From Ancylobacter tetraedralis (GTDB lineage Bacteria; Pseudomonadota; Alphaproteobacteria; Rhizobiales; Xanthobacteraceae), in NCBI RefSeq assembly GCF_014195655.1, contig NZ_JACICD010000001.1:1092682-1156681 (forward strand): a stretch of 64,000 nucleotides of DNA. The letters are read 5' to 3'. Made by a program: the position numbers and the translations under genes. The notes under the pieces are model-generated. The model was not told where the DNA came from, did no database searches, and saw nothing but the letters and a program-made list of their open reading frames with translations. Each line of letters starts with the position of its first letter. The first letter of the stretch is position 1. Shown here piece after piece: positions 1 through 64,000 of this stretch.

Positions 1-1175
1 AGGGGCTCTATCCCGGCGACTATCTCAAGCCGGTTGGCCGCGACCTCGTCGCCAAATACGGCCGGACGCTGCTGGACAAGAGCGAGGCCGAGTGGCTGCC
101 GCTCGTTCGCATCATCGCCATCGACGACATGATGGCGATGATCCGCACGGATCTGGCCGCGCTCAATATCCGCTTCGACAAGTTCTTTTCCGAGCGCACC
201 CTACACGCCCGCGAGGGGGGCAATTCCTCGATCATCGACCGGCTGATGGATGAACTGCGCGCGCGCGACCTCGTCTACCAGGGCAGCCTGCCGCCGCCCA
301 AGGGCGCGCCGGTGGAGGACTGGGAAGACCGCGAGCAGACGCTGTTCCGCGCCACCCAGTTCGGCGACGAGATCGACCGGCCGCTGGTGAAGTCGGACGG
401 CGCCTATACGTATTTTGCTGCGGATATCGCCTACCACAAGGACAAGTTCGATCGCGGCTTCAGCCAGATGATCGACGTGTGGGGCGCCGATCACGGCGGC
501 TATATCAAGCGCATGCAGGCGGCGGTGAAGGCGGCGACGGCCGGCGAGGGCCAGCTCGATGTCGAGATCTGCCAGCTGGTGCGCCTGCTGCGCAATGGCG
601 AGCCGGTGAAGATGTCGAAGCGCGCCGGCACCTTCGTCACGCTGCGCGACGTGGTCGACGAAGTGGGCGTCGATCCCGTTCGCTTCATGATGCTCTACCG
701 CAAGAACGACGCGGTGCTCGATTTCGACCTCGCCAAGGTGGTGGAGCAGTCGCGCGACAATCCGGTCTTCTATGTCCAGTATGCCCATGCCCGCGCGCGT
801 TCGATCCTGCGCAACGCAAAGGAAGCTTTCCCGGATCTGCCGCTGGAGCCAGCTGCTTTTGCGCAAGCCGAACTGTCGCGGCTCGACGACGAAGGAGAGG
901 TGGGGCTGGCCAAATTGATCGCCGCCTATCCGCGACTGGTTGATCAGGCCGCAGCGGCGCGCGAGCCGCACCGGGTCGCGTTCTATCTCTACGATCTGGC
1001 CAGTGCGCTGCATGGGCAGTGGAATCGCGGCAAGGACTTGCCACATTTACGCTTCATTATAGAAGATGATCGAAATTCAACCTATGCTCGACTCGCTTTG
1101 GTGCATGCGGTTGCGCTGGTCATCGCTTCAGGACTCTCTATCCTTGGGGTCGATGCTCCCGAGGAGATGCGGTGA
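1..1175 (+). CDS. argS: Arginyl-tRNA synthetase, C-terminal part (5' end cut by the window)
   Basis: Class I arginyl-tRNA synthetase, which charges tRNA-Arg with arginine in the cytoplasm. The frame is open from base 3, so the gene starts upstream of the window; an internal ATG at 129 is not a start because coding continues before it. Visible are the end of the Rossmann catalytic domain, the KMSKS-equivalent loop (VKMSKRAG, near 605-628), and the C-terminal DALR anticodon-binding helical domain beginning near '[12 protein letters not shown]' and ending with '[21 protein letters not shown]'. The stop is at 1173-1175. It is followed after about 90 bases by a SPOR-domain gene, a common rhizobial arrangement. 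Identification is secure; only completeness is limited. Confidence 0.97.
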
Positions 1176-1264
1176 GCAGTCGCGACGGCGTGGCGGGTGT
1201 GCCGCCGCGGTGATGCCGTCTCCGGCGGCGGTGTAGTGAGACGCAGCGAACGGGTTCGGTGAAC

Positions 1265-3376
1265 ATGGCCAACGACACAACGCGCAATCGGCAGGAGAAT
1301 CCGGCCGAGGATCCGCTTGCCGAACTGGCGCGCCTGATGGGTCAGGAGGACGAGTTCGCCGACCTGCTGCGCCAGCTGCCCGCCTCGCGTCCCACGGCGC
1401 CGGCAAGCGGCACATCGGCGCCGGCGCCGACGCGCGCGGCACCCATGCCCCCGCGTCCGGCCCCGACCCGCCCCGTCGCACCGCCGATGGGCGGCCGTCC
1501 GGCGGCGCCTCCGCCGAGTTCCTTCTCGGCGCTGGCGGCCGAAGCTTATTCCGAGTCCCCGCGTCGCCCGGCCGCGCCGCCGCCGCGTCCCGAGCGCCAG
1601 TCGCTGGAAGATGCCGCGCGCGACCTCAATCGCAATTACGTGCGCCCGGAGCGCCCCACCGAGCGTCCGGTGGAGCCGCGCGGGTATGAGCCGCGTCCGC
1701 CGCTGGATCCCCGCCTGTCCCAGGATACCCGCCTTGCCCACGAATCGCGGGCAAGTGAACCTCGGATCACGGAACCTCGGATCACGGAACCTCGGATCAG
1801 CGAGCCGCGCGTAAGCGAACCGCGCGCGCCGGAAGCCCGGACGGCCGATCCGCGCCTCGCCCGCGAATCGCGGGTGCCGACGGAACCCCGTCACGAGCCA
1901 CGTGCTCCGCAGGAGTTTCGAGCCCCGCCGGAGTTCCGTGCCCCGCCGGAGCCGCGCGTCGCGCCGGAATTCCGCGCCCCGCAGGAGGCTCGCGCGCCGC
2001 AGGAGCCGCGGATTGCGGATCCGCGTACGCCAGAGCCCCGCGCCCCGCAGTTGCGCGCGCCGGATCCGCGTCCCGTGGCGCCGCGTCCCGCTCCCACGGC
2101 ACCCGTTGCCGGCTTCGTGCCGCCCAATTTCTCCGACAGCGCCGCCGATGCCGTCTCGCGCGCGCTGGCCGAGCCTTTCGAATTCGACGACGAGCCCCGT
2201 CCGGAACCCCGGTTGGAGCCCCGTCCGGAGGCGCGTCCGCGGACGGAGCCTGTGGCCGAGACCGCGCCGCCGCCGGCCTGGATGAGCCGGGGCGCGCCCG
2301 GCGCTACGGCCGCCGCGCCGTCCACGCGCGCCGAGGCGCCGGCCTCCCGCGGGTTCAGCGCCGCCGAGGAAGCCTATGACTATGGCAGCTCGGCCGTCGC
2401 GGAAGAGACTTATGAGGACGAGCCGGCGGACGGCGCGGGCTATGATGTCGAGGAAGAGGAAGCCCCCCGTCGCGGGCGCGGCCGCCTCCTTCTGGCTGGC
2501 GCGGCCGTCGTCATCCTGTTGGGCGGTGTCGCGGCCGGCTATGTGCTGCTGTCGCGATCGGGCGGCTCCTCGACCGGAATCGGCGGCGAGCCGCCGATGA
2601 TCCATGCCGAGGGTGGCCCGACCAAGGTCGTGCCGGACAAGGCCGCGCAGGAGCCTTCGGCGACCGGCGAGAAGCTGATCTATGACCGGGTCGGCGGCAA
2701 CGCCACCACGGGCAAGGAGCAGGTCGTTTCCAGCGAGGAGCAGCCGGTCGATGTCTCGCAGGCGGCCCAGCCGCGCGTGATTCCGACGCCGTCCGGCCAG
2801 GCTTCCGGCAGCGCCAATCCGGCGACCGAGCCCAAGCGTGTGCGTACCCTGACCGTGCGGGCCGACGGCACCATCGTCGAGGATGCGTCGCCCGCGCCGG
2901 TCCCGGGCGGCGCTCCGCCGGTCTCGTCGTCGCAGCCAACGGCTTCCACGCCGATCGCTCTCTCCGCCGGCTCCGGCGCGCCGGTCTCCACTGATCCGAC
3001 CCCGCTGTCCGCCCGCCCGTCCATCGTGCCGAACGTGCCGGTGCCGCCGGTTCGCCCGTCGCAGATGCCGCCGGCCACTGCTGCCACCACCGCCGCCGCC
3101 CCGGCGGCTGCGGCTTCCACGGGCAATGGCGCCTTCGTCGTGCAGGTGGCCTCGGTGCCGTCGGAGGCCGACGCCCAGGCGGCTTTGCGCAGCGCGCAGT
3201 CGCGCTTCGGCAGCCTGCTGGCGGGCCAGGCCGGAGCGGTGCGTCGCGCCGATCTCTCCTCGGGCGGCGTCACCTATCGTGCGCAGGTGGGCTCCTTCGC
3301 CAACCGCGCCGATGCGGTGAGCCTGTGCGAGGCGCTCAAGGCGCAGGGTGGTTCCTGCCTCGTCCAGCGCAACTGA
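1265..3376 (+). CDS. SPOR-domain protein with a long Pro/Arg-rich cytoplasmic region
   Basis: About 703-residue single-pass membrane protein. Residues 1-400 are low-complexity, rich in Pro, Arg, Glu and Ala, with short EPRIT/EPRIS and APPEFR/APQEPR repeats; a membrane helix lies near residues 408-428 (LLLAGAAVVILLGG); a Pro/Ala/Thr-rich periplasmic linker follows; a C-terminal SPOR domain starts near residue 624 (FVVQVASVPSEADAQ) and runs to the end. SPOR domains bind peptidoglycan glycans stripped of stem peptides, usually at the division septum. ATG 1265 was preferred to GTG 1259, which adds only two residues. The next gene, nagZ, also concerns cell-wall sugars. Type II membrane topology fits. 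The large N-terminal region has no recognised fold. Confidence 0.85.
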   Translation: MANDTTRNRQENPAEDPLAELARLMGQEDEFADLLRQLPASRPTAPASGTSAPAPTRAAPMPPRPAPTRPVAPPMGGRPAAPPPSSFSALAAEAYSESPRRPAAPPPRPERQSLEDAARDLNRNYVRPERPTERPVEPRGYEPRPPLDPRLSQDTRLAHESRASEPRITEPRITEPRISEPRVSEPRAPEARTADPRLARESRVPTEPRHEPRAPQEFRAPPEFRAPPEPRVAPEFRAPQEARAPQEPRIADPRTPEPRAPQLRAPDPRPVAPRPAPTAPVAGFVPPNFSDSAADAVSRALAEPFEFDDEPRPEPRLEPRPEARPRTEPVAETAPPPAWMSRGAPGATAAAPSTRAEAPASRGFSAAEEAYDYGSSAVAEETYEDEPADGAGYDVEEEEAPRRGRGRLLLAGAAVVILLGGVAAGYVLLSRSGGSSTGIGGEPPMIHAEGGPTKVVPDKAAQEPSATGEKLIYDRVGGNATTGKEQVVSSEEQPVDVSQAAQPRVIPTPSGQASGSANPATEPKRVRTLTVRADGTIVEDASPAPVPGGAPPVSSSQPTASTPIALSAGSGAPVSTDPTPLSARPSIVPNVPVPPVRPSQMPPATAATTAAAPAAAASTGNGAFVVQVASVPSEADAQAALRSAQSRFGSLLAGQAGAVRRADLSSGGVTYRAQVGSFANRADAVSLCEALKAQGGSCLVQRN
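1757..1800. repeat. 15-bp tandem repeat in the SPOR gene
   Basis: The unit GAACCTCGGATCACG occurs at 1757-1771 and 1772-1786, with a third, slightly changed copy at 1787-1800. It encodes the pentapeptide E-P-R-I-T/S. The period is a multiple of three, so copy-number changes would keep the reading frame. Confidence 0.85.
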
Positions 3377-3395
3377 TCGAGCGGTACCTTCGTTC

Positions 3396-4424
3396 ATGAC
3401 CGTATCCGTGCCGCCCCGTGCCTTCATCACCGGCTGTGCCGGCACCCGGCTCAGCGTCGAGGAGGAGGCTTTCCTTCTCGACACGGCCCCGTGGGGCCTC
3501 ATCCTGTTTCGCCGCAACATCGAGACGCCGGCCCAGGTCGCGGATCTGGTGCGGGCCTTTCGCGCGCTTGTCGGCCGGCCGGACGCGCCGGTGCTGATCG
3601 ACCAGGAGGGTGGGCGCGTGCAGCGGCTCGGGCCCCCGCACTGGCCGGTCTATCCGCCCGCGTCGGTCTTCGCCGATCTTGCCGAGAAAGAGGGCGCGGC
3701 GCGCGGCGCCGAGGCGGCCCGGCTCGGGGCGCGGCTGATGGCGCAGGACCTTGCGGCGCTCGGCATCAACGTCGATTGCGTGCCCTGCGCCGACCTGCGC
3801 CTGCCGGAGGGCCACGGTATCATCGGCGACCGGGCGTATGGCGACACGCCGGAGCAAGTGGCCGCGCTGGCGCGGGCGGCGGCGGAAGGGCTGATCGCCG
3901 GCGGCGTGCTGCCCGTGCTGAAGCACATTCCCGGCCATGGCCGCGCGCGTGCCGACAGCCATGAGAGCCTGCCGGTGGTGGAGACCTCCCGTACCGAGCT
4001 GGAGGCGACCGATTTCGAGCCATTTCGCCTGCTGGCCGACCTGCCGCTCGCCATGACCGCGCATGTCGTCTACGCCGCGATCGATTCCGAACATCCCGCC
4101 ACCACCTCGAAGCGCGTGATCGACGAGGTCATTCGCGGCCATATCGGCTTCGACGGCGCCTTGATGAGTGACGATCTCTCCATGGGCGCGCTGGCCGGCT
4201 CGCTGGCGAGCCGCGCGCAAGCCGCCTTCGCGGCGGGCTGCGATCTCGCGCTCCATTGCAATGGCCGGTTGGATGAGATGCGCGACGTGGCCGCCCATTC
4301 GCCGCGGCTCGAAGGCGACGCGGCGCGGCGTTGCGCGGCGGCGCTGGCGTGCCTCGCCCCGTCGGCGAACCTCGAACTGGCGCAGGCGCGCGCGCGTTTT
4401 TCGGATATGATCGCGCCATCCTGA
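3396..4424 (+). CDS. nagZ: Beta-N-acetylhexosaminidase (glycoside hydrolase family 3)
   Basis: Cytoplasmic GH3 enzyme of muropeptide recycling that removes N-acetylglucosamine from anhydromuropeptides. The protein is about 342 residues, normal for NagZ. Family signatures are visible: VLIDQEGGRVQRL (near 65), KHIPGHG at residues 176-182, the Asp187-Ser-His189 pair that acts as general acid/base in NagZ enzymes, and the nucleophile motif with Asp259/Asp260 in SDDLSMG. An earlier in-frame ATG at 3348 would overlap the SPOR gene; ATG 3396, 20 bases after its stop, gives the expected N-terminus. scpA follows after 19 bases, so the run SPOR-nagZ-scpA-scpB is probably one transcript. Confidence 0.95.
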   Translation: MTVSVPPRAFITGCAGTRLSVEEEAFLLDTAPWGLILFRRNIETPAQVADLVRAFRALVGRPDAPVLIDQEGGRVQRLGPPHWPVYPPASVFADLAEKEGAARGAEAARLGARLMAQDLAALGINVDCVPCADLRLPEGHGIIGDRAYGDTPEQVAALARAAAEGLIAGGVLPVLKHIPGHGRARADSHESLPVVETSRTELEATDFEPFRLLADLPLAMTAHVVYAAIDSEHPATTSKRVIDEVIRGHIGFDGALMSDDLSMGALAGSLASRAQAAFAAGCDLALHCNGRLDEMRDVAAHSPRLEGDAARRCAAALACLAPSANLELAQARARFSDMIAPS

Positions 4425-4443
4425 ACGGTGGCCGCATTTTCAG

Positions 4444-5295
4444 ATGGACCAAAGCCAGTTCGCGTTCGAGCAGGAGCCGCTCCGTCCGGGGGAGGATTCC
4501 GCCTTCGTCATCGATGTCGACGGTTTCGAGGGTCCGCTCGATCTGCTGCTGGCGCTGGCGCGCACCCAGAAGGTGGACCTGTCGCGCATCTCCATTCTGG
4601 ATCTGGCCGAGCAGTACCTGACCTATGTCGAGGCGGCCCGGAGCATCCGGCTGGAACTCGCCGCCGATTATCTGGTGATGGCCGCGTGGCTGGCCTATCT
4701 CAAGTCGCGCCTGTTGCTGCCCGAGCCGCCACGGGAAGAGGGCCCGAGCGCCGCCGATCTTGCCGCCGATCTCACCGAGCGACTGCGTCGGCTGGAGCGG
4801 ATCCGCGCGGCGGCGGCGCATATGGCGACGCGTGACCGCATCGGACATGAAGTGTTCGCGCGCGGCGCGCCCGAGCCGTTGACGCGCTCCGGCGTGCCGG
4901 TATTCGAGGCGACGCTCTATGACCTGCTCGCCGCCTATGGTGCCCAGCGCCAGCGCGCCACGCTCTCGCAGGTGCGCTTCGCCCCGCGCAACGTCATCGC
5001 TCTGGCGGACGCCCGGGCGCGTCTGGAGCGTCTCCTCGGCCGGCTCGCGCTCGGCGGGGAATGGGCGCGGCTGGACGGCTTCCTGATCAACTGGATCGCC
5101 GACCCCAAGATGCGCGCCACCGCGCTGGCCTCCGGCTTCTCCGCGACGCTGGAAATGGTGCGGGAGGGGCTCATCGACGTGCAGCAGGAAAGCGCCTTCG
5201 CGCCGATCTGGATCCGCACCCGGCTGGCGGGGCCGGGCGAGCCAGGGACCGCCGGCGATGGCGGGAGCGGGGAAATCGGCGGGGAGGAGGCGTGA
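4444..5295 (+). CDS. scpA: Segregation and condensation protein A
   Basis: Kleisin subunit of the SMC-ScpAB condensin complex that compacts and segregates the chromosome. The 283-residue protein shows the ScpA hallmark 'FEGPLDLLLALARTQKVDLSRI' near residues 22-45, a 'YLVMAAWLAYLKSRLLLPEP' segment, and a C-terminal winged-helix region that would contact the second SMC head. Length fits the family. Its TGA overlaps the GTG start of scpB (GTGA at 5292-5295), indicating translational coupling. Confidence 0.95.
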   Translation: MDQSQFAFEQEPLRPGEDSAFVIDVDGFEGPLDLLLALARTQKVDLSRISILDLAEQYLTYVEAARSIRLELAADYLVMAAWLAYLKSRLLLPEPPREEGPSAADLAADLTERLRRLERIRAAAAHMATRDRIGHEVFARGAPEPLTRSGVPVFEATLYDLLAAYGAQRQRATLSQVRFAPRNVIALADARARLERLLGRLALGGEWARLDGFLINWIADPKMRATALASGFSATLEMVREGLIDVQQESAFAPIWIRTRLAGPGEPGTAGDGGSGEIGGEEA

Positions 5296-6023
5296 GCGGC
5301 GAGGCGGCACGCGAGCCGCAGCCCCCGCGCGAACCAGCCCCGATGCCGCATCGCCCCACGGCGCTGCGCCTTGTCGAGGCGATGCTGTTTGCCGCCGGTG
5401 AGCCGCTGGACGAGGCGACGCTGATGGCGCGCCTGCCCGAGGGGGCGGATGTGCGGGCGCTGCTGGCCGAACTTGCCGCCGATTACGCGCCGCGCGGGGT
5501 CAATCTGGTGCGGGTGGCTGGCAAATGGATGCTGCGCACCGCGCCCGACCTCGGCTTCCTGCTGGCCCGCGATAAGCCCGAGCCGCGCCGCCTCTCGCGC
5601 GCGGCGCTGGAGACGCTGGCCATCATCGCCTATCACCAGCCGGCGACGCGGGCGGAGATCGAGGAAATTCGCGGCGTCTCCACCAACAAGGGCACGCTCG
5701 ACGTGCTACTCGCTGCCGGATGGGTGCGGCTGCGCGGACGCCGACGCAGCCCGGGGCGACCGGTGACCTATGGCACCACCGAGACCTTTCTCGTCCATTT
5801 CGGCCTCGATACGATCCGCGACCTGCCGGGCCTCGACGAGCTGCGCGGTACCGGCCTCATTGACGCGCGCGTCTCCGCCGGCTTAACCGTTCCGCTGCCC
5901 AATGACGACGCCGCGCTGCAGGACGACGAGGACCCGCTCGAATCCGACTTCGACCTGTCGCTGGCTCCCGAGCCGGATTCCGAGCCGGAACGTGAGGAAG
6001 GCGGGGACGAGCCGGGCGGATAG
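5292..6023 (+). CDS. scpB: Segregation and condensation protein B
   Basis: Winged-helix partner of ScpA in the condensin complex. The core 'RLVEAMLFAAGEPLDEATL' begins near residue 24, and the conserved 'RLSRAALETLAIIAYHQPATRAEIEEIRGV' segment is present. The GTG at 5292, overlapping the scpA stop, was taken as start; the alternative ATG at 5343 would remove 17 residues of Arg/Pro/Glu-rich leader. The C-terminus carries an acidic tail (about 45 residues rich in Asp and Glu) beyond the core, a frequent feature of rhizobial ScpB. Total 243 residues. Confidence 0.93.
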   Translation: MSGEAAREPQPPREPAPMPHRPTALRLVEAMLFAAGEPLDEATLMARLPEGADVRALLAELAADYAPRGVNLVRVAGKWMLRTAPDLGFLLARDKPEPRRLSRAALETLAIIAYHQPATRAEIEEIRGVSTNKGTLDVLLAAGWVRLRGRRRSPGRPVTYGTTETFLVHFGLDTIRDLPGLDELRGTGLIDARVSAGLTVPLPNDDAALQDDEDPLESDFDLSLAPEPDSEPEREEGGDEPGG

Positions 6024-6088
6024 GGCGGCACCGGCTGCCCCCGGACCCATGGCACGCGACGCAAGGCCCAAGGCCCAAGGATTTCCCC

Positions 6089-7168
6089 ATGCAGCAGGCG
6101 CTGGCACGCACCCCGGTCTCGCTCGCCAACCGGCTGACGCTGGACGATGTCACCCATGCCTATGGCGAGCGGCCATCGGTTCGTGGAATCTCGCTCGTCG
6201 TGCATCCCGGCGAGATCGTCTGCCTGCTCGGCCAGTCCGGCTGCGGCAAGACCACCCTGCTGCGGCTGATCGCGGGCATCGAGCGCCCGACCGGCGGGCA
6301 GATCCTGCTCGACCGCACCGTGCTGGCCGGGCCGGGCGCCTATGTGCCGCCGGAGAAGCGCAATATCGGCCTGGTCTTTCAGGATTACGCGCTGTTCCCG
6401 CACCTCACCAACCTGCAGAACGTCGCCTTCGGCCTGCGGGCGCTGAAGCCCGAGGAGGCGCAGGGGGAGGCGCTGCGGGCGCTCCAGCGCGTGCGGCTGG
6501 AAAACCACGCGGCGAGCTTTCCCCATGCCCTGTCCGGCGGCGAGCAGCAGCGCGTGGCACTGGCCCGCGCGCTCGTGCCGCGCCCCGGCATTCTCCTTAT
6601 GGACGAACCGTTCTCGGGCCTCGACAGCCGTCTCCGCAGCAGCGTGCGCACCGAGACGCTGAACGTGCTGCGCGAGGCGCGCGCCACCTGCATCATCGTT
6701 ACCCACGATCCCGAGGAGGCCATGCGGCTGGGCGACCGCATCGCGCTGATGCGGCAGGGACGCTTCATTCAGGTCGGCACGCCGGAGGAATTGTACCGGC
6801 GGCCGGTGGATCTGCAGGTGGCGCGTTTCTTCAGCGAAATCAACGAGGTGGAGGGAGAGGTCGAGCGCGGGCGGATTCACACGCCGCTCGGCAGTTTTGC
6901 CGCGCCGGGCCTGGCCGAGGGCACGCGGGCGGTGGCGGCGATCCGTCCGCAGGGCGTGGATCTCAAGGCACCCGGCTCGGGTACGCCCGGCCGCGTGGTG
7001 GTGCACCGGTTTCTCGGGGAACTCGATCTCTACGAGGTTGCGGTGGAGGGGGTGGACCGCCCGCTTGTGGCCCGGCGTCGCACCCTGGCGGGCCTGTTTC
7101 GCGGGCATGACGTAGGCGTGCACATAGATCCGGCGGAAGTCCTTGTCTTCGCCGCAACCGGCCCTTAG
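6089..7168 (+). CDS. ABC transporter ATP-binding protein, FbpC/PotA-like, with TOBE domain (orphan)
   Basis: 359-residue ATPase of the CUT1/iron/spermidine importer class. Walker A lies at residues 48-56 (GQSGCGKTT), the Q-loop at VFQDYALFPHL, the signature at [15 protein letters not shown], Walker B at ILLMDEPFSGLD and the switch His in IVTHDPEEAM. A C-terminal TOBE-like regulatory region (VAAIRPQGVDL and following) is typical of FbpC-type ferric-iron ATPases. No permease or binding-protein gene lies next to it: scpB is upstream and tatA downstream. It must work with a transporter encoded elsewhere, or its partners were lost. Substrate cannot be told; iron(III) is the best guess from family resemblance only. 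Confidence 0.85.
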   Translation: MQQALARTPVSLANRLTLDDVTHAYGERPSVRGISLVVHPGEIVCLLGQSGCGKTTLLRLIAGIERPTGGQILLDRTVLAGPGAYVPPEKRNIGLVFQDYALFPHLTNLQNVAFGLRALKPEEAQGEALRALQRVRLENHAASFPHALSGGEQQRVALARALVPRPGILLMDEPFSGLDSRLRSSVRTETLNVLREARATCIIVTHDPEEAMRLGDRIALMRQGRFIQVGTPEELYRRPVDLQVARFFSEINEVEGEVERGRIHTPLGSFAAPGLAEGTRAVAAIRPQGVDLKAPGSGTPGRVVVHRFLGELDLYEVAVEGVDRPLVARRRTLAGLFRGHDVGVHIDPAEVLVFAATGP

Positions 7169-7234
7169 TGTCCGCTCCTGATTGCGAAGCGCGGCCGCGA
7201 GGGGCCGACTGCGCTTTGGACAGGGAGTTGTAAA

Positions 7235-7459
7235 ATGGGTTCGTTGAGCATCTGGCATTGGATCATCGTGCTGGTTGTCGTGCTCCTCCTCTTCGGTCGC
7301 GGCAAGCTGTCGGAGCTGATGGGGGACGCCGCCAAGGGCATCAAGGCGTTCAAGAAGGGCATGGCGGATGACGAAACGCCGCCCGCCAAGCCGGCCGAGC
7401 CGGTTCGCACGCTCGACCATCAGGCGACCGGCGACGCCGAGCGCACCAAGGTCGGCTGA
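7235..7459 (+). CDS. tatA: Twin-arginine translocase subunit TatA
   Basis: 74-residue pore-forming component of the Tat system, which exports folded proteins across the inner membrane. It has one N-terminal membrane helix ([13 protein letters not shown]), the [12 protein letters not shown] hinge and amphipathic helix, and a short polar tail. ATG 7235 is preceded by a GGGAG ribosome site. First gene of tatA-tatB-tatC; the gap to tatB is 60 bases. Confidence 0.95.
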
Positions 7460-7519
7460 TTCTAGCGGGCGTGCCTTAGCGATCGGGGAGGGCCGCGCTG
7501 TGCGGCCCGTGCGTAGCTC

Positions 7520-8548
7520 ATGTTTGATATCGGCTGGTCCGAGCTTCTGGTGATCGGCGTCGTCGCGCTCGTCGTGATCGGACCCAAGGAATTGCCGGCC
7601 GTCCTGCGCAAGGTTGGGCAGGGCGTCAGCAAGCTGCGCCGCATGGCGGGCGATTTCCAGGGTCAGTTCAACGAGGCGCTGCGCGAGGCGGAGCTGTCCG
7701 AGTTCAAGGACAACATCACCGGTCTGAAGAACGATCTCGGCAATCTCGCCGCCGATGCGCACAAGAGCATCGCCAGCGCCATTCCGACCAATCCTCTGCA
7801 CGATATCGAGGATTCGCTGAAAGCGCCGACGTCGCCGGTCGAGCGCAAGGATCTGCCTCCCGATGCGGTGGAGGGGCTGCCCCCCGAGGCGAGCGAGCTG
7901 GAGCCCAACGCCTTCGAATCGATCGAGGACGAGGTGCGCGCCGCTGCCGCTCACCTGCCCGAGGCAACCACGCCGGCGCCTGTCATCGCGCCGCCCGTGC
8001 CCGCGCTCGCGGTCAGCCCGCCGGTGATTGCCGAGGTGAAGCCGGCCGAGGTGAAGCCGGCTGACGTCAAGCCGGCCGAGATCAAGCCTGCGAGCGTGAA
8101 ACCGTCGTCCGCCATCGCCGATGCGCCGGCGGACGAGAAGCCCAAGCGCGTGCCGCGTCGCAAGGTTGTGGCGCCGGTGGAGGTGGAAGGGGTGCAGACC
8201 GCTTTCGCCCTCGGCGATGCGTCATCGGTTGAGGCCACCGAGGCGGCGAAGCCTGCCGCGCGAGCGAACCGGGTCGCGAGCAAGACGGCGACGACGGCCG
8301 CCGATCCGGCCGTGCATCCCTCGGCCAAACCGGCGCTGACCCGCGCGCGTGCCAAGCCGGCATTGCCCGCTACGGAGAGTGCTCCCGCATCGCCGGCCAC
8401 GCAGGGGGCTGCCGTCAAGCCATCCAAGCCGCGCGTAGCCCAGCCCCGCATAGCCCAGCCCCGCGCATCCAAGCCGCCGGTGACCCAGCCGGGCGATGCA
8501 GCGCCCGCCGGCCGCGATACGACCGGAAATGAAGAGCCGCAGGCATGA
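7520..8548 (+). CDS. tatB: Twin-arginine translocase subunit TatB with a long C-terminal extension
   Basis: Receptor component that binds Tat signal peptides together with TatC. The N-terminus ([26 protein letters not shown]) holds the membrane helix and Gly-Pro hinge, followed by the amphipathic helix. At 342 residues it is about twice the size of E. coli TatB; the extra part, from about residue 100, is Pro/Ala/Lys-rich with degenerate [15 protein letters not shown] repeats near residues 173-195 and 'QPR(I/V)A' repeats near the end. Long tails of this sort occur in other Rhizobiales. The stop overlaps the tatC ATG by 4 bases (ATGA). Confidence 0.93.
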
Positions 8549-9339
8549 GCCAGGATGAGATCGACGCCAGCAAGGCGCCGCTGATCGAGCACCTGATCGA
8601 GCTGCGCGCGCGGCTGATCAAGTCGCTGATCGCGTTTTTCGTCGCGTTCATCGCCTGCTTCATGCTGGGCAAGTTCATCTACAACATCCTGCTCTGGCCG
8701 TATGAGTTCGCGGCCGGCGGTACCGAGCACGTGAAGCTGATCTACACCGCGCCGCAGGAATTCCTGTTCACCCAGATCAAGCTGGGCATGTTTGGAGCGG
8801 CGTTCATCTCCTTCCCCGTGGTGGCGACGCAGATCTACATGTTCGTCGCGCCGGGCCTTTACAGCCACGAGAAGAACGCCTTCCGCCCCTATCTGATCGC
8901 GACGCCGGTATGCTTCGGCATCGGCGCGGCCTTCGTCTATTTCGTCGCCATGCCGCTGGCGATGACCTACTTCCTCTCCATGCAGCAGGCGGCGGGGCCG
9001 AACTCGCCGGAAATCTCCATGCTGCCGCAGGTCAGCGAATATCTCTCGCTGATCATGACGCTGATCTTCGCCTTCGGCATCTGCTTCCAGCTGCCGGTGA
9101 TCCTCACGCTGCTGGCGCAGATCGGCATCGTCACCTCCGACCAGCTGAAGAAATTCCGCCGCTACGCCATTGTCGGCGTGTTCGTGGCCGCCGCGGTGCT
9201 CACGCCGCCGGATGTGGTGAGCCAGCTCGGCCTCGCGATCCCGACGCTGCTGCTCTACGAGATTTCGGTCGTGCTGGTGCGCATGATCGAGAAGAAGCGC
9301 GCGGCGGCCGAAGCGGCGGCGGAAAACGCCGCCACCTGA
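8545..9339 (+). CDS. tatC: Twin-arginine translocase subunit TatC
   Basis: 264-residue, six-helix inner-membrane protein that recognises the twin-arginine signal. Conserved elements include '[17 protein letters not shown]' at the N-terminus, '[20 protein letters not shown]' and the '[18 protein letters not shown]' segment, and 'ILTPPD'-type motif ([10 protein letters not shown]). It is translationally coupled to tatB through the ATGA overlap at 8545-8548. Confidence 0.96.
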
Positions 9340-9481
9340 CGCGCACACCCATTCATCGCATCGGCGCGGGCGCCCGGCAGGGCGCGCCGCACTTGTCGCG
9401 GGCGCCGTCATTGGGTAGTCCCCATCCCGGGATAGTTCCCGTCACGGCCGCAGACCGATCAGACGCGAAAGCGAGACGTCC

Positions 9482-10984
9482 ATGCACGACATCAAATGGA
9501 TCCGCGAGGAGCCCGAGGGCCTCATCCGCGCGCTCACGAGGCGCGGCACCGCCGCCGCCGAAGCGCAGGCGCTGGTGGACAGCCTGTTGTCGCTGGACGA
9601 GCGCCGCCGCTCCGGCATCGCGAAGCTTGAGGAGCTGCAAGCCCGCCGCAATGGCGCGTCCAAGGAAATCGGCGCCGCCAAGAAGGCGGGTGAGAATGAT
9701 CGCGCCGAGGCGCTGATGGCCGAAGTGGCCGCGCTCAAGACCGACATTCCCGCGCTGGAAGCGCAGGTGAAGACGGTCGAGACCGAACTGAACGACACGC
9801 TCGCCGCCATCCCCAACGTGCCGCTGGACATCGTGCCGGAGGGCCGGGACGAGCACGACAACGTGCCGTTCGACGCCCCCGCGCATGCGGAAGCGCCCGA
9901 CAGCGCGCTGCCCATGCCGGCGCTGCGCAACTTCGCCTTTGCGCCGAAGCAGCATTTCGAGATCGGCGAAGCGCTCGGCCAGATGGATTTCGAGGCCGCC
10001 GCCAAGCTTTCCGGCGCGCGCTTCGTGGTGCTGAAGAACAAGCTCGCCCGGCTGGAACGCGCCATCGGCCAGTTCTTCATCAACACCCATACGGAAGAGC
10101 ACGGCTACACCGAGGTCGCGCCGCCGGTTCTCGTCAAGGACGAGGCGATGTTCGGCACGGCGCAGTTGCCGAAGTTCCGCGAGGATCAGTTTGCGGCCAA
10201 GCGGGTTCTTTCTGCTGAGGAAGAACGAGAGCTATTCAAAGAGATCATCTTCCATGACTCCGATCTTATTGAGCGGTTTGGGGGGATCAGCAGATACCTC
10301 GTTTCTGACGGGCATCGTTATGGTTTGAATGAGGAAGGTGTTGCTCTGTTCGGTGAGCGTGCAGCAAGACTTAGCAACCTCTGGCTCATCCCCACCGCCG
10401 AAGTCCCGCTGACCAATCTCGTCGCGCAGTCCATCGTCGCGGAGGAAGAGCTCCCCATGCGCTTCACCGCGCTCACGCCGTGCTTCCGCGCCGAGGCCGG
10501 TTCGGCGGGGCGCGATACGCGCGGCATGATCCGCCAGCACCAGTTCAACAAGGTGGAGATGGTCTCCATCACCACGCCGGAGACGTCGCTGGAGGAGCAG
10601 GAGCGCATGCTGGCCTGTGCGCAGGCCGTGCTGAAGAAGCTCGGTCTGCATCACCGCGTGGTGACGCTGTGCACCGGCGACATGGGCTTCGCGTCTGCCC
10701 GCACCTTCGATATCGAGGTGTGGCTGCCGGGGCAGAATGCCTATCGCGAGATTTCCTCGGTCTCTACCTGCACCGATTTCCAGGCCCGGCGCATGAATGC
10801 GCGCTACCGGCCTGCGGGCGCCAAATCCACGCGCTTCCTGCACACGCTCAACGGCTCGGGCGTCGCGGTCGGCCGCGCCATGGTGGCGATCCTCGAAAAT
10901 TACCAGAACGAGGACGGTTCCGTCACCGTGCCGGATGTGCTGGTGCCCTATATGGGCGGCGTCACCCGCATCGAGCGGGCCTGA
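9482..10984 (+). CDS. serS: Seryl-tRNA synthetase with an in-frame internal insertion
   Basis: Class II synthetase that charges tRNA-Ser and tRNA-Sec. The N-terminal coiled-coil arm (residues 1-105), motif 1 region ([21 protein letters not shown]), serine-binding TxE loop (PTAEVPL), motif 2 ([16 protein letters not shown]) and motif 3 ([18 protein letters not shown]) are all intact, so the enzyme should be active. At 500 residues it is about 70 longer than usual (E. coli 430). The surplus sits at residues about 241-299, just before the TxE loop, in DNA of about 49% GC (10201-10380) with codons such as CTA and AGA that are rare in the neighbours. Start ATG 9482 gives the normal '[12 protein letters not shown]' N-terminus. 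Confidence 0.96.
10201..10380 (+). other. Low-GC in-frame insertion segment inside serS
   Basis: Counting bases gives 89 G+C of 180 (49%), against roughly two thirds in the flanking serS sequence. It encodes about 60 residues rich in charged amino acids (Glu, Arg, Asp), starting after 'FREDQFAAK' and ending before '[10 protein letters not shown]'. Codons include CTA, AGA twice, TTG, AAT, ATT and several NNT. A near-perfect hairpin (GTTCTTTCT / AGGAAGAAC, 10204-10225) marks its left edge. No stop or frameshift. Origin unknown. Confidence 0.75.
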
Positions 10985-11109
10985 CGTCTCGCGGTCATTC
11001 CGGGCGCGCGCCGCGCGATCGGGGGGCGTATGACGAGTGGCGAGCGATCCCGCCCAGCGGCTTGACCATTGGTTTGGCCGCCGGCCGGGATGACGTTTGA
11101 AGAGCGGAA

Positions 11110-11886
11110 ATGGAACGGCACATGCGCATTCTGGTCACCAATGACGACGGCATCCACGCTCCCGGGCTTGAGGCCTGCGTGCGCATCGCGCGCGATCTGT
11201 CGGAGGATGTGTGGGTGGTGGCGCCGGAAACCGACCAGTCCGGCGTGTCGCACTCGCTCTCGCTGTCCGATCCGCTGCGGCTGCGGCAGGTGGACGAGAA
11301 GCGCTTCGCCGTGCAGGGCACGCCGACCGATTGCGTGATCATGGCGGTGCGCCACATCCTGAGGGATCACAAGCCCGATCTCGTGCTGTCCGGCGTCAAT
11401 CGCGGGCAGAACGTGGCGGAGGATGTCGGCTATTCCGGCACGGTGGCCGGCGCCATGGAAGGCACGGTGCTCGGCATCCCCTCCATCGCGCTGTCGCAGG
11501 CCTATGGCTTCGAGACCAAGCAGGCCCCGCCCTTCACCGTGGCCGAGCACTGGGGCGCGCAGGTGGTGCGCACGCTGCTGGACGAAGGGCTGCCGCCCGG
11601 CATCGTCGCCAACGTGAATTTCCCCAACCGCCCGGTGGACGAGGTGAAGGGCATCGCCGTGACCGCGCAGGGAAGGCGCGACCAGAACCTGCTGCGCATC
11701 GACCAGCGCGCCGACGGGCGCGGCAATCCCTATTACTGGATCGCCTTCGAGAAGCGCATCTTCGAGACGGTGAACGGCTCGGACCTTCACGCCCTCGACA
11801 ATGGCTTCATCTCGGTGACGCCGCTGCGCCTCGACATGACCGACGAGCCGATGATGACCCGGCTTGCGCAGGTCTTCGCGCGCTGA
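11110..11886 (+). CDS. surE: 5'/3'-nucleotidase SurE
   Basis: Metal-dependent nucleoside-monophosphate phosphatase, thought to help survival in stationary phase. The metal-binding motif 'RILVTNDDGIHAPGL' is at the N-terminus, and 'VLSGVNRGQNVAEDVGYSGTVAGAMEG' supplies the further metal and phosphate ligands. 258 residues from ATG 11110; ATG 11122 (MRILVTND) is an equally plausible start. pcm follows after 21 bases, and the surE-pcm-LysM/M23 (nlpD-type) order is conserved across proteobacteria. Confidence 0.95.
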   Translation: MERHMRILVTNDDGIHAPGLEACVRIARDLSEDVWVVAPETDQSGVSHSLSLSDPLRLRQVDEKRFAVQGTPTDCVIMAVRHILRDHKPDLVLSGVNRGQNVAEDVGYSGTVAGAMEGTVLGIPSIALSQAYGFETKQAPPFTVAEHWGAQVVRTLLDEGLPPGIVANVNFPNRPVDEVKGIAVTAQGRRDQNLLRIDQRADGRGNPYYWIAFEKRIFETVNGSDLHALDNGFISVTPLRLDMTDEPMMTRLAQVFAR

Positions 11887-11907
11887 TCCGATAGGCGGGG
11901 AGAGGCG

Positions 11908-12582
11908 TTGGCTGGGGACCCGCTTGTGGAAGCTGCCGAGACCGACGATGCGGTGGAGCGCGCGCGGCTGCTGCTCTCGCTGCGCCAGCGCGGCATTCGC
12001 GACCGGCTGGTGATGAACGCTTTCGAGCAGGTGCCGCGCGACCGCTTCATCGAGCCGGTGATGCATCGCATCGCCTGGATCGACCAGGCGCTGCCGATCG
12101 ATTGCGGCCAGACCATCAGCCAGCCCACCGTGGTCGCGCTGATGACCGACGCGCTGGACCTGCTGCCGGCCCATAGCGTGCTGGAGGTCGGCACCGGCTC
12201 GGGCTACCACGCCGCCATTCTCGCCCATATCGCCCGGCGCGTGGTGAGCGTGGAGCGCTTCCGCTCGCTCGCCACGGCCGCGGCCGCGCGGCTGCGCGAG
12301 CTGGGCCTGGCCAATGTCGAGGTGGCGGTGGCCGACGGGCTCAAGGGCTATCCGCTGCGCGCGCCCTTCGACCGCATCGTGCTGAGCGCGGCGGTGAGCG
12401 AGGTGCCGGCCGCGCTGTTCGACCAACTGGAGCCCGAGGGCGTGCTCGTCGCCCCGATCGGCCCGCCGGAGGACACCCAGACGCTGGTGCGCTTCACCCG
12501 TGGGCGCGAAGGGGTGGAGCGGCGCGATCTGGCCCGTGTGCGCTTCGTGCCGATGCTGCCGGGAATCGCGGCGGTTCTTTGA
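11908..12582 (+). CDS. pcm: Protein-L-isoaspartate O-methyltransferase
   Basis: SAM-dependent enzyme that starts repair of isoaspartyl residues in ageing proteins. Family motifs are clear: 'LPIDCGQTISQPTVVALMTDAL' and the SAM-binding loop 'VLEVGTGSGYHAAIL'. The start is a TTG at 11908 with a GGAGAGG ribosome site six bases away; no better in-frame ATG precedes the conserved region. 224 residues, normal length. It lies between surE and the LysM/M23 gene. Confidence 0.94.
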   Translation: MAGDPLVEAAETDDAVERARLLLSLRQRGIRDRLVMNAFEQVPRDRFIEPVMHRIAWIDQALPIDCGQTISQPTVVALMTDALDLLPAHSVLEVGTGSGYHAAILAHIARRVVSVERFRSLATAAAARLRELGLANVEVAVADGLKGYPLRAPFDRIVLSAAVSEVPAALFDQLEPEGVLVAPIGPPEDTQTLVRFTRGREGVERRDLARVRFVPMLPGIAAVL

Positions 12583-12694
12583 ACACACTGCCGTCAATCC
12601 GCCGCGGAGTTGGCGGGAATCGGCGCGGCTTAAGCGGACGTTTACCTATACGACCCTTTAATCCGGACGGGTATCAGAGTTCGGGTGTGGTGCG

Positions 12695-14035
12695 ATGCGT
12701 AACATTCTGTCGGCGTCCGGTTGCAAGCCACTCATGCGGCTTTCCGTTGTCGCGCTCATCGGCGGAACGGCGGCTGCCTGCAGTTCCGATAGCGCGCGTT
12801 TCAGCAGCGCCGGCGCCCCGGCGGGGCAGGGCGGACCGGCCTATACCGGCTCGTTGGCCGCCGCGCCGACCGGTGCCGTGCAGAGCGCGCCGATGACCGC
12901 CCCCGGCGGGCCGGCGGTCGCGTCCGGTTATCCCGCCCCAGCCTATGGCGCGCCCGCTCCCTATGGCGCCGCACCCGCGCCCTACAGCCAGCAGCAGCTC
13001 GCCAGCGCGACCCCGGCCAATGCCGCGCCGCAATACCCGGCGCAGGCTTATCCCAATCCGGCCTATCCCAACCCGGGCTATCCGAACGCCGCCGCGCCCG
13101 CGCCGCAATACCCGAACGCCCAGTATCAGACCCCGCAATACCCGGCGCCGGCCGTGGCGCAGCAGCAGCCGCTCTATGGCACGCAGCCCCAGCAGCTCGC
13201 GGCGCCGGCCGTGGCCCCCGTCCGCGCGCCGCAGGTGGCGGCCGCCACGACCGGTGCCCATGTTGTGCAGCCGGGCGAGACGCTGAGCTCGATCTCCCGC
13301 AATTACGGCATTTCGCGCTCGGCTCTCGCCGCGGCCAACGGCGTCGATTTCAACGCGCAGGTGCAGATCGGCCGCAAGCTCGTCGTGCCCGGCGCCGGTG
13401 CCGCCGGCAATCCCGTTGCCGCCGCGCCCAAGCCGGCAACCCATGAGGTCGCCTCCGCCGCGCCGGTCACGGGCTCCAAGCCCGCGCCGCTGGCGGCGCC
13501 GACCCCGCACGTCGCTGCCGCGCCCGCCGCGCAGAAGCCGGCCGTCGTCGCGGCCGCTCCCGCGCCGGCTCCGGTCCAGCCAGCGGTGGAAAAGCCGCAG
13601 ACCATTGCCGCCGTCAAGCCGGCCGAGACGCCGGACGATGCGCGCACCGCAAGCGGCGCCCAGTTCCGCTGGCCGGTGCGTGGCCGCGTGATCTCCGGCT
13701 TCGGTCCCAAGCCCGGCGGGCAGAAGAACGAGGGCATCAACGTCTCGGTGCCCGAAGGCACGTCGGTGAAGGCCGCCGAGGACGGCGTCGTCGCCTATGC
13801 CGGCAGCGAGCTGAAGGGCTATGGTAATCTCGTGCTGATCAAGCACGCCGACGGCTACGTCACCGCCTATGCCCACAATAGCGAGCTGGACGTGAAGAAG
13901 GGCGACGCGGTGAAGCGCGGCCAGGTGATCGCCAAGGCGGGACAGACCGGCAACGTCAACTCGCCGCAGGTGCATTTCGAGATCCGCAAGGGCTCCGAGC
14001 CGGTGGATCCCTCGCAATATCTCGCCGGTCTCTGA
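12695..14035 (+). CDS. nlpD: LysM/M23 (LytM) domain lipoprotein, NlpD/EnvC-type amidase activator
   Basis: 446-residue envelope protein. It has a signal peptide with a weak lipobox ending in Cys near residue 29 (GGTAAAC), a Pro/Ala/Tyr/Gln-rich repetitive linker, a LysM peptidoglycan-binding domain near residues 189-232 (VVQPGETLSSISRNYG), a second low-complexity linker, and a C-terminal M23 domain from about residue 325. The M23 zinc ligands are missing: the usual HxGxD is NEGIN and the usual HxH is QVH, as in the NlpD/EnvC group that activates cell-separation amidases instead of cutting peptidoglycan itself. Gene order after surE-pcm supports the NlpD assignment, though the symbol is by analogy. 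Confidence 0.85.
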   Translation: MRNILSASGCKPLMRLSVVALIGGTAAACSSDSARFSSAGAPAGQGGPAYTGSLAAAPTGAVQSAPMTAPGGPAVASGYPAPAYGAPAPYGAAPAPYSQQQLASATPANAAPQYPAQAYPNPAYPNPGYPNAAAPAPQYPNAQYQTPQYPAPAVAQQQPLYGTQPQQLAAPAVAPVRAPQVAAATTGAHVVQPGETLSSISRNYGISRSALAAANGVDFNAQVQIGRKLVVPGAGAAGNPVAAAPKPATHEVASAAPVTGSKPAPLAAPTPHVAAAPAAQKPAVVAAAPAPAPVQPAVEKPQTIAAVKPAETPDDARTASGAQFRWPVRGRVISGFGPKPGGQKNEGINVSVPEGTSVKAAEDGVVAYAGSELKGYGNLVLIKHADGYVTAYAHNSELDVKKGDAVKRGQVIAKAGQTGNVNSPQVHFEIRKGSEPVDPSQYLAGL

Positions 14036-14055
14036 TCCACGCGCGCAGTTTCGAG

Positions 14056-14073
14056 ACGGGGGCGTGCCCCCGT
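14056..14073. terminator. Hairpin between convergent genes
   Basis: Perfect stem ACGGGGGC (14056-14063) with GCCCCCGT (14066-14073) in the 78-base gap between the convergent LysM/M23 gene and the DUF815 ATPase gene. The plus-strand tail (TCTCCT) is only weakly T-rich, so termination is likely but not certain. Confidence 0.5.
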
Positions 14074-14113
14074 TCTCCTGAATACCGGCGCGACGCTAGG
14101 ACCTTGGCGCCGG

Positions 14114-15010
14114 TCAGCGCGGGGCGGCAGGAGGCTCGGAAAGCGAGACGCCCAGCCGCCCCGCGACATCCTGCACATATTGCCACGCCGTGCGACCCGA
14201 GCGAGCGCCCCGCGTGGTCGACCATTCCAGGGCCTCGCGGCGCAGCGTTGTCGCGTCCAGCGGAACGTGGAAATGGGCGATGTAGCCCTCGACCATCGCG
14301 AGATACTCGTCCTGGCTGCATTTGTGGAAGCCGAGCCACAGGCCGAACCGGTCGGACAGCGATACTTTCTCCTCCACCGCCTCGCCGGGATTGATCGCGG
14401 TGGAGCGCTCGTTCTCCATCATGTCGCGCGGCAGCAGGTGCCGGCGGTTGGAGGTGGCGTAGAAGATCACGTTCTCCGGCCGTCCCTCGATGCCGCCTTC
14501 CAGCACCGCCTTGAGCGATTTGTAGGACGTATCGTCGCCATCGAAGGACAGGTCGTCGCAGAACACGATGAAGCGGAACGGCGCCGGGCGCATCAGCCCC
14601 ATCAGCACCGGCAGCGTCTCAATATCCTCGCGGTGAATCTCCACCAGTTTGATCGGCGGCGTACCCTGCGCGACGACCTCGCCATTCACCTGCGCATGGC
14701 TGGCCTTCACCAGCGAACTCTTGCCCATGCCGCGGGCGCCCCAGAGCAGGGCGTTGTTGGCCGGCAGGCCGCGCGCGAAGCGCAGCGTGTTGTCCACCAG
14801 CGAATCGCGGGTACGGTCGATCCCCCTCAGCAGGGCCATGTCGACGCGGTTGACCCGCGGCACCGGCTCCAGGCGCTTCTCGGCGGCAATCCACACGAAA
14901 GCGTCGGCGGCCGTGAAATCGGCACGGGCCGCGCGGGCGGGGGCGATGCGCTCCAGCGCGTCGGCAATGCGCGAAAGGGTATGCGCGAGATCGTCCGGGG
15001 TGGGGGTCAT
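14114..15010 (-). CDS. AAA ATPase of the DUF815 family
   Basis: 298-residue P-loop ATPase of a family common in alphaproteobacteria but without an assigned function. Walker A is 'WGARGMGKSSLVKA', Walker B 'FIVFCDDLSFDG', and a 'YATSNRRHLLPRDM' sensor-1-like segment follows. The N-terminal helical region is about 90 residues. The start was placed at ATG 15010 (MTPTPDDLAH); an earlier in-frame ATG at 15067 would add 19 residues without family support. It stands alone on the minus strand, divergent from yajC. Confidence 0.85.
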   Translation of the reverse strand: MTPTPDDLAHTLSRIADALERIAPARAARADFTAADAFVWIAAEKRLEPVPRVNRVDMALLRGIDRTRDSLVDNTLRFARGLPANNALLWGARGMGKSSLVKASHAQVNGEVVAQGTPPIKLVEIHREDIETLPVLMGLMRPAPFRFIVFCDDLSFDGDDTSYKSLKAVLEGGIEGRPENVIFYATSNRRHLLPRDMMENERSTAINPGEAVEEKVSLSDRFGLWLGFHKCSQDEYLAMVEGYIAHFHVPLDATTLRREALEWSTTRGARSGRTAWQYVQDVAGRLGVSLSEPPAAPR

Positions 15011-15123
15011 GAGCGTGCTCCTTGGCGCTGCCGGAATAGCCATCCGCGGCGCGCGGCACAAGCACAACCGTAACCTCCGTTACGCCTGTCGCAGACGTGA
15101 CGCTGCGGCCTTGGCGACGCCGT

Positions 15124-15151
15124 TTGCATTCGGCCGGCGCGTCAGTATAGT
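15124..15151 (+). promoter_or_regulatory. Sigma-70-type promoter for yajC-secDF
   Basis: TTGCAT at 15124-15129 and TATAGT at 15146-15151 are separated by 16 bases, about 59 bases before the yajC ATG and in the divergent gap to the DUF815 gene. Inferred from motif match only. Confidence 0.55.
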
Positions 15152-15209
15152 CCGCGCCGCTTCGCCGGGCCTTTCGCCCGCCTGATTTCGACGGACCTAG
15201 GGAACCGAC

Positions 15210-15548
15210 ATGTTCATCACGCCCGCTTATGCGCAGACCGGCGGTCCCGCCGGTACCGACATGCTGATGTCGCTCCTGCCCTTCGTTCTGATCTTCGTGA
15301 TCATGTATTTCCTGATCCTGCGTCCGCAGCAGCGGAAGGTGAAGGCGCATCAGGAAATGGTGAAGAACGTGCGCCGCGGCGACACCATTGTCACCTCCGG
15401 CGGCCTCGTGGGCAAAGTGGCCCGCGTCGTCGACGAAACCGAGATCGAGCTTCAGGTCGGGGATGGCGTGAAGGTGCGCCAGCTGCGCAGCATGATTTCC
15501 GAAGTGCGTGCCAAGGGCGAGCCCGCCAAGGATGACGGCGCCGCCTGA
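15210..15548 (+). CDS. yajC: Sec translocon accessory protein YajC
   Basis: 112-residue inner-membrane protein that associates with SecDF-YidC and supports Sec export. It has one membrane helix (residues about 18-37, SLLPFVLIFVIMYFLIL), the RPQQRKVKAHQEM segment and the small YajC domain (GDTIVTSGGLVGKVARV). Next to secD, 45 bases downstream, as in most proteobacteria. Confidence 0.96.
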   Translation: MFITPAYAQTGGPAGTDMLMSLLPFVLIFVIMYFLILRPQQRKVKAHQEMVKNVRRGDTIVTSGGLVGKVARVVDETEIELQVGDGVKVRQLRSMISEVRAKGEPAKDDGAA

Positions 15549-15593
15549 CGCTGACCTCTTGCGGCGGCGCGGGGCGCGGCCGGAAGGAAGAAC

Positions 15594-17192
15594 ATGCTTT
15601 ATTTCTCGAAATGGAAGGCTCTCGCCATCCTCGCGGTCTCGGCGATCATCTGCCTGATGGTCGTTCCGAGCCTGTTGTCGACGAGCGCCTATGACAGCCT
15701 GCCGCACGTCCTCCAGCGCAAGATCGTGCTGGGCCTCGACCTGCAGGGTGGTTCCTACATCGTGCTGCAGGTGGAAGCCGCAGATCTGCGCAAGGCTCGC
15801 CTCGAGCAACTGCGCGACGATGCGCGGCGCGTGCTGCGCGACGCCAAGATCGGCTATAGCGGGCTGAACATCCAGGGCGATGCCGTGCAGGTTCGCCTGC
15901 GCGATCCCCAGGATGGCGATGCGGCGCTGACCCAGCTGCGCACGCTCGTGGCGCCGATCGGCGGCCCGATGTCGACCAGCGGGCAGATGGACACCACGGT
16001 GTCGCTCAGCGGCGACGCGATCACCCTCGCGCCCACCGATGCCGGCATTCAGGCGCGCACCATCCAGGCGGTCGCGCAATCCATCGAGATCATCCGCAAG
16101 CGCATCGACCAGCTCGGCACCACCGAGCCTTCGATCCAGCGCCAGGGTTCCGACCGCATCCAGGTGCAGGTGCCGGGCTTGCAGGATCCCTCGCGGCTGA
16201 AGGCGCTGCTCGGCCAGACCGCCAAGCTGACCTTCCGGCTCGTCGACACGTCGATGAGCGCGCAGCAGGCGCTGCAGGGCCGGCCGCCGGTCGGCACCGA
16301 GGTGCTCAATTCCCAGGACAACCCGCCGGTTCCCTATCTCGTCGAGCAGCGCGTGCTGGTCGCGGGCGAGGACCTGACCGACGCCCAGCCGAGCTTCGAG
16401 CAGCAGACCCGCGAGCCGGTGGTGACGTTCCGCTTCAACACCAACGGCGCGCGCCGCTTCGCCGAGGCGACGCAGGCCAATGTCGGCAAGCCCTTCGCCA
16501 TCGTGCTCGACAACAAGGTGATCTCCGCTCCGGTGATCCGCGAGCCGATCCTTGGCGGCTCGGGCCAGATCAGCGGCAGCTTCACCGTGCAGCAGGCGAA
16601 CGACCTCGCCATCCTGCTGCGCGCGGGCGCGTTGCCCGTTCCGCTGCAGGTGGTGGAGGAGCGCACGGTCGGCCCCGGCCTCGGTGCCGATTCGATCCGC
16701 GCCGGCCTTATCGCCTCGCTGGTGGGCGCGGCTGCGGTTGCGCTGTTCATGATCGCGACCTACGGCCTGTTCGGCGTCGTCGCCGTCGTCGCCGTGGCGA
16801 TCAATGTGGGCATGATCTTCGGCGTGCTCGCCATGCTCGGCGCGACCCTGACGCTGCCCGGCATTGCCGGCGTGGTGCTCACCGTCGGCATCGCGGTGGA
16901 TTCCAACGTGCTGATCTATGAGCGCATCCGCGAAGAGGCGAGGGCGGGCCGCTCGGCCATCTCCGCCATCGACGCGGGCTTCTCGCGCGCGCTGGCGACC
17001 ATCCTCGATTCGAACATCACCACCTTCATCGCGGCGGCGGTGCTGTTCTATATCGGGTCGGGCCCGGTGCGCGGCTTCGCCATCACCTTCGGCATCGGCA
17101 TCATCACCACCGTGTTCACCGCCTTCACGTTGACCCGCCTGATGGTGGCGGTTTGGGTGCGCTGGCGGCGCCCCCAGCACGTGCCGATCTGA
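15594..17192 (+). CDS. secD: Protein translocase subunit SecD
   Basis: RND-family component that uses the proton gradient to complete Sec-dependent export. 532 residues: an N-terminal membrane helix, a periplasmic P1 region starting at 'LGLDLQGGSYIVLQV', and five C-terminal helices containing 'ADSIRAGLIASLVGAAAVALFM' and 'GIAVDSNVLIYERIREE' with the Asp that relays protons. Length is normal for the short alphaproteobacterial form. secF follows after 15 bases. Confidence 0.97.
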   Translation: MLYFSKWKALAILAVSAIICLMVVPSLLSTSAYDSLPHVLQRKIVLGLDLQGGSYIVLQVEAADLRKARLEQLRDDARRVLRDAKIGYSGLNIQGDAVQVRLRDPQDGDAALTQLRTLVAPIGGPMSTSGQMDTTVSLSGDAITLAPTDAGIQARTIQAVAQSIEIIRKRIDQLGTTEPSIQRQGSDRIQVQVPGLQDPSRLKALLGQTAKLTFRLVDTSMSAQQALQGRPPVGTEVLNSQDNPPVPYLVEQRVLVAGEDLTDAQPSFEQQTREPVVTFRFNTNGARRFAEATQANVGKPFAIVLDNKVISAPVIREPILGGSGQISGSFTVQQANDLAILLRAGALPVPLQVVEERTVGPGLGADSIRAGLIASLVGAAAVALFMIATYGLFGVVAVVAVAINVGMIFGVLAMLGATLTLPGIAGVVLTVGIAVDSNVLIYERIREEARAGRSAISAIDAGFSRALATILDSNITTFIAAAVLFYIGSGPVRGFAITFGIGIITTVFTAFTLTRLMVAVWVRWRRPQHVPI

Positions 17193-17207
17193 GAAAGTCG
17201 AAAACCC

Positions 17208-18173
17208 ATGCGTCTGCTCCGCATCGTCCCGGACGACACCCATTTCGACTTCATGCGCTTCCGGCGCATCAGCTTCCCGATCTCGGCGCTCCTGTCGATC
17301 GTGGCGCTGGTGGCGTTCCTCACGCTTGGGCTCAATTTCGGCATCGACTTCAAGGGCGGCACGCTGCTCGAGGTGCGCTACCCCGCGAGCTCACTGAACA
17401 TGGGCGACGTGCGCTCCAGGCTGGAGGCGCTCGACCTCGGCGAGGTGCAGATCCAGGCGATCGGCAATGATGGCGAGGTGCTGATTCGCATCGCCCAGCA
17501 GCCCGGCGGCGAGCAGGCCCAGCAGGCCGTGGTCGGCCGGGTGCGTGCCGCGCTCGGAGAGGGCGTCGAGTATCGTCGCATCGAGGTGGTCGGCCCGCGC
17601 GTGTCGCAGGAACTGCTCAGCTACGGCATTGTCGGCCTGATGATGGCGGTGCTCTGCATCCTGATCTACCTGTGGTTCCGCTTCGAATGGCAGTTCGCGC
17701 TCGGCGCCTCGATCGCGAATTTCCACGATATCGTGCTCACCATCGGCTTCATGGCGATCTTCCGGATCGACTTCGATCTGACCAGCGTCGCCGCGCTGCT
17801 GACCATTCTCGGCTATTCGCTCAACGACACCATCGTCATCTATGACCGCATCCGCGAAATGCTGCGGCGCTACAAGAAGATGCCGACGGACGAATTGCTG
17901 AACCAGTCGATCAACTCGACCCTGTCGCGCTCGGTCATCACCCACGTTACCGTCACCCTGGCGCTGCTCGCGCTGGTGCTGTTCGGCGGCCGGGCGATCC
18001 ATTCCTTCTCGGTCACGATGATGTTCGGCGTGGTGCTGGTCGGCACCTACACCTCGATCTTCATCGCCTCGCCGCTGCTGATCTATCTCGGCGTGTCCAC
18101 CCGCGCGAATGCCGAGAAGCTGGAGAAGGAAGCCAAGGCGGCGAAGTCGAAGGCCGAACGCGTCACGCCCTGA
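17208..18173 (+). CDS. secF: Protein translocase subunit SecF
   Basis: Partner of SecD. 321 residues with the N-terminal helix, the short periplasmic domain beginning 'LGLNFGIDFKGGTLLEV', and the membrane bundle with 'GYSLNDTIVIYDRIRE' and 'SRSVITHVTVTLALLAL'. The Lys/Ala/Glu-rich C-terminal tail is cytoplasmic. The downstream Mth938-domain gene begins 25 bases later and is probably co-transcribed. Confidence 0.97.
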   Translation: MRLLRIVPDDTHFDFMRFRRISFPISALLSIVALVAFLTLGLNFGIDFKGGTLLEVRYPASSLNMGDVRSRLEALDLGEVQIQAIGNDGEVLIRIAQQPGGEQAQQAVVGRVRAALGEGVEYRRIEVVGPRVSQELLSYGIVGLMMAVLCILIYLWFRFEWQFALGASIANFHDIVLTIGFMAIFRIDFDLTSVAALLTILGYSLNDTIVIYDRIREMLRRYKKMPTDELLNQSINSTLSRSVITHVTVTLALLALVLFGGRAIHSFSVTMMFGVVLVGTYTSIFIASPLLIYLGVSTRANAEKLEKEAKAAKSKAERVTP

Positions 18174-18198
18174 GCGGGTCGCCCAGCCGGAGCCCGAC

Positions 18199-18576
18199 AT
18201 GGCGACGCCCGACGCTCATCTGCCCTACCAGGTGCCGATCGACGGCTATGGGCGCGGGCTGTTTCATTTCGCCGGCATGGCGTCGGCTGGCTCGGTGCTG
18301 GCCCTGCCATCCGGCATCCATGCCTGGACGCCGCTGGCGCCCGGTGACATCGATGCCGCGGCGCTCCAACTGGTGATCGACCAGGCGGATCGCATCGAGC
18401 TGCTGATCATCGGCACCGGCACCGATCCCTGGTTGATCCCCGACGCGCTGCGCTGGCGGCTGCGCGATGTCGGCATTTCCGTCGATGCGATGCCAACCCG
18501 CGCCGCCGCCTCCACCTATAATGTGCTGCTGGGCGAGGGCCGGGCGGTTGCGTGCGCGCTGCTGGCGCTGCCGTGA
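18199..18576 (+). CDS. Mth938-domain protein (DUF498), NDUFAF3 homologue
   Basis: 125-residue protein of the Mth938-like family. The mitochondrial member NDUFAF3 is a complex I assembly factor. Recognisable are 'IDGYGRGLFHFAGM' near the N-terminus, the central 'LLIIGTGTDPWLIP' segment and 'ISVDAMPTRAAASTYNVLLGEGR' near the end. ATG 18199 has a GGAG ribosome site; earlier in-frame ATGs lie inside secF. Its TGA overlaps a GTG of the next gene's frame. Function in bacteria is not established; the link to complex I is by homology and by the neighbouring NDUFAF6-like gene. Confidence 0.85.
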   Translation: MATPDAHLPYQVPIDGYGRGLFHFAGMASAGSVLALPSGIHAWTPLAPGDIDAAALQLVIDQADRIELLIIGTGTDPWLIPDALRWRLRDVGISVDAMPTRAAASTYNVLLGEGRAVACALLALP

Positions 18577-18596
18577 CGCCGGACGGAGGCGGGTCG

Positions 18597-19487
18597 ATGA
18601 ACATGGCCGAGAGCGGCAAGCCGGATACCGCCTATTGCGCGCAGCTGGTACGCGCGCTCGACCGGGACCGCTATATCGCCGATCTGTTCGCGCCGGCCGA
18701 CAGGCGCGGGGCGCTGTTCGCGCTGCACGCCTTCAATGTCGAGGTGGCGCGGGTGCGCGAGGCCATCACCAACCCGATGGCGGGCGAGGTGCGGCTGCAA
18801 TGGTGGAGCGATGCGCTGATCGGCGGCGCGCGCGGCGACGTGCGGGCCAATCCGGTGGCGGCGGCGCTGCTCGATGCCATCGAGGCCCACCGCCTACCGC
18901 GCGAGACGTTCTTCTCGCTGCTCGATGCCCGCATCTTCGATCTCTATGACGACCCGATGCCGACGATGAACGACCTGGAGGGCTATGCCGGGGAGACCTC
19001 CTCGGCGCTCATCCGGCTCGCCGGCCTCATCCTGACGGGAACAGCCGACCCGAATTCGGCCGATGCCGCCGGCCATGCCGGCGTCGCCTATGCGGTCGTC
19101 GGGCTGCTGCGAGCCTTCCCCATCCATGCGCGGCGGGGCCAGTGCTATGTGCCGCTCGACATCCTCGCCAGCCATGGGCTCAAGCGGGCGGATGCGGTGT
19201 CCGGCAAGGTCAGTCCGGCGCTCAGGGCGGCGCTCGGCGAAATGCGCGTGCTGGCGCGCAAGCATTACGAGCTGGCGCTCGGCCATCTCGCCGGGCGCGA
19301 TCCCGCGCTGCTGCCGGCCTTCCTGCCGCTGGTGCTGGTGCCGGGCGATCTCGCGCGAATGGAACGGGCGCACGATCCCTTCGTGAGCGTGCCGGCGGCC
19401 GGGCCGCTCTCCCGGCTATGGCAGCTTTGGCGCGGGGCACGGCCGCTGCGCGCGGCCTTCGACGCGGCGCCCGCGCGCGCGGGCTGA
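18597..19487 (+). CDS. Squalene/phytoene synthase-family protein, NDUFAF6-like
   Basis: 296-residue all-helical protein with the isoprenoid-synthase fold. It contains 'LFALHAFNVEVARVREAITNPMAGEVRLQWW' and 'DLEGYAGETSSALIRLA', the usual pattern of the alphaproteobacterial and mitochondrial NDUFAF6 branch. The Asp-rich substrate motif of true synthases (DxxxD) is not evident in the first helix region, which argues for a non-catalytic role. Start: ATG 18597 has a GGAGG seven bases upstream; GTG 18573, overlapping the previous stop, is the alternative. No carotenoid or hopanoid genes are near. It ends 17 bases from the convergent VanZ-like gene. Confidence 0.8.
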   Translation: MNMAESGKPDTAYCAQLVRALDRDRYIADLFAPADRRGALFALHAFNVEVARVREAITNPMAGEVRLQWWSDALIGGARGDVRANPVAAALLDAIEAHRLPRETFFSLLDARIFDLYDDPMPTMNDLEGYAGETSSALIRLAGLILTGTADPNSADAAGHAGVAYAVVGLLRAFPIHARRGQCYVPLDILASHGLKRADAVSGKVSPALRAALGEMRVLARKHYELALGHLAGRDPALLPAFLPLVLVPGDLARMERAHDPFVSVPAAGPLSRLWQLWRGARPLRAAFDAAPARAG

Positions 19488-19504
19488 GGCGGAAGGCGCG
19501 GAAA

Positions 19505-19894
19505 TCAGCTGGTGCGCAGCAGCGCGCGCGCGACGCTCGCCACGGCGAAGCCGGTGGCCGCGCCGATCGAGCTGGCGATGAACTGCGCGAGTTCCGATGA
19601 GCGGGTGGCGGTGAAGCTCTGAGCATATTCCAGCGCGCCCGCCAACGCGATGAGCCCCAGCACCCCGATCAGCCGCTGGCGTGGCGTGGCCAGGCCGAAG
19701 CAGAGCAGGGCGCCGGTGCCGCAATAGGCGATGAAATGCTCGATATTCTTGCCCGCGCCGGTGCGCTCGATCGCCCCCGCCGGCAGCAGCGCGAGCAGCG
19801 GCAGGGCGATGAGGCAGGCAAGGGCGCCCAGCCGCGCCAGCCCTTCGAGCGCCCGTGTGAAGGCCGCCCTGTCGCGGAAAATGGCCACGCGCAT
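19505..19894 (-). CDS. VanZ-like family membrane protein
   Basis: 129-residue protein with about four membrane helices. The motif 'KNIEHFIAYCGTGALLCFGL' followed by 'ALEYAQSFTATRSSELAQFIASSIGAATGF' is the VanZ-family pattern (the acidic 'E-x-x-Q' and the 'D/E-x-x-x-N/S' positions). VanZ proper contributes to teicoplanin resistance; most bacterial relatives have no known role. It lies downstream of kdsA on the same strand, 30 bases apart, and converges with the NDUFAF6-like gene. Confidence 0.75.
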   Translation of the reverse strand: MRVAIFRDRAAFTRALEGLARLGALACLIALPLLALLPAGAIERTGAGKNIEHFIAYCGTGALLCFGLATPRQRLIGVLGLIALAGALEYAQSFTATRSSELAQFIASSIGAATGFAVASVARALLRTS

Positions 19895-19924
19895 CGCCTC
19901 ACTCCCTCCGGCTCTGACGGGCCC

Positions 19925-20773
19925 TCAGTTGCCGTCGCCTTTGGCGATGCGGTCAAAGGCCTGGAGATGGGCGACAAGCGCCTCGAACTGGTTGAGCGGC
20001 ACCATGTTCGGCCCATCCGAGGGGGCCTTGTCGGGGTCGGGGTGGGTCTCGATGAAGACGCCGGCCACCCCCACCGCCACGGCGGCGCGGGCCAGCACCG
20101 GCACGAATTCGCGCTGCCCGCCAGAGGAGGTGCCCTGGCCGCCCGGCTGCTGCACGGAATGGGTGGCGTCGAAGATCACCGGCGCGCCGGTCGTCGCCGC
20201 CAGGATCGGCAGCGCGCGCATGTCGCTCACCAGCGTGTTGTAGCCGAAGGAAACACCCCGCTCGGTGACGAGCACATTGGCATTGCCGCCCTCGGTGAGC
20301 TTGGCGACGACATTCTTCATGTCCCAGGGGGCGAGGAACTGGCCCTTCTTGACATTGACCACCCGGCCCGTGGCGGCCGCGGCGAGCAGCAGGTCGGTCT
20401 GCCGGCAGAGGAAGGCGGGGATCTGCAGCACATCGGCCACCTCCGCCACCGGCGCGCACTGGTCGTTCTCGTGCACGTCGGTCAGCACGGGCATGCCGAA
20501 GCGCTCGCGGATCTCGGCGAAGACCGGCAGCGCCGCCTTCAGCCCCATGCCGCGCTGGCCGTGGATCGAGGTGCGGTTGGCCTTGTCGAACGAGGTCTTG
20601 AAGACCACGCCGATATGCCGCCGCCGGGCGATCTCATGGATCGCGGCGGCACATTCCAGCGCGTGTTCCCGGCTTTCCATCTGGCAGGGGCCGGCAATGA
20701 GGGCGAGCGGCAGGGTGTTGCCGAAGCGGACATCGCCAATGGCGACGGTGGAATTGGCGGGGGTGCCGCTCAT
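19925..20773 (-). CDS. kdsA: 3-deoxy-8-phosphooctulonate synthase (KDO-8-P synthase)
   Basis: Condenses phosphoenolpyruvate with arabinose 5-phosphate to KDO 8-phosphate, a precursor of the LPS inner core. 282 residues, normal length. Signatures: '[18 protein letters not shown]' near residue 20, '[11 protein letters not shown]', 'DVHENDQ', '[12 protein letters not shown]', '[11 protein letters not shown]' and '[11 protein letters not shown]'. The Asn in KANR and the Cys in GPCQ would place it in a group to be sorted by alignment as metal-dependent or not. It sits just downstream of kdsD, which makes its substrate. Confidence 0.96.
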
Positions 20774-20813
20774 GGGAAGGCCCTCGAGGCGCTAAGGATA
20801 AGGGCGCGGGCGG

Positions 20814-21980
20814 TCAGATGACGCCGGCGCGCAGGATGTCGTGAATGTGGAGGATGCCGACGGGCGTGCGCTCGGCCACCGCGAACACCACCGTGACTGG
20901 CCGCCGGTTCATCAGGCCGAGAGCGGCGCTGGCGAGTTCGGCCGGCTCGACCACGAGCGGCGAGCGGGTCATGACATTCTCCACCGGCTGGGCCAGCAGG
21001 GCGGCGCTCATGTGGCGGCGCAGGTCTCCATCGGTGACGATGCCGACCAGATGCCCCGTGGCATCCACCACCCCGCAGCAGCCGAACCGCTTGCCGGTGA
21101 TCTCGATCAGCGCTTCCGCCATCGGCGTGCCGAGGCGGACGAGCGGCAGGGCCTCGTCCCGGTGCATGAGGTCGGCGACCTTGAGAAGCCGCGCCCCGAG
21201 CTTGCCGCCGGGATGGAACACGCGAAAATCGGAGGCGGAAAAGCCCCGCCGCTGCAGCAGCGCGACCGCGAGCGCGTCGCCCAGCGCCAGCTGGATGAGA
21301 GTGGAACTGGTGGGGGCGAGCCCGTTCGGGCAGGCCTCCTCAACACGCGGCAGCGCCAGCACGACATCGGCCGCGCGCCCGAGCGAACTCTCGGCCCGCG
21401 AGGTCATGGCGAGGAGCGGCACCGCGAAACGACCGGCATAATGCACGATGTCCGAGAGTTCGGCGGTCTCGCCGGACCAGGAAATCGCGAGCAGTACATC
21501 GTCGGGCGTCACCATGCCGAGATCGCCATGACTCGCCTCGGCGGCGTGCAGGAACAGCGCCGGCGTGCCGGTGGAAGCGAAGGTGGCGGCGAGCTTGCGG
21601 CCGATATGCCCGCTCTTGCCCATGCCGGTGACGATGATGCGGCCGCGCGCGGCCTCCACGATCTGCGCGGCCCGGGCGATGGCGTCGCCAAGCGCGCCCT
21701 CGACGCTGGCGGTGAGCGCGGCGAGCGCCCGCGCCTCGATGGCGAGCGTGCGCAGCGCGCTGGTGCGGACCGAATCGAGCGTCGCCGCATCGACGGGGCC
21801 CCCCTCGACCGCCGGCACGCCGCCGGATAGGTCCGTGGACTGGCCCGTGGACTGGCCGACGTCGCCGGAGGCCGGCGCGGCGCGGGCCGGATCGCGGGGG
21901 GAGGCCTCGCGCACCGGGCGGCCCTCGCTGGGGAGGTTCGCGGCGGTGACGTCCTGCGTGATGCTGCCTTGAGCGGTCAT
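20814..21980 (-). CDS. kdsD: Arabinose-5-phosphate isomerase, KpsF/GutQ type, with extended N-terminus
   Basis: Converts ribulose 5-phosphate to arabinose 5-phosphate for KDO synthesis. A SIS sugar-isomerase domain carries 'RIIVTGMGKSGHIGRKLAATFASTGTPALFLHAAEASHGDLGM' (written here in pieces: GMGKSGHIGRK and HAAEASHGDLG), 'AISWSGETAEL', and the C-terminal half has two CBS domains (LPLVRLGTPMAEAL and GVVDATGHLVGIVTDGDLRRH). At 388 residues from ATG 21980 it has about 60 extra, low-complexity residues (Ser/Gly/Ala/Pro) before the core; the true start may be further downstream, for example a GTG near the conserved region. kdsA follows after 40 bases. Confidence 0.9.
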   Translation of the reverse strand: MTAQGSITQDVTAANLPSEGRPVREASPRDPARAAPASGDVGQSTGQSTDLSGGVPAVEGGPVDAATLDSVRTSALRTLAIEARALAALTASVEGALGDAIARAAQIVEAARGRIIVTGMGKSGHIGRKLAATFASTGTPALFLHAAEASHGDLGMVTPDDVLLAISWSGETAELSDIVHYAGRFAVPLLAMTSRAESSLGRAADVVLALPRVEEACPNGLAPTSSTLIQLALGDALAVALLQRRGFSASDFRVFHPGGKLGARLLKVADLMHRDEALPLVRLGTPMAEALIEITGKRFGCCGVVDATGHLVGIVTDGDLRRHMSAALLAQPVENVMTRSPLVVEPAELASAALGLMNRRPVTVVFAVAERTPVGILHIHDILRAGVI

Positions 21981-22159
21981 GCCCTGAGCGTTACTCCCTC
22001 GGCTGCGGGCGCCGGCGTGAAGCCGTGCCGCGCCCGCCTTGATGTCCACCCGCCGGAGGGGGTCATAAGCGGCCTTGGCGCCGGATGCAACGCAGCCGTC
22101 CTCCGCAGGCATCTCCCGCCCCAGCTGCGGGGCCGGCATCGCGGGACCGACGCCCCGCC

Positions 22160-23584
22160 TCAGCCGCGGTTATAGACGTCCTCCAGCCGGACGATGTCGT
22201 CTTCGCCGAGATAGGAGCCGGTCTGCACCTCGATGAGCACCAGCGGGATCTTGCCGGGATTGGCGAGCCGGTGCACGCCGCCCAGCGGCAGATAGGTGGA
22301 TTCGTTCTCGCGCACCTCGAATACCCGCTCGTCCAGCGTCACCTCGGCGGTGCCCTTGACGACGATCCAGTGCTCGGCGCGGTGATAGTGCTTCTGCAGC
22401 GAGAGCCGCCCGCCCGGCTCGACGACGATCATCTTCACGTGGAAGCGATCGCCCCGGCAGATGGTCTGGTAGGTGCCCCAGGGCCGGTGCGCCTTCAGAT
22501 GCTCGTTGGCGGAGTTGTGGTTCTCGGCCTTCAGCCGCGCGACCAGCGCCTTCACATCCTGCGAGCGGTCGGAGGGCATGACCAGCACGGCATCGTCGGT
22601 CGCGATGACCGACACATTGTCGAGGCCGACGGTGGCCACCAGCGGGCCATCGGTGTGGACGAAGCTGTTGCGGGTGTCCAACAGCGTCGCCGGCCCGTGC
22701 ACCACGTTTCCGGCGGCGTCGCCCGGCTCCAGCGCCCTGAGCGCGTCCCAGCTGCCGATATCCGACCAACGGAAGCGCCCCTCGATGACCGCCGCGCGGC
22801 TGGTGCGCTCCATCACGGCATAGTCGATCGATTTCGCCGGCGCCGCGCCGAAGGCCTTGGCGTCGAGCCGGATGAAGCCGAGATCCTCGCCGGAGAGTTC
22901 CACCGCCTCGCGCACGGCCGCGACCATCTCGGGCTCGAAGCGCTCGGCCTCCTCGATCAGCAGGGCCGCGGGGAACAGGAAATTGCCCGAGTTCCACAGA
23001 TAGCCTTCGCCGAGATAGCGCGCGGCGGTGGCGGCATCCGGCTTCTCGACGAAGGCCTCGACCTTGCGGGCGCCGCTCTCGCCGGACGGCTCGCCGGGGC
23101 GGATATAGCCATAGGCGGTCGAGGGTTCGGCCGGGGTGATGCCGAAGGTGACGATCTGCCCTTCGCGGGCGGCGCGGGCGGCGGCGCGGCAGGCATCCAG
23201 GAAAAGCTCGGGGTCGAGCACCGCGTGGTCGGCGGCCAGCGCCAGCACCAGCGCGCCCTCGCCGGAGAGGCGCTGGGCGATGAGCGCGGCGGCGATCAGC
23301 GCCGGGCCCGAATCGCGCCGCACCGGCTCCAGCGCTACCGTCGCCTCGATGCCGATCTCCTGCGCCTGCCGGCGGGCGAAGAAGCGGAAATCCTCATGCG
23401 TCAGCACCAGCGGCGCGGCGAAGAGCGCGCGGTCCGACACGCGCTTGAGGGTCTGCTGAAACAGCGTGTGGCCGCCGGTCAGCATCTGGAACTGCTTGGG
23501 CAGGCTGTCGCGCGAGACCGGCCACAGCCGCGTCCCGGAGCCCCCGGCAAGTATGACGGGAAGGATGGGGGCCGTGCTCAACAT
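22160..23584 (-). CDS. manC: Mannose-1-phosphate guanylyltransferase / mannose-6-phosphate isomerase
   Basis: Type II bifunctional enzyme making GDP-mannose for LPS O-antigen or exopolysaccharide. 474 residues from ATG 23584 (MLSTAPILPVILAGG). The N-terminal nucleotidyltransferase domain has 'VILAGGSGTRLWPVSR', 'FVEKPDAATAARYL' and 'YLWNSGNFLF'; the C-terminal cupin isomerase domain has 'RPWGTYQTICRGDRFHVKMI', 'LSLQKHYHRAEHWIVVKGTAEV' and 'PLGGVHRLANPGKIPLVLIEVQ'. A longer in-frame reading from 23803 lacks homology. It lies upstream of kdsD on the same strand, divergent from the AI-2E-type gene. Confidence 0.95.
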   Translation of the reverse strand: MLSTAPILPVILAGGSGTRLWPVSRDSLPKQFQMLTGGHTLFQQTLKRVSDRALFAAPLVLTHEDFRFFARRQAQEIGIEATVALEPVRRDSGPALIAAALIAQRLSGEGALVLALAADHAVLDPELFLDACRAAARAAREGQIVTFGITPAEPSTAYGYIRPGEPSGESGARKVEAFVEKPDAATAARYLGEGYLWNSGNFLFPAALLIEEAERFEPEMVAAVREAVELSGEDLGFIRLDAKAFGAAPAKSIDYAVMERTSRAAVIEGRFRWSDIGSWDALRALEPGDAAGNVVHGPATLLDTRNSFVHTDGPLVATVGLDNVSVIATDDAVLVMPSDRSQDVKALVARLKAENHNSANEHLKAHRPWGTYQTICRGDRFHVKMIVVEPGGRLSLQKHYHRAEHWIVVKGTAEVTLDERVFEVRENESTYLPLGGVHRLANPGKIPLVLIEVQTGSYLGEDDIVRLEDVYNRG

Positions 23585-23802
23585 GAGGTTCCTCGCAAGT
23601 TGCCGGACCCTTTCGGCACGGCATGGCGGCTGACGCGACGCGCGCCGTTGCACACATCTGACGATGCATGGCATGGCGCCGCAGTTGACGCGCCGCAGCA
23701 TGCCGCAAAAGGTCAATTTGTCCACGTTATTGTCACGCTTTCGGCGGGAACTGGAAGGGTCGACGCCGCGTTCCATTCGATGGGCACAGGCGGGGGCGGG
23801 CA

Positions 23803-24951
23803 ATGGACATGAAGCGGCACATCGTGTCGGCGGCGGAGCCGCGCCAGGGTGGCGCCCGGCAGATCGGCACGCGAGGCGGGCCCGGCGATCTGCCGCCCGA
23901 GGAGAAGCGCGGCGAGAGGCTTTGGCGCCGGGCCACGCAGGTCGCGATCATCGTCACCGCCGTCATCGTGCTCGCGGCCGCCATGGTGGTGGCGCGCGCC
24001 GTGCTGGTCCCCATCGTCGCCGCGGTCATCATCGGCAGCGTGATCGGGCCGGCCATGGAAGCGATGGCGCGCCGGGGCGTCCCGACCCCGCTCGGCTCCG
24101 CCCTGATCGTCGCCATGCTCGGGGGCCTGCTCTATGGGGCCGCGGTCATTCTCGCGGCGCCGCTGGCGGACTGGACGGCCCGGGCCCCGGAAATCGGCGC
24201 CATCGTGCAGGATCGCTTCGCCGCGCTGAAGCCGGCTCTGCACACGGTGAGTTCCTTCGTCGAGACGATCGAATCGATCGGCCGCGCCGCCGAGCCGCCC
24301 ATGACGGTGCGCCTGGCCGATTCGCGCATGCTGGAGAGCGCGCTGGGGCTGGTGACGCCGGCCATCGGCGAGCTGATTCTCTTCACGGGTTCGCTGGTGT
24401 TCTTTCTCGCCGGGCGAATCCAGATCAAGCGCCGGCTGGTGCAGGCCATCGGCCCGCGCTCGACCCGACTGGCGGCGCTGCGAGTGTTTCGCGAGATCGA
24501 GGACCGCCTCGGCGCCTATCTCGTCACCGCCACCTTCATCAATATCGGGCTCGGCGTGGCGACCACGCTCATCACCTGGGCGCTCGGCCTGCCAAGTCCA
24601 TTGCTGTGGGGCGCACTCGCGGGCCTGCTGAACTACATCCCCTATCTCGGGCCGGCGGTGATGGCCCTGATTCTGGCCGTTGCGGGCATCGTGAGCTTTC
24701 CCGGCATCGTCCAGGCGCTGCTCCCCGCCGCGGCCTTCGTCGCCCTCACCAGCATCGAAGGGCATGTACTGACGCCTCTGATCATCAGCCGTCGCGTATC
24801 GCTCAATCCCTTCGCGGTGTTTCTGTCCATGGCGCTGTGGACCTGGCTGTGGGGTCCGGCGGGTACTTTCCTTGCGGTGCCGCTGCTGATCGCCGCCATG
24901 GCGCTGGCCGACGGCGTCATCGCCCGCCGCCGTCCCGATCTGCCGGGATGA
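23803..24951 (+). CDS. AI-2E family transporter (YdiK/PerM-type permease)
   Basis: 382-residue integral membrane protein with about eight helices: a pair near residues 45-85, a third near 100, then a soluble domain (about 115-210) and a cluster of helices in the C-terminal half. Family-typical segments: 'NYIPYLGPAVMALILAVAG' and 'EGHVLTPLIISRRVSLNPFAVFLSMALW'. Family members include exporters of autoinducer-2 and Na+/H+ antiporters; substrate cannot be assigned. ATG 23809 is an equivalent start. Divergent from manC. Confidence 0.88.
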   Translation: MDMKRHIVSAAEPRQGGARQIGTRGGPGDLPPEEKRGERLWRRATQVAIIVTAVIVLAAAMVVARAVLVPIVAAVIIGSVIGPAMEAMARRGVPTPLGSALIVAMLGGLLYGAAVILAAPLADWTARAPEIGAIVQDRFAALKPALHTVSSFVETIESIGRAAEPPMTVRLADSRMLESALGLVTPAIGELILFTGSLVFFLAGRIQIKRRLVQAIGPRSTRLAALRVFREIEDRLGAYLVTATFINIGLGVATTLITWALGLPSPLLWGALAGLLNYIPYLGPAVMALILAVAGIVSFPGIVQALLPAAAFVALTSIEGHVLTPLIISRRVSLNPFAVFLSMALWTWLWGPAGTFLAVPLLIAAMALADGVIARRRPDLPG

Positions 24952-24981
24952 GGGGAGGGCTGTGGATGACTTTCGAGGCGC

Positions 24982-25010
24982 TTGACACCCGGCGGCGGCT
25001 GCCTTAACAC
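24982..25010 (+). promoter_or_regulatory. Promoter for tRNA-Asp
   Basis: A perfect TTGACA (24982-24987) lies 17 bases before TAACAC (25005-25010), placing the expected start near 25017, about 33 bases ahead of the tRNA. The -10 match is modest. Confidence 0.5.
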
Positions 25011-25049
25011 CCGCCCCACTCCACGCGGTTCCTTTGCCGGGGGCGCTTT

Positions 25050-25126
<77 letters not shown>

Positions 25127-25269
25127 TTTGCTTCAATGGCTTGTCTCCTTTTCCTCGAAATCTGTGACACCTTGCCGGAACGGCGTGTGACATTTTCGGT
25201 GGTCGTCTCCTCCTGATCCGCGCGCTTCCCAACATCTCCGCTGCCGTCCCAGGGATGGCATGTTCTGCG

Positions 25270-25292
25270 GATGGCATTCCCGCGCGGGCGCC
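25270..25292. repeat. 23-bp direct repeat, copy 1
   Basis: Identical to 25337-25359; period 67 bases. The repeat holds the palindromic core CCCGCGCGGG. Confidence 0.85.
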
Positions 25293-25336
25293 GTCGCGCG
25301 TGTCGTCTACCGGGCGCCTTATGCGCTGGTGGCGCC

Positions 25337-25359
25337 GATGGCATTCCCGCGCGGGCGCC
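25337..25359. repeat. 23-bp direct repeat, copy 2
   Basis: Second identical copy of 25270-25292 between tRNA-Asp and the sensor kinase gene. Confidence 0.85.
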
Positions 25360-25503
25360 AGCGCGCGGGTGCCGTCGCGCGTGGCGCGAATGTGCGTGGT
25401 TTGATGAATCAATGTCGCGGCAAACGCCGCCAGTGCCTTGATCGCGCGGCTTTATCCCGCGCAGGACCCCACCTAGGGCACGTAGCCGGCGCGGGTAGGG
25501 ACC

Positions 25504-26769
25504 TCAGCTGGTGATCACGGTGGGCAGGCCGATCCGCTGCACCAGGCCCCCGCGCGGGCCGTTGCGCAGTTCCAGCGTGCCGTCATTGCCGGTGATGATC
25601 TCGCGGGCGATGGCCAGCCCGAGTCCCGCGCCGGGCACCGGAGCATCCTTGACCGTGTCGATCCGGAAGAACGGCTCGAACACCCTGAGCATCAGTTCCT
25701 CCGGAATTCCGGGGCCCTCGTCCTCGATCACCACGGCGGCCCGCCCGTGCTCCGCCTCGACGCGGATGATTGCCTTGTGGCCATGCGTGGCGGCATTGAT
25801 GGCGAGGTTGCGGATCGCCCGCCGAAGCGCGAGTGGTCGCGCCACGACGCTGGCGGGTGCGGTGGACGCGAGGCTGATCGCCAGCCCGATCGCCACAAGT
25901 TCGGCGACGACCTCGCTCACCAGTTCGTCGAGGCGCAGGCATGTGCGCGAGGAGCGCTCGACTTCCTCCCGCACCACGCGAATCGCGCTGTCGGCGATGC
26001 GGTCGAGTTCGTCGAGGTCGGCGATCCAGTTGGCGCGCTCTTCCTCGTCGAGAAATTCGGCCCGCAGCCGCATGCGGGTCATCGGCGTGCGCAGGTCGTG
26101 CCCCGCGGCCGCCACCATGCGGATGCGGCTTTCCATCGCCCGTTTCAGGCGCGTCGACAGCAGGTTGATCGCCCGCGCCGCCGCGCGCACCTCGGTCGGC
26201 CCGGCCTCGGGCAAGGGTTCCAGCTCGCCGTCCGGTCCCAATGTCGCGACCGTGCGCTCCAGCAGCGCCAACGGCTCGGTGAGGCGGCGCACGGCGACGA
26301 CGATGACCAGCGTGGTGCCGATCGCGATGAACAGGGCCCAGCCGGCCAGCGCCCATCCGCCGTTTTTCGGGCCCGGTGGCGGCATGCCGAGGGGGATCGC
26401 CAGCCATCGGCCATCGGCGAGCCGGCCCGCGACGACGGGCCAGGGCAGGCCTGCCCCATCCTTCACGACGATTCGCTCGCTGCGGCCGTTATGCGCGAGG
26501 GCGGCGTTGATTCCGTGTGTCGCGTTCTCGATGATGTCGCCGGCGGGCTCGCTGTCGTGAATGCCGACGAATTCGTTCTGCAGCGTATCCGGCAGCGCTC
26601 CGCGCGCCACCATCTCGGCCACCAGGCCCCACTGGGCGGCGATGGCGTCGTCGACCTGGTCCATGCGCGGCGGCGCCAGCAGCAGGACCGACAGGCCCGT
26701 CGCGGCCAGAACCACCAGCAGCACCGAGGCGACCAGCAGGGCGGTGATCTTGGCGCGCAGCGTGTTCAT
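25504..26769 (-). CDS. Sensor histidine kinase (EnvZ/BaeS-like)
   Basis: 421-residue membrane kinase. First helix near residues 7-32 (ITALLVASVLLVVLAATGL), a periplasmic sensor region of about 100 residues, second helix near 137-155, a HAMP linker, then the HisKA domain with phospho-acceptor His224 in 'AAAGHDLRTPMTRMRLR', and an HATPase domain with N-box 'RNLAINAATHG' and G-boxes 'VIEDEGPGIPEE' and 'GAGLGLAIAREI'. It overlaps the response-regulator gene by 4 bases, so the two are co-translated. The divergent Spy/CpxP-like gene suggests envelope stress or metal sensing; that is an inference. Confidence 0.93.
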   Translation of the reverse strand: MNTLRAKITALLVASVLLVVLAATGLSVLLLAPPRMDQVDDAIAAQWGLVAEMVARGALPDTLQNEFVGIHDSEPAGDIIENATHGINAALAHNGRSERIVVKDGAGLPWPVVAGRLADGRWLAIPLGMPPPGPKNGGWALAGWALFIAIGTTLVIVVAVRRLTEPLALLERTVATLGPDGELEPLPEAGPTEVRAAARAINLLSTRLKRAMESRIRMVAAAGHDLRTPMTRMRLRAEFLDEEERANWIADLDELDRIADSAIRVVREEVERSSRTCLRLDELVSEVVAELVAIGLAISLASTAPASVVARPLALRRAIRNLAINAATHGHKAIIRVEAEHGRAAVVIEDEGPGIPEELMLRVFEPFFRIDTVKDAPVPGAGLGLAIAREIITGNDGTLELRNGPRGGLVQRIGLPTVITS

Positions 26770-27512
26770 GGCTCTTGTCCGGGCGGGGACGGCGCGTCGA
26801 CGGTTTCAACCGAGACGGCGAGTTGATAGCCGCCATTGCGCAGCGTCTTGAGAATGCGGAAACTCCCCACGTCGCCCAGCTTGCGCCGCAGCCGGCTGAC
26901 CAGCACATCGATCGAGCGGTCGAAGGTCGACCCGCTGCGCCCCTGCGTGATGTCGAGCAACTGGTCACGCGAGAGCATGCGGCCCGGCCGTAGCAGGAAG
27001 GCCTGGAGCAGCTCGAACTCCCCGGCCGTCAGCGGCACGTCCTCCCCGGAGGCGTCGATCACCCGGCGGGTGGAGGGATAGGCGACAAAGCCCGCGAAAC
27101 GATAGGTTTGCTGCTGGGCCACGGGCACGGCGGCCTCGCGCGCCGCCGTCCGGCGCAGCACGGCGCGGATGCGTGCGAGCAATTCGCGCGGATTGAACGG
27201 CTTGCCAAGATAGTCGTCGGCACCGACCTCGAGCCCGATGATACGGTCGACATCTTCCTTCAGCGCGGTGAGCAGGATGATCGGCACCTGCGAGCGCGCC
27301 CTGAGGGCCCGGCAGAAGTCGAGCCCGGACGTGTCGGGCAGCATGAGGTCGAGCACCACCAGATCGATGCGGTTCGAGGTGAGGCTTTTTTCGGCCTGCC
27401 GTCCATCCTGGGCGAGTGTCACGCGAAACCCCTGGCCCTGAAGATAGCGGCCGAGCAGCTTGCGGATTTCCTGGTCGTCGTCGACGACCAGGATATGCGG
27501 ACTGGCTTCCAC
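26766..27512 (-). CDS. OmpR-family response regulator
   Basis: 248 residues: receiver domain with the acidic pair near residue 11-12 (VVDDDQE), phospho-acceptor Asp55 in 'LVVLDLMLPDTSG', Lys in 'GADDYLGKPFNPRELLARI', and a C-terminal OmpR-type winged-helix DNA-binding domain (LTAGEFELLQAFLLRPGRMLSRDQL, written as LTAGEFELLQ and RPGRMLSRDQL). It is first in the pair with the kinase and divergent from the periplasmic protein at 27741, whose promoter is a likely target. Confidence 0.95.
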   Translation of the reverse strand: MEASPHILVVDDDQEIRKLLGRYLQGQGFRVTLAQDGRQAEKSLTSNRIDLVVLDLMLPDTSGLDFCRALRARSQVPIILLTALKEDVDRIIGLEVGADDYLGKPFNPRELLARIRAVLRRTAAREAAVPVAQQQTYRFAGFVAYPSTRRVIDASGEDVPLTAGEFELLQAFLLRPGRMLSRDQLLDITQGRSGSTFDRSIDVLVSRLRRKLGDVGSFRILKTLRNGGYQLAVSVETVDAPSPPGQEP

Positions 27513-27610
27513 GTATTGGCTCCCGAAAGATTGGCTCCCTGATGGCCCGGTGCCCCGCCATCAATGGCCGGCAGCGCTCCCCATTCCAACGCACGAATGG
27601 CAAGCCAACT

Positions 27611-27639
27611 TTGCTCAAAAGGCTACAGACACCTAGAGA
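27611..27639 (+). promoter_or_regulatory. Possible promoter of the Spy/CpxP-like gene
   Basis: TTGCTC (27611-27616) and TAGAGA (27634-27639) with 17 bases between them, in a locally AT-rich part of the divergent intergenic region. Weak motif match. Confidence 0.3.
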
Positions 27640-27740
27640 AACAAAAAGGCCTGAACCGTCCACGTTCGGCAATCATACGACCACTGGCGGCAATGGAAGG
27701 CTGGGAATGTCAGGCATCCCCGATGGATGCGAGGAAAATC

Positions 27741-28448
27741 ATGTCCATGCGCCTGACGCCCGTTCTCCTCACTCTCGTCATGGCTGTGCTGGCCATTGTC
27801 GGCGTGGCGGTCGAGGCGCGCGTGTCGACCCTCGCGGCCAATCCCGGTCCGCCGTCGCCGGCATTCGCGCCCGGCGATGCGCCCGGAGATTTCCGTCCGG
27901 GTCCGCCATTCGGTCCGCCCCCGGGTTTCGCGCCGCCGCCGGGCGGCCCGCTGGTCCTTGCCGGCCATCTCGCCGCGATGGAAACCTATCTCGGCATCAC
28001 CCGTGACCAGCTGGATGGCTGGCGGGCCTATACTGAAGCTCTCCAGGCGATGATGGCGCTCCCGCTCCCGGCCCTGCCCACCGGCATGGCCGAGGCTAAA
28101 GCGTCAGGCGACACCCGGCCGGACACGCCGCCGCCGGGCGCCATGCCGCCCGGTGACGTAGCGTTCGGCGCCATGCCGCCCGAAGTCCTGTCCTCCGCGG
28201 TCGGCGGCAGCGATCTTCCGGGTGAGCGGCTGGCGCAGGAGCTTGTGCGCAAGGGCGAGCAGGCCACCCGGCTGGCCGCCGCCATCGGCGTATTGCGCGC
28301 GGAACTCTCTCCCGAGCAGATCGGTCGGCTTCAGGCCGCGGCCTGGATGCCCGGCCCGCCGCCCGGCGCCATTCGCGGCGCGACCCCCCTTCTTCCGGCC
28401 CCACCCCGGCCGGAGGAGCCGGAGCCCGATCACATCCCCCCCCGTTGA
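27741..28448 (+). CDS. Periplasmic protein, probably Spy/CpxP (LTXXQ)-like
   Basis: 235-residue secreted protein. The N-terminus (MRLTPVLLTLVMAVLAIVGV) is a signal peptide or anchor; a Pro/Gly-rich segment follows; the helical block 'LAAMETYLGITRDQLDGWRAY' and the later 'LAAAIGVLRAELSPEQIGRL' resemble the two LTXXQ-type repeats of Spy/CpxP chaperone and metal-stress proteins. The C-terminus is Pro-rich. ATG 27741 was chosen for its GAGG site six bases upstream; ATG 27723 would add six residues. Divergent from an OmpR/EnvZ-type pair, the usual setting of such proteins. Family membership is a pattern call. Confidence 0.6.
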   Translation: MSMRLTPVLLTLVMAVLAIVGVAVEARVSTLAANPGPPSPAFAPGDAPGDFRPGPPFGPPPGFAPPPGGPLVLAGHLAAMETYLGITRDQLDGWRAYTEALQAMMALPLPALPTGMAEAKASGDTRPDTPPPGAMPPGDVAFGAMPPEVLSSAVGGSDLPGERLAQELVRKGEQATRLAAAIGVLRAELSPEQIGRLQAAAWMPGPPPGAIRGATPLLPAPPRPEEPEPDHIPPR

Positions 28449-28650
28449 TCGGCCTCCGGAGGCGGGCGCGTCGATCCGGCGCGCCCGCCATCCCCTTTCG
28501 TCCTGCCCGGCGTGGGGTGCGTAGCCGCGCCAGACTGCCCATCTCCGCTGGAGCCGATCGTTTGATCGGGAACATCTCGTGGACCGAACGCTTTCCCTAT
28601 TCCGGAGTGGCCATTGCCCGGCCGGACAATGACCCAACCGACCGAAGGCC

Positions 28651-29904
28651 ATGACCATCGCTTTTCCCCCGTCTCCCCGCCAGTCCCGCGCCCGCTGGCT
28701 GGTTCCGCTGCTGCTTCTGCTGTTCCTCGCCGGCGGCGGCTGGTGGTCCTTGCGCTCGCAGCTGTTCGCGACCGCCGCGCCGGCCTATATCAGCACGCCC
28801 GCCACGCGGGGCGATGTCGAGGTGACGGTGCTGGCCACCGGCACGCTGAAGCCCTCCAAGCTGGTGGCGGTGGGTGCGCAGGTATCGGGGCGCATCACCT
28901 CGGTGAAGGTGAAGCTCGGCGAGCGGGTCAAGCGTGGCGACCTCATCGCCGAGATCGATTCCATCACCCAGCAGAACGAGCTGCGCACCGCGCAGGCGGT
29001 GCTGGCCAAGGTGCGCGCCCAACTGGCCGAGAAGCAGGCGACCCTTACCCTGAACGAGAAGACGCTGGAACGCCAGAGCACGCTCGTCGAGACCAACGCC
29101 ATTTCGCGCACCACGTTCGACACCGCGACGGCGGATGTCGCGGTGACGCGGGCGCAGATCGCCGCGCTGCAGGCGCAGATCAGCGAGGCCGAAGTGGCGG
29201 TGGCGATCGCCGAGGCCGATCTTGCCTATACGCGCATCACCGCCCCGATAGACGGCACGGTGCTGGCCATCGTCAGCCAGGAAGGCCAGACGGTGAACGC
29301 CATCCAGTCCGCCCCCACCATCGTCGTGCTCGGCCAGCTGGACACGATGACGATCCGCGCGGAAATCTCCGAGGCCGATGTGGTGCGCGTGCATTCCGGC
29401 CAGCCGGTCTATTTCACCATCCTCGGCGAGCCGGGCCGGCGCTACGAGGCGGAGCTCGAGTTCATTGAGCCGGCGCCGGAATCGGTGCGCAGCGATTCGA
29501 GCTTCAGTTCGTCCTCAAGCTCCTCCTTGTCGTCGAGCAGCACCAGTTCGAGCAGCTCCGAGGCCGTCTATTACAACGGCATATTCGACGTTCCCAATGC
29601 GGACGGGCGCCTGCGCACCTACATGACCGCCGAGGTCCATATCGTGCTTGGCGAAGCGCGGGGCGTGCTCACCATTCCCTCGGCGGCGCTGGTGGGAACC
29701 GCTGTCGATGGCAAGGCGCAGGTGCGGGTGATCGGCCCGGATGGCCGCGCGACGCCGCGCGAGATCGAGACCGGGCTCGATGACCGTATCACCGTCGAGG
29801 TGCGGTCGGGACTGACGGAAGGCGAGCGCGTCGTCCTGCAGGAAGGGAGCGCGGTCTCATCCGGCTTCGGGGCCGGCGGGCCTCCGCCTCCCATGGGTTT
29901 CTGA
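28651..29904 (+). CDS. macA: MacA-type efflux periplasmic adaptor (HlyD/RND adaptor family)
   Basis: 417-residue membrane-fusion protein. One N-terminal membrane helix (LVPLLLLLFLAGGGWW), a lipoyl-type half motif (VEVTVLATGTLKPSKLVAVGAQVSG, written as VTVLATGTLKPSKLVAVGAQ), a coiled-coil hairpin of about residues 100-190, the second lipoyl half (YTRITAPIDGTVLAI), a beta-barrel and a membrane-proximal domain (GLTEGERVVLQEG). Odd feature: an almost pure Ser tract of roughly 25 residues near 287-312, just before 'VYYNGIFDVPN'. The next gene, one base after the stop, is its MacB partner. Confidence 0.9.
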   Translation: MTIAFPPSPRQSRARWLVPLLLLLFLAGGGWWSLRSQLFATAAPAYISTPATRGDVEVTVLATGTLKPSKLVAVGAQVSGRITSVKVKLGERVKRGDLIAEIDSITQQNELRTAQAVLAKVRAQLAEKQATLTLNEKTLERQSTLVETNAISRTTFDTATADVAVTRAQIAALQAQISEAEVAVAIAEADLAYTRITAPIDGTVLAIVSQEGQTVNAIQSAPTIVVLGQLDTMTIRAEISEADVVRVHSGQPVYFTILGEPGRRYEAELEFIEPAPESVRSDSSFSSSSSSSLSSSSTSSSSSEAVYYNGIFDVPNADGRLRTYMTAEVHIVLGEARGVLTIPSAALVGTAVDGKAQVRVIGPDGRATPREIETGLDDRITVEVRSGLTEGERVVLQEGSAVSSGFGAGGPPPPMGF

Positions 29905-29905
29905 C

Positions 29906-31873
<1,968 letters not shown>

Positions 31874-32309
31874 GGAGCGGCTGTCTTCGCGTCCGTCGAA
31901 GGTCGGCGGGCTCGCCGCGTCATGCAGGGCTGCACGGGCACCCATGCCACTGACGCGGCCTGACGCCGCCGGGGCATGATCGCGGCATAGGCGCATACGG
32001 TATCATCAGCCCGTCATGGTTGGCGGCGGATACCCGAGACGCTCTCGGCGCCCCGCGCGGAGGGCAGATCGGCCGGATGCAATAAGTGCCGGAAAGCGCC
32101 CGACTTTTGCCAGGGGGTCTGGGAAGGGTGGGGGCGTCTCGCTTGCCGTCGCGCTCAAGCTGTGAATTCTGTATACCAGTGCCGAGGGAATGGGATCGGA
32201 TGCCCTTGCCTCGGCTAGGGCGGTGCGATAAGCCTGCCGCGTGCTTTGAATATTTCGCAACTGCGATACAGCGTCGGATGACGTATGTTGACCGGGGAGG
32301 GAGCCGTCC
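31874..32309. other. Non-coding gap ahead of the nuo operon
   Basis: 436 bases without a credible gene. The 150 bases nearest nuoA are more AT-rich than the rest and must hold the operon promoter; the best pair seen (TTGCCT and GATAAG near 32206-32233, spacer 15) is poor, so no promoter is called. A GGGAGGGAG-like ribosome site precedes the nuoA ATG. Confidence 0.5.
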
Positions 32310-32675
32310 ATGAGCAGCTTGCTGCAGGATTATCTGCCCGTCGTCATTTTCATCGCGGTCTCGGCCGTCATCGGCCTCGCGCTTCTGGTCGCGCCGTTCC
32401 TCGTCGCCTTCAGCCGTCCCGATCCGGAGAAGATGTCGGCCTATGAATGCGGCTTCAATGCGTTCGACGACGCGCGCATGAAGTTCGACGTCCGCTTCTA
32501 TCTGGTCTCGATCCTGTTCATCATCTTCGATCTCGAAGTGGCCTTCCTGTTTCCGTGGGCCATCACGTTCGGCAGCCTGGGCGATCTCGGCTTCTGGTCG
32601 ATGATGATTTTCCTCGGCGTTCTCACCGTCGGTTTTGTCTACGAGTGGAAGAAGGGAGCGCTGGAATGGGATTGA
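32310..32675 (+). CDS. nuoA: NADH-quinone oxidoreductase subunit A
   Basis: 121-residue membrane subunit of complex I with three helices, including '[24 protein letters not shown]' (split: [19 protein letters not shown]) and the conserved loop '[25 protein letters not shown]' (ECGF motif) whose Cys lies at the quinone-site surface. It opens the 14-gene nuo cluster. Its last ten bases overlap nuoB. Confidence 0.97.
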
Positions 32676-33244
32676 GCGCGAACAGCCCGCTGGTCGCTCC
32701 CGCACCCAAGGGCATCATCGACCCCAATACCGGCAAGCCGATCGGCGCCACCGACCCGTTCTTCGTGGAGGTGAATGCCGAGCTGGCCGACAAGGGTTTC
32801 CTTGTCACGGCTACGGACGATCTCATCAACTGGGCCCGCACCGGCTCGCTGATGTGGATGACGTTCGGCCTGGCCTGCTGCGCGGTGGAGATGATGCAGG
32901 TCTCCATGCCGCGCTACGACGTGGAGCGCTTCGGTTTTGCTCCCCGCGCGTCTCCGCGCCAGTCGGACGTGATGATCGTTGCGGGCACGCTGACCAACAA
33001 GATGGCCCCGGCGCTGCGCAAGGTCTACGACCAGATGCCGGAGCCGCGCTATGTCATCTCCATGGGCAGCTGTGCCAATGGCGGCGGCTACTATCACTAC
33101 TCCTATTCGGTGGTGCGCGGCTGCGATCGCATCGTGCCGGTGGACATCTACATTCCGGGCTGCCCGCCGACCGCGGAGGCGCTGCTCTACGGGGTGCTGC
33201 TGCTGCAGAAGAAGATTCGCCGTACGGGTACGATCGAACGCTGA
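32666..33244 (+). CDS. nuoB: NADH-quinone oxidoreductase subunit B
   Basis: 192-residue peripheral subunit that holds iron-sulfur cluster N2, the last electron carrier before quinone. Ligands: the tandem Cys in '[10 protein letters not shown]', the Cys in '[16 protein letters not shown]' and in '[12 protein letters not shown]'. ATG 32666 was taken because it gives the usual short leader; longer readings run into nuoA. Confidence 0.97.
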
Positions 33245-33280
33245 TCGCCGGTCTCAACAAGAACCGACTACGGGAAAGAC

Positions 33281-33895
33281 ATGGACGAGACGCTGAATGA
33301 GCTGGGCGCGCACGTCAAAGAGGCGCTGCCGGGGGCCATCGAGGACGTCGTTGTCGCCTTCGGCGAACTCACGCTCGTGGCGTCCGCCCCGGATGTCGTC
33401 AAGGTCCTGAGCTTCCTGCGCGACGATCCGTCCTGCAAGTTCGTCAGCTTCATCGACATTTGCGGCGTCGACTACCCCAAGCGCGAGCGCCGCTTCGACG
33501 TGGTCTACCACCTTCTGTCGCCGACCCTGAATGCCCGGGTCCGCATCAAGGTGGAAACCGACGAGGCGACGCCGGTGCCGTCTGCCACGCCGGTCTTCCC
33601 GGGCGCCTTGTGGTTCGAGCGGGAGGCCTACGACATGTACGGCATCCTGTTCTCGGGCCACCCCGAACTGCGCCGCCTGCTGACCGATTACGGCTTCGAT
33701 GGCCATCCGCTGCGCAAGGACTTCCCGACCACGGGCTTCGTTGAGGTGCGCTATGACGACGAGCGCAAGCGCGTGGTCTACGAGCCGGTGAAGCTCGCCC
33801 AGGAGTTCCGCAACTTCGACTTCCTGTCGCCGTGGGAGGGGCCCGACTACGTGCTCCCCGGCGATGAGAAGGCCAGCGCCCCCAAGGCGGGCTGA
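33281..33895 (+). CDS. nuoC: NADH-quinone oxidoreductase subunit C
   Basis: 204-residue 30-kDa subunit of the connecting arm. The family signature is '[12 protein letters not shown]' with '[36 protein letters not shown]' (read in parts: [31 protein letters not shown]). Not fused to nuoD, unlike in E. coli. Confidence 0.97.
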
Positions 33896-33910
33896 GGTGA
33901 GGATCGAGAC

Positions 33911-35110
33911 ATGAACGCTCCTTCGAAGGTCGATCCCAACGTCCGCAACTTCCAGATCAATTTCGGCCCGCAGCACCCTGCGGCGCACGGCGTTCTGCGC
34001 CTTGTTCTGGAGCTGGACGGCGAAATCGTCGAACGCGTCGATCCCCATATCGGCCTGCTGCACCGCGGCACCGAGAAGCTGATCGAAACCAAGACCTATC
34101 TTCAGGCGGTGCCCTATTTCGACCGGCTCGACTATGTCGCGCCGATGAACCAGGAGCATGCCTTCTGCCTCGCCGTGGAGCGTCTGCTCGGCATCGAGGT
34201 GCCCAAGCGCGGCCAGCTGATCCGCGTGCTCTATTCCGAGATCGGCCGCATCCTCTCCCACATGCTCAACGTGACCACGCAGGCCATGGACTGCGGCGCG
34301 CTCACGCCGCCGCTCTGGGGCTTCGAGGAACGCGAGAAGCTCATGGTGTTCTATGAGCGCGCCTCCGGTTCGCGCATGCACGCGGCCTATTTCCGTCCGG
34401 GCGGCGTTCATCAGGATCTGCCGGTCAAGCTGGTCGAGGATATCCGCGATTTCATTCCCTATTTCCTCAAGGTCTGCGACGACCTCGAGGGCCTGCTGAC
34501 CGACAACCGCATCTTCAAGCAGCGCAATGTCGATATCGGCGTCGTCAGCCTGGAAGACGCCTTCGCCTGGGGCTTCTCCGGCGTGATGGTGCGCGGCTCG
34601 GGCGCGGCCTGGGACCTGCGCAAGTCGCAGCCCTATGAGTGCTATGACGAGCTGGAATTCGACATTCCGATCGGCAAGAACTGCGACAATTACGACCGCT
34701 ACTGTATCCGCATGGAGGAGATGCGGCAGTCGGCGCACATCATGCGCCAGTGCTGCGATCGGCTCCTGAAGGAAGCCGGCCCGGTTTCGGCCGTCGACAA
34801 CAAGGTCGTCCCGCCCAAGCGGGGCGAGATGAAGCGCTCGATGGAAGCGCTGATCCACCATTTCAAGCTCTACACGGAAGGCTTCCACGTTCCCGCCGGC
34901 GAGGTCTATGCCGCGGTGGAAGCGCCCAAGGGCGAGTTCGGCGTCTATCTCGTCGCCGACGGTACCAACAAACCCTATCGCTGCAAGATCCGCGCGCCCG
35001 GCTTCGCGCATCTCCAGGCGATGGATTTCCTCTGCCGCGGCTACATGCTCGCGGACGTCTCGGCGATCCTCGGGTCGCTCGACATCGTGTTCGGTGAAGT
35101 GGACCGCTGA
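33911..35110 (+). CDS. nuoD: NADH-quinone oxidoreductase subunit D
   Basis: 399-residue 49-kDa subunit that, with NuoB, forms the quinone-binding pocket. Visible are '[21 protein letters not shown]' (start: [19 protein letters not shown]), '[14 protein letters not shown]', '[19 protein letters not shown]' with the catalytic Tyr, and the C-terminal '[25 protein letters not shown]'-type end ([16 protein letters not shown]). Normal length. Confidence 0.97.
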
Positions 35111-35148
35111 TCCCGGCAGGGGTTGCGGTTCGATCGGAAGGGTACGGC

Positions 35149-35979
35149 ATGTCTGTCCGTAGGCTTGCGCCAAAAGAGGTCCAGCCCGAGAGCTTCGCCT
35201 TCACGGCCGAGAATCTCGCCTGGGCCGAGAGTACGATCGCGAAATACCCCGCGGGCCGGCAGGCCAGCGCGGTGATTCCGCTGCTGATGCGCGCGCAGGA
35301 ACAGGCGGGCGGCTGGGTCTCCGAGCCGGCCATGCGCTATATCGGCGACATGCTCGGCATGGCGCCGATCCGCGTCTACGAGGTCGCGACGTTCTACACG
35401 CAGTTCCAGCTGCAGCCGGTCGGCACCCGGGCGCATATCCAGGTGTGCGGCACCACGCCCTGCATGCTCAAGGGCGCCGGCGACCTCATCAAGGTCTGCC
35501 AGCGGCGCATCCATGCCGACCCCTTCCACCTCTCCGAGAATGGCGAATTCTCGTGGGAAGAGGTGGAATGCGCGGGCACCTGCACCAACGCGCCGATGAT
35601 CCAGGTGTTCAAGGACGTCTACGAGGACCTCACGCCCGAGGATCTGGAAAAGATCCTCGACGCCTTCGCGCGCGGCGAGACGCCGACGCCCGGCCCGCAG
35701 AACGGCCGGAAGTCTTCCGAGCCGGTCACCGGCCTGCGCGTGCTCACCTCGCCGGAACTGTATGACGGCTCGGTGGTCGGCACCGGCGCGGGTCTCGCGC
35801 TCGCCCGCGAGGCGATCGCGGCGCGTGCCAATGGCGCAACAGCGGCCGCCGCTCCGGCGCCGGCCAAGCCGCCCGTGGCCGAGGCCGTCAAGGCCGCCGG
35901 CAATGCCGATGCCGAGAAGCCCGCCAAGCCCGTCGCGCCGCCTCCGGGCGGCCAGGCGGCCGGCAAGACGGCGGATTGA
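35149..35979 (+). CDS. nuoE: NADH-quinone oxidoreductase subunit E with C-terminal extension
   Basis: 24-kDa subunit with a thioredoxin-like [2Fe-2S] domain (cluster N1a). Ligands: 'VCGTTPCML' and '[16 protein letters not shown]'. The core ends near residue 175. The protein is 276 residues because of an Ala/Pro/Lys-rich tail of about 100 residues that lacks a recognised fold; E. coli NuoE has 166. Tails here are common in Rhizobiales. Confidence 0.96.
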
Positions 35980-35989
35980 GGAGCGAACC

Positions 35990-37297
35990 ATGCTGGCCGA
36001 CAAGGATCGCATCTTCACCAATATCTACGGCTATCAGGACTGGGGCCTGCAGGGCGCGTTGAAGCGTGGCTCGTGGGACGGCACCAAGACCCTGCTCGAT
36101 GCCGGCCGCGACTGGATCATCGAGCACATGAAGGCCTCGGGCCTGCGTGGGCGCGGCGGCGCGGGCTTCCCGACGGGGCTGAAGTGGTCCTTCATGCCCA
36201 AGCAGTCGGACGGTCGCCCGCATTATCTCGTCGTCAATGCCGACGAATCCGAGCCCGGCACCTGCAAGGACCGCGAGATCCTGCGCCACGACCCGCATCA
36301 TCTGGTCGAGGGCTGCCTCATTGCCGGCTTCGCCATGGGCGCGCATGCCGCCTATATCTATGTGCGTGGCGAGTTCATTCAGGAGCGCGAGCGCCTGCAG
36401 GCGGCGGTCGACCAGGCCTATGAGGCGCGCCTCATCGGCAAGAACAACGTGCATGGCTGGGATTTCGACGTCGTCGTCCACCATGGCGCCGGCGCCTATA
36501 TCTGCGGCGAGGAAACCGCGCTGCTGGAGAGCCTGGAGGGCAAGAAGGGCCAGCCGCGCCTCAAGCCGCCTTTCCCGGCCAATGTCGGCCTCTATGGCTG
36601 CCCGACCACGGTCAACAACGTCGAATCCATTGCGGTGGCGCCGACCATCCTGCGCCGTGGCGCGGCATGGTTCTCCGGCATCGGGCGGGCGAACAATGTC
36701 GGCACGAAGCTCTATGGCATCTCCGGCCATGTGAACACGCCCTGCATCGTCGAAGAGGCGATGGGCATCCCGTTCAAGGAGCTGATCGAGAAGCATGGCG
36801 GCGGCGTGCGCGGTGGCTGGGACAACCTGCTGGCGATCATTCCCGGCGGCGCCTCCTGCCCGGTGATTCCGGCGGACCAGTGCATGGACCTGATCATGGA
36901 TTTCGACGGCTGCCGCGCCGTGAAATCCTCGTTCGGCACCGCCGGCGTGCTGGTCATGGACAAATCGACCGACATCATCCGGGCGATCGCCCGCATCTCC
37001 TATTTCTTCCGGCACGAGAGCTGCGGCCAGTGCACGCCCTGCCGCGAGGGCACGGGCTGGATGTGGCGGGTGATGGACCGCATGGTGGCCGGCCGCGCCC
37101 AGAAGCGCGAGATCGACCTCCTGCTGCAGGTCACGACCCAGATCGAGGGCCACACGATCTGCGCGCTCGGCGACGCGGCGGCATGGCCGGTGCAGGGGCT
37201 GATCCGGCATTTCCGGCCCGAGATCGAGAAGCGGATCGACCAGTATTCGGCCAACCCGCATTCCGATCCCGTCCCCGTTCCGGTCGCGGCGGAGTGA
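35990..37297 (+). CDS. nuoF: NADH-quinone oxidoreductase subunit F
   Basis: 435-residue 51-kDa subunit that binds NADH, FMN and cluster N3. The Gly-rich NADH loop is '[16 protein letters not shown]', the FMN region includes '[19 protein letters not shown]', '[18 protein letters not shown]', and the cluster ligands are in '[15 protein letters not shown]' plus a later Cys in '[13 protein letters not shown]'. ATG 35990 follows the nuoE stop by ten bases. Confidence 0.98.
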
Positions 37298-37302
37298 GGG
37301 CG

Positions 37303-37608
37303 ATGGATCTTCACAAGGTCGTCGAACTCCTCGACGCAAACGACGCCAATCTCGCGGGATCGACCTTCGTGAACGTCAATCTGGCGGGCGCCCGGTTTGA
37401 CGATGTGAACATGTCGGGCTGGTTCGTGAAGAACGTCAATTTTTCCGGTCTGGCGATGGAATGTGCGAATTTCTCGGGTGCGCGCATCACGCGTGCCGAT
37501 CTGGTCGGCGCATCGCTTTCGGAATGCCGGCTCGACGGCATGCGGATCGATGGAATTCTCGTGACCGATATGCTGGCGGCATATCGCGCAGCGCATGAGG
37601 CGAACTGA
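37303..37608 (+). CDS. Pentapeptide-repeat protein inside the nuo operon
   Basis: 101-residue protein. After a short leader helix ([14 protein letters not shown]), about 15 consecutive five-residue units of the A(N/D)LxX type run through nearly the whole protein, for example [35 protein letters not shown]. This predicts a right-handed quadrilateral beta-helix. Known members mimic DNA and protect gyrase, or act as scaffolds; none of this can be assumed here. It starts 5 bases after nuoF and its TGA overlaps the nuoG ATG (TGATG), so it is translated within the operon. Local GC is about 58%, below nuoF and nuoG. Not one of the standard complex I subunits. Confidence 0.85.
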
Positions 37609-39686
37609 TGGCCAAGATCATCGTTGACGACATCGAGGTCGAGGTTCCCCCGGAATACACGCTGCTTCAGGCATGCGAGGCGGCGGGCGCGGAAATTCCG
37701 CGCTTCTGCTTCCATGAGCGGCTGTCGATCGCCGGCAATTGCCGCATGTGTCTCGTCGAGGTGAAGGGCGGTCCGCCCAAGCCGCAGGCGAGCTGCGCCA
37801 TGAACGTGCGCGACCTGCGCCCCGGCCCCAATGGCGAGCCGCCCGTCGTGCTCACCAAGAGCCCGATGGTAAAGAAGGCGCGCGAAGGGGTGATGGAGTT
37901 CCTGCTTATCAACCACCCGCTGGATTGCCCGATCTGCGACCAGGGCGGCGAGTGCGACCTGCAGGACCAGGCCATGGCCTATGGCGTGGACACGTCCCGC
38001 TACGCCGAGAACAAGCGCGCGGTCGAGGACAAGTATATCGGCCCGCTGATCAAGACCTCCATGACGCGGTGCATCCAGTGCACCCGTTGCGTGCGCTTCA
38101 CCACCGAGGTGGCGGGCGTGGCCGAGCTCGGCGCCATCGGGCGCGGCGAGGACATGGAGATCACCACCTATCTCGAGGCGGCCATGTCGTCCGAGCTGCA
38201 GGGCAATGTCGCGGACCTGTGCCCGGTCGGCGCGCTGACCCAGCGCCCTTACGAGTTCCACGCCCGTCCGTGGGAACTGGTGAAGACCGAATCCGTCGAC
38301 GTGATGGACGCCGTCGGCTCCAATATCCGCGTCGACACGCGCGGCCGCGAAGTGATGCGCGTGCTCCCCCGCCTCAATGAAGAGGTGAACGAGGAGTGGA
38401 TTTCGGACAAGACCCGCTACATCTGGGATGGCCTGAAGACCCAGCGCCTCGACCGCCCCTATGTGCGCGTCGGCGGTCGCCTCAAGCAGGCGAGCTGGCC
38501 CGAGGCCTTCGCTGCCATCGCCGCAAAGGTGAAGGGCGTGCCCGGCAACCGCATCGGCGGGCTGGTGGGCGATCTTGCCTCGGTCGAGGAAGCCTTCGCG
38601 CTCAAGACGCTGCTCGGTGCGCTCGGCTCGGCCAATATCGATTGCCGGCAGGACGGTGTGAAGCTCGATCCCGCGCTCGGGCGCGCGACCTATGTGTTCA
38701 ACGCCACCATCGCCGGCATCGAGCAGGCGGACGCGCTGTTGATCATCGGCTCCAACCCGCGCCTTGAGGCGAGCGTGATGAACGCGCGCATCCGCAAGCG
38801 CTGGCTGGCGGGCAATTTCCCCATCGGGCTGATCGGCGAACATGTCGACCTGACCTACCCTTATGACTATCTCGGCGCCGGTTCGGACACGCTGCTGGAC
38901 CTCGTCGGCGATGGCACCTTCGCCACCACGCTCAAGAACGCGCAGCGCCCGCTCATCCTCATCGGGCAGGGTGCGCTTTCGCGGCCGGATGGCGCGGCGA
39001 TCCTCGCCTTGGCGGGGCGGCTCGCGGTGTCGGTCGGCGCGGTGAAGGAAGGCTGGAACGGCTTCTCGGTGCTGCACACGGCGGCCTCGCGCGTCGGCGC
39101 GCTGGATATCGGCGCGGTGCCGGGCGAGGGCGGTCTCGATGCGGTGGCGCTGACCAATCCGGGCGGCGCGGACGTGATCTTCGCGCTCGGCGCGGATGAG
39201 ATCGACATCGCCCCGGGCGCCTTCGTGGTCTATCTCGGCACGCATGGCGATCGCGGCGCCCACCGCGCCGACGTCATCCTGCCGGGCGCGGCCTATACCG
39301 AGAAGTCCGGCACCTATGTGAACACGGAAGGCCGGGTGCAGATCACCAACCGTGCCGGCTTCCCGCCCGGCGAGGCGCGCGAGGACTGGGCGGTGCTGCG
39401 CGCTCTGTCCGACGTGCTCGGCAAGCGCCTGCCGTTCGACACGCTGGGCCAGCTGCGCGCCGCGCTCTATGCCGCGCATCCGCATCTCGCCCGCCTCGAC
39501 CATGTCGAGCCGGCCGATGCGGCGGCGGTCCTGGCCCTCGCCGGGATGGGCGGCTCGCCGGAGCGCGCGCCGTTCCGCAGCGCGGTGTCCGATTTCTACC
39601 TGACCAATCCGATTACGCGCGCATCCGCCGTGATGGCCGAATGCTCCGCGCTCGCCCGCGCCCGTCTTCAGGCGGCGGCTGAGTGA
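37608..39686 (+). CDS. nuoG: NADH-quinone oxidoreductase subunit G
   Basis: 692-residue 75-kDa subunit with a ferredoxin-like N-terminal domain and a molybdopterin-oxidoreductase-like C-terminal domain that has lost its cofactor. Cluster ligands: '[21 protein letters not shown]' (parts: [19 protein letters not shown]), the His and Cys residues of '[19 protein letters not shown]', and '[12 protein letters not shown]' with a later 'CPVGAL'. Length is typical of alphaproteobacteria and mitochondria and shorter than E. coli NuoG (908), so the N7 cluster region is absent. Confidence 0.97.
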
Positions 39687-39699
39687 GGGGAGGGAGAGC

Positions 39700-40737
39700 A
39701 TGACCGAAACCAGCTGGCTCGATACGCTCATTCAGGTCCTCATCATCCTTGCCCAGAGCCTCGGGCTGCTGGTCGGGCTGCTGATCGTCATCGCCTATGT
39801 ACTGCTGGCCGACCGCAAGGTTTGGGCGGCGGTGCAGCTGCGCCGCGGCCCCAATGTGGTGGGCCCGTTCGGCCTGCTGCAATCCTTCGCCGACCTGCTC
39901 AAGTTCGTGCTGAAGGAGCCGGTCATTCCGGACGGCTCGAACAAGGGCCTGTTCATCCTGGCGCCCTTCCTCACCTGCCTGCTGGCCCTCTCGGCCTGGG
40001 CGGTGGTGCCGCTCGACGCCGGCTGGGTGATCGCCGACATCAATGTCGGCGTGCTCTACATCTTCGCCATCTCGTCGCTCGGCATCTACGGCGTCATCAT
40101 GGCCGGCTGGGCGTCCAACTCGAAATACCCGTTCCTGTCGGCGCTGCGCGCGGCGGCGCAGATGGTGTCCTACGAGGTCTCGATCGGCTTCGTCATCGTC
40201 ACCGTGCTGATGTGCGCCGGCTCGCTGAACCTCTCCGCCATCGTCGAGGCGCAGGACAGCAAGTGGGGCATCCTCGGCTGGTACTGGCTGCCGCTGTTCC
40301 CGATGTTCGTGATCTTCTTCATCTCGGCGCTGGCCGAGACGAACCGCCCGCCCTTCGATCTGGGCGAAGCGGAATCCGAGCTGGTGGCCGGCTTCATGGT
40401 GGAATACGGCTCCACCCCGTATCTGCTGTTCATGCTCGGCGAATACGTGGCGATCATGACCATGTGCGCGCTGACCGCCATCATGTTCATGGGCGGCTGG
40501 CTGTCGCCGATCCCCTTCGCGCCCTTCACCTGGGTTCCGGGCATCATCTGGTTCCTCATCAAGGTCCTGCTGGTGTTCTTCATGTTCGCCATGGCGAAGG
40601 CGATCGTTCCGCGCTACCGCTACGACCAACTGATGCGGCTGGGCTGGAAGGTGTTCCTGCCGATCTCGCTGTTCATGGTCGTGCTGGTGGCGAGCGTGCT
40701 GCACTTCACCGGCCTGGCGCCGGGGGCGGGGGGCTGA
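39700..40737 (+). CDS. nuoH: NADH-quinone oxidoreductase subunit H
   Basis: 345-residue, eight-helix membrane subunit that joins the quinone chamber to the proton-pumping arm. Conserved '[27 protein letters not shown]' ([20 protein letters not shown]), '[23 protein letters not shown]' ([19 protein letters not shown]) and '[17 protein letters not shown]' are present with the key Glu residues. Confidence 0.97.
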
Positions 40738-40738
40738 C

Positions 40739-41002
40739 ATGGGCGATGGCGCTCTCACCGGCCTGTTCGAGGTCTCCGCCATCGCCTGGACCGGCGCGCT
40801 GTTCGGTCTGGTGATCGGCGCCCTGGAATGGTTGTTGCTGCCGCGGCTGATCGAGACATCGATCCGCGGCTCCCGCGAGGCCCGCAAGCTGAACCGCGAT
40901 CAGCTCGAGGGCGTGATTTCCTGGTGGAAGACGACGATCCGCGTCTTCGCCGTCTCGATGCCGCTGCTGGGCTTTGGGCTGGCTGCGGCCATGGCCGATT
41001 GA
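40739..41002 (+). CDS. Unknown 87-residue membrane protein between nuoH and nuoI
   Basis: Small protein with two predicted membrane helices, about residues 10-35 ([20 protein letters not shown]) and 62-84 ([20 protein letters not shown]), joined by a charged loop with '[21 protein letters not shown]'. ATG 40739 is one base after the nuoH stop, and the stop is 10 bases before nuoI, so it is certainly in the operon. Codon use matches its neighbours. It is not a standard Nuo subunit and I do not recognise a family. A supernumerary or assembly role for complex I is possible by position alone. Confidence 0.8.
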
Positions 41003-41012
41003 GGAGAGCGTT

Positions 41013-41501
41013 ATGAGATTGGACCTGGCGGCCCGCCAGCTGCTGCTCACCGAGTTCGTCTCGGCGTTCTTCCTGGCGATGCGCTATTTTTTCAAGCCGA
41101 AGGCGACGCTGAACTACCCGTTCGAGAAGGGGCCGGTCAGCCCTCGCTTTCGTGGTGAGCATGCGCTGCGCCGCTACCCGAACGGGGAAGAGCGCTGCAT
41201 CGCCTGCAAGCTGTGCGAGGCGATCTGCCCGGCGCAGGCCATCACCATCGAGGCCGGCCCGCGCCGCAATGACGGCACGCGCCGCACCACCCGTTACGAC
41301 ATCGACATGGTGAAGTGCATCTATTGCGGCTTCTGTCAGGAAGCCTGCCCGGTCGATGCCATCGTCGAGGGACCGAACTTCGAGTTCGCGACCGAGACGC
41401 GCGAGGAACTCTATTACGACAAGGCCAAGCTGCTCGCGAACGGCGATCGCTGGGAGCGCGAGATCGCGCGCAACATCGGGCTGGACGCGCCTTACCGCTG
41501 A
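41013..41501 (+). CDS. nuoI: NADH-quinone oxidoreductase subunit I
   Basis: 162-residue 23-kDa ferredoxin-type subunit with two [4Fe-4S] clusters (N6a and N6b): '[17 protein letters not shown]' and '[17 protein letters not shown]'. N-terminal amphipathic helix lies along the membrane. ATG 41013 gives the standard length; the longer open frame starts in the preceding gene. Confidence 0.97.
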
Positions 41502-41634
41502 GCGTGCGCGCTACGAACGACTGGATGACGGACGTGAACACCTTAACGATACAAGCCGCAAAGGCCCCGGACGCCGTGTTGGCGGGGATGTCGGGCGCGG
41601 GGACCACTGCGTCGATCACTTGGGGGTGTCGGGC

Positions 41635-42243
41635 ATGAGCCTCGCCGCGCTGTTCTTCTATCTTTTCGCCGGGGTGGCTGTCGCCTCGGCCTTCATGGTG
41701 ATCGCGTCGCGGAACCCCGTGCATTCGGTGCTGTTCCTCATCCTCACCTTCGTCAACGCCTCGGGCCTCTTCATCCTGATCGGCGCCGAATATCTCGCGA
41801 TGCTGCTGGTCGTCGTCTATGTCGGCGCGGTCGCGGTGCTGTTCCTGTTCGTGGTGATGATGCTCGACGTCGATTTCGTCGAGCTGCGCCAGGGCTTCCT
41901 GCAATATCTGCCGGTCGGCGCGCTGGTCGGGCTCGTCTTCCTCGCCGAGCTGGTACTGGTGCTGGGCTCCTGGACCTTCGGCACCGGCGTCACCGGCGCG
42001 GTGGCGTCCACGGCGGCGCCCGGCGTCTCCAACGCCGTGCAGATCGGTCGCGTGCTCTACACCGACTACATCTATTTCTTCCAGGCGGCCGGCTTCATCC
42101 TGCTGGTCGCCATGATCGGCGCCATCGTGCTGACCCTCCGCCACAAGGAGAACGTCAAGCGCCAGAGCATCCCGGTCCAGAATGCGCGTAGCAAGGCGAC
42201 GGCGATCGACGTCGTCAAGGTGCCTTCCGGCAAGGGGCTGTGA
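41635..42243 (+). CDS. nuoJ: NADH-quinone oxidoreductase subunit J
   Basis: 202-residue, five-helix membrane subunit. 'SRNPVHSVLFLILTFVNASGLFILIGAEYLAMLLVVVYVGAVAVLFLFVVMML' (seen as NPVHSVLFLILTFVNAS and VVYVGAVAVLFLFVVMML) is the conserved core with the pi-bulge helix. The 133-base gap after nuoI has no gene. Start ATG 41635. Confidence 0.95.
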   Translation: MSLAALFFYLFAGVAVASAFMVIASRNPVHSVLFLILTFVNASGLFILIGAEYLAMLLVVVYVGAVAVLFLFVVMMLDVDFVELRQGFLQYLPVGALVGLVFLAELVLVLGSWTFGTGVTGAVASTAAPGVSNAVQIGRVLYTDYIYFFQAAGFILLVAMIGAIVLTLRHKENVKRQSIPVQNARSKATAIDVVKVPSGKGL

Positions 42244-42246
42244 GCG

Positions 42247-42555
42247 ATGGCGATCGGACTTCCCCACTATCTCACCGTCGCGGCGATCCTGTTCACGCTC
42301 GGCACGCTCGGCATCTTCCTTAACCGGAAGAACGTGATCGTCATCCTGATGTCGGTCGAGCTGATCCTGCTGGCGGTGAACATCAACTTCGTCGCCTTCT
42401 CGGTGTTCCTCGGCAACATTACCGGCCAGATCTTCGCGCTGTTCGTGCTGACGGTGGCCGCCGCCGAGGCCGCGATCGGCCTTGCCATCCTCGTGGTGTT
42501 CTACCGCAACCGCGGTTCGATCGCTGTCGAGGACATCAACGCGATGAAGGGCTGA
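42247..42555 (+). CDS. nuoK: NADH-quinone oxidoreductase subunit K
   Basis: 102-residue, three-helix subunit, homologous to MrpC of antiporters. Two buried Glu residues in membrane helices are visible: in '[20 protein letters not shown]' and in '[20 protein letters not shown]'. Typical length. Three bases after nuoJ. Confidence 0.97.
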
Positions 42556-42565
42556 GGGAGCCAGC

Positions 42566-44494
42566 ATGTACTACGCGATCGTCTTCCTCCCTCTCGTCGG
42601 CTTCCTCGTCGCCGGCCTGTTCGGCCGCATGATCGGCCCGCGCGCCTCCGAGCTGGTAACGACCGGCCTCCTGTTCGTCGCCGCCTTCTTCGCCTGGATC
42701 GTGTTCTTCCAGACGGCGTTCGGCGGGCATGACAGCACGGTCGAACTGTTCACCTGGTTCGCCACGGGCGGGCTCGACGTGAAATGGGCCATCCGCGTCG
42801 ACACGCTGACCGCGGTGATGCTGATCCTCGTCACCACCGTTTCCTCGCTCGTGCACCTCTATTCGATGGGGTACATGCACGAGGACCCGAGCCGGCCGCG
42901 CTTCTTCGCCTATCTCTCGCTGTTCACCTTCGCCATGCTCACGCTGGTGACGAGCGACAATCTGGTCCAGCTGTTCTTCGGCTGGGAAGGGGTGGGCCTC
43001 GCCTCCTACCTGCTGATCGGCTTCTGGTACGACAAGCCGTCGGCCTGCGCCGCGGCGATGAAGGCGTTCATCGTCAACCGCGTCGGCGATTTCGGCTTCG
43101 CGCTCGGCATCTTCGCCGTCTACATGATGACCGGCTCGGTCGCCTTCGAGCAGGTCTTCGCCTCGGCGCCGTCGCTGATGGACAAGAACATCCTGTTCCT
43201 CGGCCATGAGTGGCACGCGCCGACCATCATCTGCCTGCTGCTGTTCGTCGGCGCCATGGGCAAGTCGGCCCAGCTCGGCCTGCACACCTGGCTGCCGGAC
43301 GCCATGGAAGGCCCCACCCCGGTCTCCGCGCTTATCCATGCCGCCACCATGGTGACGGCCGGCGTGTTCATGGTGGCGCGGCTCTCCCCGCTGTTCGAGC
43401 TGTCGCAGACGGCGCTCAACGTGGTGATGTTCGTGGGTGCCTCGACCGCCTTCTTCGCGGCGACGATCGGCTGCGTGCAGAACGACATCAAGCGCGTGAT
43501 CGCCTATTCCACCTGCTCGCAGCTCGGCTACATGTTCGTCGCGCTCGGCACGGGGGCCTATTCGGTGGGCGTGTTCCACCTGCTCACGCACGGTTTCTTC
43601 AAGGCGTTGCTGTTCCTCGCCGCCGGCTCGGTCATCCATGCGATGCACCACGAGCAGGACATGCGGCACATGGGCGGCCTGTGGCGGAAGATCCCCTTCA
43701 CCTACGCCACGATGATGATCGGCGGCCTGGCGCTGACCGGCTTCCCCTTCACGGCCGGCTATTTCTCCAAGGACGCCATCATCGAGACGGCCTTCGTCAG
43801 CCACAGCCCGTTCTCGACCTATGCCTGGACGCTGACGGTGGCGGCGGCGGCGCTGACCTCGTTCTATACGTGGCGGCAGATGTTCATGACCTTCCATGGG
43901 CATCCGCACGACCATCATCATTACGAGCACGCGCATGAATCGCCGCTCACCATGCTGATCCCGCTCGGCGTGCTGTCGATCGGCGCTCTCTTCGCGGGCA
44001 TGATCCTCTATCCCTACTTCGTCGGGCACGACGTGGATCACTTCTTCCGGGAGGCCATTTTCATGGGCCCGGAGAACAAGATCCTCGAGGAGATCCACCA
44101 CATCCCCGGCTGGGCCAAGTGGGCGCCCACGGTGATGATGGCGATGGGCTTCGCGATCGCCTACTGGATGTATGTGGTCAACCCGGCCATCCCGAAGGGC
44201 CTCGCCAAGCGCAATGACGGGCTGTACCGCTTCCTGCTCAACAAGTGGTATTTCGACGAACTGTACGACTTCCTGTTCGTGCGGCCGACCAAGTGGCTGG
44301 GCACCTTCCTGTGGAAGCAGGGCGACGTGCGAGTGATTGATGGCTACGGCCCCAACGGCGTCTCCGCCCGCGTGGTCGACGTCACCAACCGTGTGGTGCG
44401 GCTGCAGTCCGGCTATCTCTATCACTATGCGTTCGTGATGCTGGTGGGCGTCGCGGCCCTCATCACCTGGTTCATGTTCGGGGGCGCGCACTGA
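42566..44494 (+). CDS. nuoL: NADH-quinone oxidoreductase subunit L
   Basis: 642-residue antiporter-like proton-pumping subunit with about 16 helices and the long lateral amphipathic helix near its C-terminus. Conserved '[18 protein letters not shown]' contains the essential Glu; '[29 protein letters not shown]' ([18 protein letters not shown]) and '[18 protein letters not shown]' are family marks. A His-rich loop ([15 protein letters not shown]) follows 'RQMFMTF'. Its last base is shared with the nuoM ATG. Confidence 0.97.
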
Positions 44495-46008
44495 TGTACG
44501 ACTGGCCCATTCTCTCCGTCGTCACCTTCCTGCCACTGGTCGGCGCGCTGCTCATCGTCCTGATGATCCGGGGCGACGACGAGGTGGCCAAGCGCAATGC
44601 CCGCTGGGTCGCCCTGTGGGCGACGCTCGTCACATTCGTTATCTCGCTGCTGCTGCTGGCGGGCTTCGAGTCGACCAGCCACGAGTTCCAGTTCGTCGAG
44701 CACAAGGCGTGGCTCGGCGAGGTCGCCGCCTATCGCATGGGCGTGGACGGCATATCGCTGCCGTTCCTGCTGCTCACCACGCTGCTGATGCCGATGTGCA
44801 TCCTGGCGAGCTGGGAATCGATCCAGGTTCGCGTCAAGGAGTACATGATCTGCTTCCTGGTGCTCGAGACGCTGATGATCGGCACCTTCGCGTCGCTGGA
44901 CTTGCTGCAGTTCTACATCTTCTTCGAGGGCGGCCTGATCCCGATGTTCATCATCATCGGCGTCTGGGGCGGCAAGCGGCGTATCTACGCCACGTTCAAG
45001 TTCTTCCTCTACACGCTGGCCGGCTCGGTGCTCATGATGCTCGCCATCATGGCCATGTACTGGCAGGCGGGCAGCACCGACATCGCGGCGTTGCTGAAGT
45101 TCAACTTCCCCCCGGGTATGCAGACCTGGCTATGGCTCGCCTTCTTCGCCTCCTTCGCGGTGAAGATGCCGATGTGGCCGGTGCACACTTGGCTGCCCGA
45201 CGCGCATGTCGAGGCGCCCACGGCCGGCTCGGTGATCCTGGCGGGCATCATGCTGAAGATGGGCGGCTACGGCCTCCTGCGCTTCAGCGTGCCGATGTTC
45301 CCCGACGCCTCGGCCTATTTCGCGCCCTTCGTCTTCACGCTCTCGGTCATCGCCATCGTCTACACCTCGCTGGTCGCGCTGGTGCAGGAAGACATCAAGA
45401 AGCTCATCGCCTATTCCTCGATCGCCCATATGGGCTACGTGACGATGGGCATTTTCACCCTGACCCAGGAAGGCATCCAGGGCGCGGTGTTCCAGATGGT
45501 GAGCCACGGCTTCGTCTCGGGCGCACTGTTCCTGTGCGTCGGCGTCATCTACGACCGCATGCACACCCGCGACATCGCCGCCTATGGCGGGCTGGTGCAC
45601 CGCATGCCGGTCTACGCCACGCTGCTCATGGCCTTCACCATGGCCAATGTCGGCCTGCCCGGCACGTCGGGCTTCATCGGCGAATTCCTCACGCTGCTGG
45701 CCGCCTTCGGGCGCAACACGTGGGTGGCCTTCTTCGCCACCACCGGCGTCATCCTCTCGGCCGCGTATGCGCTCTGGCTCTATCGCCGGGTGGTGTTCGG
45801 GCCGCTGGAGAAGGAAAGCCTCAAGTCCATTCTCGACGTGAGCCCGCGCGAGATGGCCTCGCTCGTGCCGCTGCTGTTCTTCACGATCCTGTTCGGCGTC
45901 TGGCCGCAGCCCATTCTCGACGCCTGCAACGCCGCGGTGAACGCGATCGTTGCCCGCGCGGATGTGGCGGCCGGTGCCATCAAGGCGGCGAGCCTGGTGC
46001 TGCCGTGA
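44494..46008 (+). CDS. nuoM: NADH-quinone oxidoreductase subunit M
   Basis: 504-residue antiporter-like subunit with about 14 helices. Motifs: '[20 protein letters not shown]' with the key Glu, '[23 protein letters not shown]' ([16 protein letters not shown]) and '[20 protein letters not shown]'. ATG overlaps the nuoL stop (TGATG at 44492-44496). Confidence 0.97.
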
Positions 46009-46039
46009 ACCTGTACATGATCCTCGCGGAGCCTCGCTC

Positions 46040-47467
46040 ATGACGTTTACCCTCTCGGCGCTCGGCCCCGCGCTGCCTGAACTGCTGCTGGCCGTTTCCG
46101 CCATCGCGCTCATCCTGTTCGGCGCCATCGTCGGTCCGAAGTCGACCGACACGGTGAACGGTCTGGCGCTGGCGGCGCTGTTCGCGGCGCTGGTGCTGGT
46201 CATCCTCGGCCCGACGCAGGCGACGCTGTTCGGCGGCAGCTTCGTGCTCGACGCCTATGCGCGCTTCCTGAAAGTGCTGGCGCTGATTGGCGCGGGCGGC
46301 ACGCTCGCCATGTCGGTCGACTGGCTGAAGATCGAGAAGCAGAGCCGGTTCGAATTCGCGATCCTGGTGCTGCTGTCGACGCTCGGCATGATGATGCTGA
46401 TCTCGGCCGGCGACCTGCTGGCGCTCTATATGGGCCTCGAGCTGATGAGCCTCGCGCTCTACGTCATCGCGGCCAACAACCGTGAGTCGGTGCGCTCCAC
46501 CGAGGCAGGGCTGAAATATTTCGTGCTGGGCGCGCTCTCCTCCGGCATGCTTCTCTATGGTGCCTCGCTGATCTACGGCTTCACCGGCTCGATCAATTTC
46601 GGCCACATCGCCGAGGCGGCGCGCGAGCCCTCGCTCGGCCTCATCTTCGGCATCGTCTTCGTGTTTGCCGGCCTCTGCTTCAAGGTGTCCGCCGTGCCGT
46701 TCCACATGTGGACGCCGGACGTCTATGAGGGCGCGCCGACCCCGGTGACGGCGTTCTTCGCCGCGGCGCCCAAGGTGGCGGCGATGGCGGTGTTCGTGCG
46801 CTTCGCGGTTGAGGCGCTGCCCCATGTCGCGCATCAGTGGCAGCAGATCGTCGTCTTCGTGTCGATCGCCTCCATGGCGCTCGGCGCCTTCGCGGCGATC
46901 GGCCAGCGCAACATCAAGCGCCTGATGGCCTATTCCTCGATCGGCCACATGGGCTACGCGCTGGTCGGGCTTGCCGCCGGCACGGAGCAGGGCGTTCGCG
47001 GCGTGCTGATCTACATGGCGGTCTATGTCGCGATGACACTGGGCACCTTCGCCTGCATCCTGTCGATGCGGCGCAAGGAAGGCATGGTCGAGAATTACGA
47101 CGAGCTGGCCGGCCTCGCCCGCACCAGCCCGGTCAAGGCGTTCTTCCTGGCGGTGCTGATGTTCTCGCTGGCCGGCATTCCCCCGCTCGCCGGCTTCCTC
47201 GCGAAGTACTACGTGTTCCTCGCCGCGATCGAGGCCGGGCTCTATGCGCTGGCGGTGATCGGCGTGCTGTCGAGCGTGGTGGGTGCGTTCTATTACCTGC
47301 GCATCGTCAAGGTGATGTATTTCGACGAGCCGGCGGCGGCCTTCGAGCCGATGTCGACCGAGCTGCGGGCCGTGCTGGCCGTGTCGGGCCTGTTCACGCT
47401 GCTGCTGTTCTTCTACCCGGCGCCGCTTCTGTCGGCGGCCGGCGCGGCGGCGAGGGCGCTTTTCTGA
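46040..47467 (+). CDS. nuoN: NADH-quinone oxidoreductase subunit N
   Basis: 475-residue antiporter-like subunit closing complex I. Motifs: '[19 protein letters not shown]', '[20 protein letters not shown]' and '[20 protein letters not shown]'. ATG 46040 gives the standard start. birA follows after only two bases. Confidence 0.97.
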
Positions 47468-47469
47468 GC

Positions 47470-48225
47470 ATGGCGGAGCTTCCCGGCGCGACGCCGGTCA
47501 TCCGCTACGAGACGATCGGTTCCACCAATGCCGAGGCGCTGGCCCATTCCGATGGGCCGGCGCCTTGCTGGTTCGTCGCGAACCGCCAGACGAGCGGGCG
47601 CGGCCGGCGGGGACGGGTCTGGCAGTCGGAACCCGGCAATCTCTACGCAACCCTGCTTCTGGTCGATATCGGCCCGGTGGCCTGCCTGCCGCAGTTGTGT
47701 TTTGTCGCCTCGCTCGCGCTTTATGACGCAGTACGGGCCGTCACCGGCATTGATCCGTTGCGCATCGGGCTGAAATGGCCGAATGACGTGCTGATCGACG
47801 GGCGCAAGCTCGCCGGCATCCTGCTGGAGGGGGCGGTGCTGCCCGGCGGGCGCCGCGCGACGGTGATCGGTTTCGGCGTCAACTGCGCTCATCATCCGCT
47901 TGAGGCCCCTTACCCGACGGTCGATCTCGCGGCGGCCGGCTACCCGACGGATCCGCCGGGTCTGCTGCGGGCGCTGGATGCGGCGATGTGGGACCGGATT
48001 GGCCAATGGGATGGCGGCCGCGGCTTTGCGCATACGCGCGAGGCCTGGCTGCGCAGGGCTCCCGGGCTCGGCCAGCCGGTGACGGTGCGGCTTCCCGGGC
48101 GCGAGATGCAGGGCGTTTTCGAGGCACTGGATGTTTCCGGTGCTATGGTTCTTCGCTGCCGCGATGGTGGGCGTGAGATAATAAGCGCCGGCGATGTGTT
48201 TCCTTCGTCCGGCGCACAGGGGTGA
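47470..48225 (+). CDS. birA: Biotin--[acetyl-CoA-carboxylase] ligase
   Basis: Attaches biotin to carboxyl-carrier proteins. 251 residues, catalytic (class II-like) domain only; the N-terminal DNA-binding domain of E. coli BirA is missing, so it should not repress biotin genes. Motifs: 'IRYETIGSTNAEAL', 'QTSGRGRRGRVWQSEPGNLY' (biotin and AMP loop), 'IGLKWPNDVLIDGRKLAGIL'. ATG 47470 lies two bases after the nuoN stop. Its TGA overlaps an upstream GTG of the next gene's frame. Confidence 0.94.
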   Translation: MAELPGATPVIRYETIGSTNAEALAHSDGPAPCWFVANRQTSGRGRRGRVWQSEPGNLYATLLLVDIGPVACLPQLCFVASLALYDAVRAVTGIDPLRIGLKWPNDVLIDGRKLAGILLEGAVLPGGRRATVIGFGVNCAHHPLEAPYPTVDLAAAGYPTDPPGLLRALDAAMWDRIGQWDGGRGFAHTREAWLRRAPGLGQPVTVRLPGREMQGVFEALDVSGAMVLRCRDGGREIISAGDVFPSSGAQG

Positions 48226-48236
48226 AAGGGAGTGCA

Positions 48237-49925
48237 GTGAGCAAGTCCACCGAGGAGTTGGTGTTCGCGCCGCTGGGCGGCGTGGGCGAGATTGGGATGA
48301 ATCTCGGCCTTTACGGCCTCGGACCCCGTCACCGTCGCAAATGGCTCGCGGTCGATCTCGGCATTTCCTTCGCGTCGCCGGACATTCCCGGCATCGACCT
48401 GATCATGCCCGACGTCGCCTTCCTCGAACAGGAGGCCAAGCAGGGCAATCTGGTCGGGCTCATCATCACCCACGGCCATGAAGACCATGTCGGCGCGCTG
48501 GGGGAATTGTGGCCGCGGCTCGGCTGCACGGTCTACACGACGCCGTTCACCCACGCCCTGGCGGAAGCGCGGCGCCTCGGCGAGCCCGGCGCGCCCAAGG
48601 TGCCGTTCCACGTGGTGCCGACCGGCGGACGAGTGCAGATCGGTCCGTTCGACGTGGAATTCCTCCCCGTCGCCCATTCCATCCCCGACAGCCATGGCCT
48701 TGCGATCCGCACGCCGCTGGGGCTGGTGGTGCACACGGGCGACTGGAAGATCGACCCCACGCCGGTGGTGGGCAATGTCACCGATCCCGCCCGCTTCGCG
48801 GCGCTGGGCGATGAGGGCGTGCGCGCCGTCGTCTGCGATTCGACCAACGCGTTTCGCGAGGGTATTTCGCCCTCCGAGACCGACGTGCAGGAAGTGCTCG
48901 CCGAGTTCATCGCCAAGGCGCCGAACCGCGTGGCGGTGACGACCTTCGCCTCCAATGTGGCGCGCGTGCGCTCCATCGCCGAGGCGGCCATTCGGAACGG
49001 GCGCGAAGTCGTGCTGGTCGGCCGGGCGATGGAGCGTGTGGTCGGCGTGGCCCGCGAGCAGGGCATGCTGGACGGCCTGCCGGCCTTCCGCCCGGCGGAT
49101 GCCTATGGCTTCCTTCCACGTGACAAGGTGGTGGCGATCCTGACCGGCAGCCAGGGCGAGCCGCGCGCCGCGCTCGCCCGCATCGCCGATGACGACCACC
49201 CCGAGATCGCGCTCTCCCCGGGCGACCACGTGATTTTCTCCTCGCGCACCATTCCGGGCAATGAGCGCTCGGTGAACCGCATCATCAACGCGCTGGTGCT
49301 GCAGGGCGTGAAGGTCATCACCGACCGTGACGGGCTGGTGCATGTGTCCGGCCATCCCCGGCGCGGCGAACTGGAGCAGATGTACCAGTGGCTGCGGCCG
49401 GAGATTTCCGTGCCCGTGCATGGCGAGCCGCTGCATCTGGCCGAGCATGCCGAACTGGCTCGGGCCATGGGCGTGCGGCAGGTGGTGCGCCTTGTCGACG
49501 GCGACATGGTGCGCCTGGCGAGTGCCGATCCGGCGCAGCCTGCCGAGGTGATCGATGAAGTGCCGTTCGGCCGGCTCTACAAGGACGGCCACGTGCTCAT
49601 CAAGTCGACGGAGCCGGCGGTGGCCGAGCGCCGGCGCATGTCCGTCGCGGGCGTCGTCTCGGTGGCGGTGGCGATGAACGCCAAGGGCGAGGTGGTGGGC
49701 GATCCGATGATCGACCTGTCGGGCCTGCCGGAGAAGGGCATCGGCGGCAAGCTGATCGACGACGTCATCGAGGTGGCCGTGCTCGATTGCCTCGACGGAT
49801 TGCCGCGGCAGCGCCGGCGTGACCCGGACGCGGTTGCCGAATCGATCACCCGCGCGGTGCGCGGGCAGGTCAACGCGGTATGGGGCAAGAAGCCGCTCTG
49901 CCATGTGCTGGTGATCACGGTATGA
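48237..49925 (+). CDS. rnj: Ribonuclease J
   Basis: Metallo-beta-lactamase/beta-CASP ribonuclease with 5'-exonuclease and endonuclease activity in mRNA turnover and rRNA maturation. 562 residues. The N-terminus 'EELVFAPLGGVGEIGMNL', the zinc motif 'ITHGHEDHVGALG' near residue 77, 'HSIPDSHGL', 'VVHTGDWKIDPTPV', and beta-CASP elements 'FASNVARVRSIAEAA' and 'HVSGHPRRGELEQM' are present. GTG 48237, preceded by AGGGAG, gives the rhizobial start; GTG 48222 overlaps the birA stop. It is encoded as the only obvious 5'-end nuclease in this window. Confidence 0.95.
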   Translation: MSKSTEELVFAPLGGVGEIGMNLGLYGLGPRHRRKWLAVDLGISFASPDIPGIDLIMPDVAFLEQEAKQGNLVGLIITHGHEDHVGALGELWPRLGCTVYTTPFTHALAEARRLGEPGAPKVPFHVVPTGGRVQIGPFDVEFLPVAHSIPDSHGLAIRTPLGLVVHTGDWKIDPTPVVGNVTDPARFAALGDEGVRAVVCDSTNAFREGISPSETDVQEVLAEFIAKAPNRVAVTTFASNVARVRSIAEAAIRNGREVVLVGRAMERVVGVAREQGMLDGLPAFRPADAYGFLPRDKVVAILTGSQGEPRAALARIADDDHPEIALSPGDHVIFSSRTIPGNERSVNRIINALVLQGVKVITDRDGLVHVSGHPRRGELEQMYQWLRPEISVPVHGEPLHLAEHAELARAMGVRQVVRLVDGDMVRLASADPAQPAEVIDEVPFGRLYKDGHVLIKSTEPAVAERRRMSVAGVVSVAVAMNAKGEVVGDPMIDLSGLPEKGIGGKLIDDVIEVAVLDCLDGLPRQRRRDPDAVAESITRAVRGQVNAVWGKKPLCHVLVITV

Positions 49926-50041
49926 AGGGAGCGCGCCGGGAGCGCGCGCCGCGAGCCGAGTGATCTTCGTGGCCATTCCGTGCGCTGGGATTCCAGCCCC
50001 GCCCGCCCGGGCGGGGAGGGGGTGAGCGGGAGGATGTGCTG

Positions 50042-50446
50042 ATGATCGGTCGTCTCAATCATGTCGCCATCGCGGTGCCCGATCTGGAGGCGGCGGTCGC
50101 GACCTATCGCGACACGCTCGGGGCCGAGGTCTCGGCGGTGGTCGCCCAGCCCGAGCATGGCGTGAACACGGTGTTCGTGCTGCTGCCCAACACCAAGGTG
50201 GAACTGCTCGGCGTGCTCGGCGAGAATTCGCCGATCGCGAAATTCCTGGAGCGCAATCCGGACGGCGGCATCCACCATCTCTGTTATGAGGTGGATGATA
50301 TCCGCGCCGCGCGTGACCGGCTGGTGGCGGCGGGCGCGCGGGTGCTGGGCTCGGGCGAGCCGCGGATCGGCGCCCATGGCAAGCCGGTGCTGTTCCTGCA
50401 CCCCAAGGATTTCCTCGGCACCCTTGTCGAGCTTGAGCAGGCGTGA
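50042..50446 (+). CDS. mce: Methylmalonyl-CoA epimerase
   Basis: Small glyoxalase/VOC-fold metalloenzyme that interconverts the R and S forms of methylmalonyl-CoA in propionate and ethylmalonyl-CoA metabolism. 134 residues with 'RLNHVAIAVPDLEAAVATYRDTLGAEVS' (HVAIAVPDLEAA), 'VFVLLPNTKVELL', 'GIHHLCYEVDDI' and 'FLHPKDFLGTLVELEQ', which supply the metal-binding His and Glu residues. ATG 50042 was preferred to GTG 50036. About 115 bases after the RNase J gene. Confidence 0.94.
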   Translation: MIGRLNHVAIAVPDLEAAVATYRDTLGAEVSAVVAQPEHGVNTVFVLLPNTKVELLGVLGENSPIAKFLERNPDGGIHHLCYEVDDIRAARDRLVAAGARVLGSGEPRIGAHGKPVLFLHPKDFLGTLVELEQA

Positions 50447-50524
50447 GCGGGCTCCGGCAGGGGCGCAGCCACGATCGGGCTGCCGAACGCGCACGCATGA
50501 GACCGCACGCATGAGGGTGGCAGC

Positions 50525-50791
50525 ATGAGTTTCACGACCTATATCGCGATCTACTTCATCGTCTGGTGGACGGTGATCTTCGTCATGCTGCCCTTCGGCG
50601 TGCGCTCGCAGCATGAGGACGGGCCGGTGGAAGACGGCACGGAGCCAGGCGCGCCGCAGCGCCCGCTGCTGCTGCGCAAGGCGATCGCCACGAGCATCGT
50701 CGCGGCGATCATCGTCGGCCTGTTCGCCTGGTCGGTCGAGACCGGCCGGCTGACGCTGGAAATGTTCCCGATGCCGTTCAAGATCTACTGA
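50525..50791 (+). CDS. DUF1467 family membrane protein
   Basis: 88 residues with two membrane helices: near 5-25 (TYIAIYFIVWWTVIFVMLPFG) and 55-75 (ATSIVAAIIVGLFAWSV). The 'IVWWTVIFVMLPFGVRSQHE' signature identifies the DUF1467 family, which is found next to mce and proS in many alphaproteobacteria and has no known function. It is followed immediately by a 15-bp tandem repeat. Confidence 0.9.
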   Translation: MSFTTYIAIYFIVWWTVIFVMLPFGVRSQHEDGPVEDGTEPGAPQRPLLLRKAIATSIVAAIIVGLFAWSVETGRLTLEMFPMPFKIY

Positions 50792-50836
50792 GGCGCAAGT
50801 CGCTCTGGCGCAGGTCGCTCTGGCGCAGGTCGCTCT
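50792..50836. repeat. 15-bp tandem repeat, three copies
   Basis: GGCGCAAGTCGCTCT (50792-50806) followed by two copies of GGCGCAGGTCGCTCT (50807-50821, 50822-50836), starting at the very first base after the DUF1467 stop codon. The first differs from the others by one base. Confidence 0.9.
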
Positions 50837-50915
50837 CGCGCGCCGCGCCGGCGGCTGACGCGGAAAGCGCCCTCGAGGCGGGAGCGCGGCACAAAAGGAC
50901 GTGATCAAAAAAAGA

Positions 50916-50942
50916 GGCGGGACCCAAGGTCCCGCCCTTTTT
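50916..50942. terminator. Strong, probably bidirectional, intrinsic terminator
   Basis: Perfect nine-pair stem GGCGGGACC (50916-50924) / GGTCCCGCC (50928-50936) with loop CAA, followed by CTTTTT; an A-run (50907-50913) on the left side gives a T-run on the other strand. It ends the long nuo-birA-rnj-mce-DUF1467 transcription unit ahead of proS. Confidence 0.9.
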
Positions 50943-50943
50943 A

Positions 50944-51312
50944 ACCCTGAACGCCCACACCCGATTCTGCGCCGTTTCGACGTCTGTCAGGGGGCTTTCT
51001 TAGCCGTCATTCCTCCCGAGACCTGGACCGGTAGCGCGCCTCTGGCAGCGACAGGCGGACCTCTTTCTAGAGGCCGGCACCATAGAGCAAAAATTAAGGC
51101 CTTGTCATCCTTGCGTCGCAATAGATCGATGGTGCGACGCAATATAGTGACCTGCCGTTGCTTGCGCGCGGCCGTGCCAGTGCTGGAGCGCGCAAGGCTG
51201 CGGCAGGGCCGCCACCCCTGCGCGCACGAGGGCTTGTATTTTAGTGACCGATCCGGTTTCTGTCGGCCAATATTGCCGCGCTCCCCACGCCGGCCGAATC
51301 GCGAGTTTTCCG
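50944..51312. other. proS leader region without a gene
   Basis: 369 bases, locally more AT-rich, with no credible open frame. It contains a perfect 10-bp inverted repeat (51111-51142) followed directly by a TATAGT hexamer (51143-51148). No T-box features were seen. Confidence 0.6.
51111..51142. promoter_or_regulatory. 10-bp perfect inverted repeat upstream of proS
   Basis: TTGCGTCGCA (51111-51120) and TGCGACGCAA (51133-51142) with a 12-base spacer, centre-to-centre distance 22 bases (two helix turns). This geometry suits a dimeric regulator; a transcribed hairpin is the alternative. Lies about 170 bases before the proS ATG. Confidence 0.5.
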
Positions 51313-52635
51313 ATGCGCCTGTCCCGTTATTTCCTGCCCATCCTCCGCGAAGTCCCGAAGGAAGCGGAAATCATCTCGCACCGTCTCATGCTGCGTACCG
51401 GCATGATCCGTCAGGAGAGCGCGGGCATCTATGCCTGGCTGCCGCTGGGCAAGCGCGTGCTGGACAAGATCTGCAACATCATCCGCGAGGAGCAGAACCG
51501 CGCGGGGGCGGTCGAGATCCTCATGCCGACCATCCAGTCGGCGGATCTATGGCGCGAGAGCGGGCGTTATGACGATTACGGCAAGGAGATGCTGCGCATC
51601 AAGGACCGGCACGAGCGCGACATGCTGTTCGGGCCGACCAATGAGGAAATGCTCACCGAGATCGTCCGCGCCTATGTGAAGTCCTACAAGGACCTGCCGC
51701 TGAACCTCTACCATATCCAGTGGAAGTTCCGGGACGAGGTGCGTCCGCGCTTCGGCGTGATGCGCTCGCGCGAATTCCTGATGAAGGATGCCTATTCGAT
51801 CGACCTCGATTTCGAGAGCGCGGTCACCGCCTATAACCGGATGTTCGTCGCCTATTTGCGCACCTTCGCGCGGCTCGGCCTCAAGGCCATTCCCATGGTG
51901 GCCGATACCGGCCCGATCGGCGGCAATCACAGCCACGAGTTCATCATCCTCGCCTCCACCGGCGAGAGCCAGGTGTTCTGCCATGCCGATTATCTCGCCA
52001 TGGACACGCCGGCGGCGGGGGTGAACTTCGATGACGCTGAGGAACTGCAATCCATCGTGAACCGCTGGACCAGCCTCTATGCGGCCACGGAAGAGAAGCA
52101 TGACGAAGCCGCGTTCGGGGTGATTCCCGAAGGCGAGCGTCTCTCCGCCCGGGGCATCGAAGTGGGTCACATCTTCTATTTCGGCACCAAGTACTCGGCT
52201 CCCATGGGCGCCAAGGTGACGGGACCCGACGGCGTGGACAGCCCGGTGCACATGGGCTCCTACGGCATCGGCCCCTCGCGACTGGTGGCTGCCATCATCG
52301 AGGCCTCGCATGACGAGAACGGCATCATCTGGCCGGAGGCGATCGCCCCGTTCAGCGTCGGCCTGCTGAACCTCAAGGCCGGCGATGCCGCAACCGACGC
52401 CGCGTGCGATTCCATCTACGCCACGCTGACGGCCAAGGGCGTCGACGTGCTCTATGACGACACGGACGAGCGGCCCGGCTCGAAATTCGCCACCGCCGAC
52501 CTCATCGGCCTGCCGTGGCAGATCATTGTCGGCCCGAAGGGGCTGGCGGCCGGCACGGTTGAACTGAAGCGCCGCGCGGACGGTGCGCGCGAGACGCTGT
52601 CCCTCGAATCGGCGCTGGCGCGGATTGTCGGATGA
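51313..52635 (+). CDS. proS: Prolyl-tRNA synthetase (short alphaproteobacterial form)
   Basis: Class II synthetase charging tRNA-Pro. 440 residues, the form lacking the INS editing domain found in E. coli ProS (572). Visible: '[30 protein letters not shown]', in parts, motif 2 '[30 protein letters not shown]' ([17 protein letters not shown]), motif 3 '[19 protein letters not shown]' and a C-terminal anticodon domain. ATG 51313 gives the family start (MRLSRYFLP). The stop overlaps or nearly meets lolE. Confidence 0.96.
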
Positions 52636-52655
52636 ACGCCACTGGCGGAGCACGC

Positions 52656-53975
52656 ATGGCAGCAAAGAAGATCGCGAAGCCCTCCGCGAAGGCGCAGCCC
52701 AAGGCTGACGCCGCGCCGACGGGAACGCGCCCATTCAGCGCCTATGAATGGATGCTCTCGCTGCGCTACCTGCGCGCCCGCCGCAAGGAAGGCTTCATCT
52801 CGGTCGTCGCCGGTTTCTCCTTCCTCGGCATCATGCTCGGTGTGGCGACGCTCATCATCGTCATGGCGGTCATGAACGGCTTCCGCACCGAGCTGCTGTC
52901 GAAAATCCTCGGCCTCAACGGCCACCTGCTGATGCAGCCGCTGGAAAGCCCGCTCACCGATTATGACGTGGTGGCCAAGCGCATTGCCGGCGTGCCGGGC
53001 ATCAAGCTGGCGGTGCCGCTGGTGGAAGGGCAGGCGCTGGCCTCTTCCGCCTTCAATGCCGGCGGCGTGCTGGTGCGCGGCATTTCCGAGGCCAATCTGC
53101 GAGCGCTGCCCTCCATCGGCAGCAATATCCGCCAGGGCACGCTGGACGGCTTCGACGAGGGCTCGGGTATCGCCATCGGCAAACGCCTCGCCGATCAGCT
53201 CTCGCTGCAGGCGGGCGACAATCTCACGCTGGTCGCGCCGCGCGGCGCCGTGACCCCCATGGGCACGACGCCGCGCATAAAGGTCTACAAGATCGCCGCC
53301 GTGTTCGAGATCGGCATGTCGGAATATGACAGCGCCTTCGTGTTCATGCCGCTGACGGAGTCTCAGGCCTATTTCAACAAGAACGGCGACGTCACCGCGA
53401 TCGAGGTCTACACCGACAATCCCGACGACATCGAGCGCATGCGCGCGGCGGTGCACGACGCCTCCGGCCGGCCGGTCTACATCGTCGACTGGCGCCAGCG
53501 AAACGCGACCTTCTTCAACGCGCTGCAGGTCGAGCGCAACGTGATGTTCCTCATCCTCACGCTGATCGTGGTGGTGGCGGCCTTCAACATCATTTCCGGC
53601 CTCAACATGCTGGTGAAGGACAAGGGGCGCGACATCGGCATCCTGCGCACCATGGGGGCGACGCGCGGGGCGATCATGCGCATCTTCCTCGTCACTGGCG
53701 CGGCCATCGGCGTGGTCGGCACGCTGGCCGGCTTCCTGCTCGGTCTGCTGGTCTGCCTGAATGTCGAGGAGATCCGCCAGTTCATCTCCTGGCTGACGGC
53801 AACCGAACTGTTCTCGCCCGAGCTTTATTATCTCAGCCGTCTGCCGGCGGAGATGAATGCCGGCGAGACCACGGCCGTCGTCATCATGGCGCTGGTCCTG
53901 TCCTTCCTCGCTCCGCTCTACCCGTCCTGGCGCGCGGCGCGCCTCGATCCGGTGGAAGCGCTGCGCTACGAATAG
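52656..53975 (+). CDS. lolE: Lipoprotein-releasing ABC transporter permease (LolC/LolE family)
   Basis: Membrane subunit of the Lol system that extracts outer-membrane lipoproteins from the inner membrane. About 439 residues: a cytoplasmic basic Lys/Ala-rich leader, then 'MLSLRYLRARRKEGFISVVAGFSFLGIMLGVATLIIVMAVMNGFR' (family signature, in parts SLRYLRARRKEGFISVVA), a large periplasmic domain, and three C-terminal helices with 'NMLVKDKGRDIGILRTMGAT'. A single permease gene suggests a LolF-like homodimer, as in many alphaproteobacteria. ATG 52656 has a GGAG site five bases before; ATG 52632 would overlap the proS stop (ATGA). Confidence 0.92.
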   Translation: MAAKKIAKPSAKAQPKADAAPTGTRPFSAYEWMLSLRYLRARRKEGFISVVAGFSFLGIMLGVATLIIVMAVMNGFRTELLSKILGLNGHLLMQPLESPLTDYDVVAKRIAGVPGIKLAVPLVEGQALASSAFNAGGVLVRGISEANLRALPSIGSNIRQGTLDGFDEGSGIAIGKRLADQLSLQAGDNLTLVAPRGAVTPMGTTPRIKVYKIAAVFEIGMSEYDSAFVFMPLTESQAYFNKNGDVTAIEVYTDNPDDIERMRAAVHDASGRPVYIVDWRQRNATFFNALQVERNVMFLILTLIVVVAAFNIISGLNMLVKDKGRDIGILRTMGATRGAIMRIFLVTGAAIGVVGTLAGFLLGLLVCLNVEEIRQFISWLTATELFSPELYYLSRLPAEMNAGETTAVVIMALVLSFLAPLYPSWRAARLDPVEALRYE

Positions 53976-53984
53976 GGGGCGCAC

Positions 53985-54710
<726 letters not shown>

Positions 54711-54919
54711 CGCACCGTCGACCGACGCGAATCGCGAAGGCTGGGGACATCACCCGGCCGCGCTGCGTCGAGCCCCTTCATTCGACGTGGCTTGCGGGCC
54801 GTGCGGGCGATCTACAGCGATGCCGGCGAATGTGCGGCGCATTTGCACGCCAGCACCTCCACGCAATGGTAATCCCATGCTATTTCAGGCCGCATCTGGG
54901 GTAGGATCGGGGCGTATCC

Positions 54920-55381
54920 ATGTCGGCGGAGCTTCTTTTCCGTATCGAGCACATGACGCTACTCGCGCTCGTCATCGTCGCCGCCGTGGCCTTGATCGTG
55001 GTGCTGCGCCTTCTCGGCCGGCGCAGCGTCGCGCCACAGGCTTCGCAGACGCTGCAGGGCGATGGCGGCTATGACTATCCCGTGGCGGGGGCGGATGATC
55101 ACCAGGCGGTGCTCGGGCGCATCGCGGGCCGACATGTGCCGGCCGAAGGCACGGACTGCACCGCCGAGCTTCTGCCCGACATTTCGCGGGCCGGCGAACT
55201 GCGCGCGATCTGGGTGACGGTCGAGGGCGCCCGCATCGGCCATATCGCGCCTCTGGAGGTCCCCCATTTCAACGCCGCGCTGGATGGCCGTGCGGCGCGG
55301 TGCGAGGCCGTGGTGGTGGCTTCGAAAGTGGGGCGGCTGTCGGTCAAGCTCGATACGGTCTGGCCACCGCGTCTCGACTGA
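54920..55381 (+). CDS. Unknown membrane-anchored protein with a HIRAN-like domain
   Basis: 153 residues. An N-terminal membrane helix spans about residues 12-31 (TLLALVIVAAVALIVVLRLL) and a soluble domain follows. The pattern 'PVAGADDHQAVLGRIAGRHV' ... 'CTAELLPDI' ... 'IWVTVEGARIGHIAPLEVPHF' resembles the HIRAN-related domain in which a short loop ends in '(V/I)G-(Y/H)-(L/I)'; in other proteins HIRAN domains bind single-stranded DNA ends. The match is by eye. No operon partner is evident: 209 bases from lolD, 276 from the mini-gene. An alternative ATG is at 54953. Confidence 0.55.
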   Translation: MSAELLFRIEHMTLLALVIVAAVALIVVLRLLGRRSVAPQASQTLQGDGGYDYPVAGADDHQAVLGRIAGRHVPAEGTDCTAELLPDISRAGELRAIWVTVEGARIGHIAPLEVPHFNAALDGRAARCEAVVVASKVGRLSVKLDTVWPPRLD

Positions 55382-55541
55382 CGCCGCGCGCGATGCCGGA
55401 ATCAATCTGGCGAGAAGGTCGGGTAAGCCATTGACGCGGCTTGCTGTGGGGCCGGTCGCGCGGCCGTCGATCTGGCGAAAGACGAAGCGGGGGGGCCGGG
55501 CCTCCGCGACAGCCGAAGCCAGGCGCCACGGGGCGAATCAC

Positions 55542-55558
55542 CGCGGGAAGATCCCGCG
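55542..55558. terminator. Short GC-rich hairpin after the HIRAN-like gene
   Basis: CGCGGGA (55542-55548) / TCCCGCG (55552-55558) with a three-base loop, followed by TTATCG, no proper T-run. Possible weak terminator. Confidence 0.3.
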
Positions 55559-55603
55559 TTATCGGTTCGTCAACCACGCGATGGAACGAAAGAAGAACAT
55601 AAT

Positions 55604-55631
55604 TTGACTCCGGGGATTATGGGGGTAATGT
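55604..55631 (+). promoter_or_regulatory. Sigma-70-type promoter ahead of the 32-residue mini-gene and dnaE
   Basis: TTGACT (55604-55609) and TAATGT (55626-55631) with 16 bases between, within an AT-rich pocket. The predicted start near 55638 would give a short leader with a GGAGG at 55648-55652 for the mini-gene. Confidence 0.55.
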
Positions 55632-55657
55632 TCCTCATATGTTCCATGGAGGTCGAC

Positions 55658-55756
55658 ATGATCCGCATCCTTCTTCAGGAAGTCGCCGCACTGGCCTCGG
55701 TCGGGCTGTTCGTCACCGTTCTCGGCCTCTGGGCCGGCGTGCTCAGCGGGATCTGA
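55658..55756 (+). CDS. 32-residue predicted membrane mini-protein
   Basis: Open frame from ATG 55658 to TGA 55754-55756, with GGAGG five bases upstream. The sequence starts MIRILLQEVAALASVGLF and ends in WAGVLSGI; residues 10-30 form one hydrophobic helix. It is 94 bases before dnaE and is served by the promoter at 55604. No known family recognised. The ribosome site, promoter and hydrophobic composition support it; its short length keeps it a prediction. Confidence 0.55.
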   Translation: MIRILLQEVAALASVGLFVTVLGLWAGVLSGI

Positions 55757-55849
55757 GGACAGCGGGGACCATTTCCGCGCCGGGGTGGACGACGCCGGCG
55801 CGCGCGCCCACCATTAAGGGCTTGAGATCCGAGTCGCAGGAGGAACCCG

Positions 55850-59284
<3,435 letters not shown>

Positions 59285-59375
59285 GGGACGGAGGGCCCAC
59301 GGGTGACGAGCGGTGCTTTGGTGGTGCAGCGCCCAAAGGTGAGCGGAGCTCGTCGAGCGACTGGGAGGAGGGCGC

Positions 59376-59888
59376 GTGCCGCTGTCTGAAGATCAGCTCT
59401 GCGAGATATTTGCCGACGGAGTTCGAGACATCCCGGCGTTGAGGCTCTGGCTGCTGGGCCGAACGAAGTTTGCCGGGCAAGCCGACCAATGCCGGCTATT
59501 GGATGGGGAGCAGATGGCCATTCGCCCCAGACGTCGATGGTGGCGCCATTGGTGGTGTTATGTTCCAGAGCTCTCGCGGGAAAGCCTGACCAAGATATTC
59601 ATGGTTTTTGAGGTCGGCACCACGGGCGAGCGGTTTGCGCTCCATTTTGAAAACAAGCGGCAGGGTTCCAAGTTTAGCCCAGGGCAGGCCGCAGCCTATG
59701 CGCCACGGGCCCGGCATATGAGCCTGAAGGCCGAATATCTGTCCTACACCAATTTCCAGACCCTCCTGCTGGCCCCCGCGGACTTTCGGCGCCGCCGCGC
59801 AGCGGATGTCGATCGGTTCGATGTCCTTCTTACCTACGATGAGATTGCAAGGTTTCTACCCGCCTTCGGTGCGTCGGAATCGGACTAA
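59376..59888 (+). CDS. Unknown protein, possible PD-(D/E)XK nuclease-like
   Basis: 170 residues, not part of the conserved neighbourhood. The central segment 'FALHFENKRQGSKFSPGQAAAYA' contains an E-x-K (GluAsnLys) after a beta-strand-like stretch and a Gln-x-x-x-Tyr downstream, the pattern seen in PD-(D/E)XK families; no convincing upstream Asp partner is clear ('IFMVFEV' offers Glu instead). A Trp-rich patch (RRRWWRHWWCY) lies near residues 52-62. Bases 59581-59700 are about 55% GC, below dnaE, so recent acquisition is plausible. GTG at 59376 is the start used. Function is not claimed. Confidence 0.5.
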   Translation: MPLSEDQLCEIFADGVRDIPALRLWLLGRTKFAGQADQCRLLDGEQMAIRPRRRWWRHWWCYVPELSRESLTKIFMVFEVGTTGERFALHFENKRQGSKFSPGQAAAYAPRARHMSLKAEYLSYTNFQTLLLAPADFRRRRAADVDRFDVLLTYDEIARFLPAFGASESD

Positions 59889-59967
59889 AGGCCTTAAAAA
59901 GACTTCCGTGGGGCGACTTGATCGCGGACCTTCGAGCGGCCGCCCTGCCTCGCCCAACCCCCGCGAC

Positions 59968-59996
59968 TTGCACCTTTCGCCTAGCTCGCGTATATG
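59968..59996 (+). promoter_or_regulatory. Promoter for rpsB-tsf
   Basis: TTGCAC (59968-59973) and TATATG (59991-59996) are 17 bases apart, a very good alphaproteobacterial housekeeping promoter. The leader to the rpsB ATG would be about 135 bases, long enough for the S2 autoregulation known in other bacteria. Confidence 0.65.
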
Positions 59997-60139
59997 CGCG
60001 GCCATTCCGCACGCGGACTCGCGGTCGGGCTCCCTTTTCCATGACAACGTGATTGGAAAGCGCCCGCCGCTCCCGGTGCCGTCGCCGAAATCCCTCGGCA
60101 CGGCCATGTCCGCGGAGGCCAACCGGACGAGAGACGACC

Positions 60140-61138
60140 ATGGCAGTTCCTGATTTCTCCATGCGCCAGCTGCTGGAAGCTGGCGTGCATTTCGGTCACC
60201 AGTCGCACCGCTGGAACCCGAAGATGGCCCCCTTCATCTTCGGCTCGCGCAACAACATCCACATTATCGACCTCTCGCAGACCGTGCCGTCGCTTCATCG
60301 CGCGCTGCAGGCGGTGTCGGACACCGTGGCCCGCGGCGGCCGCGTGCTGTTCGTCGGCACCAAGCGCCAGGCGGCGGATGCGGTGGCGGATGCGGCCAAG
60401 CGCTCGGCCCAGTATTACGTCAACTCCCGCTGGCTCGGCGGCATGCTGACCAACTGGAAGACCATTTCCCACTCCATCGCGCGCCTGAAGAAGCTGGAAG
60501 AGCTGCTCAACGCGGGCGAGGGCGTCGGCTACACCAAGAAGGAGCGCCTGACGCTCCAGCGCGAGAAGGAAAAGCTGGATCGCGCCCTCGGCGGCATCCG
60601 CGACATGGGCGGCATTCCCGACCTGCTTTTCGTGATCGACACCAACAAGGAAGACCTCGCGGTCGCCGAAGCGCGTCGCCTGGGCATTCCGGTCGCGGCG
60701 ATCCTCGACACCAATTCCGACCCGGACGGCATCGCCTTCCCGGTTCCCGGCAATGACGATGCCGGCCGCGCCATCAACCTCTATTGCGACCTCGTGGCCC
60801 GCGCCGCGCTGGACGGCATCGGCCGCGCCCAGGGCGATGTCGGCATCGATCTCGGCGCGATGGAAGCCCCGCTCGTCGAGGAACTGCCGGCGGAAGCCGC
60901 TTGGTCGACCTTCGAGCCGCTCTCGGGCCCGCGCGGCATCGCCGACGACCTGAAGAAGCTCACCGGCGTGTCGCCGGCGATCGAGAAGAAGCTGACCGAC
61001 CTCGGCTTCTTCCACTTCTCGCAGGTGGCCGCCCTCGACGCCGTGGACGCCCAGCGTCTTGGCGAGGAAGTGGGTCTGCCGGGCCGCGTGGACGGCTGGA
61101 TCGCGCAGGCCAAGGGACTGACCGCCGAGGTCGAGTGA
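60140..61138 (+). CDS. rpsB: 30S ribosomal protein S2 with C-terminal extension
   Basis: Core residues 1-240 show the S2 pattern ('[28 protein letters not shown]', in parts [13 protein letters not shown]; '[15 protein letters not shown]'; '[15 protein letters not shown]'; '[17 protein letters not shown]'). The total is 332 residues, about 80 more than E. coli S2; the extra C-terminal part ('[29 protein letters not shown]') has helix-hairpin-helix character. ATG 60140 is the family start. Confidence 0.96.
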
Positions 61139-61187
61139 CCACTCGCCTTCGCGAGGATGTCACCGTGTGACATCAAGCATTGCATCG

Positions 61188-61220
61188 CACGGCCGGCCCG
61201 GAACCCTCCGGCCGGCCGTG
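61188..61220. terminator. Stable hairpin between rpsB and tsf
   Basis: Perfect 11-bp stem CACGGCCGGCC (61188-61198) / GGCCGGCCGTG (61210-61220) with an 11-base loop. No T-run follows, so it is more likely an attenuator or RNA-stability element in the 120-base rpsB-tsf gap than a full terminator. Confidence 0.5.
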
Positions 61221-61258
61221 TCGTCGACTGACATTCGGGATCGTTTGAGGGATCGAAC

Positions 61259-62182
61259 ATGGCCAACATCACCGCTGCCCTGGTGAAGGATCTGCGCGAG
61301 AAGACCGGCGCCGGCATGATGGATTGCAAGGCCGCGCTGAACGAGGTGGACGGCGACGTCGAAGCCGCCATCGACTGGCTGCGCAAGAAGGGCCTCGCCA
61401 AGGCCGCCAAGAAGGCTGGCCGCGTCGCCGCCGAGGGCCTCATCGGCCTGGCCGTGCAGGGCGGCAAGGGCGTGCTGGTCGAGGTGAATTCCGAGACCGA
61501 CTTCGTTGCCCGCAACGAGCAGTTCCAGCAGCTGGTCCGCGGCATCGCCACCGTCGCGCTCACCGCGGGTGCGGATGTCGAGGCGATCAAGGCGGCTGAA
61601 TTCGCCACCGGCGGAACCGTCGAGAACGCCATCTCCACCGCCATCGCCACCATCGGCGAGAACATGAACCTGCGCCGCGCCGCCGTCCTGGACGTGGCGC
61701 CGGGCGTGGTCGGCTCCTACATCCACGGTTCGGTGGGCGAGGGCCTCGGCAAGATCGGCGTGCTGGTGGCGCTGCAGTCGGAAGGCAAGGCGGACGAACT
61801 GGCCGCGCTCGGCCGGCAGATCGCCATGCATGTGGCGGCCGCCAACCCGCAGGCGCTGGATGCCTCCAGCATCCCCGCCGACGTGGTCGCCCGCGAGAAG
61901 GGCGTGCTGGCCGAGAAGGCCAAGGCGTCCGGCAAGCCGGATAACGTGGTCGAGAAGATCGTCGAAAGCGGCCTGAAGACCTTCTACAAGGAAGTCACGC
62001 TGCTGGAGCAGGCCTTCATCCACGACCCGTCCAAGACGGTGGCGCAGGCGGTGAAGGAAAGCGAAGGCAAGATCGGCGCGCCGGTCAAGCTGGTGGCGTT
62101 CGTCCGCTTCGGCCTCGGCGAGGGCGTCGAGAAGCAGGAAAGCGACTTCGCCGCCGAAGTCGCCGCCGCTGCCGGCGTCTGA
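61259..62182 (+). CDS. tsf: Elongation factor Ts
   Basis: Guanine nucleotide exchange factor for EF-Tu. 307 residues with '[22 protein letters not shown]' (UBA-like N-terminus), the '[15 protein letters not shown]' loop that inserts near the EF-Tu nucleotide site, and two core subdomains. Ribosome site GAGGGAT precedes ATG 61259. Followed by a terminator. Confidence 0.97.
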
Positions 62183-62215
62183 TCGCCCGTGTTCGGCACG
62201 AGCCGTTGACAATTG

Positions 62216-62251
62216 CACGCCGGAGCGCCCAAGGGCGATCCGGCGTGTTTT
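62216..62251 (+). terminator. Intrinsic terminator after tsf
   Basis: Stem CACGCCGG (62216-62223) / CCGGCGTG (62240-62247) with an inner CGCCC/GGGCG pairing (62226-62230, 62233-62237, near) and a TTTT run at 62248-62251. Likely ends the rpsB-tsf transcript ahead of pyrH. Confidence 0.75.
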
Positions 62252-62294
62252 AGTATGTGCGCGACCCACGTCGCGCGAATCTGCGAGGTGCCCC

Positions 62295-63029
62295 ATGTCG
62301 ACCGCAACTGAACCCGTCAAACCGGCTTATGCCCGCGTGCTGGTGAAGGTCTCGGGCGAGGCGCTGATGGGAGGCGAGGCCTTCGGCCTGCACTGGCCGA
62401 CCATCGAGCGCATCGCGCAGGATCTGGTCGAGGCCCGCGGCACCGGCGCCGAGGTGGCGGTCGTGGTGGGCGGCGGCAACATCCTGCGCGGGGCGAGCGT
62501 GGCGGGGCAGGGGCTCGACCGCGCCACCGCCGACCACATGGGTATGCTGGCGACCGTCATGAACGCGCTGGCGCTGGAGAAGGCGCTGGAACAGGCCGGC
62601 AGCCCGGCGCGCACGCTCTCCGCCATTCCAATGCCGACCATCTGCGAGCCCTATGCCCGCCAGACCGCCTCGCGCCATCTCGAGCGCGGGCGAATCGTGC
62701 TGCTCGCGGGCGGCACCGGCAACCCCTTCTTCACCACCGATACCGGCGCCGTGCTGCGCGCTGCCGAGCTGGAATGCGACGCGGTGCTGAAGGCGACCAA
62801 TGTGGACGGGGTCTACACCGCCGATCCCAAGACCGATCCCACCGCCCGTCGCTATGAGCGGCTGACCCATGATGAGGCGCTGGCCAAGGACCTCAAGGTG
62901 ATGGACGCGGCCGCCTTCGCGCTGGCGCGCGAGGCGAAGCTGCCGATCGTGGTGTTCTCCATCCGCGAGCCCGGCGCCATCGCGGCGGCGGTCCGCGGCC
63001 AGGGGCGCGCCACCACTGTGGCTCCCTAG
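62295..63029 (+). CDS. pyrH: UMP kinase
   Basis: Hexameric bacterial UMP kinase (amino-acid-kinase fold) making UDP for nucleotide and cell-wall precursor synthesis. 244 residues with '[14 protein letters not shown]', '[13 protein letters not shown]', '[20 protein letters not shown]' and 'DGVYTADPK'. ATG 62295 after a GAGGTG site. Confidence 0.97.
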
Positions 63030-63150
63030 CCATCGAGCGGTGTACCCGCGCCCGAAAGTGTTTGCCTCGGGCTGGGATAGAGTCGATATAGCCGATGCCG
63101 GCTTGCGGGAGCCGGTCTTGGTGTTGCGAGATCAAGAGAAGAGGTTCGCC

Positions 63151-63714
63151 ATGAGTTCTGCGCCGGTCGATATTGCCGATCTCAAGCGTCGCATGCAGGG
63201 CGCCATTGGCGTCCTCAAGCAGGAGCTGTCGGGTCTGCGCACCGGGCGGGCCTCGGCGAGCCTGCTGGAGCCGCTGCAGGTGGATGCCTATGGCAGCCAC
63301 ATGCCGCTCAACCAGGTCGCATCGGTCAACGTGCCGGAACCGCGCCTGCTCTCGGTGCAGGTGTGGGATCGCGGCATGGTGGCGGCGGTGGAAAAGGCGA
63401 TCCGCGATTCCAATCTCGGCCTGAACCCGCAGACCGAGGGGCAGGTGCTGCGCGTGCGCATCCCCGAGCTGACCCAGGACCGCCGGCAGGAGCTGGTGAA
63501 GGTCGCGCACAAATATGCCGAGGCCTGCCGCGTCTCGGTGCGTCATGTGCGCCGCGATGGGCTGGATTCGCTCAAGAAGGCGGAGAAGGACGCCGAGGTC
63601 AGCAAGGACGACCTCGACCGCCTGGCCGATCAGGTGCAAAAGGCGACGGACCAGTCCATCACCGAGATCGACCAGGTCCTCGCGTCCAAGGAAAAGGAAA
63701 TTCTGGCCGTCTAG
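63151..63714 (+). CDS. frr: Ribosome recycling factor
   Basis: Splits post-termination ribosomes with EF-G. 187 residues with the usual two-domain pattern: '[28 protein letters not shown]' ([15 protein letters not shown]) and '[32 protein letters not shown]' ([15 protein letters not shown]). ATG 63151 was taken; upstream readings to 63040 lack homology. Confidence 0.97.
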
Positions 63715-63745
63715 CTCGCGGGTGCGAGAGGGATCCTCCGTGAAC

Positions 63746-64000
<255 letters not shown>

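Follow-up and report, generated by a model that had tools for sequence, protein, structure and literature searches.

The HsdS subunits of type I restriction systems exchange target-recognition domains, and these and other cassette-switched proteins share with the locus described here a conserved frame, unrelated exchangeable domains and a pool that is common to several species. They are, however, specificity or surface proteins, whereas seryl-tRNA synthetase (SerRS, gene product SerS) acts in the cytosol, in translation. Insertions confined to one lineage are a familiar feature of synthetases, and such lineage-specific insertions and signature indels resemble the present case in placing extra residues at a synthetase loop, but ordinary indels track descent, whereas the slot that we describe differs between sister species and is common to distant genera. 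The palindromic elements of Rickettsia, repeated copies of one palindromic element lying in-frame in many genes, are likewise in-frame coding insertions by which the host gene is not lost, but there are many copies and a palindrome, while the module here is a single copy, has no palindrome and, where searched, is found in SerS only. We know of no synthetase with turnover of this kind, and a full-text search, with most subscription journals outside its coverage, found no account of a hypervariable slot in any synthetase, SerRS included. A fourth comparison is human cytosolic SerRS, in which insertion II (G254-N261) lies near the active site and, according to a review, has a negligible role in aminoacylation (PMC10817482). 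Residue 300 of the SerS studied here aligns in PDB alignments with position 265-266 of the human chains, and our slot thus appears to coincide with the insertion II site near the active site, but the human insertion has eight residues and is specific to higher eukaryotes, whereas the bacterial slot holds inserts of 30-97 residues from 89 sequence families.

The gene that carries the module lies between tatC and surE in an Ancylobacter genome, within the 64-kb stretch of DNA that was analysed (the window), and its features are collected in Table 1. It encodes a bacterial-type SerRS, with PF02403 and PF00587 both exceeding the cut-off and matches to SerRS in the PDB with E-values down to 5.8e-128. 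The N-terminal Pfam domain is at residues 1-114 and the class II core at 298-474, so that recognised SerRS domains flank the block on both sides, while no Pfam family was found on the block itself (E up to 1). The module has a GC content of 0.51 and a GC3 of 0.49, compared with a GC3 of 0.886 for the remainder of serS. An earlier note had pointed to this block as a foreign-looking, in-frame segment adjoining the TxE loop that does not visibly disable the enzyme, and this description is supported. The count of 89 G+C in the 180 nt at 10201-10380 that it gave is exact, and this is the lowest value of the 64 kb (180-nt windows, step 10), where all windows with a GC of 0.52 or less start at 10151-10221. 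Two details need adjusting. Of the codons said to set the block apart, CTA and AGA (and also CGA) are indeed confined to it within serS, but TTG (2) and AAT (6) also occur elsewhere in the gene. The surplus length at this site amounts to 57 residues above the insert-less SerS of Ancylobacter, which has 6 residues there, rather than about 70. Two other open reading frames in the vicinity have unusual composition: the one upstream of tatC (7520-8548, + strand) carries an extended Pro/Ala/Lys tail that contains degenerate repeats, and a long Pro-rich one (1259-3376, + strand) has degenerate EPRITEPRISEPRVSEPR-type repeats and varies among relatives whichever strand is read.

Table 1. Features of the serS locus (window coordinates).
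Feature	Coordinates	Strand	Basis or remark
tatC, syntenic neighbour	8545..9339	+	
serS, seryl-tRNA synthetase, 500 aa	9482..10984	+	Pfam Seryl_tRNA_N and tRNA-synt_2b; nearest solved structures are bacterial SerRS
Upstream flank (..KFREDQF), probable recombination edge; divergence tracks module change	10133..10192	+	Divergence ratios of the last codons
Hypervariable 63-residue module (AAKRVLS...RLSNL), predicted small, mainly helical domain	10193..10381	+	In-frame between DQF and WLIPTAE; edges set by insert-less SerS
Downstream flank with TxE motif, conserved, no excess divergence	10382..10441	+	Comparison of close pairs
surE, syntenic neighbour	11110..11886	+	

SerS was sought in 101 relatives, 76 class genomes, 90 phylum genomes, at least 158 family genomes and the best 80 named genomes, with one genome per species, and part of the loci were fetched; 341 of 342 SerS loci were parsed, the partial gene L342 being dropped, and genus labels were entered by hand from tables. 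Inserts were classed as long (at least 30 residues) or short (9-29), and sites with the standard 6-8 residues as having none. Within the Xanthobacteraceae the slot is seldom empty: of the 168 SerS genes (42 genera; genome G032 counted with two genes), 17 have no insert, 42 have a short one and 109 a long one (30-97 aa), and long inserts turn up in 35 of the 42 genera. Long inserts were found in 5 of 31 parsed genes from other families of the order, and in 3 of the 75 class genomes with a match (29 of which were fetched and parsed, the others being judged from split match coordinates). Outside the class, among the matches listed in the phylum search, 66 of 67 genomes gave a one-piece SerS match of ordinary length and one gave no proper match; two same-order genomes in that search hold long inserts. 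Among the named loci with a long insert, both tatC and surE are adjacent in 12 of 15 and one of them in the other 3, and because this neighbourhood is kept we regard the insert-bearing SerS as the native orthologue. The assembly counted twice (G032; L050 and L051) has one SerS gene with a 97-residue insert and one with none, but its contamination is 6% and it may be mixed. SerS relatives are also encoded by nine viral contigs of IMG/VR (L204-L212), all with 6-7 residues at the site and none with an insert.

The contents of the slot are very diverse. Comparison of 127 distinct long inserts by all-versus-all phmmer (L464 and L465 are not among them), with families joined at E < 1e-3, gave 89 sequence families, 68 of them singletons; this is an upper estimate, since profile searches join some of them, for example the window's family with L023/L259. 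Families are frequently distributed across genera, as 15 of the 21 with several members span more than one genus label, and one example combines an Ancylobacter insert (L013) with that of a metagenome-assembled genome (L171) whose SerS shares 46% identity with that of the window. The window's own family has eight members, three in Ancylobacter and the others in four other genera. Its insert is present in 3 of 391 family genomes, including its own, and a profile of the family matched 1 of 385 class genomes, again its own (few of the 385 are from the Xanthobacteraceae), while another module family that was searched for matched 4 of the 391; all matches to either in the 391 genomes are within SerS. 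What had been viewed as a one-off acquisition is therefore one occupant of a slot that is filled by a long insert in most SerS genes of the family, usually by a different one.

The modules differ even between the closest relatives. We took pairs of family members whose flanks agree at 95% or more and of which one or both have a long insert; in 36 of these 38 pairs the inserts are less than 25% identical, and in one they reach at least 35% (L058, L059 and L085 were dropped from the pair comparison for their short flanks). Ranked by flank sequence, the nearest neighbour belongs to the gene's own genus in 142 of 151 cases but has the same insert family for only 8 of 96 long-insert genes, and an ordinary lineage insertion is rejected on this ground, with exceptions such as the clade g158. 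The earlier note had named, as the mark of an ordinary lineage insertion, a block of normal codon usage occupying this site in most alphaproteobacterial SerS, and this pattern was not seen. For within-genus pairs with a long insert and a divergence at four-fold sites below 0.15, only 1 of 13 has the same family and 12 have different modules. The window and its relative G016 illustrate this, with unrelated inserts of 63 and 90 residues between SerS flanks that are 93% and 97% identical, against a median identity of 94% over 49 ORFs. Some clades are stable: all seven fetched genes of genus g24 have one conserved form of 20-21 aa, most of g26 has a 12-aa form, and all three genes of g158 have one common 56-aa module. 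Judged from these sequences, species are shown to differ in the whole module while the surrounding enzyme is nearly unchanged, and module turnover would be about as fast as speciation, or faster.

Is serS exceptional among its neighbours? As a control for variability we compared 49 stop-to-stop ORFs of the window that have relatives (including some wrong-strand frames) with five related genomes in 210 comparisons. Nine ORFs were flagged, among them serS in four of the five genomes, the exception being G021, whose insert also belongs to another family. The eight others are sequence upstream of a start codon, wrong-strand frames or Pro/Ala-rich linkers, and serS is the one real case among the 49. 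Other synthetases were also considered, with SerRS, AspRS and ThrRS examined in full and the class I enzymes through PF00133 match lengths alone. In 30 Ancylobacter genomes ThrRS lacks a slot of this kind and differs only at the N terminus, and the PF00133 match lengths are near-constant in the same genomes (coordinates only, covering a portion of each protein). In AspRS there is a second slot, which is rarer, with private inserts in the loop GYI(M/Y)..GP(I/L/V)A in 6 of the 30 genomes, among them the window's (L421; aspS at G000:C1, 965209-967062) and G016. L420, L422 and L417-L419 are further loci with this slot. The replaced stretch is 24-93 residues long in the five measured, the sixth being read from the protein, while most other genomes have 8 residues. 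These inserts are mostly of low GC, and the window's genome and G016 carry unrelated ones. Elsewhere in the family AspRS inserts are found in L453-L455, L457 and L458-L460, with none at this site in L456, and the best E-values for nine AspRS inserts were 0.007 among themselves and 0.014 against the SerS inserts. The phenomenon is thus not private to SerRS and, as ThrRS shows, not general to synthetases.

The modules carry signs of exchange and of constraint. Close relatives with different inserts have an elevated divergence on the upstream side of the slot, where the last 10 codons are at 2.95 times the gene background if inserts differ (23 pairs) and 0.99 times if they are alike (13 pairs; p = 7e-6 over 36 independent close pairs), and the last 20 codons at 2.35 and 1.02 times (the same numbers of independent pairs; p = 2.6e-5), the same-insert pairs being largely genes with a short insert or none. 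The downstream flank shows no excess in the 36 pairs. We read the upstream excess as the probable edge of short recombination tracts, to which adaptation beside the slot could contribute. Together with the families common to several genera it points toward a probable exchange of alleles by recombination. For module-sharing pairs, dS could be estimated in 10 of 21, and in these the insert dN/dS is 0.03-0.32, compared with 0.06-0.44 in the flanks and with no value above 1. Modules common to two genes are therefore kept as constrained sequence, and change occurs via replacement.

The source of the modules may be compositionally distinct. GC is below that of the insert's own flanks in 114 of 127 cases, with a mean GC3 of 0.571 versus 0.846, and the GC3 deficit is larger in the 68 singletons (0.312) than in the 59 inserts of multi-member families (0.232; p = 0.003), a pattern expected of modules that arrive from an AT-richer pool and then ameliorate. 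Phage and plasmid searches with 4 of the 127 inserts revealed no donor: the window's insert had no tblastn match in phages or plasmids (E up to 1), two long singletons had none in phages (E 0.01) and one member of the VbhA-like family considered below had none in plasmids (E 0.01). When the full set of 127 was scanned with a threshold of E 0.01, the inserts matched four PHROGs families with one member each (best 0.003), two families in PADLOC (best 4e-4) and four in NCBIfam (best 7e-4), and in Pfam matched VbhA with three members and three other families with one each; the single-member matches are taken as chance.

By sequence comparison the slot sits directly ahead of the TxE strand. An AlphaFold2 model of the window's SerS (35 sequences) has a mean pLDDT of 86.9, with 62-79 in the block, which is predicted to form helices at 245-257, 260-266 and 284-297 between strands 237-239 and 300-302. 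The insert of A. defluvii is predicted with similar confidence to form four helices between strands 238-241 and 304-307. Structure comparison with the whole SerS chain, which informs on the enzyme and not on the fold of the module, found SerRS alone among the matches, with E. coli SerRS at Z 45.8 and an rmsd of 2.1 over 426 residues. The suggestion that the block might alter the recognition of tRNA-Ser or serine is not indicated, given the negligible aminoacylation role that the review assigns to the human insertion at what is apparently the same site (PMC10817482).

We propose tentatively, and at a confidence somewhat short of even, that the block represents one allele of an accessory domain of the Xanthobacteraceae SerRS, hypervariable and exchanged horizontally, that has been diversified by a protein antagonist. 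Modules would be exchanged via homologous recombination across the conserved flanks, drawing on a large pool. The driver, which is the weaker part of the proposal, would be diversifying selection that favors novelty, imposed by an intracellular protein such as a phage takeover protein, a toxin or a kinase that docks near the active-site cleft of SerRS, and the module could serve as a replaceable shield or decoy without effect on serylation, with AspRS and its rarer like slot perhaps under the same kind of attack. Loci for specificity or evasion have this pattern of a conserved frame with unrelated domains that are exchangeable and constrained. According to one study, HipA-type kinase toxins phosphorylate GltX and TrpS in Caulobacter, an alphaproteobacterium (PMC7029023), and we infer by analogy that SerRS or AspRS may be targets of such toxins or of takeover proteins in these bacteria. 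Neither an antagonist nor a partner nor a linked gene was found. The replacement of modules alone is no proof of positive selection, and the insert dN/dS lies within the range of the flanks. Against a driving antagonist there are also the 17 SerS genes without an insert, the stability of some clades and the tolerance of the site to insertion.

These last points speak for neutral tolerance, a serious rival that we consider somewhat less likely than the proposal, in which the hairpin before the TxE strand takes any foldable domain and recombination imports SerS alleles with no selection among them. The very large number of unrelated families, the clades that hold a single form and the insert-free genes fit such a permissive hairpin, as does the negligible contribution to aminoacylation of the eukaryotic insertion at the same site, according to the review (PMC10817482). 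The common inserts, however, are by their dN/dS not free to decay, the modules differ in 12 of 13 close within-genus pairs while the rest of serS and the other ORFs of the window are alike, and ThrRS is without a comparable slot in the 30 Ancylobacter genomes. Neutral tolerance explains the variety, and less easily the speed and the constraint on common modules. That constraint, and the position next to the serine-binding motif, could alternatively mean that the module serves SerRS itself, species by species, in tRNA-Ser binding, dimer contact or regulation. We think this improbable, as a conserved substrate predicts conservation and not 89 families, and 17 of the 168 SerS have no insert at all.

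A selfish element that enters synthetase genes in frame, similar to the Rickettsia palindromic elements, would account for the reading frame, the low GC, the sharp boundaries and the occurrence in AspRS too. It is nevertheless a very improbable reading, since the window's genome has only one DNA copy, both module families for which a search was made (of the 89) are confined to SerS among the 391 family genomes, most inserts have no sequence in common, and there is no stable RNA fold (z -0.13, with 83 of 200 shuffles folding at least as well). For the window's module itself a mobile in-frame element is rejected, with one copy, in SerS only, and no palindrome, the best long inverted repeat being 24 nt at 71%. 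Equally hard to credit is an embedded antitoxin or immunity domain that neutralizes a toxin in cis, its alleles following the toxins present. Three of the 127 inserts (L029, L274 and L294), of one family that is not the window's and also includes L260 and L133, match the C-terminal half of the Pfam VbhA profile with E-values of 1.3e-4 to 4.3e-3, but the match covers about 24 residues and scores at best 22.3 bits against a cut-off of 25.9, no other Pfam antitoxin matched any of the 127 at 0.01, and the VbhA-like family is found only inside SerS in the 391 genomes. An intein is rejected, as the 63 residues contain no Hint splicing domain (no Pfam family on the insert, E up to 1), and so is an RNA element, as Rfam finds tRNA-Asp alone in the window.

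One would expect such turnover in surface or defense proteins but not in an essential housekeeping enzyme, and a cytosolic enzyme essential to translation is where allele turnover as fast as speciation would be least expected. The earlier note correctly recognized an in-frame, foreign-looking block, but a single foreign acquisition is too small a reading of what is a hypervariable slot. In its broadest form, which we regard as somewhat less probable than the proposal for the block itself, our preferred reading is that some alphaproteobacterial synthetases, SerRS foremost and AspRS less so, may be targets in an arms race, each with a swappable allelic shield domain that is shuffled between genera, as an intracellular counterpart of antigenic variation. 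If selection drives the turnover, there would be a direct and persistent attack on SerRS and AspRS, and the insert families would be a map to the attacker. If the turnover is neutral, SerRS would be a natural grafting site for dozens of unrelated domains beside an active site, which would be of use in protein engineering and in studies of how old proteins gain new domains. In both cases the slot region misleads alignments and trees that are based on SerS.
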